The position numbers and the translations under genes are program-made. A stretch of 43,667 nt of DNA from Collimonas antrihumi. GTDB taxonomy: Bacteria > Pseudomonadota > Gammaproteobacteria > Burkholderiales > Burkholderiaceae_D. Shown here piece after piece: positions 1 through 43,667 of this stretch. Below the pieces are notes generated by a model. It was given only the letters and a program-made list of their open reading frames with translations. It had not been told where the DNA came from and searched no databases. The DNA lies in the NCBI RefSeq assembly GCF_018304965.1, contig NZ_JAGQED010000033.1, forward strand, positions 1 to 43,667, given 5' to 3'. The stretch's first letter is position 1; every line of letters begins with the position of its first letter.

Positions 1-64
1 CCGCCCGCAAAAACAGCCTATTTACCTCTCAGCTGCTTCGCTTCTTTCGCGTCGTTCTCAACGG

Positions 65-125
65 GAGGCGAACTATAGCAACCCTCTCACATCCCCGCAA
101 GTACTTTGTTAAAAATATTTCGATT
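65..125 (-). promoter_or_regulatory. Stable-RNA-type promoter firing off the left edge
   Basis: On the minus strand there is a -35 element TTGCGG (95-100), a 17-nt spacer and a -10 element TATAGT (72-77), giving a start near 65. Directly upstream of the -35 lies an A/T-rich stretch (about 101-125) with an A-run and T-run, like an UP element. This arrangement is typical of rRNA P1 promoters. The transcript would leave the window after about 65 nt, so the gene itself is not visible. An rRNA operon is the likeliest target; a tRNA or another strongly expressed gene is possible. Confidence 0.55.
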
Positions 126-181
126 TACTTCTTTTCTCCAATTCCTTACTTACTAACAGTACTAACTAACATCCCTACTTA

Positions 182-886
182 TTACACATCGACAGAGTTC
201 AATACAGCCCAGCGGGCAGCGCTGACGCCCTTCTCCAGGCTGACCCGGCTGACTATCTGCTCCAGCTGCAAATGATTGCTAGGTGAAGTAATCAAGTCCG
301 CACGTACTTCCAGCTGGGTACCGGAAGCCAGGTCCTCGCTATGCAGCGACTGCACAACCAGGTGCGGCATGCCATTGAGCATATGCAGCATCAAGGTCCG
401 CACCTGTACTTCATCTTCAGGCCGGCATACTACAGAGAGGCGATATACCTGCTCGATTTCAGTCGCGCTATGCAGATCCTGGCGATTGATCATATGGGAG
501 ACGCCTCGCAACAGTACATTGGCGCCCAGAATTGCCGCAGCGCCGATGGCAGCTTCCAGCGCATGGCCAAGCCCGCACAGCACCCCGACCGCAGCAGAAC
601 ACCATAAAGTCGCAGCGGTATTGAGTCCACGCACGTTAATCCCTTCGCGCATGATGACGCCGGCGCCGAGGAAACCGATACCGGACACTACATAAGAGGC
701 AATCCGGGTCGCGCCTTGCGGATCCGATTCGAATGCCGACACCATGACAAACAGCGCCGCGCCGATCGATACCAGGGCATTAGTCCGCAAACCCGCCATG
801 CGCTGGCGCATTTGACGCTCTGCGCCAATCAGCGAACCTAAGGTCAAGGCGAGCAAGACTCGCAAGGTAAATATTTTCCAATCCAT
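182..886 (-). CDS. MgtC/SapB family inner-membrane protein
   Basis: The 234-residue product has several hydrophobic segments in its N-terminal half and the family signature GSLIGAERQ near residue 20, followed by AGLRTNALVS and GIGFLGAGVI. A soluble C-terminal part of about 80 residues follows (from about residue 150). MgtC/SapB proteins sit in the inner membrane and are linked to growth at low magnesium, acid resistance and control of F-type ATP synthase; the exact role here is unknown. I chose the ATG at 886 over a GTG at 892 because the AAAGG ribosome-binding site is 8 nt from the ATG but only 2 nt from the GTG. The gene stands alone, and two hairpins lie in its upstream region. Confidence 0.85.
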   Translation of the reverse strand: MDWKIFTLRVLLALTLGSLIGAERQMRQRMAGLRTNALVSIGAALFVMVSAFESDPQGATRIASYVVSGIGFLGAGVIMREGINVRGLNTAATLWCSAAVGVLCGLGHALEAAIGAAAILGANVLLRGVSHMINRQDLHSATEIEQVYRLSVVCRPEDEVQVRTLMLHMLNGMPHLVVQSLHSEDLASGTQLEVRADLITSPSNHLQLEQIVSRVSLEKGVSAARWAVLNSVDV

Positions 887-1202
887 CTTCACTACCTTTC
901 TATGTGCATCGCCAGGCCAGCTGGCGGCATTCCATGAGTGCGCATCGCTGCTTCAGAGACTGAAGATCAGCTGGCAAATCAAACAAACGAATGGATGGGG
1001 TATATATATTGGGCACAGGGCGGCGATGCGAGATCGCCCGGGATACTACAGCGTGTCAATTCACCGGCTGTAGTTATGGTCGACTAAAAGCAGGCGAATT
1101 GCGTCGGGCTGCGCGCCCATCCACAGGTACTGGTACAACTGTCCAAAACCGGATCTCCTACAAAGATAGTCCACGCGATTCTATTTAGACACCATGGGCA
1201 AG
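887..1202. other. Intergenic region with two tandem hairpins
   Basis: This 316-nt gap between tcdA and mgtC, both on the minus strand, holds no convincing ORF. It contains a GGCGAT/ATCGCC stem with 5-nt loop (1022-1038). It also contains an ACTACAGC/GCTGTAGT stem (1045-1074) whose 14-nt loop has an inner GTG/CAC pair. A TATATATA stretch lies at about 1000-1010. These could be a structured mgtC leader or the 3' end of the tcdA transcript. No U-run follows the stems, so a classical terminator is not supported. Confidence 0.4.
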
Positions 1203-2108
1203 TCAAGTAATGGCCGGCGTCTTTGCCACATTCGCTGACACATTCGCTGCCACATCCGCCGCCAGCTTGCGCATGACATGGCCGGCTGCCACCAGGCCGA
1301 AGGTCGCGGTCACCACCACCGCCGAACCGTAACCGGCGCAATTCAGGCCGGTAACGCCAGGCGCGGCGTCGGCATCGATCGCGCACACTTCTTCGCTAAG
1401 CGGCATACTTAACGGCTCGGTAGAAAACACGGCATCGATGCCGAAGCGTACTTTATCGCCGCGCGGAAACCGGTACTCGGAACGCAGGCGCTTGCGCACC
1501 TTCGCCAGCAGCGGTTCTTGTTCGGTCTTGGCAAGATCGCGCACTTCAATGCAGGTCGGATCAACCTGCCCACCGGCGCTGCCAATCGTGATCAGCCGAA
1601 TGCCCTTGTCGCGGCAATAGGCGATCAAGGCTGCTTTGGCGCGCACGTTATCGATGGCGTCGATCACATAGTCGTAACGCCCTTCGCCAATCATTTCGGG
1701 CAAATTGTCAGCAGTGATGAAATCCTCCACCTCAGTGACATGGCAGTACGGATTGATCTGGGCAATACGCGCGGCCAGCGCACTTACCTTGGCCTGGCCG
1801 AGCGTATCGGTCAACGCATGGATCTGACGGTTGATATTAGATTCGGCCAGGTTATCCAGGTCGATCATGGTCAGATTGCCGATCGCGCTGCGCGCCAATG
1901 CCTCGATCGCCCACGAACCGACACCGCCAACCCCGATCACGCAGACATGCGCTTGCAGGAAACGCGCCAGAGCGGCCGCGCCATACAGGCGGGCGATACC
2001 GCCAAAACGCCGGTCGAAGTCAACCTCTTCGAGGTCGATGACAGGAGCAGATGCGCCGGAAGCGCTTGATACGACAGATGAAGGCATGATCGGGAGCAAA
2101 AAAGACAT
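1203..2108 (-). CDS. tcdA: tRNA threonylcarbamoyladenosine dehydratase
   Basis: This E1-like ThiF-family enzyme cyclizes t6A37 in tRNAs to ct6A, using ATP. The nucleotide-binding motif GVGGVGSW is at about residues 59-66, followed by the MIDLDNLAESNINRQ acidic loop and the DAIDNVRAK segment. The RFGGIARLYG motif just before the Rossmann fold is characteristic of TcdA/CsdL. The start is uncertain: ATG at 2108 and ATG at 2087 are both possible, and neither has a strong ribosome-binding site; the extra N-terminal residues are poorly conserved. The gene is divergent from the hemerythrin-pdxH pair. Confidence 0.88.
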   Translation of the reverse strand: MSFLLPIMPSSVVSSASGASAPVIDLEEVDFDRRFGGIARLYGAAALARFLQAHVCVIGVGGVGSWAIEALARSAIGNLTMIDLDNLAESNINRQIHALTDTLGQAKVSALAARIAQINPYCHVTEVEDFITADNLPEMIGEGRYDYVIDAIDNVRAKAALIAYCRDKGIRLITIGSAGGQVDPTCIEVRDLAKTEQEPLLAKVRKRLRSEYRFPRGDKVRFGIDAVFSTEPLSMPLSEEVCAIDADAAPGVTGLNCAGYGSAVVVTATFGLVAAGHVMRKLAADVAANVSANVAKTPAIT

Positions 2109-2300
2109 ACGGGCAATTACCAAAATATCCAAGAACGGCCGGATATCGCTATTGACGCTATTTTACCGGCTCTGCAAGACGGAATTATTTTGAAGTGTTT
2201 TAATATGGTTATATCGATATTTGTCGCTACCACTCGATATATTATCAAATAAACACCTACCCGCCGCGAGCGCCCAGTTTCCCCCACGAGATACATCACC

Positions 2301-2849
2301 ATGCCGAACGCCCTGATAGACACCGCGCCAGATTTCAGCCAGCCGATAGCCGTCCTCAAGCACTGCCACGACCGGATACGCAAACAGCTAACCACGCTGC
2401 AGAATTTGCTCGACCATGTGCCGCAACACGGCAACGATGCCCAGGCACAGCAAGCAGCCCACAGCGTCATGCGCTATTTCAATCAAGCCGCCCCGCATCA
2501 TCATGCCGATGAGGAACACGACCTGCTGCCGATGTTGCGCGCCACAGCGACCGGGGAAGATGCCGCCGTGCTGCAAAAATTGACGCCCGAAATCCTGGCA
2601 GAGCATCAACAGATGGATAGCCTCTGGCATTCCCTGAACCGGCAATTGGCGCATATCGCCGACGGCGGCGCGGCAACGCCGGAAACGCAGCTGTCGCCGC
2701 AAGAGGTCCAGCAATTTTCCACCATCTACTCTGCCCATATGGAAAAGGAGGAAACCTGGATCGCACCCATGGCAAAGCGGATTTTCAATCCGCAGCAGAT
2801 GCAACAGCTCGGAGCAGCAATGCAGCAACGTCGAGGCATTTCAGCATGA
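2301..2849 (+). CDS. Hemerythrin HHE domain protein
   Basis: This 182-residue soluble protein carries the hemerythrin-type di-iron ligand pattern: H23 in HDRI, H68 and E72 in the [10 protein letters not shown] helix, H102 in EHQ, and H146/E150 in HMEKEE. Such proteins bind oxygen or nitric oxide, or help protect or repair iron centres; which applies cannot be read from sequence. Its stop overlaps the pdxH start (ATGA), so the two are translationally coupled. Upstream (2200-2260) is AT-rich with two CGATAT repeats that could be a promoter or operator; no FNR or NsrR consensus is evident. Confidence 0.85.
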
Positions 2850-3535
2850 GCCAGACCAGGAACCCGTCGATCCCCTCGGCCCCGTCGGTCCCATCGGCCT
2901 CATCCATCGCCGATCTCCGTATCGACTACAGCCAGGCCAGTCTGTCCGAAGCAGACAGCGCCGCCGATCCGATTACGCAATTCGGAAAATGGTTCGATGA
3001 AGCCATCCGTGCAGAAGTGCCGGAACCGAATGCCATGAGCCTGGCGACGGTGGGCAGCAATGGCCGGCCGTCGTCGCGCATCGTGCTGATCAAACAATTC
3101 GATGAACATGGCTTCACCTGGTTTACCAATTTCGACAGCCGCAAGGGTCACGAACTGTCAGAGCATCCCTACGCCGCACTGTTGTTTCACTGGGTAGCGC
3201 TGGAGCGCCAGGTGCGCATCGAAGGCCGGGTCGAACGCGTCTCCGAAACCGAGAGCGACGCTTATTTTCACAGCCGCCCATTGCGCAGCCGGCTCGGTGC
3301 GATCGCCTCGGCGCAAAGCCAGACGATTGCCAGCCGCGATATGCTCGAAGCCGAGTACGCAAAGGCCGAACAAAAGTTTGGCGATAACCCGCCGCGGCCA
3401 AATCATTGGGGCGGCTACAGACTTTTACCGGATACGGTAGAATTTTGGCAGGGACGTCGGTCTCGCTTGCACGACCGGATTTTGTATACCTTAGATGCAA
3501 CTGGCAACTGGCAGCGACAACGCCTGCAGCCTTAA
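2846..3535 (+). CDS. pdxH: Pyridoxamine/pyridoxine 5'-phosphate oxidase
   Basis: This FMN enzyme oxidizes pyridoxine or pyridoxamine 5'-phosphate to pyridoxal phosphate, the last step of vitamin B6 synthesis and salvage. Diagnostic stretches are [20 protein letters not shown] (FMN binding), the S-R-K-G-x-E-L segment, the [11 protein letters not shown] region, and the carboxy-terminal [17 protein letters not shown] and RLQP. At 229 residues it is slightly longer than usual because of a low-complexity Ser/Pro/Ala N-terminus (residues 7-20). It overlaps the hemerythrin gene by 4 nt, suggesting a shared transcript. Confidence 0.95.
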
Positions 3536-3568
3536 CGCACTGTTATTGGTCGGCGCTGACCGCTTGGC

Positions 3569-3610
3569 AGAGGTACGCTTGAAAGAGGTACGCTTGTTAC
3601 AAGTTACAAG
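3569..3610. repeat. Short tandem direct repeats before cfa
   Basis: AGAGGTACGCTTG occurs at 3569-3581 and again at 3584-3596 (15-nt period), followed directly by GTTACAA twice (3596-3609). They sit just upstream of the cfa ribosome-binding site, in a 96-nt gap. They may be a local duplication or a binding site in the cfa promoter or leader. Confidence 0.6.
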
Positions 3611-3631
3611 TATTTAACCGGAGGAGAAATC

Positions 3632-4843
3632 GTGTTCTGGGAAAAGAGGCTTGAAAACTGGGTTAATGAAGTTCGTCACCGTGCCGCGCTACCATTGCGG
3701 CTCGAATTGTGGAACGGTCAGCGGTTTGACTTTGGCACCTACTCGGCGCCGGAGGTTACCGTACGCGTCCCGCATGTCTCCGCTCTGTCTTACCTGCTGA
3801 CGCCATCCCTCGCCAATCTCGGCGAGGCCTACGTCGAAGGCAAAATCGAAGTTGAAGGGAAGATCAAGGAAATCATCGCCGTCGGCAACGCACTGGCAGC
3901 CAATACCCTGAAAGCGGATGGCAAATTTTCCCGCATCACCCGGACTTTCCGCCACAACAAAGAAAAAGATGCCGAAGCGATTCGTTATCACTACGACGTT
4001 TCCAATGATTTCTACAAGCTGTGGCTGGACCAGAACATGGTCTATTCATGCGCCTATTTCGAGAATGGCGATGAAGACCTGGCCACCGCGCAAATCAAGA
4101 AAATCGATCATATCCTAACCAAGATCCAGTTGCAGCCGGGCCAAACCTTGCTGGATATCGGCTGCGGCTGGGGTGCCCTGGTATTGCGGGCGGCGCAAAA
4201 ATTCGGCGCCAAATGCGTCGGCATCACACTCTCGGAAAATCAGTACGCATTAGCCAAGGAAAGGGTTGCGCAAGCCGGCCTTGAAGACCGGGTTGAGATT
4301 CGTTTGCAAGACTATCGCGATATCACCGGCAGCTTCGACAGGATTACCAGCGTCGGCATGTTCGAGCATGTCGGCCTGAACAACCTGCCTATGTATTTTT
4401 CGCGTATCCGCAGCTTGCTGGCGGACGATGGCATCGCGATGAATCACGGCATCACCACCACCGACGTCGAGAATGGTGAAACGCCATACGGCGGCGGGGA
4501 ATTCATCGAGAAATATGTGTTCCCGCATGGCGAATTGCCGCATATCGGCCTGGTGTTGAAAACCATGCAGGAAGGCGGGCTCGAAGTATTCGATGTGGAA
4601 AACCTGCGGCGCCACTATGCCAAGACTTGCGGCATCTGGGCAGACAATCTGGAAGCGCGCGCCGATGAGGTCAGAAAAGCTGTCGATGACCGCCGCTTCC
4701 GCATCTGGCGCATTTATCTGGCCGGTAGTTCCTACGGCTTCGACCGCGACTGGATGTCTCTGTACCAGGTCGTTTGCCGCAAAGCCGGCCGCAGTGCGAG
4801 CACATTGCCCTGGTCGCGGGATTATATTTACCAGGCTTCGTAA
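3632..4843 (+). CDS. cfa: Cyclopropane-fatty-acyl-phospholipid synthase
   Basis: This S-adenosylmethionine-dependent enzyme adds a methylene bridge to unsaturated acyl chains of membrane phospholipids, usually in stationary phase or under acid stress. The AdoMet site DIGCGWGALVL is near residue 175, preceded by the family motif HYDVSNDFYKLWLD and followed by MFEHVG. The conserved cysteine is in HYAKTCGIWADN near residue 330. The length (403) matches the long CFA subfamily, with a roughly 100-residue N-terminal lipid-binding domain. The start is a GTG preceded by a strong GGAGGAG site at 3620-3626. Confidence 0.92.
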   Translation: MFWEKRLENWVNEVRHRAALPLRLELWNGQRFDFGTYSAPEVTVRVPHVSALSYLLTPSLANLGEAYVEGKIEVEGKIKEIIAVGNALAANTLKADGKFSRITRTFRHNKEKDAEAIRYHYDVSNDFYKLWLDQNMVYSCAYFENGDEDLATAQIKKIDHILTKIQLQPGQTLLDIGCGWGALVLRAAQKFGAKCVGITLSENQYALAKERVAQAGLEDRVEIRLQDYRDITGSFDRITSVGMFEHVGLNNLPMYFSRIRSLLADDGIAMNHGITTTDVENGETPYGGGEFIEKYVFPHGELPHIGLVLKTMQEGGLEVFDVENLRRHYAKTCGIWADNLEARADEVRKAVDDRRFRIWRIYLAGSSYGFDRDWMSLYQVVCRKAGRSASTLPWSRDYIYQAS

Positions 4844-4868
4844 TAATCCACGGCTATCAATATTTCCA

Positions 4869-4902
4869 TTTATCCACTGTTCTTGCAGGAACAGTGGATA
4901 AA
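4869..4902. terminator. Perfect 14-bp hairpin between convergent cfa and msrA
   Basis: TTTATCCACTGTTC (4869-4882) pairs perfectly with GAACAGTGGATAAA (4889-4902) around a 6-nt loop. It lies between the ends of cfa (+) and msrA (-), where a bidirectional terminator is expected. There is no long U-run on either side, so it may terminate weakly or act instead as an RNA 3'-end stabilizer. Confidence 0.6.
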
Positions 4903-4919
4903 TTCTCAGCTACCGACTC

Positions 4920-5453
4920 TCAGTCGCCGATAACCTTCTCGGTAAAAATCTTCCGCAGCTTTGCCACTTTAGGCGCGACCACGAATGCGCAATAGCCTTG
5001 TAAAGGATGCTGGCGGAAGTAATTCTGATGGTAATCCTCTGCCTTGTAATAGGTTTCCGCAGGACTCAACTCGGTGATGATCGGTGCATCCCAGACGTTG
5101 GCCATTTCTGCAATTACCTGTTCCGCAGCTTTCTTCTGCTGCTGCGACTGGTAATAAATCGCAGAACGATATTGGGTGCCGACGTCGTTGCCCTGCCGGT
5201 TCAAAGTGGTCGGATCGTGGATTGTGAAGAAAATTTCCAGCAACTCGCGAAAACTGATCTTGTCCGTGTCGAATGTCACCGCCACTACTTCGGCGTGGCC
5301 AGTTGTACCCTCGCATACCTGTTCATAGCTAGGATTGGCCGCATGACCGCCGGTATACCCCGACTCGACATGCTCCACGCCCTTTATTTCCTGGTAAACC
5401 GCTTCCAGGCACCAAAAGCACCCGCCACCTAATACTGCAACTTCCTTAGTCAT
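4920..5453 (-). CDS. msrA: Peptide-methionine (S)-S-oxide reductase
   Basis: MsrA reduces the S-epimer of methionine sulfoxide in proteins and free methionine after oxidative damage. The catalytic motif GGCFWCLEAVYQ begins at residue 9, followed by the GYTGGHAANPSYEQVC and GHAEVV motifs typical of the family. From the ATG at 5453 the product is 177 residues, the normal cytoplasmic length. The open frame extends 20 codons further upstream, but that stretch has no family similarity and the conserved MTKEVAVLGGGC start is at 5453. The C-terminal AdoMet-free resolving cysteine lies in QGYCAFVV. Confidence 0.93.
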   Translation of the reverse strand: MTKEVAVLGGGCFWCLEAVYQEIKGVEHVESGYTGGHAANPSYEQVCEGTTGHAEVVAVTFDTDKISFRELLEIFFTIHDPTTLNRQGNDVGTQYRSAIYYQSQQQKKAAEQVIAEMANVWDAPIITELSPAETYYKAEDYHQNYFRQHPLQGYCAFVVAPKVAKLRKIFTEKVIGD

Positions 5454-5569
5454 GGTTGCTCTCCACTGGTTGCCCTCTGATAACGCTTTAACTTTAACGC
5501 AATCTGCTAACACTTGTCGACGTAGATATACAGAATGTCACATGCAACCGACATGCAATCCACGCAGGC

Positions 5570-5600
5570 AAAAAAATGCCCTGACTATGCAGGGCATTTA
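5570..5600 (-). terminator. Rho-independent terminator of ompW
   Basis: AATGCCCTG (5575-5583) pairs with CAGGGCATT (5590-5598) around a 6-nt loop. On the minus strand the stem is followed by a run of T (5570-5576 read in reverse). It lies about 30 nt beyond the ompW stop codon. Confidence 0.85.
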
Positions 5601-5630
5601 ATCCAAACCTAATTCGACGATTTCGACGAT

Positions 5631-6347
5631 TTAGAACTTGTAGCCGATACTCAGCACCGAAACCAAAGGATTCAGAGTGATTTTAGTAGTGGCGTGCGTT
5701 GTCGTTCCATCGCTATGGCGAGTAGACAGATCAGCCTTGGTCTTCAGCGGGACATAAGACAGGGAGACGTTGGCGGACCAGTTCTTGTCGAAATTATAGG
5801 CCATACCAATGTTCGCGACTGGCACAAAAGAGCTGCTCAGATCGGCGCTGGTGGAAGCACCAGGATCACCACCGCCGAGAAGACCGGTCAAGCTGCTGGT
5901 CAGTTTGACATTTGAATACCATACGTACGCAGCACCGGCGCCGACGTAAGGACGGAACTGGCTGTTAGCGTCGCCGAAGTAGTACTTGGCCAACAGAGCC
6001 GGGCTCCATTGCGTGGCCGTGCCAAGCTGACCCAAACCGTTGAGGGAGCCAGAACCGCTGAGCTTGAATTTCGGTGGAATACCCAAATCCGCCGTTACCG
6101 CGATATTGTCGGTAATGAAGTGCGTGAAAGACAGAAGAAGGGTATCAGCGTTGGAAACATGCGCACCACTGTTTGGAACAGTGACGGTCCCAAGCTTTAA
6201 TGGTTCGCTGGATTGATTCAGGCCGATGTGAGCCCAGCCGGCATTGATGAGGTTATCGCCTGCTTGTTGCGCCATTGCGGGTACGGCAAATGCTGCCAGC
6301 ACGGACAGGGCTGCCAGCTTTGGTAATACTTTGAATTGTTTTTTCAT
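5631..6347 (-). CDS. ompW: OmpW family outer-membrane protein
   Basis: This 238-residue precursor has a signal peptide cleaved after AVPAMA (about residue 26). The mature part forms an eight-stranded beta-barrel ending in the outer-membrane signature SIGYKF with a terminal phenylalanine. Motifs typical of OmpW are INAGWAHIGLN near the N-terminus, PALLAKYYFG and FRPYVGAGAAYVW in the middle. OmpW-type porins pass small hydrophobic molecules and respond to osmotic, oxygen or iron conditions. A GGAGA site precedes the start. It has its own terminator and is probably monocistronic. Confidence 0.92.
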   Translation of the reverse strand: MKKQFKVLPKLAALSVLAAFAVPAMAQQAGDNLINAGWAHIGLNQSSEPLKLGTVTVPNSGAHVSNADTLLLSFTHFITDNIAVTADLGIPPKFKLSGSGSLNGLGQLGTATQWSPALLAKYYFGDANSQFRPYVGAGAAYVWYSNVKLTSSLTGLLGGGDPGASTSADLSSSFVPVANIGMAYNFDKNWSANVSLSYVPLKTKADLSTRHSDGTTTHATTKITLNPLVSVLSIGYKF

Positions 6348-6623
6348 ATGTCTTCTCCAAGTTACACTTCATTATTAATAGCGGGATCTTTGCCTGCAGC
6401 GAATACAGTACAAACCCAATTTATGGCGCTTTACCGATCTGGCCCGACCAGGCTAAGCCAGACAACGCTCTGTTATTCGACTGCGGTTACCAAATTCGCG
6501 TACCTGCGATTGCCAGATATCGTTCCACGCACATTTTTCAAAAAGAACGTGCGTGCTATTCTTTTTTTACACTATGCCAGCTTTAGAATCATTTGACTAT
6601 AGTTGTAGCTTTTTTACCTCAAA
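6348..6623. other. Intergenic region between tsaC end and ompW start
   Basis: No coding sequence is evident in these 276 nt. They should hold the ompW promoter (minus strand). A hairpin, CACGCAC (6526-6532) pairing with GTGCGTG (6549-6555), with an inner TTTTT/AAAAA pairing, lies about 70-95 nt past the tsaC stop and may end the pur-tsaC transcript, although no U-run follows the stem. Confidence 0.4.
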
Positions 6624-7658
6624 TTATTTTTTAAAGCCCGCTAGTACGGCAGATGAATCATGCGCAGCACGGCGCAAACGATCATTGATTCCCTGCCAGG
6701 CGAGGTCGGATGGTGGTGCTTCCACCACGATCAGGTCGGCCGCCGCATGGTCCATATTGCGCAGTGCCGCATAAAGATCGTGGGCATAGGCTTGAGGCGA
6801 GGCGGCCATCGGAGACTGCGCGGCCAGCGGCGGCGCTTCTACGGCGAGTGCCGAATAATTGATCAGGGCCAGACTTTGCCCGGCCTGATGCAATTGCTGC
6901 AGAGTGATTGTCAACTGCTCTGGCGGTACCAGCAGTACCGGGGTGCGCGGCGCATAATGCGACTCGAGCGTGCCGGAAGCGCGTGGCGCAGCCGCATCGG
7001 CGGCTTGTACCGCAACACCCAGCACCGCGCCGATTTGTGCGGCGCTGATATGGCCGGGCCGCAACAGCACCGGTCCATGCGAGGCGAGGCGCGATAAATC
7101 GATGATGGTCGACTCGATGCCAACTTCGCTTTGCCCACCATCCAATATGCAAGCGATCGGACTATCGCCATCAGCGTCGAACTCGTCGCGCACATGCTGC
7201 GCCGTAGTCGGACTGACATGGCCGAATTTGTTAGCAGATGGGCCGGCAATGCCGCCCTTGCCGCCTTTGAACTCACGCAACAACGCCTGAGCTACCGGAT
7301 GAGAAGGACAACGCAAACCGATCGAATTTTGGCCACCTGAAACCTGGTCCGGGATATGCGCTGCACGCGGCAAGATCATTGTCAGCGGCCCGGGCCAAAA
7401 AGCGGCCATCAGCGCCCGCGCCTGTGGCGGCACAGACTCTACCCAATAGCCGATGTCCGCCTCGGGCGCCACATGGACGATCACCGGATGGTTGGACGGC
7501 CGTCCCTTGGCGGCATATATGCTGGCAACCGCCGCCGCATTCTCGGCATCGGCTCCCAGTCCGTACACCGTTTCAGTAGGAAACGCGACCAATGCGCCGG
7601 CTTCCAGCTTGCGTGCAGCCAGCTGGATTGCTTGCATATCGATAGTTACGTCCTTCAT
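6624..7658 (-). CDS. tsaC: L-threonylcarbamoyladenylate synthase, Sua5 type
   Basis: This enzyme makes threonylcarbamoyl-AMP from threonine, bicarbonate and ATP, the first step of the universal t6A37 tRNA modification. The YrdC domain is marked by PTETVYGLG (27-35), KGRPSNHP (51-58) and GIAGPSANKFGHVSPT. An extra C-terminal Sua5 domain follows, linked through the SGTLESHYAP segment, so this is the long Sua5/TsaC2 form (344 residues). I prefer the ATG at 7658 because AAGGG lies just upstream; an ATG at 7670 abutting the purK stop is the alternative. It is last in the purC-purE-purK operon. TcdA, which acts later on the same nucleotide, is also in this window. Confidence 0.92.
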   Translation of the reverse strand: MKDVTIDMQAIQLAARKLEAGALVAFPTETVYGLGADAENAAAVASIYAAKGRPSNHPVIVHVAPEADIGYWVESVPPQARALMAAFWPGPLTMILPRAAHIPDQVSGGQNSIGLRCPSHPVAQALLREFKGGKGGIAGPSANKFGHVSPTTAQHVRDEFDADGDSPIACILDGGQSEVGIESTIIDLSRLASHGPVLLRPGHISAAQIGAVLGVAVQAADAAAPRASGTLESHYAPRTPVLLVPPEQLTITLQQLHQAGQSLALINYSALAVEAPPLAAQSPMAASPQAYAHDLYAALRNMDHAAADLIVVEAPPSDLAWQGINDRLRRAAHDSSAVLAGFKK

Positions 7659-7670
7659 CGAACCCTTCAT

Positions 7671-8876
7671 TTACGGTGCAATGCCGAGGATATCGCAGGC
7701 CGCCGCCATTTGCTGCCGGGCTTCTGCCAAGGTCGCTGCGATGAAAGTGATATGCCCCATTTTGCGCGCGCGGCGTGCCTGCGCCTTGCCGTATAAATGC
7801 AAATGCGCCGCCGGCAAGGCCAGGATCCGGTCCCATGCCGGCTCGCGCGCTTGTTCGCTGTCGCCGTCAAACCAGACATCGCCCAGGATATTCAGCATGA
7901 CTGCCGGTGAATGTTGGCGGGTATCGCCCAACGGCATGCGCGCCATCGCCCGGACTTGCTGTGCGAACTGGCTGGTGACGCAGGCATCCATGGTGTAGTG
8001 GCCGCTGTTATGCGGACGCGGCGCCATTTCGTTGACCACCAGGGAACCGTCTTGCAGGACAAAAAATTCAATGCACAGGACGCCGACATAAGCGAGTTGC
8101 TCGATGATGGCCAGTGCTGCATGCTGGGCCCGCTTGGCGGTTTCGTCGCAAACATTCGGGCCAGGCACCGTGGTGGTAAACAGAATACCGTCGCGATGCA
8201 CGTTTTCGGCAATCGGATACACCGCTGCCGTGCCGTCGACGCCACGCACCACCAGCACCGAGACTTCGTAGGCCAGCGGCAGCATTTTTTCCAGCACGCA
8301 GGCTACGCCATTCATATCGGCAAAGGCCAGGCGTACTTCGTCCAGGGTGCGCACCCGCGCTTGGCCCTTGCCGTCGTAACCGAGGCGGACCGTTTTCAGG
8401 ATGCCTGGCAATAAATCAGCCGGGATATTATCGATATCCGCTGCCGATGCAATCAGATGATGCGGTGCAGGCAGCACCGTCGAAGTCTTGGCGCAATCGG
8501 TAAAGAAGCGCTTTTCCACCATGCGATCCTGGGCGACCGAGACGCAGGCAGCGGCAGGAGCGACAAAGCTGTTCCGCGCCAGAATCGCCAGACTCTCGGC
8601 GGCGACGTTTTCAAATTCGGTAGTGACCGCCGCACACAAACCGGCCATCTCGGTCAAGGCAACTTCGTCGCTGTAATCCGCCAGGAAATGGCGATCGGCG
8701 ACATGCCCGGTCGGGCAATCCTGCTCAGGTTCCAGCACGGCTACCTTGTAGCCCATGGCTTGCGCCTCGTGCGTGAACATGCGGCCCAGCTGGCCACCGC
8801 CCATCACGCCAAGCCAGGTTGCCGGCGTGGTAGTGGGAACAATCGGATCGATGGAATCGTGTTGCATACTGCTCAT
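7671..8876 (-). CDS. purK: 5-(carboxyamino)imidazole ribonucleotide synthase
   Basis: PurK is an ATP-grasp enzyme that carboxylates AIR to N5-CAIR in purine biosynthesis. The N-terminal [12 protein letters not shown] nucleotide-fold motif, the VLEPEQDCP segment, [13 protein letters not shown] and the C-terminal [15 protein letters not shown] motif are all present in 401 residues. Its start overlaps the purE stop by 4 nt (ATGA), and its own stop abuts the tsaC frame, so the genes are translationally coupled. The product feeds straight to PurE. Confidence 0.96.
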
Positions 8877-9385
8877 ACCGGTGGCAATTTCATATCAAGG
8901 GCAATTTGTGTCTGTTTGGCGCGGAACGCCAGCAGCTTGTCGGCCAGCGCCTGATCGGTGGTGGCCAGCATGGCGATGGCTGACAGCGCCGCATTGGCCG
9001 CACCGGCTTCGCCGATGGCATAAGTGGCGACCGGGATGCCCTTCGGCATCTGCACGATCGACAGCAGGGAATCCTCGCCGCGCAGGTATTTGGACGGTAC
9101 CGGTACGCCGAGCACCGGCACGATGGTTTTGGCGGCGATCATGCCCGGCAGATGGGCGGCGCCGCCAGCGCCGGCAATAATGGCGCGCAAACCGCGCGCA
9201 CGCGCTGTTTCAGCATAGGTGAACATCTGATCCGGCATGCGGTGCGCCGAAATCACTTGCGCCTCATGCGCCACGCCAAACTCGGTCAGGATGGCGACCG
9301 CGTGCTGCATCACATCCCAATCGGAAGAAGAACCCATGACGATGCCGATCAGCGGCTGGTTCACAGTATCCTTGGTCATCATCAA
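8873..9385 (-). CDS. purE: N5-carboxyaminoimidazole ribonucleotide mutase
   Basis: PurE converts N5-CAIR to CAIR by moving the carboxylate. The 170-residue class I form shows the phosphate-binding [10 protein letters not shown] near residue 18, the catalytic SAHRMPD with its conserved histidine, and [10 protein letters not shown]. It overlaps purC upstream and purK downstream by 4 nt each. The frame begins with three methionines in a row, so the exact initiation codon may differ by one or two. Confidence 0.96.
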
Positions 9386-10278
9386 TCCTTCAGCGTTTCG
9401 CCGGTCAGGCTGAACAGCGCTTCGCGATACTTGGCGCCGGTTTTTTCGATGACATCGTCAGGCAAGGTCGGCGCCGGAGCGGTCTTGTTCCAGCTGGTGA
9501 CGGTTTCCAGGTAATCGCGGACGAACTGCTTGTCGAACGATGGCGGCGAGATGCCGACCTGATAGCTGGACGCTGGCCAGAAGCGCGACGAATCGGCAGT
9601 CAGCACTTCATCCATCAAATGCAGCGTGCCGTCCTGGTCGAGACCGAATTCAAATTTAGTGTCGGCAATGATGATGCCACGCGTTGCTGCATAGTCGGCG
9701 GCAGTCTTGTACAGCTCGATACTGATGCTGCGGATCTTGCCAGCCAGTTCCTTGCCGATCCGGCTTTCCATGGCGGCAAAGCTGATGTTCTCGTCGTGCT
9801 CGCCCATCTCGGCCTTGGCGGCCGGGGTGAAAATCGGCTCGGCCAGCTTGGCCGCCTGTTGCAAACCTGCCGGCAAGGTAATGCCGCAGATCGCACCGGT
9901 CGCCTGATAATCCTTCCAACCCGAGCCGATGATGTAACCACGCACCACCGCCTCGACCATGATCGGCTGCAGGCGTTTCGCCACCACCGCGCGGCCACGC
10001 ACCTGTTCGACTTCATCCGCCGCCACCACCGATTCCGGCGCGATCCCGGTCAGATGGTTAGGCACAATCGCCGCCAGCTTGTCGAACCAGAAATCGGACA
10101 TGCGGTTCAAGACCTTGCCTTTGCCCGGAATCGGCTGATTCATGATGACGTCGAAGGCCGACAGGCGATCCGAAGTAACGATCAGGATCTTGTCTTCACC
10201 GACGGCATAGTTTTCGCGCACCTTGCCGCGGCCGAGCAACGGCAGGGAGGTGATGGTGGATTGGTAGAGGCTTGTCAT
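9382..10278 (-). CDS. purC: SAICAR synthase
   Basis: PurC ligates aspartate to CAIR using ATP to give SAICAR. The 298-residue product begins with the family-typical [22 protein letters not shown] segment and contains [37 protein letters not shown] and the late [14 protein letters not shown] motif. This is the roughly 300-residue type common in betaproteobacteria and fungi rather than the 237-residue E. coli type. It is first in the purC-purE-purK-tsaC operon, and a nested hairpin lies 22 nt upstream of its start. Confidence 0.95.
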
Positions 10279-10300
10279 GGTTATTCCATAAGTCAGAAAA

Positions 10301-10340
10301 CCAGCTTGCAGGATGGCTGATACACCATCCCCAAAGCTGG
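10301..10340 (-). promoter_or_regulatory. Nested hairpin in the purC leader
   Basis: Outer arms CCAGCTT/AAGCTGG (10301-10307, 10334-10340) enclose inner arms GGATGG/CCATCC (10311-10316, 10325-10330). On the minus strand the structure is followed by TTTTC and then the purC start 22 nt later. It could terminate the fba transcript, attenuate the pur operon, or shape the purC 5' leader. Confidence 0.55.
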
Positions 10341-10393
10341 TAAATTATTGCGACATCTATCGAAGTAATCCGGCATAGCTACATTATCAGCAG

Positions 10394-10462
10394 CGTCGTC
10401 CCCGCGAACGCGGGGATCCATGTTAAGTACAAAAGTGGATTCCCGCGTTCGCGGGAATGACG
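10394..10462. repeat. Long palindromic repeat, copy 1 (69 bp)
   Basis: Two 27-bp arms (10394-10420 and 10436-10462) in inverted orientation flank a 15-nt centre that begins tgTTA. Each arm contains a CCCGCG-N2-CGCGGG core, so three hairpins are possible. On its right it is followed by one copy of the 14-bp unit (TGACGGGGTCGCCG) that is tandemly repeated at 13212-13323. It lies between fba and purC. Confidence 0.9.
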
Positions 10463-10513
10463 GGGTCGCCGAGACGCTAATTTTAAAATTACCTATGCGG
10501 TCCTATCTGTTGA

Positions 10514-11578
10514 TTACTGGACGATCTGCGCCAGCTCGCCCTTCTTGTATTTCTCTGCAATTTTTTCCAGCGAAACCGGCTTGATCTTGGCGGCCTGGCC
10601 TTCGCAGCCAAACGCCAGGAAACGGGCTTTCACGACTGCCTTGGCCGCTTCGCGTGCCGGCTTGAGGTAATCGCGCGGATCGAACTTGCTTGGATTCTCG
10701 ATCAGATAGCGGCGGATCGCACCAGTCATTGCCAGGCGGATATCGGTATCGATATTGATCTTGCGCACGCCATGGCGAATCCCTTCCTGGATTTCTTCCA
10801 CCGGCACGCCGTAGGTTTCTTTCATGTCGCCGCCGAATTCGCGGATTTCCGCCAGCAATTCCTGTGGCACCGATGACGAACCGTGCATCACCAGATGAGT
10901 GTTTGGAATGCGGGTGTGGATTTCCTTGATGCGTTCGATCGCCAGGATATCGCCGGTTGGCTTGCGCGAGAACTTGTAAGCGCCGTGCGAAGTGCCGATC
11001 GCAATCGCCAGCGCATCGCACTGGGTCAGCTTGACGAAATCGGCAGCTTGCGAGACATCGGTCAACAACTGTTCACGCGTCATCTTGCCATCCGCGCCGT
11101 GGCCGTCTTCCTTGTCGCCCATCATGGTTTCCAGCGAACCGAGCACGCCCAGTTCAGCTTCCACGGTGACGCCGATAGCGTGCGAGAACTCCACCACTTT
11201 GCGCGACACTTCAACGTTGTATTCGTAGCTGGCAACCGATTTACCGTCTTCCATCAGCGAACCGTCCATCATCACCGAAGTGAAGCCGGACTTGATCGCC
11301 GCCATACATACCGCTGGCGACTGGCCGTGATCCTGATGCATCACCACCGGGATGTGCGGGAAGGCTTCTACTGCTGCTTCAATCAGGTGGCGCAAAAACG
11401 CTTCACCGGCATATTTGCGGGCACCGGCCGAAGCCTGCATGATGACCGGCGCGCCGACTTCATCGGCCGCTTGCATGATGGCAGTGACTTGTTCCAGATT
11501 GTTGACGTTGAAAGCAGGCAGGCCATAGCTATTTTCAGCTGCGTGGTCCAACAATTGACGCATGGATACTAGAGGCAT
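10514..11578 (-). CDS. fba: Fructose-bisphosphate aldolase, class II
   Basis: This zinc-dependent aldolase splits fructose-1,6-bisphosphate into dihydroxyacetone phosphate and glyceraldehyde-3-phosphate. Visible motifs are the [11 protein letters not shown] start, the zinc-ligand region [33 protein letters not shown] and the late MHGSSSVP and [11 protein letters not shown]. The 354-residue length fits the class IIB CbbA-like form. A GGAG site precedes the ATG. It lies between pyk and purC on the same strand, separated from both by long palindromes. Confidence 0.95.
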
Positions 11579-11621
11579 GTTGTACTCCGATAATAAAAAT
11601 CTGTTGTGATACCTTTTACTG

Positions 11622-11716
11622 CGTCATTCCCGCGCACGCGGGAATCCACCTTAGTTATCGCGCCAATGCCGTAACCTGGATTCCCCACCTTGGTGCCCGC
11701 GTACGCGGGGATGACG
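11622..11716. repeat. Long palindromic repeat, copy 2 (with CACCTTGGTG insert)
   Basis: The left arm (11622-11648) has the core CCCGCG-CA-CGCGGG. The right arm ends at 11716 and is interrupted by the small palindrome CACCTTGGTG (11686-11695). The centre is 28 nt rather than the usual 15 and still begins nnTTA and ends TAAnn. It lies between pyk and fba. Confidence 0.88.
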
Positions 11717-11741
11717 CTGCGTTGAACGGCTCGTTTAAGCA

Positions 11742-13175
11742 TTAATACTCACCGATCTTCATGATCTTGAGTGCGTTGGTGCCGCCGATTTGTCCCATCG
11801 GCTCACCCCACGTCACCACCACCAGATCGCCCAGTTGTACCACACCCTTGGCCAGCAATAAATTCTGCGCGGCCATCAACACCGCTTCGCGGTCGTTCGA
11901 TTTGGCCAGCTCGAAAGTCTGGACGTTACGGTACAAGGCAGCTTTACGCTGGGTGGCGACGCTCGGGGTGATGGCAAAAATAGGGATATCGATGTTGTGG
12001 CGGCTCATCCAGAGTGCGGTAGAACCAGACTCGGTCAACGCGGCAATCGCCTTGACGCGCAGATGGTGAGCGGTAAACAAAGCACCGTAGGCAATCGACT
12101 GGTCGACACGGGTAAAACGGACATTCAGGAAATCGGCGTCAAGCTTGCAGTCTTCCGACTTCTCGGCTTCCAGGCAAATCGCCGACATCGCTTCCACCGT
12201 CTCTACCGGATATTTACCGGAAGCGGTTTCGGCGGAAGTCATCACGGCGTCAGTGCCATCCAGCACGGCGTTGGCGACATCTGACACTTCGGCGCGGGTC
12301 GGTACCGCATTGACGATCATCGATTCCATCATCTGGGTCGCGGTGATCGCCAGTTTGTTGGAGACGCGCGCCATCTTGATCATGCGCTTTTGCAGCGCCG
12401 GTACGGCAGCATTGCCGACTTCGACTGCCAGGTCGCCGCGGGCAACCATGATGCCGTCGGAGGCGTCGAGGATTTCTTGCAATACCGGGATCGCTTCGGC
12501 CCGTTCGATCTTGGCGATCATCATCGGCTTGTGATCGTAGGGTTCGCCGGCCACATTGCACAATTGCCGCGCCATTTCCATATCGGTGGCGTTCTTCGGG
12601 AACGACACTGCAACGTAGTCGGCCCGGAAACTCATGGCGGTCTTGATGTCGTCCATGTCCTTGGAGGTCAGCGCCGGCGCGGTCAAGCCGCCGCCCTGAC
12701 GATTGATGCCCTTGTTGTTGGACAGTTCGCCGCCGATCTTGACGATGGTATGGATTTCATTGCCGAGGATTCTTTCGACGACCAACACGATCAATCCATC
12801 GTTGAGCAACAATACGTCAGCCGGTTTCAAGTCACGCGGCAAGGCCTTGTAGTCGAGACCGACGCGTTCCTGGCTGCCCATGGCGCAATCGGCGTCGAGA
12901 ATGAATTTTTCACCATTCTTCAACTCGATCTTGCCTTGCTCGAACTTGCCGACCCGGATCTTCGGTCCCTGCAAATCCGCCATGATCGCGACTTGCTTGC
13001 CGCACGCCGCAGCCACTTCACGCACCAGCTTGGCGCGATCGATATGGTCCTGCGCCTTGCCATGCGAAAAATTCAGGCGCACCACATCGACACCGGCGAC
13101 GAACATCCGCGCCAGCGTGTCCGCATCGCTGGATGCAGGTCCGATAGTGGCGACGATCTTGGTAGCTCTTTGCAT
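11742..13175 (-). CDS. pyk: Pyruvate kinase
   Basis: This enzyme transfers phosphate from phosphoenolpyruvate to ADP in the last glycolytic step. Motifs include TKIVATIGPAS at the N-terminus, VDVVRLNFSHG, MADLQGPKIRVG, the active-site stretch MMIAKIERAEA (catalytic lysine) and DGIMVARGDLAVE, then the ATQMMESMI signature. The 477-residue length is normal. The ATG at 13175 is preceded by AAAGG; the open frame reaches a TTG two codons upstream. The gene lies between pgk and fba on the same strand, with a tandem array and a palindrome upstream. Confidence 0.95.
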   Translation of the reverse strand: MQRATKIVATIGPASSDADTLARMFVAGVDVVRLNFSHGKAQDHIDRAKLVREVAAACGKQVAIMADLQGPKIRVGKFEQGKIELKNGEKFILDADCAMGSQERVGLDYKALPRDLKPADVLLLNDGLIVLVVERILGNEIHTIVKIGGELSNNKGINRQGGGLTAPALTSKDMDDIKTAMSFRADYVAVSFPKNATDMEMARQLCNVAGEPYDHKPMMIAKIERAEAIPVLQEILDASDGIMVARGDLAVEVGNAAVPALQKRMIKMARVSNKLAITATQMMESMIVNAVPTRAEVSDVANAVLDGTDAVMTSAETASGKYPVETVEAMSAICLEAEKSEDCKLDADFLNVRFTRVDQSIAYGALFTAHHLRVKAIAALTESGSTALWMSRHNIDIPIFAITPSVATQRKAALYRNVQTFELAKSNDREAVLMAAQNLLLAKGVVQLGDLVVVTWGEPMGQIGGTNALKIMKIGEY

Positions 13176-13211
13176 GGACAACCTTTCAGTACAGCATGAA
13201 TATAAGCGTCT

Positions 13212-13323
13212 CGGGGACCTCGTCTAGGCGACCCCGTCTTGGCGACCCCGTCTCGGCGACCCCGTCTCGGCGACCCCGTCTAGGCGACCCCGTCTAGGCG
13301 ACCCCGTCTAGGCGACCCCGTCA
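13212..13323. repeat. 14-bp tandem array, eight units
   Basis: Seven copies of N-GGCGACCCCGTCT (13226-13323) follow one degenerate copy (13212-13225). The intact units differ almost only in their first base (A, T, C, C, A, A, A). The last unit ends GTCA and runs directly into the first bases of palindrome copy 3, sharing its CGTCA. The array is non-coding, between pyk and pgk. It looks like slippage expansion of a sequence that flanks palindrome copy 1 only once, so its copy number may vary between strains. Confidence 0.92.
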
Positions 13324-13399
13324 TTCCCGCGAACGCGGGAATCCATTTTAGGCTGCAACATGGATTCCCCGCCTTGGTGACCGCGTTCGCGGGGATGAC
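13319..13399. repeat. Long palindromic repeat, copy 3
   Basis: Left arm 13319-13345; 15-nt centre 13346-13360 (ttTTA-N5-cAAca); right arm 13361-13399. The right arm carries the insert CGCCTTGGTGA, a decayed version of the CACCTTGGTG module. It is fused on the left to the 14-bp tandem array and lies between pgk and pyk. Confidence 0.9.
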
Positions 13400-13422
13400 A
13401 AAGTTCCCCGATATCCCTTTAG

Positions 13423-14613
13423 TTAACTAGCGCGTTGCAACAAAATCTCAACCGCCGGCAAGGTCTTGCCTTCCAAAAATTCCAGGAAAGCGCCGCCGCC
13501 AGTGGAGATATAGCCGATCTTGTCGGTAATCTTGTATTTTGCAATGGCCGCCAGCGTATCGCCGCCACCGGCAATCGAGAAGGCTTTGGAGTTGGCAATC
13601 GCCAGCGCCAGGGTTTTGGTGCCTTCGCCGAACTGGTCGAATTCGAACACGCCGACCGGGCCATTCCAGACCACGGTGCCGGCCTGGCCGATTTGGGCTG
13701 CCAGCGTCGCTGCAGTCTTCGGACCAATGTCCAGGATCAGGTCATCGTCAGCAACATCGCCGACATCCTTGATCTGCGCAGCCGCGGTAGGTGAAAATTC
13801 CTTGGCGCACACCACATCCACCGGAATCGGCACCGAGGCGCCGCGTTTGGCCATCATCTCGATAATAGCTTTGGCTTCCTCAACCAGGTCTGGTTCCGCC
13901 AATGATTTGCCGATTTTCAAGCCGCTTGCCAACAAGAAAGTATTGGCAATGCCGCCGCCGACGATCAGATTATCGACCTTGTCGGCCAGCGCTTTCAATA
14001 TAGTCAGCTTGCTCGACACTTTCGAGCCGGCGACGATTGCCACCAGCGGCCGCGCCGGCTGGTTCAGGGCTTTGCCCAAAGCATCCAGTTCAGCAGCCAG
14101 CAAAGGACCGGCACACGCAACCGGCGCAAATTTGGCGATGCCGTGGGTAGTAGCTTCGGCCCGGTGAGCGGTACCGAAAGCGTCGTTGACGTAGATATCG
14201 CAGAGCTTGGCGATCTTTTGCGCCAACTCGTCGCTATTCTTTTTCTCGCCCTTGTTGACGCGGCAATTTTCCAGCAATACCACCTGGCCCGGCTTCACTT
14301 CCACGCCGTCGGTCCAGTTTTGGCGCAGCTCAACCGGCTGGCCCAGCAATTCCGCCAGGCGTTTGGCGATAGGCGCCAGCGAATCTTCCGGCTTGAATTC
14401 GCCTTCGGTCGGACGCCCCAGATGCGAAGTCACCATCACCGCCGCCCCCGCATCGAGTGCCTGGCGAATCGCCGGCACCGAAGCGCGCACGCGCGTATCT
14501 TCAGTAATATTGCCCGCAGCATCTTGCGGTACATTGAGGTCGGCACGGATAAACACGCGCTGGCCTTGCAGCTGGTCTTGCGCGATCAAGTCGCTTAGTC
14601 GATTGAATTTCAT
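13423..14613 (-). CDS. pgk: Phosphoglycerate kinase
   Basis: This glycolytic enzyme transfers phosphate from 1,3-bisphosphoglycerate to ADP. Diagnostic stretches are [14 protein letters not shown] near residue 18, [13 protein letters not shown], the [13 protein letters not shown] region, [11 protein letters not shown] and the nucleotide-binding GGGDTLAAI and [13 protein letters not shown]. The 396-residue length is standard. It is the most upstream gene of the pgk-pyk-fba series on the minus strand and is divergent from ilvE. No strong ribosome-binding site is visible at the ATG. Confidence 0.96.
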
Positions 14614-14789
14614 GTCGATCAGACAATACTAGTGGGGAAAAGCCGCTATTTTACTCCAGCAGCCTCTGTCGAAACACGGTTTTGCGCACATAGCTGTCCA
14701 CAAAGGACACACTCCGAAACCAATATTCTACAGAGTAAGCCTGATTGAATCCGTTAAAATGTCAATTTACGCACCTTAAAACCTGGCAG

Positions 14790-14841
14790 CGTCGTTCCCG
14801 CGTACGCGGGCACCAAGGTGCACGCATTCGCGAGGATGACG
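14790..14841. repeat. Palindromic repeat, copy 4 (rearranged)
   Basis: A shortened variant: the left arm with core CCCGCG-TA-CGCGGG joins directly to CACCAAGGTG, then to a decayed right arm (CGCATTCGCGAGGATGACG). The AATCCA edges and the 15-nt centre are missing, so the small CACCAAGGTG palindrome serves as the loop. It lies between pgk and ilvE, 42 nt before the ilvE start. Confidence 0.8.
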
Positions 14842-14883
14842 GGGGGTCTTGAACCCATCTTATTTAAAACGGGAGATTTGAAC

Positions 14884-15810
14884 ATGTCCATGGATGACCG
14901 CGACGGCAAGATTTGGAAAGACGGCAAACTGATTGACTGGCGTGACGCCAATATCCATGTCCTGACGCATTCGCTGCACTACGGCATGGCGGTTTTCGAG
15001 GGCGTGCGCGCCTATGAGACGGACAAAGGCCCAGCGATTTTCCGCCTGAAGGAGCATACCCAGCGTTTGCTGAATTCAGCCAAGATTTTCCAGATGCACG
15101 TGCCCTACGATCTGCAAACCCTGATCGATGCGCAAATCCAGGTGGTTCGCGAAAACAAGCTGGAATCCTGCTATATGCGGCCGCTGATCTGGATCGGTTC
15201 GGAAAAACTCGGCATCGCCGCCAAAGGCAACACCATCCACGTCGCGATTGCCGCCTGGCCCTGGGGCGCCTACCTGGGTGAAGACGGGCTGGCCAAAGGG
15301 ATACGCGTCAAGACTTCATCCTTCAGCCGCCATCACGTCAACGTGTCTCTGGTGCGTGCCAAAGCCAGCGGTTATTACATCAACTCGATCCTGGCTAACC
15401 AGGAAGCATTGACCGACGGTTACGACGAAGCTTTGCTGCTGGACACCGACGGCTACGTCTCGGAAGGTTCCGGCGAAAACGTGTTTATCGTCAGGAACGG
15501 CAAGATCTATACGCCTGACCTGGCGTCCTGCCTGGACGGCATCACCCGCGATGCGGTGCTGACCATGGCGCGCGACAGCGGTATCGAAGTCATCGAGAAG
15601 CGCATCACTCGCGACGAAGTGTATTGCAGCGATGAAGCCTTTTTTACCGGCACCGCCGCAGAAATCACGCCGATCCGCGAACTCGATAACCGCACCATAG
15701 GCGAAGGCAAGCGCGGCCCGATCACCGAAAAACTGCAGTCGATGTTTTTCGATGTGGTGGCAGGCAAATCGCCTAAATATCAACACTGGCTTACCGTGGT
15801 CGGAAAATAA
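14884..15810 (+). CDS. ilvE: Branched-chain amino acid aminotransferase
   Basis: This class IV pyridoxal-phosphate enzyme makes or degrades leucine, isoleucine and valine by transamination with glutamate. The PLP lysine is K160 in AKASGYYINS; SLHYGMAVFEGVRAY (about 30-44) and EGSGENVFIV are further signatures, and TRDEVYCSDEAFFTGTAAEI is near the C-terminus. The product has 308 residues. The frame opens at 14818 inside palindrome copy 4, but the ATG at 14884 has a GGGAG site upstream and matches the family N-terminus. The CHCC zinc-finger gene follows 55 nt downstream. Confidence 0.95.
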   Translation: MSMDDRDGKIWKDGKLIDWRDANIHVLTHSLHYGMAVFEGVRAYETDKGPAIFRLKEHTQRLLNSAKIFQMHVPYDLQTLIDAQIQVVRENKLESCYMRPLIWIGSEKLGIAAKGNTIHVAIAAWPWGAYLGEDGLAKGIRVKTSSFSRHHVNVSLVRAKASGYYINSILANQEALTDGYDEALLLDTDGYVSEGSGENVFIVRNGKIYTPDLASCLDGITRDAVLTMARDSGIEVIEKRITRDEVYCSDEAFFTGTAAEITPIRELDNRTIGEGKRGPITEKLQSMFFDVVAGKSPKYQHWLTVVGK

Positions 15811-15865
15811 GCCAGCCTCAACGCAAATTAAGTACAAGTAAATACAGGTAAATTTGGAGAAGCAA

Positions 15866-16078
15866 ATGAATACAGCAGCAAATGCAACAACGACGACTCA
15901 AGCCCCGGTTGAACTAGACGGCAAGGATTTACCGGCGCATTGCCCTAACCCGCTGATGCCGACCTGGTCTTCGCATCCTCGCGTGTTTCTGAATCTCGAC
16001 AGCAACGGCAGCGCCAAATGCCCTTACTGCGGCACGCAATACCGGTTGAAACCGGGCGCCGTGGTTAAAGGACATTGA
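15866..16078 (+). CDS. CHCC-type zinc-finger protein
   Basis: The 70-residue protein has the zf-CHCC pattern: C and P in the HCPNPLMP segment, a histidine in SSHPRVFLNL, and a closing CPYCG pair, followed by TQYRLKP. This resembles the C-terminal domain of the mitochondrial complex I subunit NDUFS6; the bacterial role is unknown. A TTG at 15854 extends the frame, but GGAG sits 6 nt before the ATG at 15866. It likely shares a transcript with ilvE and ends in a strong terminator. Confidence 0.85.
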   Translation: MNTAANATTTTQAPVELDGKDLPAHCPNPLMPTWSSHPRVFLNLDSNGSAKCPYCGTQYRLKPGAVVKGH

Positions 16079-16094
16079 TCGAAATGATCGAAAC

Positions 16095-16119
16095 AAAAGG
16101 GAGCTCGGCTCCCTTTTTT
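16095..16119 (+). terminator. Rho-independent terminator after the zinc-finger gene
   Basis: AAAAGGGAGC (16095-16104) pairs with GCTCCCTTTT (16108-16117) around a TCG loop, and T continues to 16119. It lies 17 nt after the stop codon and ends the ilvE-zinc-finger transcript. Confidence 0.9.
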
Positions 16120-16173
16120 GATGACGGAAAAGCATTGCGATAGCCGATCAAACTGTTTGAACACGGAGCCCCT

Positions 16174-16605
16174 ATGCCACATGCCAAATTCATGCACGGT
16201 TCAGCCGAAGAAACCGAAACCGCTTTTTACGACGCCATGAGCCGAGCCGATATCGAAGCGATGATGACGCTATGGGCCGATGACGACGAAATCGTCTGCA
16301 TCCATCCGAATGCGCCCAGGCTGCACGGACATGCAGCAATCCGGAGCGCCTTCGAAAGCTTGTTCGAGCGCGGCGGCGTGCATATCCGTGCGCGCCAGCT
16401 GCATGTGACGCATAATCTGTCGACCAGCATTCATAACCTGGTGGAAGAGTTGCACCAGGCCAGCGACGCCGATCGCGAAATGCATATCCTGGCGACCAAT
16501 ATCTATATGAAGACGCCGCGCGGCTGGCGCATCGTGCTGCACCACGCCTCGGTGGCGCCGGGCGCAGCGCCGGAAGAAGCCGTATCCAGCACTACGTTGC
16601 ACTAA
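16174..16605 (+). CDS. NTF2-like (SnoaL/DUF4440 type) protein
   Basis: This 143-residue soluble protein fits the NTF2-like alpha+beta cone fold: an N-terminal helix (ETETAFYDAMSRADIEAMMTLW), the DDDEIVCIHPN strand, a G-x-A-x-I-R-x-x-F segment (HGHAAIRSAFESLF), and C-terminal strands ending GWRIVLHHASV. Members include ketosteroid isomerases, SnoaL cyclases and many small binding proteins, so no reaction can be assigned. It is followed closely by the YheT-type hydrolase on the same strand. Confidence 0.75.
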   Translation: MPHAKFMHGSAEETETAFYDAMSRADIEAMMTLWADDDEIVCIHPNAPRLHGHAAIRSAFESLFERGGVHIRARQLHVTHNLSTSIHNLVEELHQASDADREMHILATNIYMKTPRGWRIVLHHASVAPGAAPEEAVSSTTLH

Positions 16606-16655
16606 ACAGATTAAACTGATTAGACAGATTGAACAGATCCAACCCAGAAGATAGT

Positions 16656-17627
16656 ATGCCTGCACCCGTCTCACCCAGCTCCTACCCTGCGCCGCTATGG
16701 CTGCCCGGCGGCCATCTGCAAACCATTTATCCTGCCACCTGCATCAGCAGACCGGCGGTCGCCTACAGGCGCGAACGCTGGGATACGCCGGATGGCGATT
16801 TCATCGACATCGATTTTGTCGATGGCCAGTCGGGGCAGCCGCTGGTGGTGCTGTTTCACGGCTTGGAAGGCTCCTCCGACAGCCACTACAGCCGCGCCCT
16901 GATGGCGCAACTGGCGGCGCTTGGCTGGTCGGGCGCGGTACCGCACTTCCGTGGCTGCTCTGGCGAAATCAACCAGGCGCCGCGCTTTTATCACTCCGGC
17001 GATGCCGAAGAAGTCGACTGGATACTACGCCGCCTGCTCGCCAGCCGCGCCACCCGGCAATTCGGCAAATTCTATGCGACCGGCGTTTCGCTCGGCGGCA
17101 ACGCGCTGCTGCGCTGGCTCGGCGAATCCCAGCACCAGGCAGAAATCATCGACGCCGCCTGCGCCATTTCCGCGCCGCTGGATCTGGCCGGCGGTGGCGC
17201 CGCCCTGTCGCATGGCTTCAACATGGTCTACACCCGCTCGTTCCTGCGCACGATGAAAAGCAAGTCGCTCGACAAGCTGCAACAATTCCCGCGCCTGTTC
17301 GATCGCGAAAAAATGCTGCGCGCACGCGATCTGTACGAGTTCGATAACATCGTCACAGCGCCCCTGCATGGTTTCCGCGACACCGACGATTACTGGCATC
17401 GCGCCAGCGCCAAGCTGGTGATCAACGACATCACAGTACCGGCGCTGGTGCTCAACGCCCGCAACGACCCGTTCCTGCCGCCACAGCATTTGCCGCCCAA
17501 GGCAGCCGCCAGCGTCACCCTCGAGTATCCTGAGCAAGGCGGTCACGTAGGATTCGCCATCGGCGGCCCGCCCGGCCGACTCGACTGGCTGCCGCAGCGC
17601 ATGCTACGTTTTTTGCAAGGTAATTAA
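16656..17627 (+). CDS. YheT-family alpha/beta hydrolase
   Basis: A 323-residue cytoplasmic alpha/beta hydrolase of the YheT/UPF0017 (ABHD1/3-related) family. The oxyanion-hole region is LFHGLEGSSDSHY (67-79), the nucleophile is S145 in GVSLGGN, the acid is in NARNDPFLPP, and the histidine is in GGHVGF near the C-terminus. Esterase or lipase activity is likely; the substrate is unknown. The frame opens at a TTG (16629), but the ATG at 16656 matches the family start (PAPLWLPGGHLQTIYP). The next gene starts 4 nt after its stop, implying an operon. Confidence 0.88.
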   Translation: MPAPVSPSSYPAPLWLPGGHLQTIYPATCISRPAVAYRRERWDTPDGDFIDIDFVDGQSGQPLVVLFHGLEGSSDSHYSRALMAQLAALGWSGAVPHFRGCSGEINQAPRFYHSGDAEEVDWILRRLLASRATRQFGKFYATGVSLGGNALLRWLGESQHQAEIIDAACAISAPLDLAGGGAALSHGFNMVYTRSFLRTMKSKSLDKLQQFPRLFDREKMLRARDLYEFDNIVTAPLHGFRDTDDYWHRASAKLVINDITVPALVLNARNDPFLPPQHLPPKAAASVTLEYPEQGGHVGFAIGGPPGRLDWLPQRMLRFLQGN

Positions 17628-17631
17628 GAAG

Positions 17632-18228
17632 ATGGATCAAGTCGTCGCCCAAGCCATGCAGAAATGGCCCAACGTCCCCCACTGCCACGGCTGGCTGGGA
17701 CTGGACGCACGCGGCGCCTGGCGCATGCGCGATGAACAGACGCAGCGCCAGAACCTGCCCGGCGACAAGATCATGCACACGGCGCTGGTCGGCTTTATCA
17801 ATCGCAATTACAGCGCGGACGAACAAGGCTGCTGGTACTTCCAGAATGGCCCGCAACGCGTATATGTCGATCTGGAGCTGACACCCTACATCGCCCATAC
17901 CGATCCGGTCCAAGGTTTCGTCTTGCAGACCGGCGAGCCGATGACGGCAATCGAATCCGTCATGCTGACCGAACAAGGCCGGTTGCTGCTGATCGCCCCC
18001 AACCAGGTAGCCGCAATCGACGATCGCGACCTGGCGCAATGCCTGGCCGACCTACGCATAGATGGAAAAATCGCCAGCGATGAAGCACTACTGGAATGGA
18101 TGGCAAACCCATCAAAGAGTCAAATCCTGACGTGGCAAAAAACAGGGGTGGTATTAACCGTCTCGCATATCGCCACGGAAAACATCCCAACCCATTTCGG
18201 TTTCATACAAAAACCCCGCCAGGCATAG
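17632..18228 (+). CDS. Conserved hypothetical protein (possibly the DUF2946 group)
   Basis: A 198-residue soluble protein without signal peptide or membrane segment. It has a motif-rich N-terminus (KWPNVPHCHGWLGLDARGAW, then MRDEQTQ) and a middle section with FINRNY, W-Y-F-Q-N-G-P-Q-R-V and YVDLELTPYIAH that look strongly conserved. I recall similar proteins next to YheT hydrolases in Burkholderiales, but the DUF number is from memory and uncertain. The 4-nt spacing from the hydrolase gene suggests a joint function. Its stop codon directly abuts the composite repeat at 18229. Confidence 0.75.
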   Translation: MDQVVAQAMQKWPNVPHCHGWLGLDARGAWRMRDEQTQRQNLPGDKIMHTALVGFINRNYSADEQGCWYFQNGPQRVYVDLELTPYIAHTDPVQGFVLQTGEPMTAIESVMLTEQGRLLLIAPNQVAAIDDRDLAQCLADLRIDGKIASDEALLEWMANPSKSQILTWQKTGVVLTVSHIATENIPTHFGFIQKPRQA

Positions 18229-18443
18229 TTAAATAGGGTCAGTCTGACCCCAATGCCGTTCAGTTAAGTGATATGACGTGGCCAGCCGCCACGGCGGCTC
18301 CGTCATCCCCGCGAACGCGGGGATCCAAATTACCGAGTGAAACAATGAAAATGGATTCCCGCGTTCGCGGGAACGACGCATGAGGGAGATATCTCTGGCG
18401 TCTCAGCTGAACAGCATTAGAGTCTGACCCTGACCCTATTTAA
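18229..18443. mobile_element. Composite MITE-like element enclosing a palindrome
   Basis: The outer ends are inverted repeats starting TTAAATAGGGTCAG (18229-18242 and the reverse complement at 18430-18443). Similarity continues inward for about 36 nt to the AATGCCGTTCAG / CTGAACAGCATT pair. The left end holds the perfect dyad GGGTCAG-T-CTGACCC (18236-18250). Palindrome copy 5 sits inside. No transposase is encoded; repeats of the GGGTCAGACCC type are often linked to REP-associated transposases supplied elsewhere, which is an inference here. Confidence 0.7.
18301..18378. repeat. Long palindromic repeat, copy 5
   Basis: Left arm 18301-18326 and right arm 18352-18378, each with the CCCGCG-AA/TT-CGCGGG core, around a longer AT-rich centre of about 24 nt. 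It is nested inside the 18229-18443 composite element. Confidence 0.88.
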
Positions 18444-18469
18444 CGGACCACGAAGCAAACACCCCAGCA

Positions 18470-19975
18470 CTAACGCTCCTTAGAAGCCTTCAACTCTTCC
18501 TTCCACCGCTCCTGCAACTCCCTCTCCCGCGCATCGATCATGGACTGATCATAAAACCCCGCATCAGCCGAGTCACGCGCAATCCGTAACTGATCCAATG
18601 CCGCCGGCACACTCCCCGTCAACACATAAGACTCCGCCAAAGCCATATGCTGCAACGCCCGCTTGCCCTGCGCCGAATAAGCCTTAGCCAGCAAATCTTG
18701 CACATCGGCATCTTGCCGGTACAACTGCGCCTGCTCACGCAAATATTTAGTAGCGTCATCCAAACGCTTAGCAGCAATCAGCACCCGGGCATACTGATGC
18801 GCCAACCCGCGTGACAACGGATACTGCAGCTGCGCTTGCTGCACCATCTTCAACGCCTCGCCTTCGCGATTAGTCGCCAGCATGATCTCCACACCGAGAT
18901 CCGTCAGCACCAGGCTCTGCTTCGCCGGCGATGCCGCCGCCACAGCCTGCTGCAGCAAATCCTCAGCCTTGTCATAAGCCCGCTGCCTGAACGCCAGGAA
19001 AGCCATGCCATATTTAGCCGCAACGATTTGCTGCTTGGTATTCTGCTGCAGCTGCGTATCAAAAACGATCTGTGCATTACGCCGGCCCTGCTCGGTATCA
19101 TCCTGCAGCACCCGCACGCGAGCTCGAATCAATTGAAAATCCAGGCTATCGGCCCGCTGCCGGTAACGCTGTTCACGGATCCGCGCCTCGATGTCGGCAA
19201 TCCGTTCGGTGGTCAGCGGATGCGTCAGCAGATACGGCGGAACCACATCCGAATAATTGCGGGAAGCAGTTTGCAAGCGCCCGAAAAAAGCCACCATACC
19301 GCTGGTCTCGAAGCCGCCCGCATCCAGAATCGACAGCCCGATACGATCCGCCTCGCGCTCCGCATCGCGGCTGAAATTCAATTGCCGCTGCATCGCCAGG
19401 CCAGTACCGCCCATCATCACCGCCGCGCCAGCGTCGCCGCTACCGCGCATCGCCAGCGCCCCCAGCAACATGGCAGCCAGCGCGATCATCGAATCCTGCT
19501 TCTGGCTACCCACCATGCGCGCTATATGCCGCTGCGCCACGTGGCCGATTTCATGCGCCAGGACTGACGCCAATTCCGATTCGCTTTGTGCCGCCAGCAG
19601 CAAGCCGGAATGCACGCCGATGAAGCCGCCCGGCAACGCAAATGCATTCAAGACCGGATCGCGCACCGCAAAGAAGAAAAAATCGAATCCCGCCTCGCCG
19701 CGTACTTCCGGCCTCGCTGCGACCAGGGTCCAGCCGAAGTTGTTCAGGTATTCCAGCAGCGGGGCATCGTTCATGTAATCAGGATCGCGCCGGATATCGT
19801 GCATGATTTCTTCGCCGAGCTTGCGCTCCATTATTGGCGATAGTGATTCGCGTGAGGTATCACCCAGGGTCGGCAGGTTTTGTACTGCAAATGCCGGCGC
19901 CATCGGCAATGCGCAGCAAGCGCTGATGAGCGCAGTGAGCAATAATCGTTGTGGGAATGGCGATAATCGATTCAT
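18470..19975 (-). CDS. BepA-like periplasmic M48 metalloprotease with TPRs
   Basis: A 501-residue exported protein: signal peptide with AFA before residue 31, an M48 zinc-protease domain with HEIGH at 141-145 and the third ligand E208 in EREAD, then a C-terminal half of tetratricopeptide helices (about 290-480). This architecture matches BepA/YfgC, which assists or degrades the LptD outer-membrane machinery, acting with BamA. The protein probably performs outer-membrane quality control in the periplasm. A short composite repeat separates it from the convergent hypothetical gene. Confidence 0.88.
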   Translation of the reverse strand: MNRLSPFPQRLLLTALISACCALPMAPAFAVQNLPTLGDTSRESLSPIMERKLGEEIMHDIRRDPDYMNDAPLLEYLNNFGWTLVAARPEVRGEAGFDFFFFAVRDPVLNAFALPGGFIGVHSGLLLAAQSESELASVLAHEIGHVAQRHIARMVGSQKQDSMIALAAMLLGALAMRGSGDAGAAVMMGGTGLAMQRQLNFSRDAEREADRIGLSILDAGGFETSGMVAFFGRLQTASRNYSDVVPPYLLTHPLTTERIADIEARIREQRYRQRADSLDFQLIRARVRVLQDDTEQGRRNAQIVFDTQLQQNTKQQIVAAKYGMAFLAFRQRAYDKAEDLLQQAVAAASPAKQSLVLTDLGVEIMLATNREGEALKMVQQAQLQYPLSRGLAHQYARVLIAAKRLDDATKYLREQAQLYRQDADVQDLLAKAYSAQGKRALQHMALAESYVLTGSVPAALDQLRIARDSADAGFYDQSMIDARERELQERWKEELKASKER

Positions 19976-20107
19976 TGAATACTGGATAGTGTCAAAATCA
20001 CGATGCTATGATACTAACAGAGGACAATTGTTCCACCTTCAGCATGCAGTGGCGGCCTAGAAAAATTCAATTAATGCTTCACTGCACCATCTAAAGAAAA
20101 TATCATC

Positions 20108-20608
20108 ATGACCGACAAAATTCCAGCAAGCACCAAACTGACCCACTTCGACCAGACCGGCCAGGCCCATATGGTCGACGTTGGCAATAAAAACGACACC
20201 CACCGGATCGCAGTCGCCAGCGGCCGCATCCGTATGAAGGCTGAGACGTTGGCGCTGATTCAGTCAGGCACGGCAAAAAAAGGCGACGTGCTAGGCATCG
20301 CCCGCATCGCTGCGATCATGGCCACCAAACGTACCAGCGATTTGATTCCGCTGTGCCATCCGCTGGCATTGACGCGGGTTACGGTTGATTTCAGTGTTGA
20401 TGAAAGCGATGCCAGTATCGGTTGTACCGCGCAAGCGGAAACGGTGGGCAAGACCGGGGTGGAGATGGAAGCCCTGACCGCAGTCCAGATCGGCTTGTTG
20501 ACGATCTATGACATGTGCAAGGCAGTGGATCGGGGCATGGTGATTACCGATGTGCGGGTTATGGAGAAACATGGCGGAAAATCCGGCAACTGGGTGGTAG
20601 AGTTGTGA
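20108..20608 (+). CDS. moaC: Cyclic pyranopterin monophosphate synthase
   Basis: MoaC completes the conversion of GTP to cyclic pyranopterin monophosphate after MoaA in molybdenum-cofactor synthesis. Signatures are [18 protein letters not shown], the [15 protein letters not shown] active-site loop, and [29 protein letters not shown] with the catalytic KAVD lysine region. The 166-residue length is normal. No other moa gene is in the window. It converges on the AT-rich ligase gene with only 20 nt between stops. Confidence 0.95.
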
Positions 20609-20628
20609 ATCAAGGGCCTTCCAGACCG

Positions 20629-22068
20629 TTAAAAATATCCCTCCACCCATATCCGAGGATGAAGCATTCCGTGGGGTGGCAAAGACATATCCGTTTGCCC
20701 AGCCCCGAATCCGAATAAGACCTCCAAATTCGGCAAAACTCCGCACAGTATCCCAACTACAGACATTAAGATTAGTACACTTTGGAGTGACCGAATTTTC
20801 AACGACGTCGTTTCGTGCAAAGGAAATTTATTCCCGGAAAATGAATGTGCCCATCCTACTGCACAACCCAAATAAAGCACAATAAACAACTGGCTAAGTG
20901 GCATGACCACCAACCCTGAAACTTGACTATCTACCAAAATTGCGACACCAATAACTACCCAAGTGGAAAATATTGTTTGGTTTCGCATATCGCTATCAGA
21001 AATATAATCCGCGGTTCGTAACAAATTTCGCATCCCGATAAAAAATGCGATGCACAAACATAGCAAAGCAGGTAATCCCCATTCCGCAGCAATTTGCAAA
21101 AATATATTGTGTGGATGGGCACCAGAATTTATGTCTACGGAGTAATGCGCAAAATGTAATGGGCCGACTCCAAACCATGGATTAGCAGAAATTAATTCAA
21201 GCGCCCGATGCCAAAGTTGTAGTCTCCCGGATGTTGGGTCCTCAATCGATCGGTGCGCCAGTTCAAAGAATGCTCCAAATGGATGTAAGCCGTCCAAAAA
21301 TGGAACAAATACAAATAATACAAAATATACAACCAATCCAATCATGCTCGTACTCAACATTCCCCTACAAAAAGAGGCGGCGTATTTCGGCCGTACTACA
21401 TAAACCATCAAACTTCCTGCCAAAAGCCCGGCGATTGTGCCGCGTCCGCCAGTTACGAATAACAGTGACCACCAAAATCCCACAAACATCATTCGCATCA
21501 AATTCGCTTTATTATTTTTTCTTTCCAAAAGAAAATACAATATTAAAAGTGGTAATGTAATAGTTTGAGTATGATTCAAGAATCGATAGTTACTAAATCC
21601 TGGAATCAAATTCATAAGGTCTGGTTGAGACCTAAGGGCCAGTGCTGAAACATATATGACAAAGAATTTGAAGGTATAGAGTATACATCCAGCTGCATTA
21701 GCAATTAGCACAAAATCAATTAGCTTAGCTCCGCCTTTTACTATTTCATTGGCAATATATATGCTAAGGATATATAAAAAAAACAGCGATGCCTCTTCGT
21801 AAAATGCAAATTTTATTGAAAATGCATGAATGCTCGAAATTATCCCCAGCAAAAAAAATGCCGTTATAAATATATTTAACTTTGATGGTTGAAATACCTC
21901 TACTGAAATTTTGGAAATTAAAATTATTAATGTGGAGATTAATATTAATAAAATTTGCAGCAGTCGTTGATCATCATGGCTATCTGTATCTATAAAAGCA
22001 GAAAAAGACAATATATAACTCAAAGCAATAATGATGCATAAAGTTAAGATTAACTGGTGTTGTTTCAT
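20629..22068 (-). CDS. Wzy_C/PglL-type O-antigen ligase or pilin O-oligosaccharyltransferase
   Basis: A 479-residue protein with about a dozen hydrophobic segments and a large periplasmic loop that carries the Wzy_C signatures: TGGRGTIAGL, SGRLQLWHRALELI, NPWFGVGP and GAHPHNIFLQIAAEWG with the conserved histidine pair. Such enzymes transfer lipid-linked glycans to LPS core or to pilin. It lies directly downstream of pilA, as tfpO does in some Pseudomonas and Acinetobacter strains, so pilin glycosylation is the likelier job. Base composition is much more AT-rich than its neighbours, suggesting horizontal acquisition. It probably depends on read-through of the pilA terminator or its own promoter. 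Confidence 0.82.
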   Translation of the reverse strand: MKQHQLILTLCIIIALSYILSFSAFIDTDSHDDQRLLQILLILISTLIILISKISVEVFQPSKLNIFITAFFLLGIISSIHAFSIKFAFYEEASLFFLYILSIYIANEIVKGGAKLIDFVLIANAAGCILYTFKFFVIYVSALALRSQPDLMNLIPGFSNYRFLNHTQTITLPLLILYFLLERKNNKANLMRMMFVGFWWSLLFVTGGRGTIAGLLAGSLMVYVVRPKYAASFCRGMLSTSMIGLVVYFVLFVFVPFLDGLHPFGAFFELAHRSIEDPTSGRLQLWHRALELISANPWFGVGPLHFAHYSVDINSGAHPHNIFLQIAAEWGLPALLCLCIAFFIGMRNLLRTADYISDSDMRNQTIFSTWVVIGVAILVDSQVSGLVVMPLSQLFIVLYLGCAVGWAHSFSGNKFPLHETTSLKIRSLQSVLILMSVVGILCGVLPNLEVLFGFGAGQTDMSLPPHGMLHPRIWVEGYF

Positions 22069-22124
22069 TCAAATATTGAGAAAAATTTATCTCACTCTAT
22101 TTCAAAATTAGTCAACCATAAAAT

Positions 22125-22150
22125 AAAAGCCGCCATAAAGGCGGCTTTTT
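22125..22150 (-). terminator. Terminator between pilA and the ligase gene
   Basis: AAAAGCCGCC (22125-22134) pairs with GGCGGCTTTT (22140-22149) around a 5-nt loop. T-rich sequence follows the stem on the minus strand, 22 nt beyond the pilA stop. It would cap most pilA transcripts while letting some through to the ligase. Confidence 0.88.
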
Positions 22151-22171
22151 AAATTTTCTTACAATATTAAA

Positions 22172-22612
22172 TTAGGTGCCGCGGCAGTTTGCTGGCAAGA
22201 ACTTGGTATTCATGCTTCCTGCACATGCCCATTTCAATTGACCGCTCCCGACATCCGTTGGAGTTAGCGTGATAGTACCTGTAGCATTTGGAACAGTGGA
22301 AGTCACGGTTACGAGTCCAGTCGTAGCGGTGATAGCCACGTTAGAAACGAAATTTGTTGCCCCTGGGAATGCATATCCGTTATTAGTAGCGGTGACGTTA
22401 GCCAAACCGCCAAGCGACGAAGCCGTTTCGGAAACAGCCAGTTTAGCTGGCTCAGCCATAACCAGAACTTCACTCATTTTTGCACGGGTTGTGTAATCTT
22501 GATAGGCTGGCAGCGCGATTGCAGCCAAAATGCCGATAATCGCCACCACGATCATCAATTCGATCAGGGTAAAGCCGCGCTGAGCACGTTTAATCATTTT
22601 CATGGATTTCAT
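22172..22612 (-). CDS. pilA: Type IV major pilin
   Basis: The 146-residue prepilin has a 13-residue positively charged leader and the type III signal [20 protein letters not shown]. Cleavage and N-methylation are expected between G13 and F14, with the essential glutamate at mature position 5. The C-terminus has the disulfide pair in WACAG and PANC, leaving a short tail C-R-G-T. The final threonine could be a glycan acceptor for the adjacent ligase, by analogy to C-terminal serine modification by TfpO. AGGAG precedes the ATG, and a sigma-54 promoter lies upstream. Confidence 0.95.
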
Positions 22613-22664
22613 TTGTTTCTCCTGTTAATAAAAAGGGGCTTCGCTTCACTACACGGGATATACA

Positions 22665-22679
22665 GCAATGTCTGTGCCA
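22665..22679 (-). promoter_or_regulatory. Sigma-54 promoter of pilA
   Basis: On the minus strand the sequence reads TGGCAC-AGACA-TTGC, an exact match to the -24/-12 consensus TGGCAC-N5-TTGC. The start would be near 22654, giving a leader of about 42 nt before the pilA ATG. RpoN with the PilS-PilR two-component system controls pilA in many proteobacteria. Confidence 0.9.
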
Positions 22680-22752
22680 GTGGAAAATCTCCGGTTTTCA
22701 AACGCTCAAGCCTGGAAAAGTGAAGAAATTTGGCAGAGTTTCGATGCGAAGC

Positions 22753-22767
22753 TGACAAAGTTTGTCA
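22753..22767. promoter_or_regulatory. Perfect dyad upstream of the pilA promoter
   Basis: TGACAAA-G-TTTGTCA is a perfect 7+1+7 palindrome centred about 106 nt upstream of the predicted start. That is a usual place for a sigma-54 activator such as PilR. PilR binding is inferred, not shown. Confidence 0.5.
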
Positions 22768-22961
22768 CAAAGAAACTATGGGTATTCGTTGTTGGCGACT
22801 GAATCCGACACCTGGCTTATGTGTAGCCGTCGAGATATGAGATGCGGCTAGCCCATGCCTAGTTTCAGCGATTACCAAGGCAAATAACACTAGCGTTGAG
22901 CTTAAATTCTGGGTGGTAAGCGTGTAAAAACCTCACGGGCAATCTTGAATAAACTCCACGG

Positions 22962-23030
22962 CGTCATTCCCGCGAACGCGGGAATCCAGTTTGCGCTGTA
23001 AGGTGGATCCCCGCGTTCGCGGGGATGACG
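22962..23030. repeat. Long palindromic repeat, copy 6 (69 bp)
   Basis: Arms 22962-22988 and 23004-23030 around a 15-nt centre ending TAAgg. Both cores are intact. It lies between pilA and the FHA gene, beyond the 3' end of the FHA gene. Confidence 0.9.
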
Positions 23031-23097
23031 GTGGTTTTTTTGGGTTGCCTTCAAAGAATTAAGGTATTGGCGGGTTGGACACCCGGCGGTAAATTGC

Positions 23098-23700
23098 TTA
23101 AACCGCCTTCCAGGAAAATTTCATCTGAGTCCCTGCAATATCAATCACATCCTCATCCTTGAGCGCCCGCGCACCAGAACTCAACGGTGTGTCATTGACC
23201 CTGGTATAAGTCTGCCCTTCAACGTGGGTCAACTCGTAACCATGCGGCCGGCGCGTAACAATAGCCACCTGAATACCGGGCCGGCCAATAGTGGTCAACA
23301 CCTTAGTCAGCAGCATTTCCTTGCCTGCACTAGGCCCATCCAGCACAGTAATAGTGGCATCCGGCCGTGGTACCGGAAACATCTTCGGCCGGTTATCCTT
23401 GATTTCCTCATCCGTATCAACTTGATACAACAACTTGTACCTAGCCATCTGGATCACATCGTTATGCTGCAAGAAATGCTTGGTAACCGGATGTCCGTTA
23501 ACCTGGGTTCCGTTAGTGCTGTTGAGATCTTCCAGAAACGAATCGTTATAGATAGTAATGATGACCGCATGTTCGCCGCTGATGGCGAGGTTCTCAATGA
23601 CCATGTCATTGTGGGCGCGGCGGCCGATGGTGGTGCGCTCTTTGGTGAGCGTCATCTCTTGTAGTACGGTGCCGCCTTTGGTCAGGATGATCTTCGCCAT
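23098..23700 (-). CDS. FHA domain protein (one canonical, one degenerate FHA)
   Basis: A 200-residue cytoplasmic protein. The first forkhead-associated domain has the phosphothreonine-binding set GRR (26-28), SGEH (41-44) and STNGT (61-65). A second, weaker copy starts near residue 138 (TTIGRPG) and ends VIDIAGTQMKFSW, but lacks the canonical serine/histidine pair. It probably recognizes phosphothreonine proteins. The frame opens 24 codons upstream, but the ATG at 23700 fits the family start. The PP2C phosphatase gene lies 221 nt upstream on the same strand; no kinase is present nearby. Confidence 0.85.
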   Translation of the reverse strand: MAKIILTKGGTVLQEMTLTKERTTIGRRAHNDMVIENLAISGEHAVIITIYNDSFLEDLNSTNGTQVNGHPVTKHFLQHNDVIQMARYKLLYQVDTDEEIKDNRPKMFPVPRPDATITVLDGPSAGKEMLLTKVLTTIGRPGIQVAIVTRRPHGYELTHVEGQTYTRVNDTPLSSGARALKDEDVIDIAGTQMKFSWKAV

Positions 23701-23921
23701 TCCTATCTCTCTTGGGAAACGCTGTCTGTAAATTAATTTAAAACCATACTGCGGATCCGCCCACATCCGCAACTATTGGTGCAGTTACTGCAATTGGCGC
23801 TGCTCAAACATCCGGTTTTGCACATTTCCACAAGCCCCAGTTTAATGTTGTTTCGGGGCAATGATACGCAAATTTCGGGATTTATATTGCGAACCCGCTT
23901 GTTACGCTTGCCGCCGCAGGT

Positions 23922-24698
23922 TTATTTGTTCTCCGGCACCTGGATCAAGATCACCGACACATTATCCTGGCCGCCTGCCAGGTTGGCAGCATTGATAAGC
24001 ATGGTGCATGCCATCTTCAGATCACCTTGGGCATCGCTGACGATATTGGCTATATCCGCATCGCCGATCCGGTCCGACAAACCGTCGGAGCACAGCAAGT
24101 AAAGGTCGCCGGCCTGTACTTCGTGCTGATGGACTTCCACTACCAGTTGATAGTCGATACCGACGGCGCGCGTGACGATATTGCGGTTCATCGCGAACTG
24201 CGCGTCTTCGGCGCGGATCAGGCCGGCATCGATCTGTTCTTGCAGCAGGGAGTGGTCGCGCGTCAGTTGTTCCAGCAAGCCATCGCGGATGCGATAGGCG
24301 CGCGAATCGCCGACATGGGCAATGCTGACGCTGCTTTCCGGCGCGAACCAGGCCACCACCAGGGTAGTGCCCATGCCGCGATATTCCGGCTCGCGGCGGG
24401 CGGCATTGATGATGGTGCTGTTGGCCTGGCGTACGGCTTGCATCAGCCACATGCGAACCGGCATCTCGGCTTCCGGCTTTTGCAGACGGCGGTATTCCTG
24501 CAACTGGCTTTCGATTTCTTCCTGGATGGCGACGGTGGCGATGCTGCTGGCGACCTCACCGGCGTTGTAACCGCCCATGCCGTCGGCCAGGATCGCCAGC
24601 TGCAAGACATCGTCGACGACAACGGTGTCTTCGTTTTGTACTCGCACCATACCAATATCCGTTTTGGCGGCAAACTCAAGCGGCATATGTGGAGACAT
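23922..24698 (-). CDS. PP2C-type serine/threonine phosphatase
   Basis: A 258-residue metal-dependent (Mn/Mg) phosphatase. The metal ligands are in ADGMGGYNAGE (D39 onwards), with VGDSRAYRI, LLCSDGLSDRI and GGQDNVSVILI following in the right order. It should reverse Ser/Thr phosphorylation by a Hanks-type kinase not found in this window. With the FHA gene downstream it forms a probable phospho-signalling pair. An ATG four codons in is an alternative start. Confidence 0.92.
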   Translation of the reverse strand: MSPHMPLEFAAKTDIGMVRVQNEDTVVVDDVLQLAILADGMGGYNAGEVASSIATVAIQEEIESQLQEYRRLQKPEAEMPVRMWLMQAVRQANSTIINAARREPEYRGMGTTLVVAWFAPESSVSIAHVGDSRAYRIRDGLLEQLTRDHSLLQEQIDAGLIRAEDAQFAMNRNIVTRAVGIDYQLVVEVHQHEVQAGDLYLLCSDGLSDRIGDADIANIVSDAQGDLKMACTMLINAANLAGGQDNVSVILIQVPENK

Positions 24699-24824
24699 GA
24701 TCGATAAAAGAGTTATGGCAGATCAGACGATTGCCTTGTTACAAGTATTTTCCTTGGTTATGCAGAGGACGGCAAGACAAATTGCAAAGTCAAAGACGGC
24801 ACCATCCCGGGATGCGACAACCCA

Positions 24825-24852
24825 ATAAAAAAAGGAGCCGAAGCTCCCTTTC
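24825..24852 (-). terminator. Terminator of the sucC-sucD operon
   Basis: On the minus strand GGAGC-TTCG-GCTCC is followed by a run of seven T. In + coordinates the stem is 24834-24838/24843-24847 and the A-run is 24827-24833. It lies about 65 nt past the sucD stop. Confidence 0.88.
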
Positions 24853-24916
24853 TATTTGATCCCGCGTGCTGGCAATTATCCGTACGATAATTACCAGCCC
24901 TGCCATCCAGCAACGA

Positions 24917-25798
24917 TTACAGCATCGCCTTCAGCAAACGCGCCATTTCCGATGGATTCTTGGTCACGGTGATGCCACACGCTTCCATGATATCCAGCTT
25001 GGCTTGCGCAGTATCTGCACCGCCCGAAATCAAGGCGCCTGCATGGCCCATGCGCTTGCCCGGAGGAGCAGTAACGCCGGCGATGAAGCTGACAACCGGC
25101 TTCTTCATGTTGTCCTTGATCCAGTAAGCAGCATTGGCTTCATCCGGACCGCCGATTTCACCGATCATGATGACGGCATCGGTTTCAGGATCGTCGTTGA
25201 ACATCTTCATGATGTCGATGTGCTTCAAGCCGTTGATAGGATCGCCGCCGATGCCGACTGCCGACGATTGGCCCAGGCCCAGCGCAGTCAATTGACCGAC
25301 TGCTTCATAAGTCAGGGTACCGGAGCGCGAAACCACGCCGATACGGCCCTTCTTGTGGATATGACCTGGCATGATGCCAATCTTGATTTCGTCTGGCGTG
25401 ATCAGACCTGGGCAGTTTGGTCCGAGCAGCAAAGTCTTGCTGCCGGCTTTTGCCATGCGGTCTTTCAATGCCAGCATATCGCGTACTGGAATGCCTTCGG
25501 TGATGCAGATGGCCAGGTCGAGTTCAGCTTCGACGGCTTCCCAGATTGCAGCAGCAGCACCGGCAGGCGGTACGTAGATGACCGATACGTTGGCGCCGGT
25601 GGCGGCCTTGGCTTCGGAAACGTTAGCGAAAATCGGGATGCCTTCGAAATCTTCGCCGGCTTTTTTCGGGTTGACGCCAGCGACAAACGCGTTCTTGCCG
25701 TTTGCATAATCGCGGCAGCCGCGGGTGTGGAATTGACCGGTCTTGCCGGTAATGCCTTGGGTGACGACTTTAGTGTCTTTGTTGATCAGGATACTCAT
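24917..25798 (-). CDS. sucD: Succinyl-CoA synthetase alpha subunit
   Basis: SucD with SucC interconverts succinyl-CoA and succinate with nucleotide triphosphate formation in the TCA cycle. The CoA-binding Rossmann region holds GITGKTGQFHT and GVNPKKAG; LLGPNCPGLITP follows, and the phosphorylated histidine is H252 in KRMGHAGALI. The product is 293 residues from the ATG at 25798. The frame extends upstream only because palindrome sequence translates as MDSRVRGND; this is not real protein. A GIY-YIG gene separates it from sucC. Confidence 0.96.
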   Translation of the reverse strand: MSILINKDTKVVTQGITGKTGQFHTRGCRDYANGKNAFVAGVNPKKAGEDFEGIPIFANVSEAKAATGANVSVIYVPPAGAAAAIWEAVEAELDLAICITEGIPVRDMLALKDRMAKAGSKTLLLGPNCPGLITPDEIKIGIMPGHIHKKGRIGVVSRSGTLTYEAVGQLTALGLGQSSAVGIGGDPINGLKHIDIMKMFNDDPETDAVIMIGEIGGPDEANAAYWIKDNMKKPVVSFIAGVTAPPGKRMGHAGALISGGADTAQAKLDIMEACGITVTKNPSEMARLLKAML

Positions 25799-25815
25799 AC
25801 GATTCCTTTTTAATC

Positions 25816-25842
25816 CGTCATTCCCGCGCACGCGGGAATCCA
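25816..25842. repeat. Palindrome arm, copy 7 left
   Basis: A complete 27-bp arm with core CCCGCG-CA-CGCGGG, followed by tgTTAG. The TTA is the stop codon (TAA, minus strand) of the GIY-YIG gene. It pairs with the inverted arm at 26142-26167 across the gene. Confidence 0.92.
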
Positions 25843-25844
25843 TG

Positions 25845-26132
25845 TTAGTTCAATAAACCGGGATATAAATCTTGCCAGTTCGGGTTGGATTGTTCGACCA
25901 AATGAACTTTCCACATCCGATTCCATTTTTTCAGCTGCTTTTCGCGCTTGATTGCCTCGGTGATATCTTCGTGATTCTCATACCAGACCAAGGCTTTCAA
26001 TCCATGTTTCTCGCAAAAACCATCTACAAAAGCTTCTTTGTGCTGCCAGGTGCGCTTAATCAAATCTGAGGTTACGCCTATATATAGCGTGCCTCGCGAC
26101 TTGTTCGACATCATGTAAACGTAGCTGGGCAT
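25845..26132 (-). CDS. Single-domain GIY-YIG endonuclease
   Basis: A 95-residue protein that is one GIY-YIG domain (COG2827-like). The catalytic set is intact: the VYM and LYIG strands (residues 5-7, 17-20), R27, H31, Y51 and E64 in IKREKQLKKW, ending with the family tail NPNWQDLYP. GIY-YIG enzymes cut DNA using a metal and a tyrosine; substrate here is unknown. The gene splits sucC from sucD and sits tightly between two inverted palindrome arms that also bound no other gene in the window. No spaced ribosome-binding site is visible; it probably rides on the sucC transcript. Confidence 0.92.
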   Translation of the reverse strand: MPSYVYMMSNKSRGTLYIGVTSDLIKRTWQHKEAFVDGFCEKHGLKALVWYENHEDITEAIKREKQLKKWNRMWKVHLVEQSNPNWQDLYPGLLN

Positions 26133-26141
26133 TCTGTAAAA

Positions 26142-26167
26142 TGGATTCCCGCGTTCGCGGGAATGAC
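26142..26167. repeat. Palindrome arm, copy 7 right
   Basis: An inverted arm with core CCCGCG-TT-CGCGGG, preceded by TAAaa. It lies 6 nt downstream of the sucC stop codon and 9 nt upstream of the GIY-YIG start. Confidence 0.92.
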
Positions 26168-26173
26168 ATTAGA

Positions 26174-27340
26174 TTATTTACCGTTGGCCGCAGCAACAAC
26201 CTTCTGCGCCGCTTCTTCCATGCTGTCCGCCGAGATGATCGGCAGGCCGGAGTCGGCCAGCATTTTCTTGCCGATTTCTTCGTTGGTGCCCTTCATGCGG
26301 ACTACCAGCGGTACTTGCAGCGAAACGGCTTTGGATGCAGTGATGACGCCTTCGGCGATCACGTCGCAGCGCATGATGCCGCCGAAAATATTGACCAGGA
26401 TGGCTTTCAGGCCTGGGTTCTTCAACATGATCTTGAAGGCTTCAGTCACTTTTTCAGCAGTAGCGCCGCCGCCGACGTCGAGGAAGTTGGCTGGTTCGCC
26501 GCCGAACAGTTTGATGGTGTCCATGGTCGCCATGGCGAGGCCGGCGCCGTTCACCAGGCAGCCGATATTGCCGTCGAGCGAGATGTAAGCCAGGTCGAAC
26601 TTGGACGCTTCGATTTCAGCTGGATCTTCTTCGTCCAGATCGCGGTAAGCGACGATTTCCGGATGACGGAACAGTGCGTTGGAGTCGAAATTGAACTTGG
26701 CGTCCAGTGCGATCACCTTGCCGGAACCTGTAACGATCAGCGGGTTGATTTCAGCCAGCGATGAATCGGTATCCCAGTATGCCTTGTACAGTCCTTGCAA
26801 TTGCTTGCGTGCATCTGCGATAGAACCGGCAGGTACGCCGATCTTGGTCGAGATGCTGTCTGCTTCAGCGTCGGTCAGGCCGGTAGCCGGATCGATGACG
26901 ACTTGATGAATTTTTTCCGGGTGGCTGGCGGCCACTTCTTCGATGTCCATGCCGCCTTCGCTGGATGCCATCAGCACCACGCGTTGGCTGACACGGTCGG
27001 TTACCATACTTACGTACAGTTCTTGTTTGATGTCGGCGCCTTCTTCGATCAGCAGGCGACGTACTTTTTGGCCTTCTGGTCCGGTTTGATGCGTCACCAG
27101 TTGCATGCCCAAGATCTGGTTGGCGTATTCACGCACTTGCTCCAGCGACTTCGCAACTTTAACGCCGCCGCCCTTGCCGCGACCACCAGCGTGGATCTGG
27201 GCTTTTACGACCCAAACCGAACCGCCTAGGGTTTCAGCTGCCTTGACCGCGTCATCGACGCTCAGGCACGGGATGCCACGCGGTGTGGTTACTCCGAACT
27301 GGCGGAGAATTTCTTTACCCTGATACTCATGGATCTTCAT
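26174..27340 (-). CDS. sucC: Succinyl-CoA synthetase beta subunit
   Basis: The ATP-grasp subunit of succinyl-CoA synthetase. The start [36 protein letters not shown], and the C-terminal [30 protein letters not shown] and [17 protein letters not shown] segments are all standard. The length of 388 residues is exactly usual. The gene would normally be followed by sucD within a few bases; here 375 nt with a GIY-YIG gene and two palindrome arms intervene. DUF2889 gene lies 34 nt upstream. Confidence 0.96.
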
Positions 27341-27374
27341 ACGAGCTTCCCTTCTGACACTTAATTAAATGAAA

Positions 27375-27965
27375 TTACTTGGTTGGATAAATAGATTGGG
27401 AGTCAACTGCTGCTGGAGGGCTGATTGCCCACTTCGGATAATATTTGGCGACAACTGCGCCATCACTACGTAATGCATGGCAGCGATCGAGCTGGGCCGG
27501 TTTCTTTTGCCCAACCGCCGGATCGCCCTGGCGATCTATTTCTGCGCCGAAAGCCTGCAATGCCGCGGTTGGCAATATCTGCGCCAACTCGGTTAAATGC
27601 GTGCAGCCGAGCGCGCCGCCGATATTCTCTCTCAGAGTATGGCGAAAGCCCTTGACCAGGCTCAAGCCGATCAATTTCTTGTAATCAGGTTCGATTTTAT
27701 TGCAATAGCCGCTATAGGGCACCGCTTCAGAGCTTGCCTCGACGTCTACAATGACGAACTGGCGATCGAGCGTCAGCCTCAGCCAAAGGCTGTGCAAGGG
27801 CTGGCCTGCCGCCAAATTTCCGGACGGCAAAGAAAGATCGAAAGGTTTGGTATCGGTAACATGCGCGTCGATTTCCCATAGGTCGTCATCGCGTACAAAC
27901 GCTTCGATGTGAATCGCGCGGGTGTGCTTTAACGCTCGGCGGGAAATGGAGGTTGTCAGAGACAT
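27375..27965 (-). CDS. DUF2889 family protein
   Basis: A 196-residue soluble protein. It has the DUF2889 pattern: an N-terminal SISRRALKHTR, the F-x-R-D-D-x-L-W-E-I-D segment with HVTDTKPF, PLHSLWLRLTLD, and the central GCTHLTEL motif with cysteine and histidine. Function is unknown. It lies 34 nt upstream of sucC on the same strand, so the two may be co-transcribed; the sucCD promoter may be inside or before this gene. Confidence 0.85.
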   Translation of the reverse strand: MSLTTSISRRALKHTRAIHIEAFVRDDDLWEIDAHVTDTKPFDLSLPSGNLAAGQPLHSLWLRLTLDRQFVIVDVEASSEAVPYSGYCNKIEPDYKKLIGLSLVKGFRHTLRENIGGALGCTHLTELAQILPTAALQAFGAEIDRQGDPAVGQKKPAQLDRCHALRSDGAVVAKYYPKWAISPPAAVDSQSIYPTK

Positions 27966-28152
27966 ATTGATGGACTTATTTGCGTATCGTTACCACAGTT
28001 TCTATGGTAACTGCCGCTCCTGCGGTTTGCAAAAAACCCCAAAAGTGTAGCACAGCTTGCGCGGCTTAGCGATTTTGATCGACAATTGCAAAATAGCTAT
28101 CGAAAGCCAACGATGCTGAATCCGTCAGTACAAAGCTGTGCGCTTTCCTGTC

Positions 28153-28611
28153 TCAGTAATCATCGTCATCGCCACCGCCCTTCACCGCAGCTTGTATCGC
28201 CCGATGAGAAAATCCGCGTTGCAGCAAAAACCGCATTTGCTTGGCACGCTCGGCCGCGTCTGCCGCCGGCCGATTGAATTTCTTGCGCCAGACTTCACGC
28301 GCACGAGCGATTTCACCATCGGCCAACTCGGCTTTGATATTCACCAGTGAATCAGCATCGATGCCGTGGCTTTGCAGTTCGGAGAGTATGCGGCTGTTGC
28401 CGTAACGATGGGCGCGCCGGTGAATCAGGGATTCGGAAAAACGCGCCTGGGATAACAGTTTTGCGGCTTCCAGCGTATCGAGCAAGGCTTCGATGTCGTC
28501 GCCTTCCTGCGCATAACGCGCAAGCTTGCGCGCCAGTTCCATGCGGCTGTGTTCGCGTGCCGACAGATAACGCAATGCTCTTGCTTTAAGGCTTATCTGC
28601 AGTCTTGCCAT
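28153..28611 (-). CDS. recX: RecA regulator RecX
   Basis: RecX inhibits RecA filament growth. The 152-residue product has the three-helix repeat pattern: [19 protein letters not shown], the [24 protein letters not shown] segment, then [12 protein letters not shown], with a C-terminal [18 protein letters not shown] repeat. It ends in an acidic GGDDDDY tail. It lies downstream of recA on the same strand, but the 189-nt gap holds palindrome copy 8, which may lower recX expression. Confidence 0.9.
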
Positions 28612-28692
28612 TGATGATCTCGGGATCGCGGGTGATTCTCTAATACAGAGTCTAACCTTCTCGCTAAAGGCGAACTCCTACAACTGCTAACG

Positions 28693-28774
28693 CGTCATTC
28701 CCGCGAACGCGGGAATCCATATTAGTCAGTAACATGGATTCCCCACCTTGGTGCCCGCGTTCGCGGGGATGACG
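28693..28774. repeat. Long palindromic repeat, copy 8 (with CACCTTGGTG insert)
   Basis: Left arm 28693-28719, 15-nt centre 28720-28734 reading taTTA-gtcag-TAAca, right arm 28735-28774 containing the CACCTTGGTG palindrome. It lies between recA and recX, where it could act as a partial terminator on the recA-recX transcript. Confidence 0.9.
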
Positions 28775-28800
28775 AATTTATCGTTGTTATACCCCAGGTA

Positions 28801-29916
28801 TTAAACCGGCTCTTCAGCCTTGGCTGCGGCAGCAGCCGCTTTATTAGCCTTGGCAGCAGCCTTGTCAGCTTTGTCGCCACCGTCCGCTTTGATCGCGCCC
28901 AATTCAGGCACGCCCAACGAAGCACGCACTTTATTTTCAATTTCGCGCGCCAGCTCTGGCCGTTCTTTCAGGTAGGTACGGGCATTGTCCTTGCCCTGGC
29001 CGATGCGTTCGCCGTTATAGCTGTACCAGGCACCGGACTTTTCAACGATCTTGGCGTCGGAGCCGAGATCGAGGATTTCACCTTCACGTGATGTGCCTTC
29101 GCCATACAGGATATCGAAGTGCGCTTCCTTGAATGGCGGCGCGATTTTGTTCTTGACGACTTTGACCTTGGTTTCGTTACCGATGACTTCATCGCCCGAC
29201 TTGATCGAACCGGTACGGCGAATATCCAAACGCACCGAGGCGTAGAATTTCAAGGCGTTACCGCCGGTAGTCGTTTCCGGATTGCCGAACATGACACCGA
29301 TCTTCATGCGGATCTGGTTAATAAAGATCACCAGCGTGTTGGTGCGGTTGATGCTGCCGGTCAGCTTGCGCAGTGCCTGCGACATCAGACGCGCTTGCAA
29401 ACCTGGCAGCGAATCTCCCATGTCGCCTTCGATTTCAGCGCGTGGCGTCAGCGCTGCAACCGAGTCGATCACGATCAGGTCGACGCCGCCGGAACGCACC
29501 AGCGCATCGGTGATTTCCAGCGCTTGTTCGCCGGTGTCCGGTTGCGAGATCAGCAGTTCGGACAGGTTGATGCCCAATTTCTGTGCATAACCGACATCCA
29601 GCGCATGCTCCGCATCGATAAACGCGCAGGTGCCGCCCAATTTTTGCATTTCAGCGATGGTTTGCAGTGTCAGCGTGGTTTTGCCTGACGATTCAGGACC
29701 GTAGATTTCAACTACCCGGCCGCGTGGCAAGCCGCCGACGCCGAGTGCGATATCGAGGCCGAGCGAACCGGTCGAGACAACCTGCACCTCTTCGACCACG
29801 GCGCCGTCGTCCATCCGCATGACCGAACCTTTGCCGAATTGCTTTTCAATCTGCGCCAAGGCCGCGGCAAGGGCCTTGCTTTTATCCGGGTTGGCTGCGG
29901 ATTTTTTATCGTCCAT
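28801..29916 (-). CDS. recA: Recombinase RecA
   Basis: RecA forms filaments on single-stranded DNA for homologous recombination and triggers LexA self-cleavage. The Walker A motif GPESSGKTT is at 73-81, with the preceding [32 protein letters not shown] and the L2-region [20 protein letters not shown] follow. The 371-residue product ends in a long Ala/Lys-rich tail ([18 protein letters not shown]) with acidic terminus, a little longer than the E. coli protein. AAGAG lies upstream of the ATG. A consensus LexA box is in its promoter. Confidence 0.97.
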
Positions 29917-30310
29917 GGTTGCTCTTTCGACAAAAGTGATGAGATATTCGAGACTTCAGGTAGCACTGTATAAAAAAACAGTGATTTATGCAAGCACTGT
30001 CGTATTTTTCTAAAAACATGTGGCGTATTGTATGTGCAGAAATCGCTGTCCGGAATGCGGGCCTTCGAAAATCTGTCGCGCGTAATCACGTTTTAGGTGC
30101 GAACTTATGTGAATCCGCTTGAATGCACCGGGCGCATTTTATGCTTAATACGCATATCGTCATCCGGCAAAGTAAAAAGCATGCCGGGCGAGCAAGAGAA
30201 TGCAATAATTGTGGCGCACTTCATTTGTGCCGGTAGCCGGTTTGCTACCGTGCAATGCGTCATATTCAAAGGCAGGGGCAAGGCTTGCCCACTAATAATA
30301 GGGAGAAGGT
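29917..30310. other. 394-nt divergent region between recA and ggt
   Basis: It contains the recA LexA box (29966-29981) and, toward ggt, two dyads: CGGTAGC-N6-GCTACCG (30231-30250) and GGGCAAG-G-CTTGCCC (30276-30290). The second ends 20 nt before the ggt ATG, which has the strong ribosome-binding sequence GGGAGAAGGT. No further gene is apparent. Confidence 0.6.
29966..29981. promoter_or_regulatory. LexA (SOS) box of recA
   Basis: CTGT-ATAAAAAA-ACAG matches the LexA consensus CTGT-N8-ACAG exactly and extends to the dyad CACTGT...ACAGTG. It is 50 nt upstream of the recA start and overlaps its likely promoter (minus-strand TTGCAT, then TATACA/TACAGT). Confidence 0.92.
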
Positions 30311-32080
30311 ATGCGTATTACATATTGGATGAAGCCATTAGCGGCGTCGATGTTGCTGGTGGGCTTGCTGGGCACGGTGCAGGCGGCATCCGCGCCTGCG
30401 GTCGAGGCGAAGAACGGCATGGTGGTGACGTCCCAGCATCTGGCATCGCAAGTCGGGGTCGACATTCTCAAGATGGGCGGCAATGCGATTGATGCCGCGG
30501 TAGCGGTAGGTTACGCGCAAGCGGTAGTGAATCCTTGCTGCGGCAATATCGGCGGCGGCGGCTTCATGACCATCCACCTGGCCGATGGCCGCGATACCTT
30601 CATCAATTTCCGCGAAACGGCGCCGGCTGCGGCTAGCGCCAACATGTACCTGGACTCTGCCGGCAAGGCGATCACCAACGCCAGCTTGTTTGGTTATCTG
30701 GCCGCAGGCGTGCCAGGCACCGTGCTCGGACTCGATACCGCGCAACGCAAATACGGCAAGCTGACCCGCGCGCAAGTGATGCAACCGGCGATCAAGCTGG
30801 CGCGCGACGGTTATATCCTGAACCGCGGCGACACCGACATCCTCGACACCACCATCGCCCAGTTCAAGAAAGATCCGGAAGCCGCGCGCCTGTTCCTGCG
30901 CCGCGACGGCACACCATTGCAACCGGGCGACCGCCTGGTGCAGAAGGATCTGGCCAAGACGCTGGAAGCCATTTCGCGCAACGGTCCCGACGCTTTCTAT
31001 AAAGGCGCGATTCCAGCAGCAGTGGAACGTGCTTCCAAGGCTGGCGGCGGCATCATCACTGCGGCCGATTTCGCCAGCTACAAGATTAGCGAAAGCGCCC
31101 CGCTGTCGTGCACCTATCGCGGTTATGTGTTCGTCTCCGCTCCGCCGCCTAGCTCCGGCGGCGCCACCATGTGCCAGATCCTCAACATTCTTGAGGGTTA
31201 CGACATGAAGGCGTTGGGCTTTCACTCTGCAGCTTCGGTACACTACATGACCGAAGCCATGCGCCACTCCTATATGGACCGCAACACGTTCCTCGGCGAT
31301 CCGGCGTTTGTCAAAAATCCGCTTGAGCGTCTGATGAGCAAGGAATACGCTGCTTCGATCCGTGAAAAAATCAGCGCCGATAAAGCCACGCCTTCGGTAG
31401 AAGTACAACCAGGCATGGCGCCGCATGAAAAACCTGAAACCACCCATTACTCGATCGTCGACAAGGACGGTAATGCGGTATCCACGACTTACACAATCAA
31501 CGGCCGCTTCGGCGCCGTGGTGATCGCTCCGGGCACCGGTTTCTTCCTGAACGATGAGATGGATGACTTCACCGTCAAGGCCGGCGTGCAAAACCTGTTC
31601 GGCCTGGTGCAAGGCGCCACCAATTCGATCGCACCGGGCAAACGTCCGCTGTCGTCGATGGCGCCTACGCTGGTGACCAAGGATGGCAAGACCTACATGG
31701 TGCTTGGCTCCCCGGGCGGCTCGCGCATCATCACCATCACGCTGGAAACGGCCTTGAACGTGATCGACTACGGCATGGCGCCGCAAGAGGCGGTCGATGC
31801 ACCGCGTATCCATCATCAATGGCTGCCGGACGAGGTGTATTACGAAACCCGCGGCCTGTCGCCGGACACGCTGAAAATCCTGGATGGCATGGGCTACAAG
31901 ATGAAGGAGCAAACACCTTGGGGCGCGGCTGAACTGATCATGATCGGTTTGCCAGGCGCTGCCGGCGTGAGTGGCTCCAGCTCCGGCAATGATGCTGGCG
32001 TATCAGGTATCGTCCGTCCGGGCTTGTATTACGGCGCAAACGATACACGTCGTCCTGCCGGCGCAGCTATCGGTTACTAA
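30311..32080 (+). CDS. ggt: Gamma-glutamyltranspeptidase (secreted)
   Basis: This periplasmic N-terminal nucleophile hydrolase cleaves glutathione and other gamma-glutamyl compounds. A signal peptide ends near residue 25 (VQAASA). Motifs are MGGNAIDAAVAVGYAQAVVNP, GNIGGGGFMTIH, the autocleavage site with nucleophile T377 in ETTHYSIVDKDGNAVS, the GFFLNDEMDDF lid region and SPGGSRIITI. The precursor has 589 residues. It stands alone, with a strong terminator and a palindromic repeat following it. Confidence 0.95.
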   Translation: MRITYWMKPLAASMLLVGLLGTVQAASAPAVEAKNGMVVTSQHLASQVGVDILKMGGNAIDAAVAVGYAQAVVNPCCGNIGGGGFMTIHLADGRDTFINFRETAPAAASANMYLDSAGKAITNASLFGYLAAGVPGTVLGLDTAQRKYGKLTRAQVMQPAIKLARDGYILNRGDTDILDTTIAQFKKDPEAARLFLRRDGTPLQPGDRLVQKDLAKTLEAISRNGPDAFYKGAIPAAVERASKAGGGIITAADFASYKISESAPLSCTYRGYVFVSAPPPSSGGATMCQILNILEGYDMKALGFHSAASVHYMTEAMRHSYMDRNTFLGDPAFVKNPLERLMSKEYAASIREKISADKATPSVEVQPGMAPHEKPETTHYSIVDKDGNAVSTTYTINGRFGAVVIAPGTGFFLNDEMDDFTVKAGVQNLFGLVQGATNSIAPGKRPLSSMAPTLVTKDGKTYMVLGSPGGSRIITITLETALNVIDYGMAPQEAVDAPRIHHQWLPDEVYYETRGLSPDTLKILDGMGYKMKEQTPWGAAELIMIGLPGAAGVSGSSSGNDAGVSGIVRPGLYYGANDTRRPAGAAIGY

Positions 32081-32105
32081 ACTAAACCGCTTGTTTGCGG
32101 GGTTA

Positions 32106-32170
32106 CGCGTGGGCACGGGGTGCCCACCCTACGCGATGTTGTAGGGTGGGCAGGATTTTCTGCCCACGCG
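32106..32170. repeat. GGGTGGGCA-type palindromic repeat after ggt
   Basis: Outer inverted arms CGCGTGGGCA/TGCCCACGCG (32106-32115, 32161-32170) enclose inner inverted copies of the type TGCCCACCCTAC/GTAGGGTGGGCA. Each side can also fold on itself. The sequence is unrelated to the CCCGCG-CGCGGG palindrome family in this window. Confidence 0.85.
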
Positions 32171-32195
32171 GTGCCTCAATCAAATGCGGTATGAA

Positions 32196-32224
32196 GATGG
32201 GTGCTTTGCACCCGTCTTTTTTTT
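32196..32224 (+). terminator. Rho-independent terminator of ggt
   Basis: GATGGGTGC (32196-32204) pairs with GCACCCGTC (32208-32216), with one G-T pair, followed by eight T (32217-32224). Confidence 0.92.
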
Positions 32225-32348
32225 CGTCAAAAACTATCCAACTGGATCAAAGCATGAGAAAAACGCATTGATCCATTAGTATTAATCGTTTTATCAAGCT
32301 TCCAATCAAATTTACACTGCGCCTATCCTTCCCCGATAAAGAGCGCGC

Positions 32349-33386
32349 ATGTCCTCCACCAACCTGCAATTCATGCTGACGTCGCTGCTAGGCGCCGAGC
32401 ATGCCAGCCAATTGTCCGATCTGCTGCAAATCCCGGCCAGCACCCTGCGGCCACGTTCTGACACGGTTTCCCGCATAGAAATAGCGCAGGCGTTGAATAT
32501 GTTGCTGTTCGAGAAACTGCTGAAAGCTGTCCCGCAAGGGAATGACTATGTGCAGGATTCGGTGCGCGCCGGTAACAAGGTCCGCTTTGACCATGGCGCT
32601 TTGCGTACCGTGCTTGGCATCAGCACCGGCACCTTGCCGACTGGCGAAGCTGCATTCACCCGGATTCTGCAGCCGCTTGGCTACCACGTGAACGGTATTT
32701 ATCCCCTGCAACGGATCAGCATGACCGGCCGCGCTTATGCACATGAAGACGACGCCGAGGAAATCGCCCAGTTTTTCCTGAGCGAACTGCACCCGCACCA
32801 CTTCTCCAGCGAATTCCAGGCGACCGTCAACAAAGTCCTGTCAACCTCGCAAGATCCTGTCGATGCGCACTCGGCACAATTGCTGCAGCAACTCGGCGCC
32901 AGCAAAACCTTGCCGGTAACCGATGCGCTGGCACTCTTACCGGTGCTGGTAGCTTGCTTCGATCGTCAGCACGACTTGCCTACCATTGCCGAATACCGGA
33001 TTTTGCTGGCGGAATCGGCTGAGATGGCCTGGATTTCAACCGAAGGTAATGCCTTCAACCACGCCACCGATCGCGTCCCAAACGTAGAACAGGTAGCCGA
33101 TGCGCAACGCGCGCTGGGCCGCGCCATCAAGGAAAAAATCGAGGTTTCCAGGAACGGCCGGGTACGGCAAACCGCCTTCCGCGCCAGCACTGTGACGCGC
33201 CTGATGCGCGATGAAAACGGCATGATGGTCGAGATGAAGGTACCAGGATCGTTTTACGAATTCATTTCGCGCGATCGTTACCTGGATGAAGATACCCGGC
33301 GCGAAAAGCTGGACCTGACTTTTGATAGCGGCAACGCCCAGGGTATTTTCAAGATGACCGCCTCGGCAGACGCCGCATCCTGCTGA
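32349..33386 (+). CDS. DUF1338 protein, 2-oxoadipate dioxygenase/decarboxylase-like
   Basis: A 345-residue member of the DUF1338 family. HglS of Pseudomonas putida, the characterized member, converts 2-oxoadipate to D-2-hydroxyglutarate using Fe(II) and oxygen in lysine breakdown. The expected metal triad is visible: H82 in FDHGALR, H238 in AFNHATDRV, and E304 in SFYEFISR. It is shorter than HglS (about 460), matching the short DUF1338 group. It overlaps the next gene (TGATG). The FAD 2-hydroxyacid dehydrogenase next door could take its product, and an ALDH7 gene lies downstream. Confidence 0.8.
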   Translation: MSSTNLQFMLTSLLGAEHASQLSDLLQIPASTLRPRSDTVSRIEIAQALNMLLFEKLLKAVPQGNDYVQDSVRAGNKVRFDHGALRTVLGISTGTLPTGEAAFTRILQPLGYHVNGIYPLQRISMTGRAYAHEDDAEEIAQFFLSELHPHHFSSEFQATVNKVLSTSQDPVDAHSAQLLQQLGASKTLPVTDALALLPVLVACFDRQHDLPTIAEYRILLAESAEMAWISTEGNAFNHATDRVPNVEQVADAQRALGRAIKEKIEVSRNGRVRQTAFRASTVTRLMRDENGMMVEMKVPGSFYEFISRDRYLDEDTRREKLDLTFDSGNAQGIFKMTASADAASC

Positions 33387-34813
33387 TGGCTGACATGAAC
33401 GACATCGACCTGATCCAGCAACGCATCAGCGACCTGCTGGGTCCGCAAGGTTGCCTGATTGCGCCGGATCAGCGCCAGCCTTACGAAAAAGGAGCACGTT
33501 ATGGTGATGGCCAGGCGAGTTGCATCGCGCGGCCGGCCAGCGTAGAGCAGGCGGCCGAACTGATGCGCCTGTGCGCCAAGGAAAAAATCCGCATCGTTGC
33601 CCAAGGCGCGAATACCGGCCTGGTGGGAGCAGCATCGCCGGATCGTTCCGGGCTCGATGTGGTGCTCAGCATGGAGCGCATCAAGGGCGTGACAGACATC
33701 GATCCGGTCGACCGCGTGGTGCAAGCCTATGCAGGCACCCGCCTGTCCGATTTGAATCAGGCACTTAAACAGCACGATCTGTACTTCCCCATCGATCTGG
33801 CGGCGGATCCTTCGCTAGGCGGCATGCTGGCTGCCAACACCGGTGGCGCGCGCCTGATCCGCTACGGCGATGTGCGGCATAACGTGCTGGGGCTGGAAGC
33901 GTTGCTAATCGATCCGCCCGGCCAGCGTCTCGACCTTACCAATCGTCTCAGGAAAAACAATACCGGGCCCGACTGGAAACAATGCTTCATCGGCAGCGGC
34001 GGCGCCTACGGTATCATCACGCGTGCGGTGCTGCAGGTGCATCCGCTGCCGCAGCAATGCGCCACGGCGCTGGTGGTGCCGGCTTCGCTGCCAGCCGCCG
34101 CGCTGCTGTTGCGCGATGCCGAGCGCAATTTCTCGGATTTCCTGAGCGCGTTCGAAGGTATCTCGCACAATGCGATGCAGTCGGTTTTGCAGCATATCCC
34201 GTCCATTCAAGCGCCATTCGATCCGCTGCCGCCTTATGCTTTCCTGATCGAATTGAGCAGCGCGCGGCCGCGCAGCGCCGACTTCGACCTGGAAAAACTG
34301 TTCGGCGCCTGGCTCGAAGCCGGTTTCGGCGACCTGATACTGGACGCTGTAATCGACAAACCCGACGTCTTGTGGCGTATCCGCCACGCCATCACAGACA
34401 GCGTGCGCCAGGAAGGCAAAGTTATCGCCTTCGATATTGCCGTGCCGCGTTCAACACTGGCAACCTTTCGCGATGAGGCTATAGCGCTGCTGGAACAGCG
34501 TTATCCGGGTGTCAAAGTGTTCGATTTCGGCCATTGGGGCGATGGCGGCCTGCATTTCAACCTGGTTGTACCGCAGCAACTGGTGGACGACTTCCCGCCG
34601 CAGCGCATCCATACCCTGCGCCAGGAAATCTACGATCTGGCGGTGCATAAGTATCACGGCAGTTTCAGCGCTGAACATGGCGTCGGGCCGTTTAACCGGC
34701 AGTTCTATAAGCGCTACACTGCTCCCGAATCACAGGCGCTGGCCGCCAGGATGCAAACCGTTTTCGACCCCGCGCAGCTGTTGGGGGTAACCCGTTTCGG
34801 TTCAGCGCCATAA
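33386..34813 (+). CDS. FAD-linked D-2-hydroxyacid dehydrogenase (D-2-hydroxyglutarate type)
   Basis: A 475-residue GlcD/D2HGDH-like flavoprotein. The PCMH-type FAD-binding half shows VAQGANTGLVGAASPD (about residues 71-86), YFPIDLAADPSLGGMLAANTGG and GSGGAYGIITRA. The C-terminal half has the metal-site motifs GHWGDGGLHFNLV and SAEHGVGPFNR. It should oxidize a D-2-hydroxyacid to the 2-oxoacid; D-2-hydroxyglutarate is the natural candidate given the DUF1338 gene, with which it overlaps by 1 nt (TGATG). Lactate or glycolate cannot be excluded. Confidence 0.85.
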   Translation: MADMNDIDLIQQRISDLLGPQGCLIAPDQRQPYEKGARYGDGQASCIARPASVEQAAELMRLCAKEKIRIVAQGANTGLVGAASPDRSGLDVVLSMERIKGVTDIDPVDRVVQAYAGTRLSDLNQALKQHDLYFPIDLAADPSLGGMLAANTGGARLIRYGDVRHNVLGLEALLIDPPGQRLDLTNRLRKNNTGPDWKQCFIGSGGAYGIITRAVLQVHPLPQQCATALVVPASLPAAALLLRDAERNFSDFLSAFEGISHNAMQSVLQHIPSIQAPFDPLPPYAFLIELSSARPRSADFDLEKLFGAWLEAGFGDLILDAVIDKPDVLWRIRHAITDSVRQEGKVIAFDIAVPRSTLATFRDEAIALLEQRYPGVKVFDFGHWGDGGLHFNLVVPQQLVDDFPPQRIHTLRQEIYDLAVHKYHGSFSAEHGVGPFNRQFYKRYTAPESQALAARMQTVFDPAQLLGVTRFGSAP

Positions 34814-34968
34814 TTTCCATGCCTGACTCTCCACGCAGCCAGGCTGAAGTTCGCGCCAAAGGTAACGCAGTTAAAGCTGAGGATAGCGCTGAAAAACGGC
34901 GCCGCGTTTGGTATAGTGCCTGCTCGGCAGCAAGCACTGCAGCACATACCTACTCGGCTCCAAGAAAA

Positions 34969-35853
34969 ATGCGCAGATTCATCCCTTCCACCTCCTGCCT
35001 GATCGCTTTCGATACGGCGGCGCGCCACCTGTCGTTCACCAAGGCCGCCAACGAGTTGCACATGACGCAAGGTGCAGTCAGCCGCCAGGCCGCCATCCTG
35101 GAAGATTATCTCGGCGTAAAATTGTTCGAACGCATCAACCGCCGCCTGATCCTGACCGCCGCCGGGGCCGAATATGCGACCCAGGTCGCCGTTATCCTCA
35201 AGGAAATCGAAATGGCGACCTTTCAGGTGATGGCGCACAAGAACTCCGGCGGCGTGCTCAATCTGGCAACATTGCCGACTTTCGGCGTCAAATGGTTGAT
35301 TCCGCGCCTGGCCAAATTCACCGCCGCCCATCCCGACGTGATCCTCAACCTGAGCACCGAGGTGCTACCGTTCGATTTCAACAGCCGCGCGGTAGATGCG
35401 GCGATCCACTTTGGCGAGCCCAACTGGCCCGGTGCGGTCATGGTGCGGTTGATGGGTGAAGAAGTATTGCCGGTTTGCAGTCTGGAGCTAAGCAAGAAAA
35501 TCAAGCGCATCGAAGATCTGCAGGCAATGACTTTGTTGCAACATACTACCCGGCCGCAAGCCTGGCAGGACTGGTTCAACCATGTTGGCGTGGCCTGCCC
35601 CGATGCCCTTTCCGGCCCGCGTTTTGAACAACTGTCGATGGTGATTCAGGCCGCCGCCGCCGGCCTGGGCGTGGCGTTGATGCCAAAATTTCTGGTGGAA
35701 ACCGAAATCGCCCTCGGCCAGCTGCATGTACCCTTCCCGTTTGCCGTCAAAAGTCCGCAATCCTACTACCTGACTTATCCTGAAAAAAACGCCAGCAAGG
35801 CGGCGGTAATCAAATTTCAGGAATGGATATTGGGCGAGCTGGCGGAAGCTTGA
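34969..35853 (+). CDS. LysR-family regulator, GcvA-like
   Basis: A 294-residue LysR-type regulator with an N-terminal winged helix-turn-helix (SFTKAANELHMTQGAVSRQ, about residues 21-40) and an effector-binding domain. The C-terminal half has the GcvA-like VNLSTEVLPFDF / DAAIHFGEP pattern. I start it at ATG 34969 because MRRFIPSTSCLIAFDTAAR is the usual beginning; the open frame runs 50 codons further upstream without similarity. Placed between the FAD dehydrogenase and the ALDH7 gene, it probably controls this catabolic group. Confidence 0.88.
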   Translation: MRRFIPSTSCLIAFDTAARHLSFTKAANELHMTQGAVSRQAAILEDYLGVKLFERINRRLILTAAGAEYATQVAVILKEIEMATFQVMAHKNSGGVLNLATLPTFGVKWLIPRLAKFTAAHPDVILNLSTEVLPFDFNSRAVDAAIHFGEPNWPGAVMVRLMGEEVLPVCSLELSKKIKRIEDLQAMTLLQHTTRPQAWQDWFNHVGVACPDALSGPRFEQLSMVIQAAAAGLGVALMPKFLVETEIALGQLHVPFPFAVKSPQSYYLTYPEKNASKAAVIKFQEWILGELAEA

Positions 35854-35911
35854 ACTACGTCAGTTCTGCATGATCAAAAGTAATGATGTTCTGTTATTTT
35901 TTGATTTTAAG

Positions 35912-35935
35912 AAATCGCGATTTATTCCTTATACT
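35912..35935 (+). promoter_or_regulatory. Probable operator/promoter of the ALDH7 gene
   Basis: The perfect 12-bp palindrome AAATCGCGATTT (35912-35923) lies just upstream of TATACT (35930-35935), a good -10 element. The palindrome would overlap the -35 to -10 spacer. It could be an operator; the binding protein is unknown. Confidence 0.4.
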
Positions 35936-35995
35936 CGATACCATACCTCGCCGATCTCGCGGCGACCAGATTGACTCCGGAACAAAGGCATTCCA

Positions 35996-37516
35996 ATGAC
36001 GCAAATTTCCACCATCTTCACTGAACTCGGCTTCGATTTTTCCGCTCATGCCGGCAACGACCTCCACTCGCGCTCACCGCGCGACGGCGCAGCGATTGCT
36101 TCACTACGCGTCCACACGGTGCAAGAAGCCGAAAGCGCAATCAAGAACGCCCACCAAGCCTACGAAAAATGGCGCGTAGTCCCGGCGCCGGTACGCGGCG
36201 AACTGGTGCGCATCCTGGGCGACGTGCTGCGCGAACATCGCGAGCCGCTGGGCAAACTGGTGACGCTGGAATCCGGCAAGATCCTGTCCGAAGGTATCGG
36301 CGAAGTGCAGGAAATGATCGACATCTGCGATTTCGCCGTTGGCTTGTCGCGTCAGTTGTATGGCCTGACCATCGCGTCTGAACGCCCAGGCCATCGCATG
36401 ATGGAAACCTGGCACCCGCTGGGCGTTTGCGGTGTCATCACGGCATTCAATTTCCCGGTCGCGGTATGGGCATGGAATGCTGCGCTGGCGCTGGTCTGCG
36501 GCAATGCCGTGATCTGGAAACCATCGGAAAAAACCCCGGTCGTCGCACTCGCGGTGCATGCATTGTTTGAGAAGGCCGCCGCGCGCTTTTCAGAGCAGCG
36601 CCCGGACCTGCTGCCGGCCAATCTGTGCCAGGTACTGCTGGGCCGCGCCGAAATCGGCGCAGCACTTTCCGCTTCGTCACTGGTGCCGCTGGTCAGCGCT
36701 ACCGGCAGCGTGCGCATGGGCCGCAAGGTCGCCACCACGGTGGCGGAACGCCTGGGCCGCAGCTTGCTGGAACTGGGCGGCAACAACGGCATGATCGTCA
36801 CCCCTACTGCGGACTTGAACCTGGCTTTGCGCGCCATTACCTTCTCTGCAGTCGGCACCGCCGGTCAGCGCTGTACCAGCTTGCGCCGGTTGTTTGTCCA
36901 TAGCAGCATTTATGAAGATGTGGTCAGCCGCATCGAACGCATCTACGCCAGCGTCAAGGTCGGCGATCCGCTGGATGGCGGCACGCTGGTTGGTCCGCTG
37001 GTCGATCAGGCAGCGTTCGAAGCGATGCAAGCTGCACTGATCCAGGCCAAGGCCGAAGGCGGTGTGGTGACAGGCGGCGAACGTTTGCCGGTGAACGATG
37101 CGGCTAATGCCTTCTACGTCCGGCCGGCGCTGGTGCGCATGCCGCAGCAAAGCGCCATCGTGCATCACGAAACCTTCGCGCCGATTCTGTATGTGCTGCG
37201 CTACGATAGTTTCGACGATGCGGTGTGTCTCAACAACGCCGTGCCGCAAGGCCTGTCGTCAGCCATCTTCACCAATGATGTGCGCGAAGCGGAGGCTTTC
37301 ATGTCCGCCAGCGGCAGCGATTGCGGCCTGGCCAACGTCAACATCGGCACCAGCGGCGCTGAAATCGGCGGCGCTTTCGGTGGTGAGAAGGAAACCGGCG
37401 GCGGCCGTGAATCCGGTTCTGATGCGTGGAAAACGTACATGCGTCGTGCGACTAACACGATCAACTACAGCCGTACCCTGCCGCTGGCGCAGGGCGTCAA
37501 GTTTGATATCGACTAA
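35996..37516 (+). CDS. amaB: ALDH7-type piperideine-6-carboxylate/aminoadipate semialdehyde dehydrogenase
   Basis: A 506-residue NAD(P)-aldehyde dehydrogenase of the ALDH7 (antiquitin, AmaB/Pcd) clade. Evidence includes the clade-typical PLGVCGVITAFNFPVAVWAWNAALALVCGN, LELGGNNGMIVT with the general-base glutamate, GTAGQRCTSLRRL with the catalytic cysteine, and the substrate-binding NIGTSGAEIGGAFGGEKETGGGRESGSD segment. It should oxidize aminoadipate semialdehyde to 2-aminoadipate in lysine or pipecolate catabolism. With the DUF1338 and 2-hydroxyacid genes it would join steps from lysine to 2-oxoglutarate. A strong hairpin follows its stop. Confidence 0.9.
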   Translation: MTQISTIFTELGFDFSAHAGNDLHSRSPRDGAAIASLRVHTVQEAESAIKNAHQAYEKWRVVPAPVRGELVRILGDVLREHREPLGKLVTLESGKILSEGIGEVQEMIDICDFAVGLSRQLYGLTIASERPGHRMMETWHPLGVCGVITAFNFPVAVWAWNAALALVCGNAVIWKPSEKTPVVALAVHALFEKAAARFSEQRPDLLPANLCQVLLGRAEIGAALSASSLVPLVSATGSVRMGRKVATTVAERLGRSLLELGGNNGMIVTPTADLNLALRAITFSAVGTAGQRCTSLRRLFVHSSIYEDVVSRIERIYASVKVGDPLDGGTLVGPLVDQAAFEAMQAALIQAKAEGGVVTGGERLPVNDAANAFYVRPALVRMPQQSAIVHHETFAPILYVLRYDSFDDAVCLNNAVPQGLSSAIFTNDVREAEAFMSASGSDCGLANVNIGTSGAEIGGAFGGEKETGGGRESGSDAWKTYMRRATNTINYSRTLPLAQGVKFDID

Positions 37517-37528
37517 GCGTTATTCTCA

Positions 37529-37556
37529 GGGCGGATCAGCTAATGCCGATCCGCCC
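37529..37556. terminator. Hairpin between convergent amaB and SDR gene
   Basis: GGGCGGATC (37529-37537) pairs perfectly with GATCCGCCC (37548-37556) around a 10-nt loop, between the ends of two convergent genes. No U-run follows, so it may be a weak bidirectional terminator. Confidence 0.6.
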
Positions 37557-37576
37557 CGCTGCTTGCCAGCCAGTCT

Positions 37577-38431
37577 TCAAATCTTCAACAAAGTCGGTGC
37601 CCGCTGCTGCAATATATCCTCCATCCGGATTTGTACCGCCTGCTTCATTTCCGGATGCGTCAGGATATAAAATCGCTCCGAAGCAATCGCATCAAACACT
37701 TCATCGGCAACCTGCGCCACCGGAATTCCGTTCTGCACTGCTTGCATTATCGACATGCCGACTTTGAGTGTCACCGCATCAACTGCTGGCGTCGCCTCGC
37801 CTTCATTGCCGGCCTCCGCCGCTGCCCGGTTGCGTTCAGAATGCGCAACTCCGGTCTTGACCCATCCCGGACATAGCACCGACACCTTGATCCGCGACTG
37901 CCGCAGCGTGAGATCGTGATGCAAGCCTTCCGATACGGTCACCACCGCATGTTTGCTGGCGTTGTAGGTGGCCAGGCTGGGCTGCGATGTCAAGCCGGCC
38001 ATCGACGCGGTGTTGACGATATGGCCTTCCTCGCCATGCTTCAACATGGTAGGGACGAAGGCGCGCAAGGCATGCGTGACACCGTAGAAATTGACGCCCA
38101 TGACCCAGTCCCAATCCTGCTGCGTGGCTTCCCAGGCCGGCTTGGCGACGGCTACTCCGGCATTATTCACCAGCAAATGCACGTTGCCGAATTTGGCAAA
38201 TGCCTGCTCGGCCAACGCATTGATCTGCTCTTCCCTGGCGACGTCGGTAGGCACGCCGATCACATCAACGCCGCTGGCCTTGAACTCGGCCACCGTCAGC
38301 TCCAGCTTGGCGGCGTTGATATCCGCCAGCACCAGTTGCATTCCTTCGGCCGCGGCACGGGTCGCAATGCCCTTGCCGATGCCTTCTGCAGCGCCGGTAA
38401 TAACGGCGACCTTGCCTTGCAAATTCTTCAT
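37577..38431 (-). CDS. SDR family oxidoreductase (classical)
   Basis: A 284-residue short-chain dehydrogenase: TGAAEGIGKG (about 12-21) binds NAD(P), LVNNAGVAV follows, and the catalytic S..YNASKH Y-x3-K is present with a classical SDR layout. The C-terminal 90 residues are longer than usual. Last gene of the minus-strand operon starting at the ACAD gene. It may oxidize a hydroxyacyl or alcohol intermediate. The frame is open 23 codons further upstream, but MKNLQGKVAVITG at 38431 is the clear start. Confidence 0.88.
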   Translation of the reverse strand: MKNLQGKVAVITGAAEGIGKGIATRAAAEGMQLVLADINAAKLELTVAEFKASGVDVIGVPTDVAREEQINALAEQAFAKFGNVHLLVNNAGVAVAKPAWEATQQDWDWVMGVNFYGVTHALRAFVPTMLKHGEEGHIVNTASMAGLTSQPSLATYNASKHAVVTVSEGLHHDLTLRQSRIKVSVLCPGWVKTGVAHSERNRAAAEAGNEGEATPAVDAVTLKVGMSIMQAVQNGIPVAQVADEVFDAIASERFYILTHPEMKQAVQIRMEDILQQRAPTLLKI

Positions 38432-38463
38432 ATGGTTTCCTGTTGATTCCGCGTTTGAGTCGG

Positions 38464-39234
38464 TTAATTGAGCAAATAGCCGCCGTCTACATTCAAGCAA
38501 ACCCCGGTGGTATAACTCGCCGCAGGCGACACCAGATACAGCACCGCGCCAGCCATTTCATCCGGCTGGGCCACGCGGTTCATCGGGATGTGTTGCAGCG
38601 CCTGTTTCAGGATCGCCGGATTGTCGATCAAGGCGGCGGCGAACTTGGTCTCGGTAAAGCCTGGCAGCAAAGCATTGACGCGCACGCCGCTGGCAGCGCA
38701 TTCCTTGGCGAACGATTTGGTCATGGAAATCACCGCAGCCTTGGTAATCGAGTAGATGCCCTGGAACACGCCCGGCGTCACGCCATTGACCGAGGCGACA
38801 TTGACAATCGCGCCACCGCCGTTTTGCGCCATCAGCTTGGCGCCATACGAGGACATGAAAAAATAACCACGGATATTCACATCGACAGTCTTCTGGAATG
38901 CCGCCACATCGGTCTCGACGATCGGCCCGAAATGCGGATTTGCGGCTGCGTTGTTGACCAGGATATCAAGCCGCCCGTGCTTGCCGCTGATGGTCTGGTA
39001 CAGCGCTTCGATCTGCGCCATTTCGCCTATGTGGCAAGCGATGGTTTCCGCCGATCCGCCGGCAGCCTGGATCTCGGCCACCACTTTGTCGCACGCTTCT
39101 GCCTTGCGGCTGGATACGATCACATGCGCGCCCTGCTGCGCCAGAATTTTGGCAATCGATGCACCGATGCCACGGCTGGCGCCGGTAACCAGCGCGATCT
39201 TGCCTTTCAGATCAAAAATGGATGTACTTGTCAT
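38464..39234 (-). CDS. SDR family oxidoreductase (FabG-like)
   Basis: A 256-residue SDR: TGASRGIGASIAK at the NAD(P) site, NNAAANPHFGP, and Y-x3-K in the IYSITKAAVISMTK segment, with VNALLPGFTETKFA later. Length and pattern match LvaD- or FabG-like dehydrogenases. It lies 32 nt upstream of the second SDR and 57 nt downstream of the histidine phosphatase on the same strand, so it belongs to the ACAD operon. It may reduce or oxidize 3-hydroxyacyl-type intermediates. Confidence 0.88.
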   Translation of the reverse strand: MTSTSIFDLKGKIALVTGASRGIGASIAKILAQQGAHVIVSSRKAEACDKVVAEIQAAGGSAETIACHIGEMAQIEALYQTISGKHGRLDILVNNAAANPHFGPIVETDVAAFQKTVDVNIRGYFFMSSYGAKLMAQNGGGAIVNVASVNGVTPGVFQGIYSITKAAVISMTKSFAKECAASGVRVNALLPGFTETKFAAALIDNPAILKQALQHIPMNRVAQPDEMAGAVLYLVSPAASYTTGVCLNVDGGYLLN

Positions 39235-39291
39235 GTTCTCTGTCTCCGCTTATTGGATGATGTAGGGTGATGTAGTGTGGTATCTGGTAAC

Positions 39292-40014
39292 TTAGCGATA
39301 ACTCACCAAGCCGGGATCGCATGCGTTTTCAAGATGCGCGAAATTATTCAAATAACTCAAGCTGACGCGTCCGGGGCGATACAACAATTTGGTCACGCCG
39401 GTATTGACCAGCGCCCAGTTCAATTCAAAAATCTGCCGATCCGGAATCGCCAGCAAGTGCTGGCAAATCACGCTGATCGGACCACCTGAAGTAAATACCC
39501 AGACCGACTGCCCCTGGCCAACACGCTCCAGCAGTCGCGCCAAGGCGTCGCTACAGCGTGCCTTGAAAAGCGGCCATGGCTCGGTGTAATCGCTGTCATG
39601 CTCGCCACTGACCCAGCGCGCTACCGCCTTGGCAAACATCTTTTGAAATGCGCGCCCGCGCTGCTTCTGCTGCGCCATGTATGCTGCAAACATAGCGGGA
39701 TCGGCAAATTGCGGCATGAATTTAGCCATATACCGGAGCAATACCTGCTGGTGATTGAATTCATCGAATCCCGGATCGTGTAAAACCTGGCGTTCGCCTC
39801 CTGTCGTCAGCGATGGCATCGCTGACAGGCAGGCGCTGCTGCTCTGCTGATGACGACGGTGACTACCGGTAACCAGCAATGGCATCTCGTGGCCGGTCCG
39901 CGCCAGCCATTGGCCCAGCAACGCCGACTGGCGCAAACCCAGTTCAGACAACTGATCGTAATCGGCGGCGCCGAAACTGGCCTGGCCGTGACGCACCAGA
40001 TAGATATTGCTCAT
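39292..40014 (-). CDS. Histidine phosphatase family protein
   Basis: A 240-residue phosphoglycerate-mutase-like protein. The catalytic RHG is in YLVRHGQASFG near residue 8, followed by LSELGLRQSALLGQWL; the second histidine is in FTSGGPISVICQHLL. It overlaps the phosphotransferase gene by 4 nt (ATGA), so the two are translationally coupled. A kinase-fold gene coupled to a phosphatase suggests one may remove what the other adds, or process a phosphorylated intermediate; this is inference. Confidence 0.82.
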   Translation of the reverse strand: MSNIYLVRHGQASFGAADYDQLSELGLRQSALLGQWLARTGHEMPLLVTGSHRRHQQSSSACLSAMPSLTTGGERQVLHDPGFDEFNHQQVLLRYMAKFMPQFADPAMFAAYMAQQKQRGRAFQKMFAKAVARWVSGEHDSDYTEPWPLFKARCSDALARLLERVGQGQSVWVFTSGGPISVICQHLLAIPDRQIFELNWALVNTGVTKLLYRPGRVSLSYLNNFAHLENACDPGLVSYR

Positions 40015-41078
40015 ATGCTCGATTGCGCAATCAGATTCTTGCAGCGCTGTTCCAGATAATTGGTAACGTGGACAAAGAATGCGAATTGCGGATTTTTTGT
40101 TTGCCCGTGATGAAAGCGATAGTAGATTTGCTGCACGATCACCGCCAGCCGGAACAGTCCGTAGATTTCGTAGAAGTCGAAATGATCGGTGCGGTAGCCG
40201 GTCTTCTCGCCATAGTAGGCAATCACTTCCTTGCGTGTCAGCATGCCCCGCAGGTGGGTCGGCTGGCGTCGCATCTGCTTGAATTGCGGTTCATCGTCGG
40301 CCTGTACCCAGTAGGCCAGCGTATTGCCGAGATCCATCAGCGGATCGCCGAGGGTCGCCATTTCCCAATCCAGTACGCCGATGACATTAAGTGGATTATC
40401 AACATCCAGCACGACATTATCGAAACGGAAATCGTTGTGGATCAGGCAGGTTGCGACGTCGGTGGCCGGCATTTTTTCATCCAGCCAGCGCATTACCGAT
40501 TCGAAATCGACGGCATCGTCAGTGCGCGCCTTGCGGTAGCGCTCGCTCCAGCCGCTGATCTGCCGCTGCACGTAGCCATCGCCCTTGCCCAGATGCGCCA
40601 GGCCGGCGGCCTGATAGTCGACCTTGTGCAATGCGATCATCTTGTCGATCACATTCAGGCACAGCTGGCGCGTGTCGGCCTCGCTCAACACCAGGCCTTC
40701 AGGTAATTTATCGCGCAAGATGATGCCGCGCAACCGCTCCATTACATAGAAATTGCTGTCCATCACGGCGCGATCCTGGCAAGTTGCGAACACGTTCGGT
40801 ACGTACGGATAGACCGGCTTGAGTTCGGACATGATATTCGCTTCGCGCAGCATATCGTGTGCCGACTTGGCTTTGGCGCCAAACGGCGGCCGTCGCAGGA
40901 TCAGCTCGCGATTGGCGTAGCTCAGCAAATAGGTCAGATTGGATGCGCCGCCCGGGAACTGGCTCACTGTCGGCAATCCCTCAAGGCTGCCGTCGATCCC
41001 TTTCAGGAAAGCGGCGATCTTTGCTACATCCAGTTCTTCGCCGCTGCGTACTGCACCGGCTTGATCGATCAGTGTCAT
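40011..41078 (-). CDS. Aminoglycoside-phosphotransferase-fold kinase (ACAD10/11-type)
   Basis: A 355-residue APH-fold protein. Its P-loop-like start [24 protein letters not shown] with the ATP lysine equivalent, the catalytic [12 protein letters not shown] and the metal-binding [15 protein letters not shown] are all present. Relatives are the N-terminal domain of human ACAD10/11 and LvaA of the levulinate pathway, which phosphorylate 4-hydroxyacyl-CoA; small-molecule phosphorylation rather than antibiotic resistance is expected. It overlaps the ACAD gene by 4 nt. Confidence 0.88.
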
Positions 41079-42322
41079 GCCGGCTCTCCTGCTGTTGCAG
41101 CTAAACCTGCAGCTTTGGCAGCCTGCGCTTTCAATTCCAGCTTGGCGATCAAGGCGCGATGCACCTCATCCGGTCCGTCCGCCAGCCGCAGCACCCGGGC
41201 GTAGGCAAACAATGCCGTCAGCGGCAAATCGTCACAAACACCGGCGCCGCCGTGAATCTGGATTGCCTGGTCGATCACCAGCTGCGCCACGTTTGGCGCC
41301 ACCACCTTGATCTGCGAAATTTCACTCATCGCCGCCTTGGCGCCGACAGTGTCCATCATCCATGCCGCCTTCAAAGTCAGCAAGCGCGATTGTTCGATCG
41401 CCATGCGCGCATTGGCGATGATGTCGGCATTGCCGCCCAGATCAGCCAACGGTTTGCCAAAGGCCGTGCGCGTCAACGCCCGTTTGCACAGCATTTCCAA
41501 CGCCACTTCAGCCGCACCCAGCGCTCGCATGCAATGATGAATCCGACCCGGTCCGAGACGACCCTGGGCAATTTCAAAGCCGCGCCCCGGCCCGGCGATG
41601 ATATTGGCCAACGGCACCCGGACATTGGTAAAACTGACTTCGCCATGACCGTAAGGTTCATCAAGTGCGCCAAACACTGGCAGCATGCGCTCGATCTTCA
41701 CGCCCGGCGTCGCCATCGGCACGATCACCATCGAATGACGCGCATGCTTGGGCCCGTCAGGATAAGTCAGCCCCATGAAGATCACGAATTTGCAATTCGG
41801 ATGACCGATGCCGGTACTCCACCATTTGCGACCGTTGAGCAACACTTCATCGCCTTCAACGATCGCCGTGGCGCGCATATTGGTAGCATCGCTGGACGCA
41901 ACATCCGGCTCGGTCATGCAAAACGCCGAGCGAATTTCTCCGGCCAGCAACGGCTTGAGCCATTGCTCCTGCTGTGCCGCCGAACCATACTTGGCCAGCA
42001 CTTCCATATTGCCGGTATCCGGCGCGTTACAGTTGAAGACTTCCGGTGCGATAAACGAGCGGCCCATGATCTCGGCCAGCGGTGCGTAATCGGTATTGCT
42101 CAGGCCAACCCCGAATTCTTCATCCGGCAAGAACAGGTTCCACAAGCCCGCTTCCTTCGCCTTGGCTTTCAAGGCCAGCATCACCGGTGGCACGTTCCAT
42201 GGCAACGGACCGCGCTTCAACTGGCTGAAATACTCAACTTCAGCCGGCAGCACATGCTCGGCCATGAACGCATTGAGCCGCTCGATATATTGGCGAGCCC
42301 GGGGAGAATAGGCGAAATCCAT
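41075..42322 (-). CDS. ACAD10/11-like acyl-CoA dehydrogenase
   Basis: A 415-residue flavoprotein of the acyl-CoA dehydrogenase fold. Instead of the usual TEPxAGSD it has [16 protein letters not shown] with [12 protein letters not shown], and later GRIHHCMR and [15 protein letters not shown], which mark the ACAD10/11/LvaC subgroup. These act with an APH-type kinase on 4-hydroxyacyl-CoA in known cases. AGAGGAAC precedes the ATG at 42322; an upstream open extension of 24 codons is spurious. It is first in a five-gene operon with translational coupling. Confidence 0.9.
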
Positions 42323-42385
42323 GATGTTCCTCTGCTGTCTGGCGACGTAGTTAGGCGATGTATTAAGTGTGCCGCAACAGCTATA

Positions 42386-42400
42386 ATTCATCAAATGAAT
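42386..42400. promoter_or_regulatory. LysR-type operator in the divergent promoter
   Basis: ATTCAT-CAA-ATGAAT (42386-42400) is a perfect dyad containing the LysR T-N11-A pattern. It lies in the 104-nt gap between the divergent ACAD operon and the LysR gene, where a shared operator is expected. Confidence 0.65.
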
Positions 42401-42426
42401 GATTTATATAGACAATAATTAATATC

Positions 42427-43350
42427 ATGCATATTAGCCGCATCGACCTCAATCTGTTCGTGGTACTCGACACCATCTACACAGAAGGCAACATCACCCG
42501 CGCAGCAAAGGCCCTCAGCCTGACCCAGCCGGCAGTCAGCCACGCCCTGGCACGCCTGCGCGAACTGCTAGGCGATCCGTTGTTTGTCCGACAAGGCAGC
42601 AACATGCTGCCGACACCGATGACACGATCACTGATCGGCCCCGTGCGGCAAGCGCTGCAAACGCTAGAAGTAAGCGTCAAACACGGCAATCAATTCGACC
42701 CATCCAGCACCCGCCGCAGCTTCAACCTAGGCCTGCCCGGCGTACTGGAAGCGCGACTGCTGCCGCCGCTGATACAACTGCTGCAAACCCAGGCCCCAAT
42801 GGTGGAAATCAATTCGGTGCGGGTGGAACGGCGGCAACTGGAATCAGAACTGGCTGCTGGTACGCTAGACATTGCGGTAGACGTTTTGCTGCAACGCCCA
42901 GGAGAAATCCGCAGCACCCCGTTATCGCGCGATGCATTGGTGGTAGTAGCGCGCCAGGATCATCCAGCGCTGCAAAACGGCCTGGATCTCGAAACCTACC
43001 TGACGCAAAGCCACATCCTGGTCTCCTCCCGTCGCACCGGCCCCGGCGTCGAAGACGTGGAACTAGCCCGCATCGGGCGGCAACGACATGTTGGGTTGCG
43101 CTGTCAGCATTATTACGCCGCTTGCCAGGTAGTCAGCGCTTCAGATCTGCTGACGACCATGCCGGAGCATTACGCGCACATTGCCAATATCAACTTGCCG
43201 AACCGGATTTACCCGTTACCGCTGCCGACACCACCGTTGGATGTGTATTTGTACTGGCATGAGAATGCCGAACTTGATCCGGCTAATCGATGGTTGCGTG
43301 GGGTGTTGGGGCAATTGTTTCCTGAGCAAAGTGGTTTGAAGACTACCTAA
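42427..43350 (+). CDS. LysR-family regulator of the ACAD operon
   Basis: A 307-residue LysR-type regulator. The N-terminal helix-turn-helix includes NITRAAKALSLTQPAVSHALARLR (about residues 21-44), followed by the linker helix and an effector domain starting near residue 95 (STRRSFNLGLPGVLE). It is transcribed away from the ACAD operon with a dyad between them, the standard arrangement for a LysR activator. The inducer is unknown; a hydroxy acid or its CoA ester is plausible. Confidence 0.9.
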   Translation: MHISRIDLNLFVVLDTIYTEGNITRAAKALSLTQPAVSHALARLRELLGDPLFVRQGSNMLPTPMTRSLIGPVRQALQTLEVSVKHGNQFDPSSTRRSFNLGLPGVLEARLLPPLIQLLQTQAPMVEINSVRVERRQLESELAAGTLDIAVDVLLQRPGEIRSTPLSRDALVVVARQDHPALQNGLDLETYLTQSHILVSSRRTGPGVEDVELARIGRQRHVGLRCQHYYAACQVVSASDLLTTMPEHYAHIANINLPNRIYPLPLPTPPLDVYLYWHENAELDPANRWLRGVLGQLFPEQSGLKTT

Positions 43351-43455
43351 TAGCCTGCTCAAGATCACTACCAGGTAAAAGCGCAAAGCTGTGGTTTTTG
43401 ACGTTGCGGCTGTTTTTGACGCTGCTTTTGACGTGAATTCCGCATTGGGACGCTG

Positions 43456-43550
43456 CCAAATGTGGCGCGTGTCAGTCGGGAATTGTGGGAAGACATGTTT
43501 GAGCGCAGCGAGTTGGTCTTTCCACCCGACTGATACGTGACACATTTGGG
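43456..43550. repeat. Long imperfect inverted repeat
   Basis: The left arm (43456-43494) starts CCAAATGTG and contains GTCAGTCGGG and AAGAC. The right arm (43516-43550) is its approximate reverse complement (GTCTTTCC, CCCGACTGA, ACATTTGGG). The intervening loop is about 21 nt. It could fold into a large cruciform or RNA hairpin. Confidence 0.7.
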
Positions 43551-43564
43551 GACCTGACCGAAGG

Positions 43565-43596
43565 GAAGGCAGTGGCTTTGCGGTCGCCTTCTTTTT
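43565..43596 (+). terminator. Possible terminator hairpin near right edge
   Basis: GAAGGC pairs with GCCTTC across a 15-nt loop, followed by TTTTT. It lies 215 nt beyond the LysR stop and could end that transcript or belong to the adjacent repeat. Confidence 0.5.
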
Positions 43597-43667
43597 GGTT
43601 ACTTTTTTTGGCGCCCGGCTAGGGGCGAAGCAAGAAAAAGTGACTAGCTGCCGGGCTACCCCCATAC

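Follow-up and report, generated by a model that had tools for sequence, protein, structure and literature searches.

We consider it probable that a small GIY-YIG nuclease recognises the CGTC-tagged palindrome beside its gene and forms a cognate pair with it, the gene lying between inverted copies of its own repeat. The case comes from Collimonas antrihumi, from a stretch of 43,667 nt that we call the window (the whole stretch analysed, on contig C26 of a 4.72-Mb genome), and from comparison with genomes of the same taxonomic family and beyond. The nuclease-repeat system is real and widespread, and gene and repeat are cognate by association, with exceptions. Movement of the units appears likely.

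The nuclease gene and its protein

In the window, the gap between sucC (26174-27340, minus strand) and sucD (24917-25798, minus strand), host genes for succinate-CoA ligase subunits, holds a GIY-YIG nuclease ORF of 95 amino acids (25845-26132 including the stop codon, minus strand), with sucC upstream and sucD downstream of it. Two inverted palindromes bound the ORF: on its downstream side a CGTC-tagged palindrome with a CCA tail (25816-25842, plus strand), which forms an 8-bp hairpin of -8 kcal/mol as DNA, and on its upstream side an inverted copy with the tag outward (26142-26167, minus strand). A first-pass annotation of the sequence had described a gene between inverted arms that splits sucC from sucD, and this arrangement is confirmed, the arms it concerned being 25817-25842 (plus) and 26142-26167 (minus). 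The annotation was also right about both borders: the TTA at the inner edge of one arm is the gene's stop codon TAA read on the opposite strand, and 9 nt separate the other arm, on the upstream side, from the ATG.

The protein belongs to the GIY-YIG superfamily by domain, conserved residues and predicted fold. It matches the Pfam GIY-YIG domain (E 2.3e-12), and in the alignment of the nuclease family Y17, H31 and N83 are invariant and Y6, R27 and E64 are conserved at 90% or more. We take these six to be the residues usually named as catalytic in GIY-YIG enzymes, and the catalytic Y, R, H and E that the annotation had called intact all fall in these conserved columns. The AlphaFold model is confident (mean pLDDT 92.9), and its best Foldseek match is the UPF0213 protein 1zg2, the sole match below E 0.001, followed by a second UPF0213 protein and then by Slx1 structures. 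The single-domain GIY-YIG proteins of UPF0213 (1zg2, 1ywl) are like the window protein in size and are its best structural match, but in sequence they are only distant (E 2.6e-7 for the nuclease family profile). The single window protein gave weak matches only against the sequences of solved structures (best E 0.046), and a search of NCBIfam returned no name for it. With a homologue from Neisseria gonorrhoeae it shares 48% identity over 94 aa.

Two other identities were considered for the nuclease and rejected. A phage origin found 0 matches in 50,697 phage records and only weak profiles in PHROGs, mostly of homing endonucleases, and there was no PADLOC match that would make it a defence gene.

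Palindromes in the window

The palindromes of the window have the form CGTCATTCCCGCG-NN-CGCGGGAATCCA, with tags pointing outward around the nuclease gene. A search with GTCRYYCCNGCGNNNGCNGGRRYCCA at up to two mismatches gave 14 matches in the window versus 0 in 100 shuffles, while a pattern built on TTACCCGCG gave no match there, the actual arm being GTCATTCCCGCG; a 15th copy, at 13374-13399, was picked up by a looser scan only. These 15 copies form seven inverted pairs, each a plus-strand copy followed by a minus-strand copy with tags outward, and one single, diverged palindrome (14791-14816, plus strand). The whole window genome has 167 palindromes at up to two mismatches, versus 0 for a reversed control pattern. 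In their CGTC tag, 8-bp stem, 4-nt loop and CCA tail, in their copy number and in occurring mostly as inverted pairs, they fit CGTC-1, as described in the available sections of PMC3733652. CGTC-1 repeats are predominantly HH dimers there, and the seven outward-tagged pairs among the 15 window copies may be of the HH or of the TT kind.

Six of the seven pairs are gene-less. The spacer is 15 nt, laid out as 5+5+5, in four of them (10395-10461, 13320-13399, 22963-23029 and 28694-28773), and it is 24 nt and 28 nt in the other two (18302-18377 and 11623-11715, respectively). Two details are thus less firm than the first-pass annotation put them, the 5-nt centre of the gene-less copies and the preserved arm edges: by eye, the inner edge nnTTA is present in five of the six pairs and TAAnn in only three. 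A lone palindrome has a folding energy of about -8 kcal/mol (as DNA), and each of three gene-less pairs examined forms a long hairpin of -29 to -32 kcal/mol, more stable than any of its 200 shuffles.

The right arm is longer in the pairs at 11623-11715, 13320-13399 and 28694-28773, where the right-arm palindromes (11649-11715, 13346-13399 and 28720-28773) carry an extra CCNCCTTGGTG insert; some congeners have a similar form. Right arms bearing CCNCCTTGGTG are a second sub-type of palindrome pair.

Palindromes around nuclease genes

Flanks were read for all 77 gene loci in the taxonomic family. A palindrome of one of four stem classes lies within 150 nt of the gene at 65 of the 77 loci, and on both sides at 29; arms with outward tags number 45 upstream and 41 downstream. 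Two of the 12 loci that have no arm under this 150-nt test have palindromes with another loop. At the 30 loci with long flanks, palindrome density is 7.6 per kb at 0-75 nt from the gene, 4.7 at 75-150 nt and 1.1 at 150-300 nt, and farther out it is 0.22 at 300-600 nt, 0.08 at 600-1000 nt and 0 at 1000-1450 nt.

The position of the nuclease gene differs between genera. It lies just upstream of sucD in genera g1, g32 and g9, and upstream of ruvC in g5, g27 and g32; outside the window genome these are putative gene labels, given from short peptide motifs. Because the same sites recur in several genera, they are either old shared positions or the result of repeated targeting. The first-pass annotation had reasoned that palindrome-free flanks of homologues, or an identical gene position in all relatives with divergent arms, would mean chance proximity, and the loci show neither.

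In three genomes (G163, G142 and G216), palindromes of the same orientation recur regularly in tandem, every 110-230 nt or so, a pattern that would fit amplification of whole units of repeat plus spacer.

A profile search across the phylum found the nuclease family in 110 of 398 genomes, three of them from the window's own taxonomic family. The flank test took the best-scoring 30 loci, minus two of the own family, so its 28 loci are not a random sample, and it required the CGTC tag while leaving the stem sequence free. At 20 of these 28 best-scoring loci a CGTC-tagged hairpin lies within 150 nt (on both sides at 11), and in the controls such a hairpin occurs in 6 of 259 windows of 150 nt taken 400-1200 nt away and in 0.9% of dinucleotide-block-shuffled flanks. 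We also read the flanks of 11 loci picked by hand from 33 records of a plasmid collection. Seven of them have tagged palindromes within 150 nt (L090-L094, L096 and L099, from Neisseria gonorrhoeae, Novosphingobium, Azospirillum, Sinorhizobium, Rhizobium sp. CIAT894, Aeromonas and Sphingobium), and none were found within 150 nt of the homologues from Photobacterium, Planktothrix, Rhizobium tumorigenes and Spirosoma (L095, L097, L098 and L100). The palindromes adjoining the N. gonorrhoeae homologue are of the dRS3 type and have their tags inward, i.e., in the opposite orientation.

Gene and repeats are both intergenic in the window, so an intergenic gene might simply have come to lie beside common intergenic repeats. 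We regard such a coincidence as hardly credible, given the density of arms near the gene compared with that at 600-1450 nt, the tagged hairpins of the phylum sample, and the association of presence and absence across 294 genomes described in the next section.

Co-occurrence of gene and repeat

That nuclease and palindrome belong together was also examined across 294 genomes of the family, in 65 of which the gene was called at E 1e-10 and from 229 of which it was absent. Palindromes were counted in every one of these genomes at up to one mismatch, using one pattern for stem class C and one for the other three classes. The median per genome is 93 palindromes in the gene-bearing genomes (n=65) versus 0 in the gene-less ones (n=229), and at least 20 palindromes are present in 57 of the former versus 29 of the latter. 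The p-values of this association are inflated because genomes share ancestry, for which shuffling within genera corrects in part. The contrast is also seen between close relatives: the window genome has 177 copies by the C-class pattern, and G130, G153 and G061, which the flanking-gene tree places nearest to it among the sampled genomes, are gene-less and have 0, 1 and 4 C-class copies. In G083, where internal stops disable the nuclease gene, one palindrome is left.

Most gene-bearing genomes have a single nuclease gene. Eight of the 65 have fewer than 20 palindromes, two of them zero, and these eight include G069 (6 palindromes) and G121 (10), each with several related gene-bearing units. The 29 palindrome-rich gene-less genomes have up to 309 copies. 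A profile search of them for a missed nuclease homologue found none in 26 and one in three; of 30 palindrome-poor controls, 3 had one by the same search. Gene loss that leaves the repeats behind would explain such genomes. The first-pass annotation had envisaged a nuclease-bearing parent element with internally deleted offspring: its core, that nuclease and palindrome belong together in a logic like that of REP/RAYT, stands, while these palindrome-rich gene-less genomes (29 of 229, with 26 of the 29 lacking a homologue) count against the descent that it proposed.

One of these genomes, G102, is a single contig with 79 palindromes and no nuclease gene. Together with G208, of the same genus, which has 76 palindromes and likewise no homologue by profile, it offers a natural test of how long the repeats last in the absence of a nuclease gene.

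Palindrome-rich genomes without the gene also favour another account, in which a RAYT or other transposase moves the palindromes, with the GIY-YIG gene settled in them as a passenger or parasite. Mobilisation by other transposases was weighed by Di Nocera and colleagues in the part of their paper available (PMC3733652). The stems of the palindromes bear directly on this account.

Stem matching between gene and genome

Palindrome stems vary (CCCGCG, CCAGCG, CCGGCG, CCTGCG and others). We compared the stem class of the arms with that of the genome at 60 of the 77 loci, taking genome counts after subtracting the arms themselves; the 17 loci left out were the 12 without arms and five in genomes with fewer than 10 copies. 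The A, G and T classes were counted separately in 60 genomes and set to 0 in the remaining five (four of the window genus, and G014), in which the combined non-C counts are 0 to 5. The stem class of the arms is the commonest class of the genome at 49 of the 60 loci, compared with an expectation of 20.5 on average (maximum 31 in 5000) when all loci are shuffled and 38 (maximum 48 in 5000) when they are shuffled within genus.

Five of the 11 mismatches are in multi-gene genomes (two in G142, one in G163 and two in G275). In G275, both testable genes have C arms although the T class is commoner. G142 has three nuclease genes with arms of three different classes (T, G and A), and its genome has 195 copies of class T and 111 of class G, the G arm being on one side of its gene only. 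Class A has only two copies in that genome, at 397251 and 397658, and both flank the gene at 397368-397631. G142 also has 105 C-class copies yet no gene with C arms, which counts against strict one-to-one pairing.

We therefore think it unlikely that another enzyme moves the palindromes: the arm stem tracks the stem class of the genome, within genera too, and the separate genes of G142 go with separate stem classes. In addition, according to the available text of PMC3733652, CGTC repeats were not seen to flank transposase genes, save for a few fortuitous associations.

Empty sites and duplicated units

Comparing sucC-sucD junctions between related strains, as the first-pass annotation had advised, revealed the empty sites that it looked for. 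The gap is 19-20 nt in ten gene-less congeners versus 375-399 nt in four gene-bearing ones (one with a disabled gene), and at sucC-sucD no match was obtained for G217, another gene-less congener and the eleventh. The target duplications that it also had in mind did not appear: none was seen in reading the flanks of these junctions or those of the G069 and G121 copies described below. The start of sucD is ATGAGT in the four gene-bearing and ATGTCG in the ten gene-less congeners, a three-base change of a serine codon that marks two haplotypes.

Gene-less pairs vary in presence as well. Each of the six pair sites lacks its pair in some congeners (4 to 12 congener stretches were compared per site). 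For the sites at 11623, 13320, 22963 and 28694 a pair stands at the corresponding position in one congener or more, and for those at 10395 and 18302 in none of the congeners compared. Flanks at these sites are often rearranged, so they are not clean insertions.

Two genomes hold related gene-bearing units. G069 has two that are 98% identical over 562 nt. Their likeness begins 12 nt beyond the CGTC tag, where a 62-nt inverted repeat has its outer end; farther left the flanks are unrelated, and on the right the likeness ends about 74 nt beyond the other arm. This is the best sign of a copied gene-bearing unit, whatever the means of copying. G121 has four diverged gene-bearing copies, one of them decayed. 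When the three intact copies are compared pairwise, the shared sequence begins right at the tag in two comparisons and 28 nt outside the tag in the third.

In genus g42 (L138, L142, L139, L145 and L149), the downstream arm has on its right a tail of about 70 nt that is similar between these copies, and some left flanks have a common short GGCACAA-type repeat. The unit may there be nested in another repeat family, with an uncertain right edge.

In a tree of 540 nt around the insertion, the window genome groups with the gene-bearing G197 and G083 (0.926), with G186 outside this local grouping. That tree differs from the flanking-gene tree, and because the two conflict, the insertion has probably also passed between species. 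It probably spread in this way by ordinary or homing-like recombination of its flanks. A homing endonuclease would leave an empty target allele and be inherited by conversion of short flanks; the empty sites and the local recombination signal (support about 0.93) may point that way.

This local signal, which joins the window genome with G197 and G083 against the longer tree as if by flank recombination, also suits a reading in which the repeats are not moved at all. The nuclease would then cut incoming or exposed single strands and tune natural transformation, making the pair a modulator of recombination, host-serving or selfish, and the gene would be inherited by recombination between repeats. 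The presence of a single gene in most gene-bearing genomes fits, as does the effect on transformation that the Neisseria nuclease Ssn reportedly has. Against it stand the gene-bearing unit of G069, duplicated at two unrelated sites, the variable presence of gene-less pairs among congeners, and the gene copies of G142 with their different stem classes. We see this as a real possibility, and one from which we lean away.

Proposed mechanism and relation to known systems

A small nuclease, a perfect hairpin and tags that point outward together suggest cutting of a folded single strand beside the tag, in the manner of TnpAREP. We infer recognition and cutting by the nuclease partly from the reported work on Ssn, and cutting as the driver of movement is our conjecture. 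The most likely substrate would be a palindrome folded in single-stranded DNA, whether on the lagging strand or in DNA imported by transformation, which the enzyme would bind and nick beside the CGTC tag. Through such cuts, empty and gene-bearing pairs alike could be copied, or recombined, into new places. GIY-YIG enzymes are not known to leave a covalent enzyme-DNA bond, so the rejoining step would need replication, repair or recombination.

A 2025 paper in Nature Communications reportedly describes Ssn, a family of GIY-YIG enzymes from Neisseria meningitidis whose target for single-strand cutting is a repeat of hundreds of copies. The nuclease is said to alter transformation and to have thousands of homologues, each with its own sequence, and the paper is said to pair such enzymes with cognate repeats already. 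Ssn would resemble the window system as a small GIY-YIG protein with a repeat in hundreds of copies and many homologues with sequences of their own, and it differs in that the Ssn work reportedly stresses single-strand cutting and transformation. The window system, too, appears by association to have a cognate repeat in many copies. The N. gonorrhoeae homologue is presumably Ssn, and the window protein very probably belongs to the Ssn nucleases; if so, the pairing of enzyme and repeat is already known, and we think that it has been published. What our analysis would then add is the link to the CGTC class of REPs, the unit with the gene inside a pair, the statistics on stem matching, the empty junctions and the duplication of a gene-bearing unit.

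REPIN/RAYT systems have many gene-less inverted repeat pairs. The window system is like them in this, in an enzyme gene flanked by its own repeats, and in the co-evolution of enzyme and repeat, which the available part of PMC8266576 reports for TnpAREP, an enzyme that processes single-stranded REPs. It differs in its enzyme, which is a GIY-YIG nuclease and not a Y1 HUH tyrosine transposase, and in its tag, which is CGTC and not GTAG. In the portion of PMC9465073 available, GIY-YIG and RAYT are separate entries of one gene list. Among the papers searched, we found none joining GIY-YIG with CGTC or with 'repetitive extragenic palindromic', and the papers that mention both GIY-YIG and 'repin' are, judging by title, about restriction enzymes.

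CGTC-tagged REPs were defined in 2013 by Di Nocera and colleagues, who equated the Neisseria CGTC-1 with dRS3 and, in the sections available, reported such repeats from five phyla with no known enzyme, describing them as elements that 'seem lacking a dedicated transposase' (PMC3733652). The association with a GIY-YIG gene is where our case differs, the same sections naming no dedicated enzyme (PMC3733652). The meningococcal genome has nearly 700 copies of dRS3, which are insertion sites of two filamentous phages, according to the available part of PMC10745880.

Taken furthest, CGTC REPs, dRS3 included, could be a superfamily of bacterial mobile elements run by a GIY-YIG nuclease and not by a transposase, in which nicking of folded single-stranded repeats leads to empty and gene-bearing pairs being copied to new sites, a second and independent invention of what REPIN/RAYT does. 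We put this forward tentatively, at a little less than an even chance. If movement is confirmed, a GIY-YIG enzyme would be playing the part for short repeats that transposases play elsewhere.

A matching nuclease makes the origin of CGTC-tagged repeats testable at the bench. It would also account for the differences in stem between species, and it offers many natural pairs of enzyme and target. The analysis suggests that a widespread family of bacterial repeats has in this nuclease its missing partner, as the gene and its matching repeat tend to be gained, lost and altered together in related bacteria.
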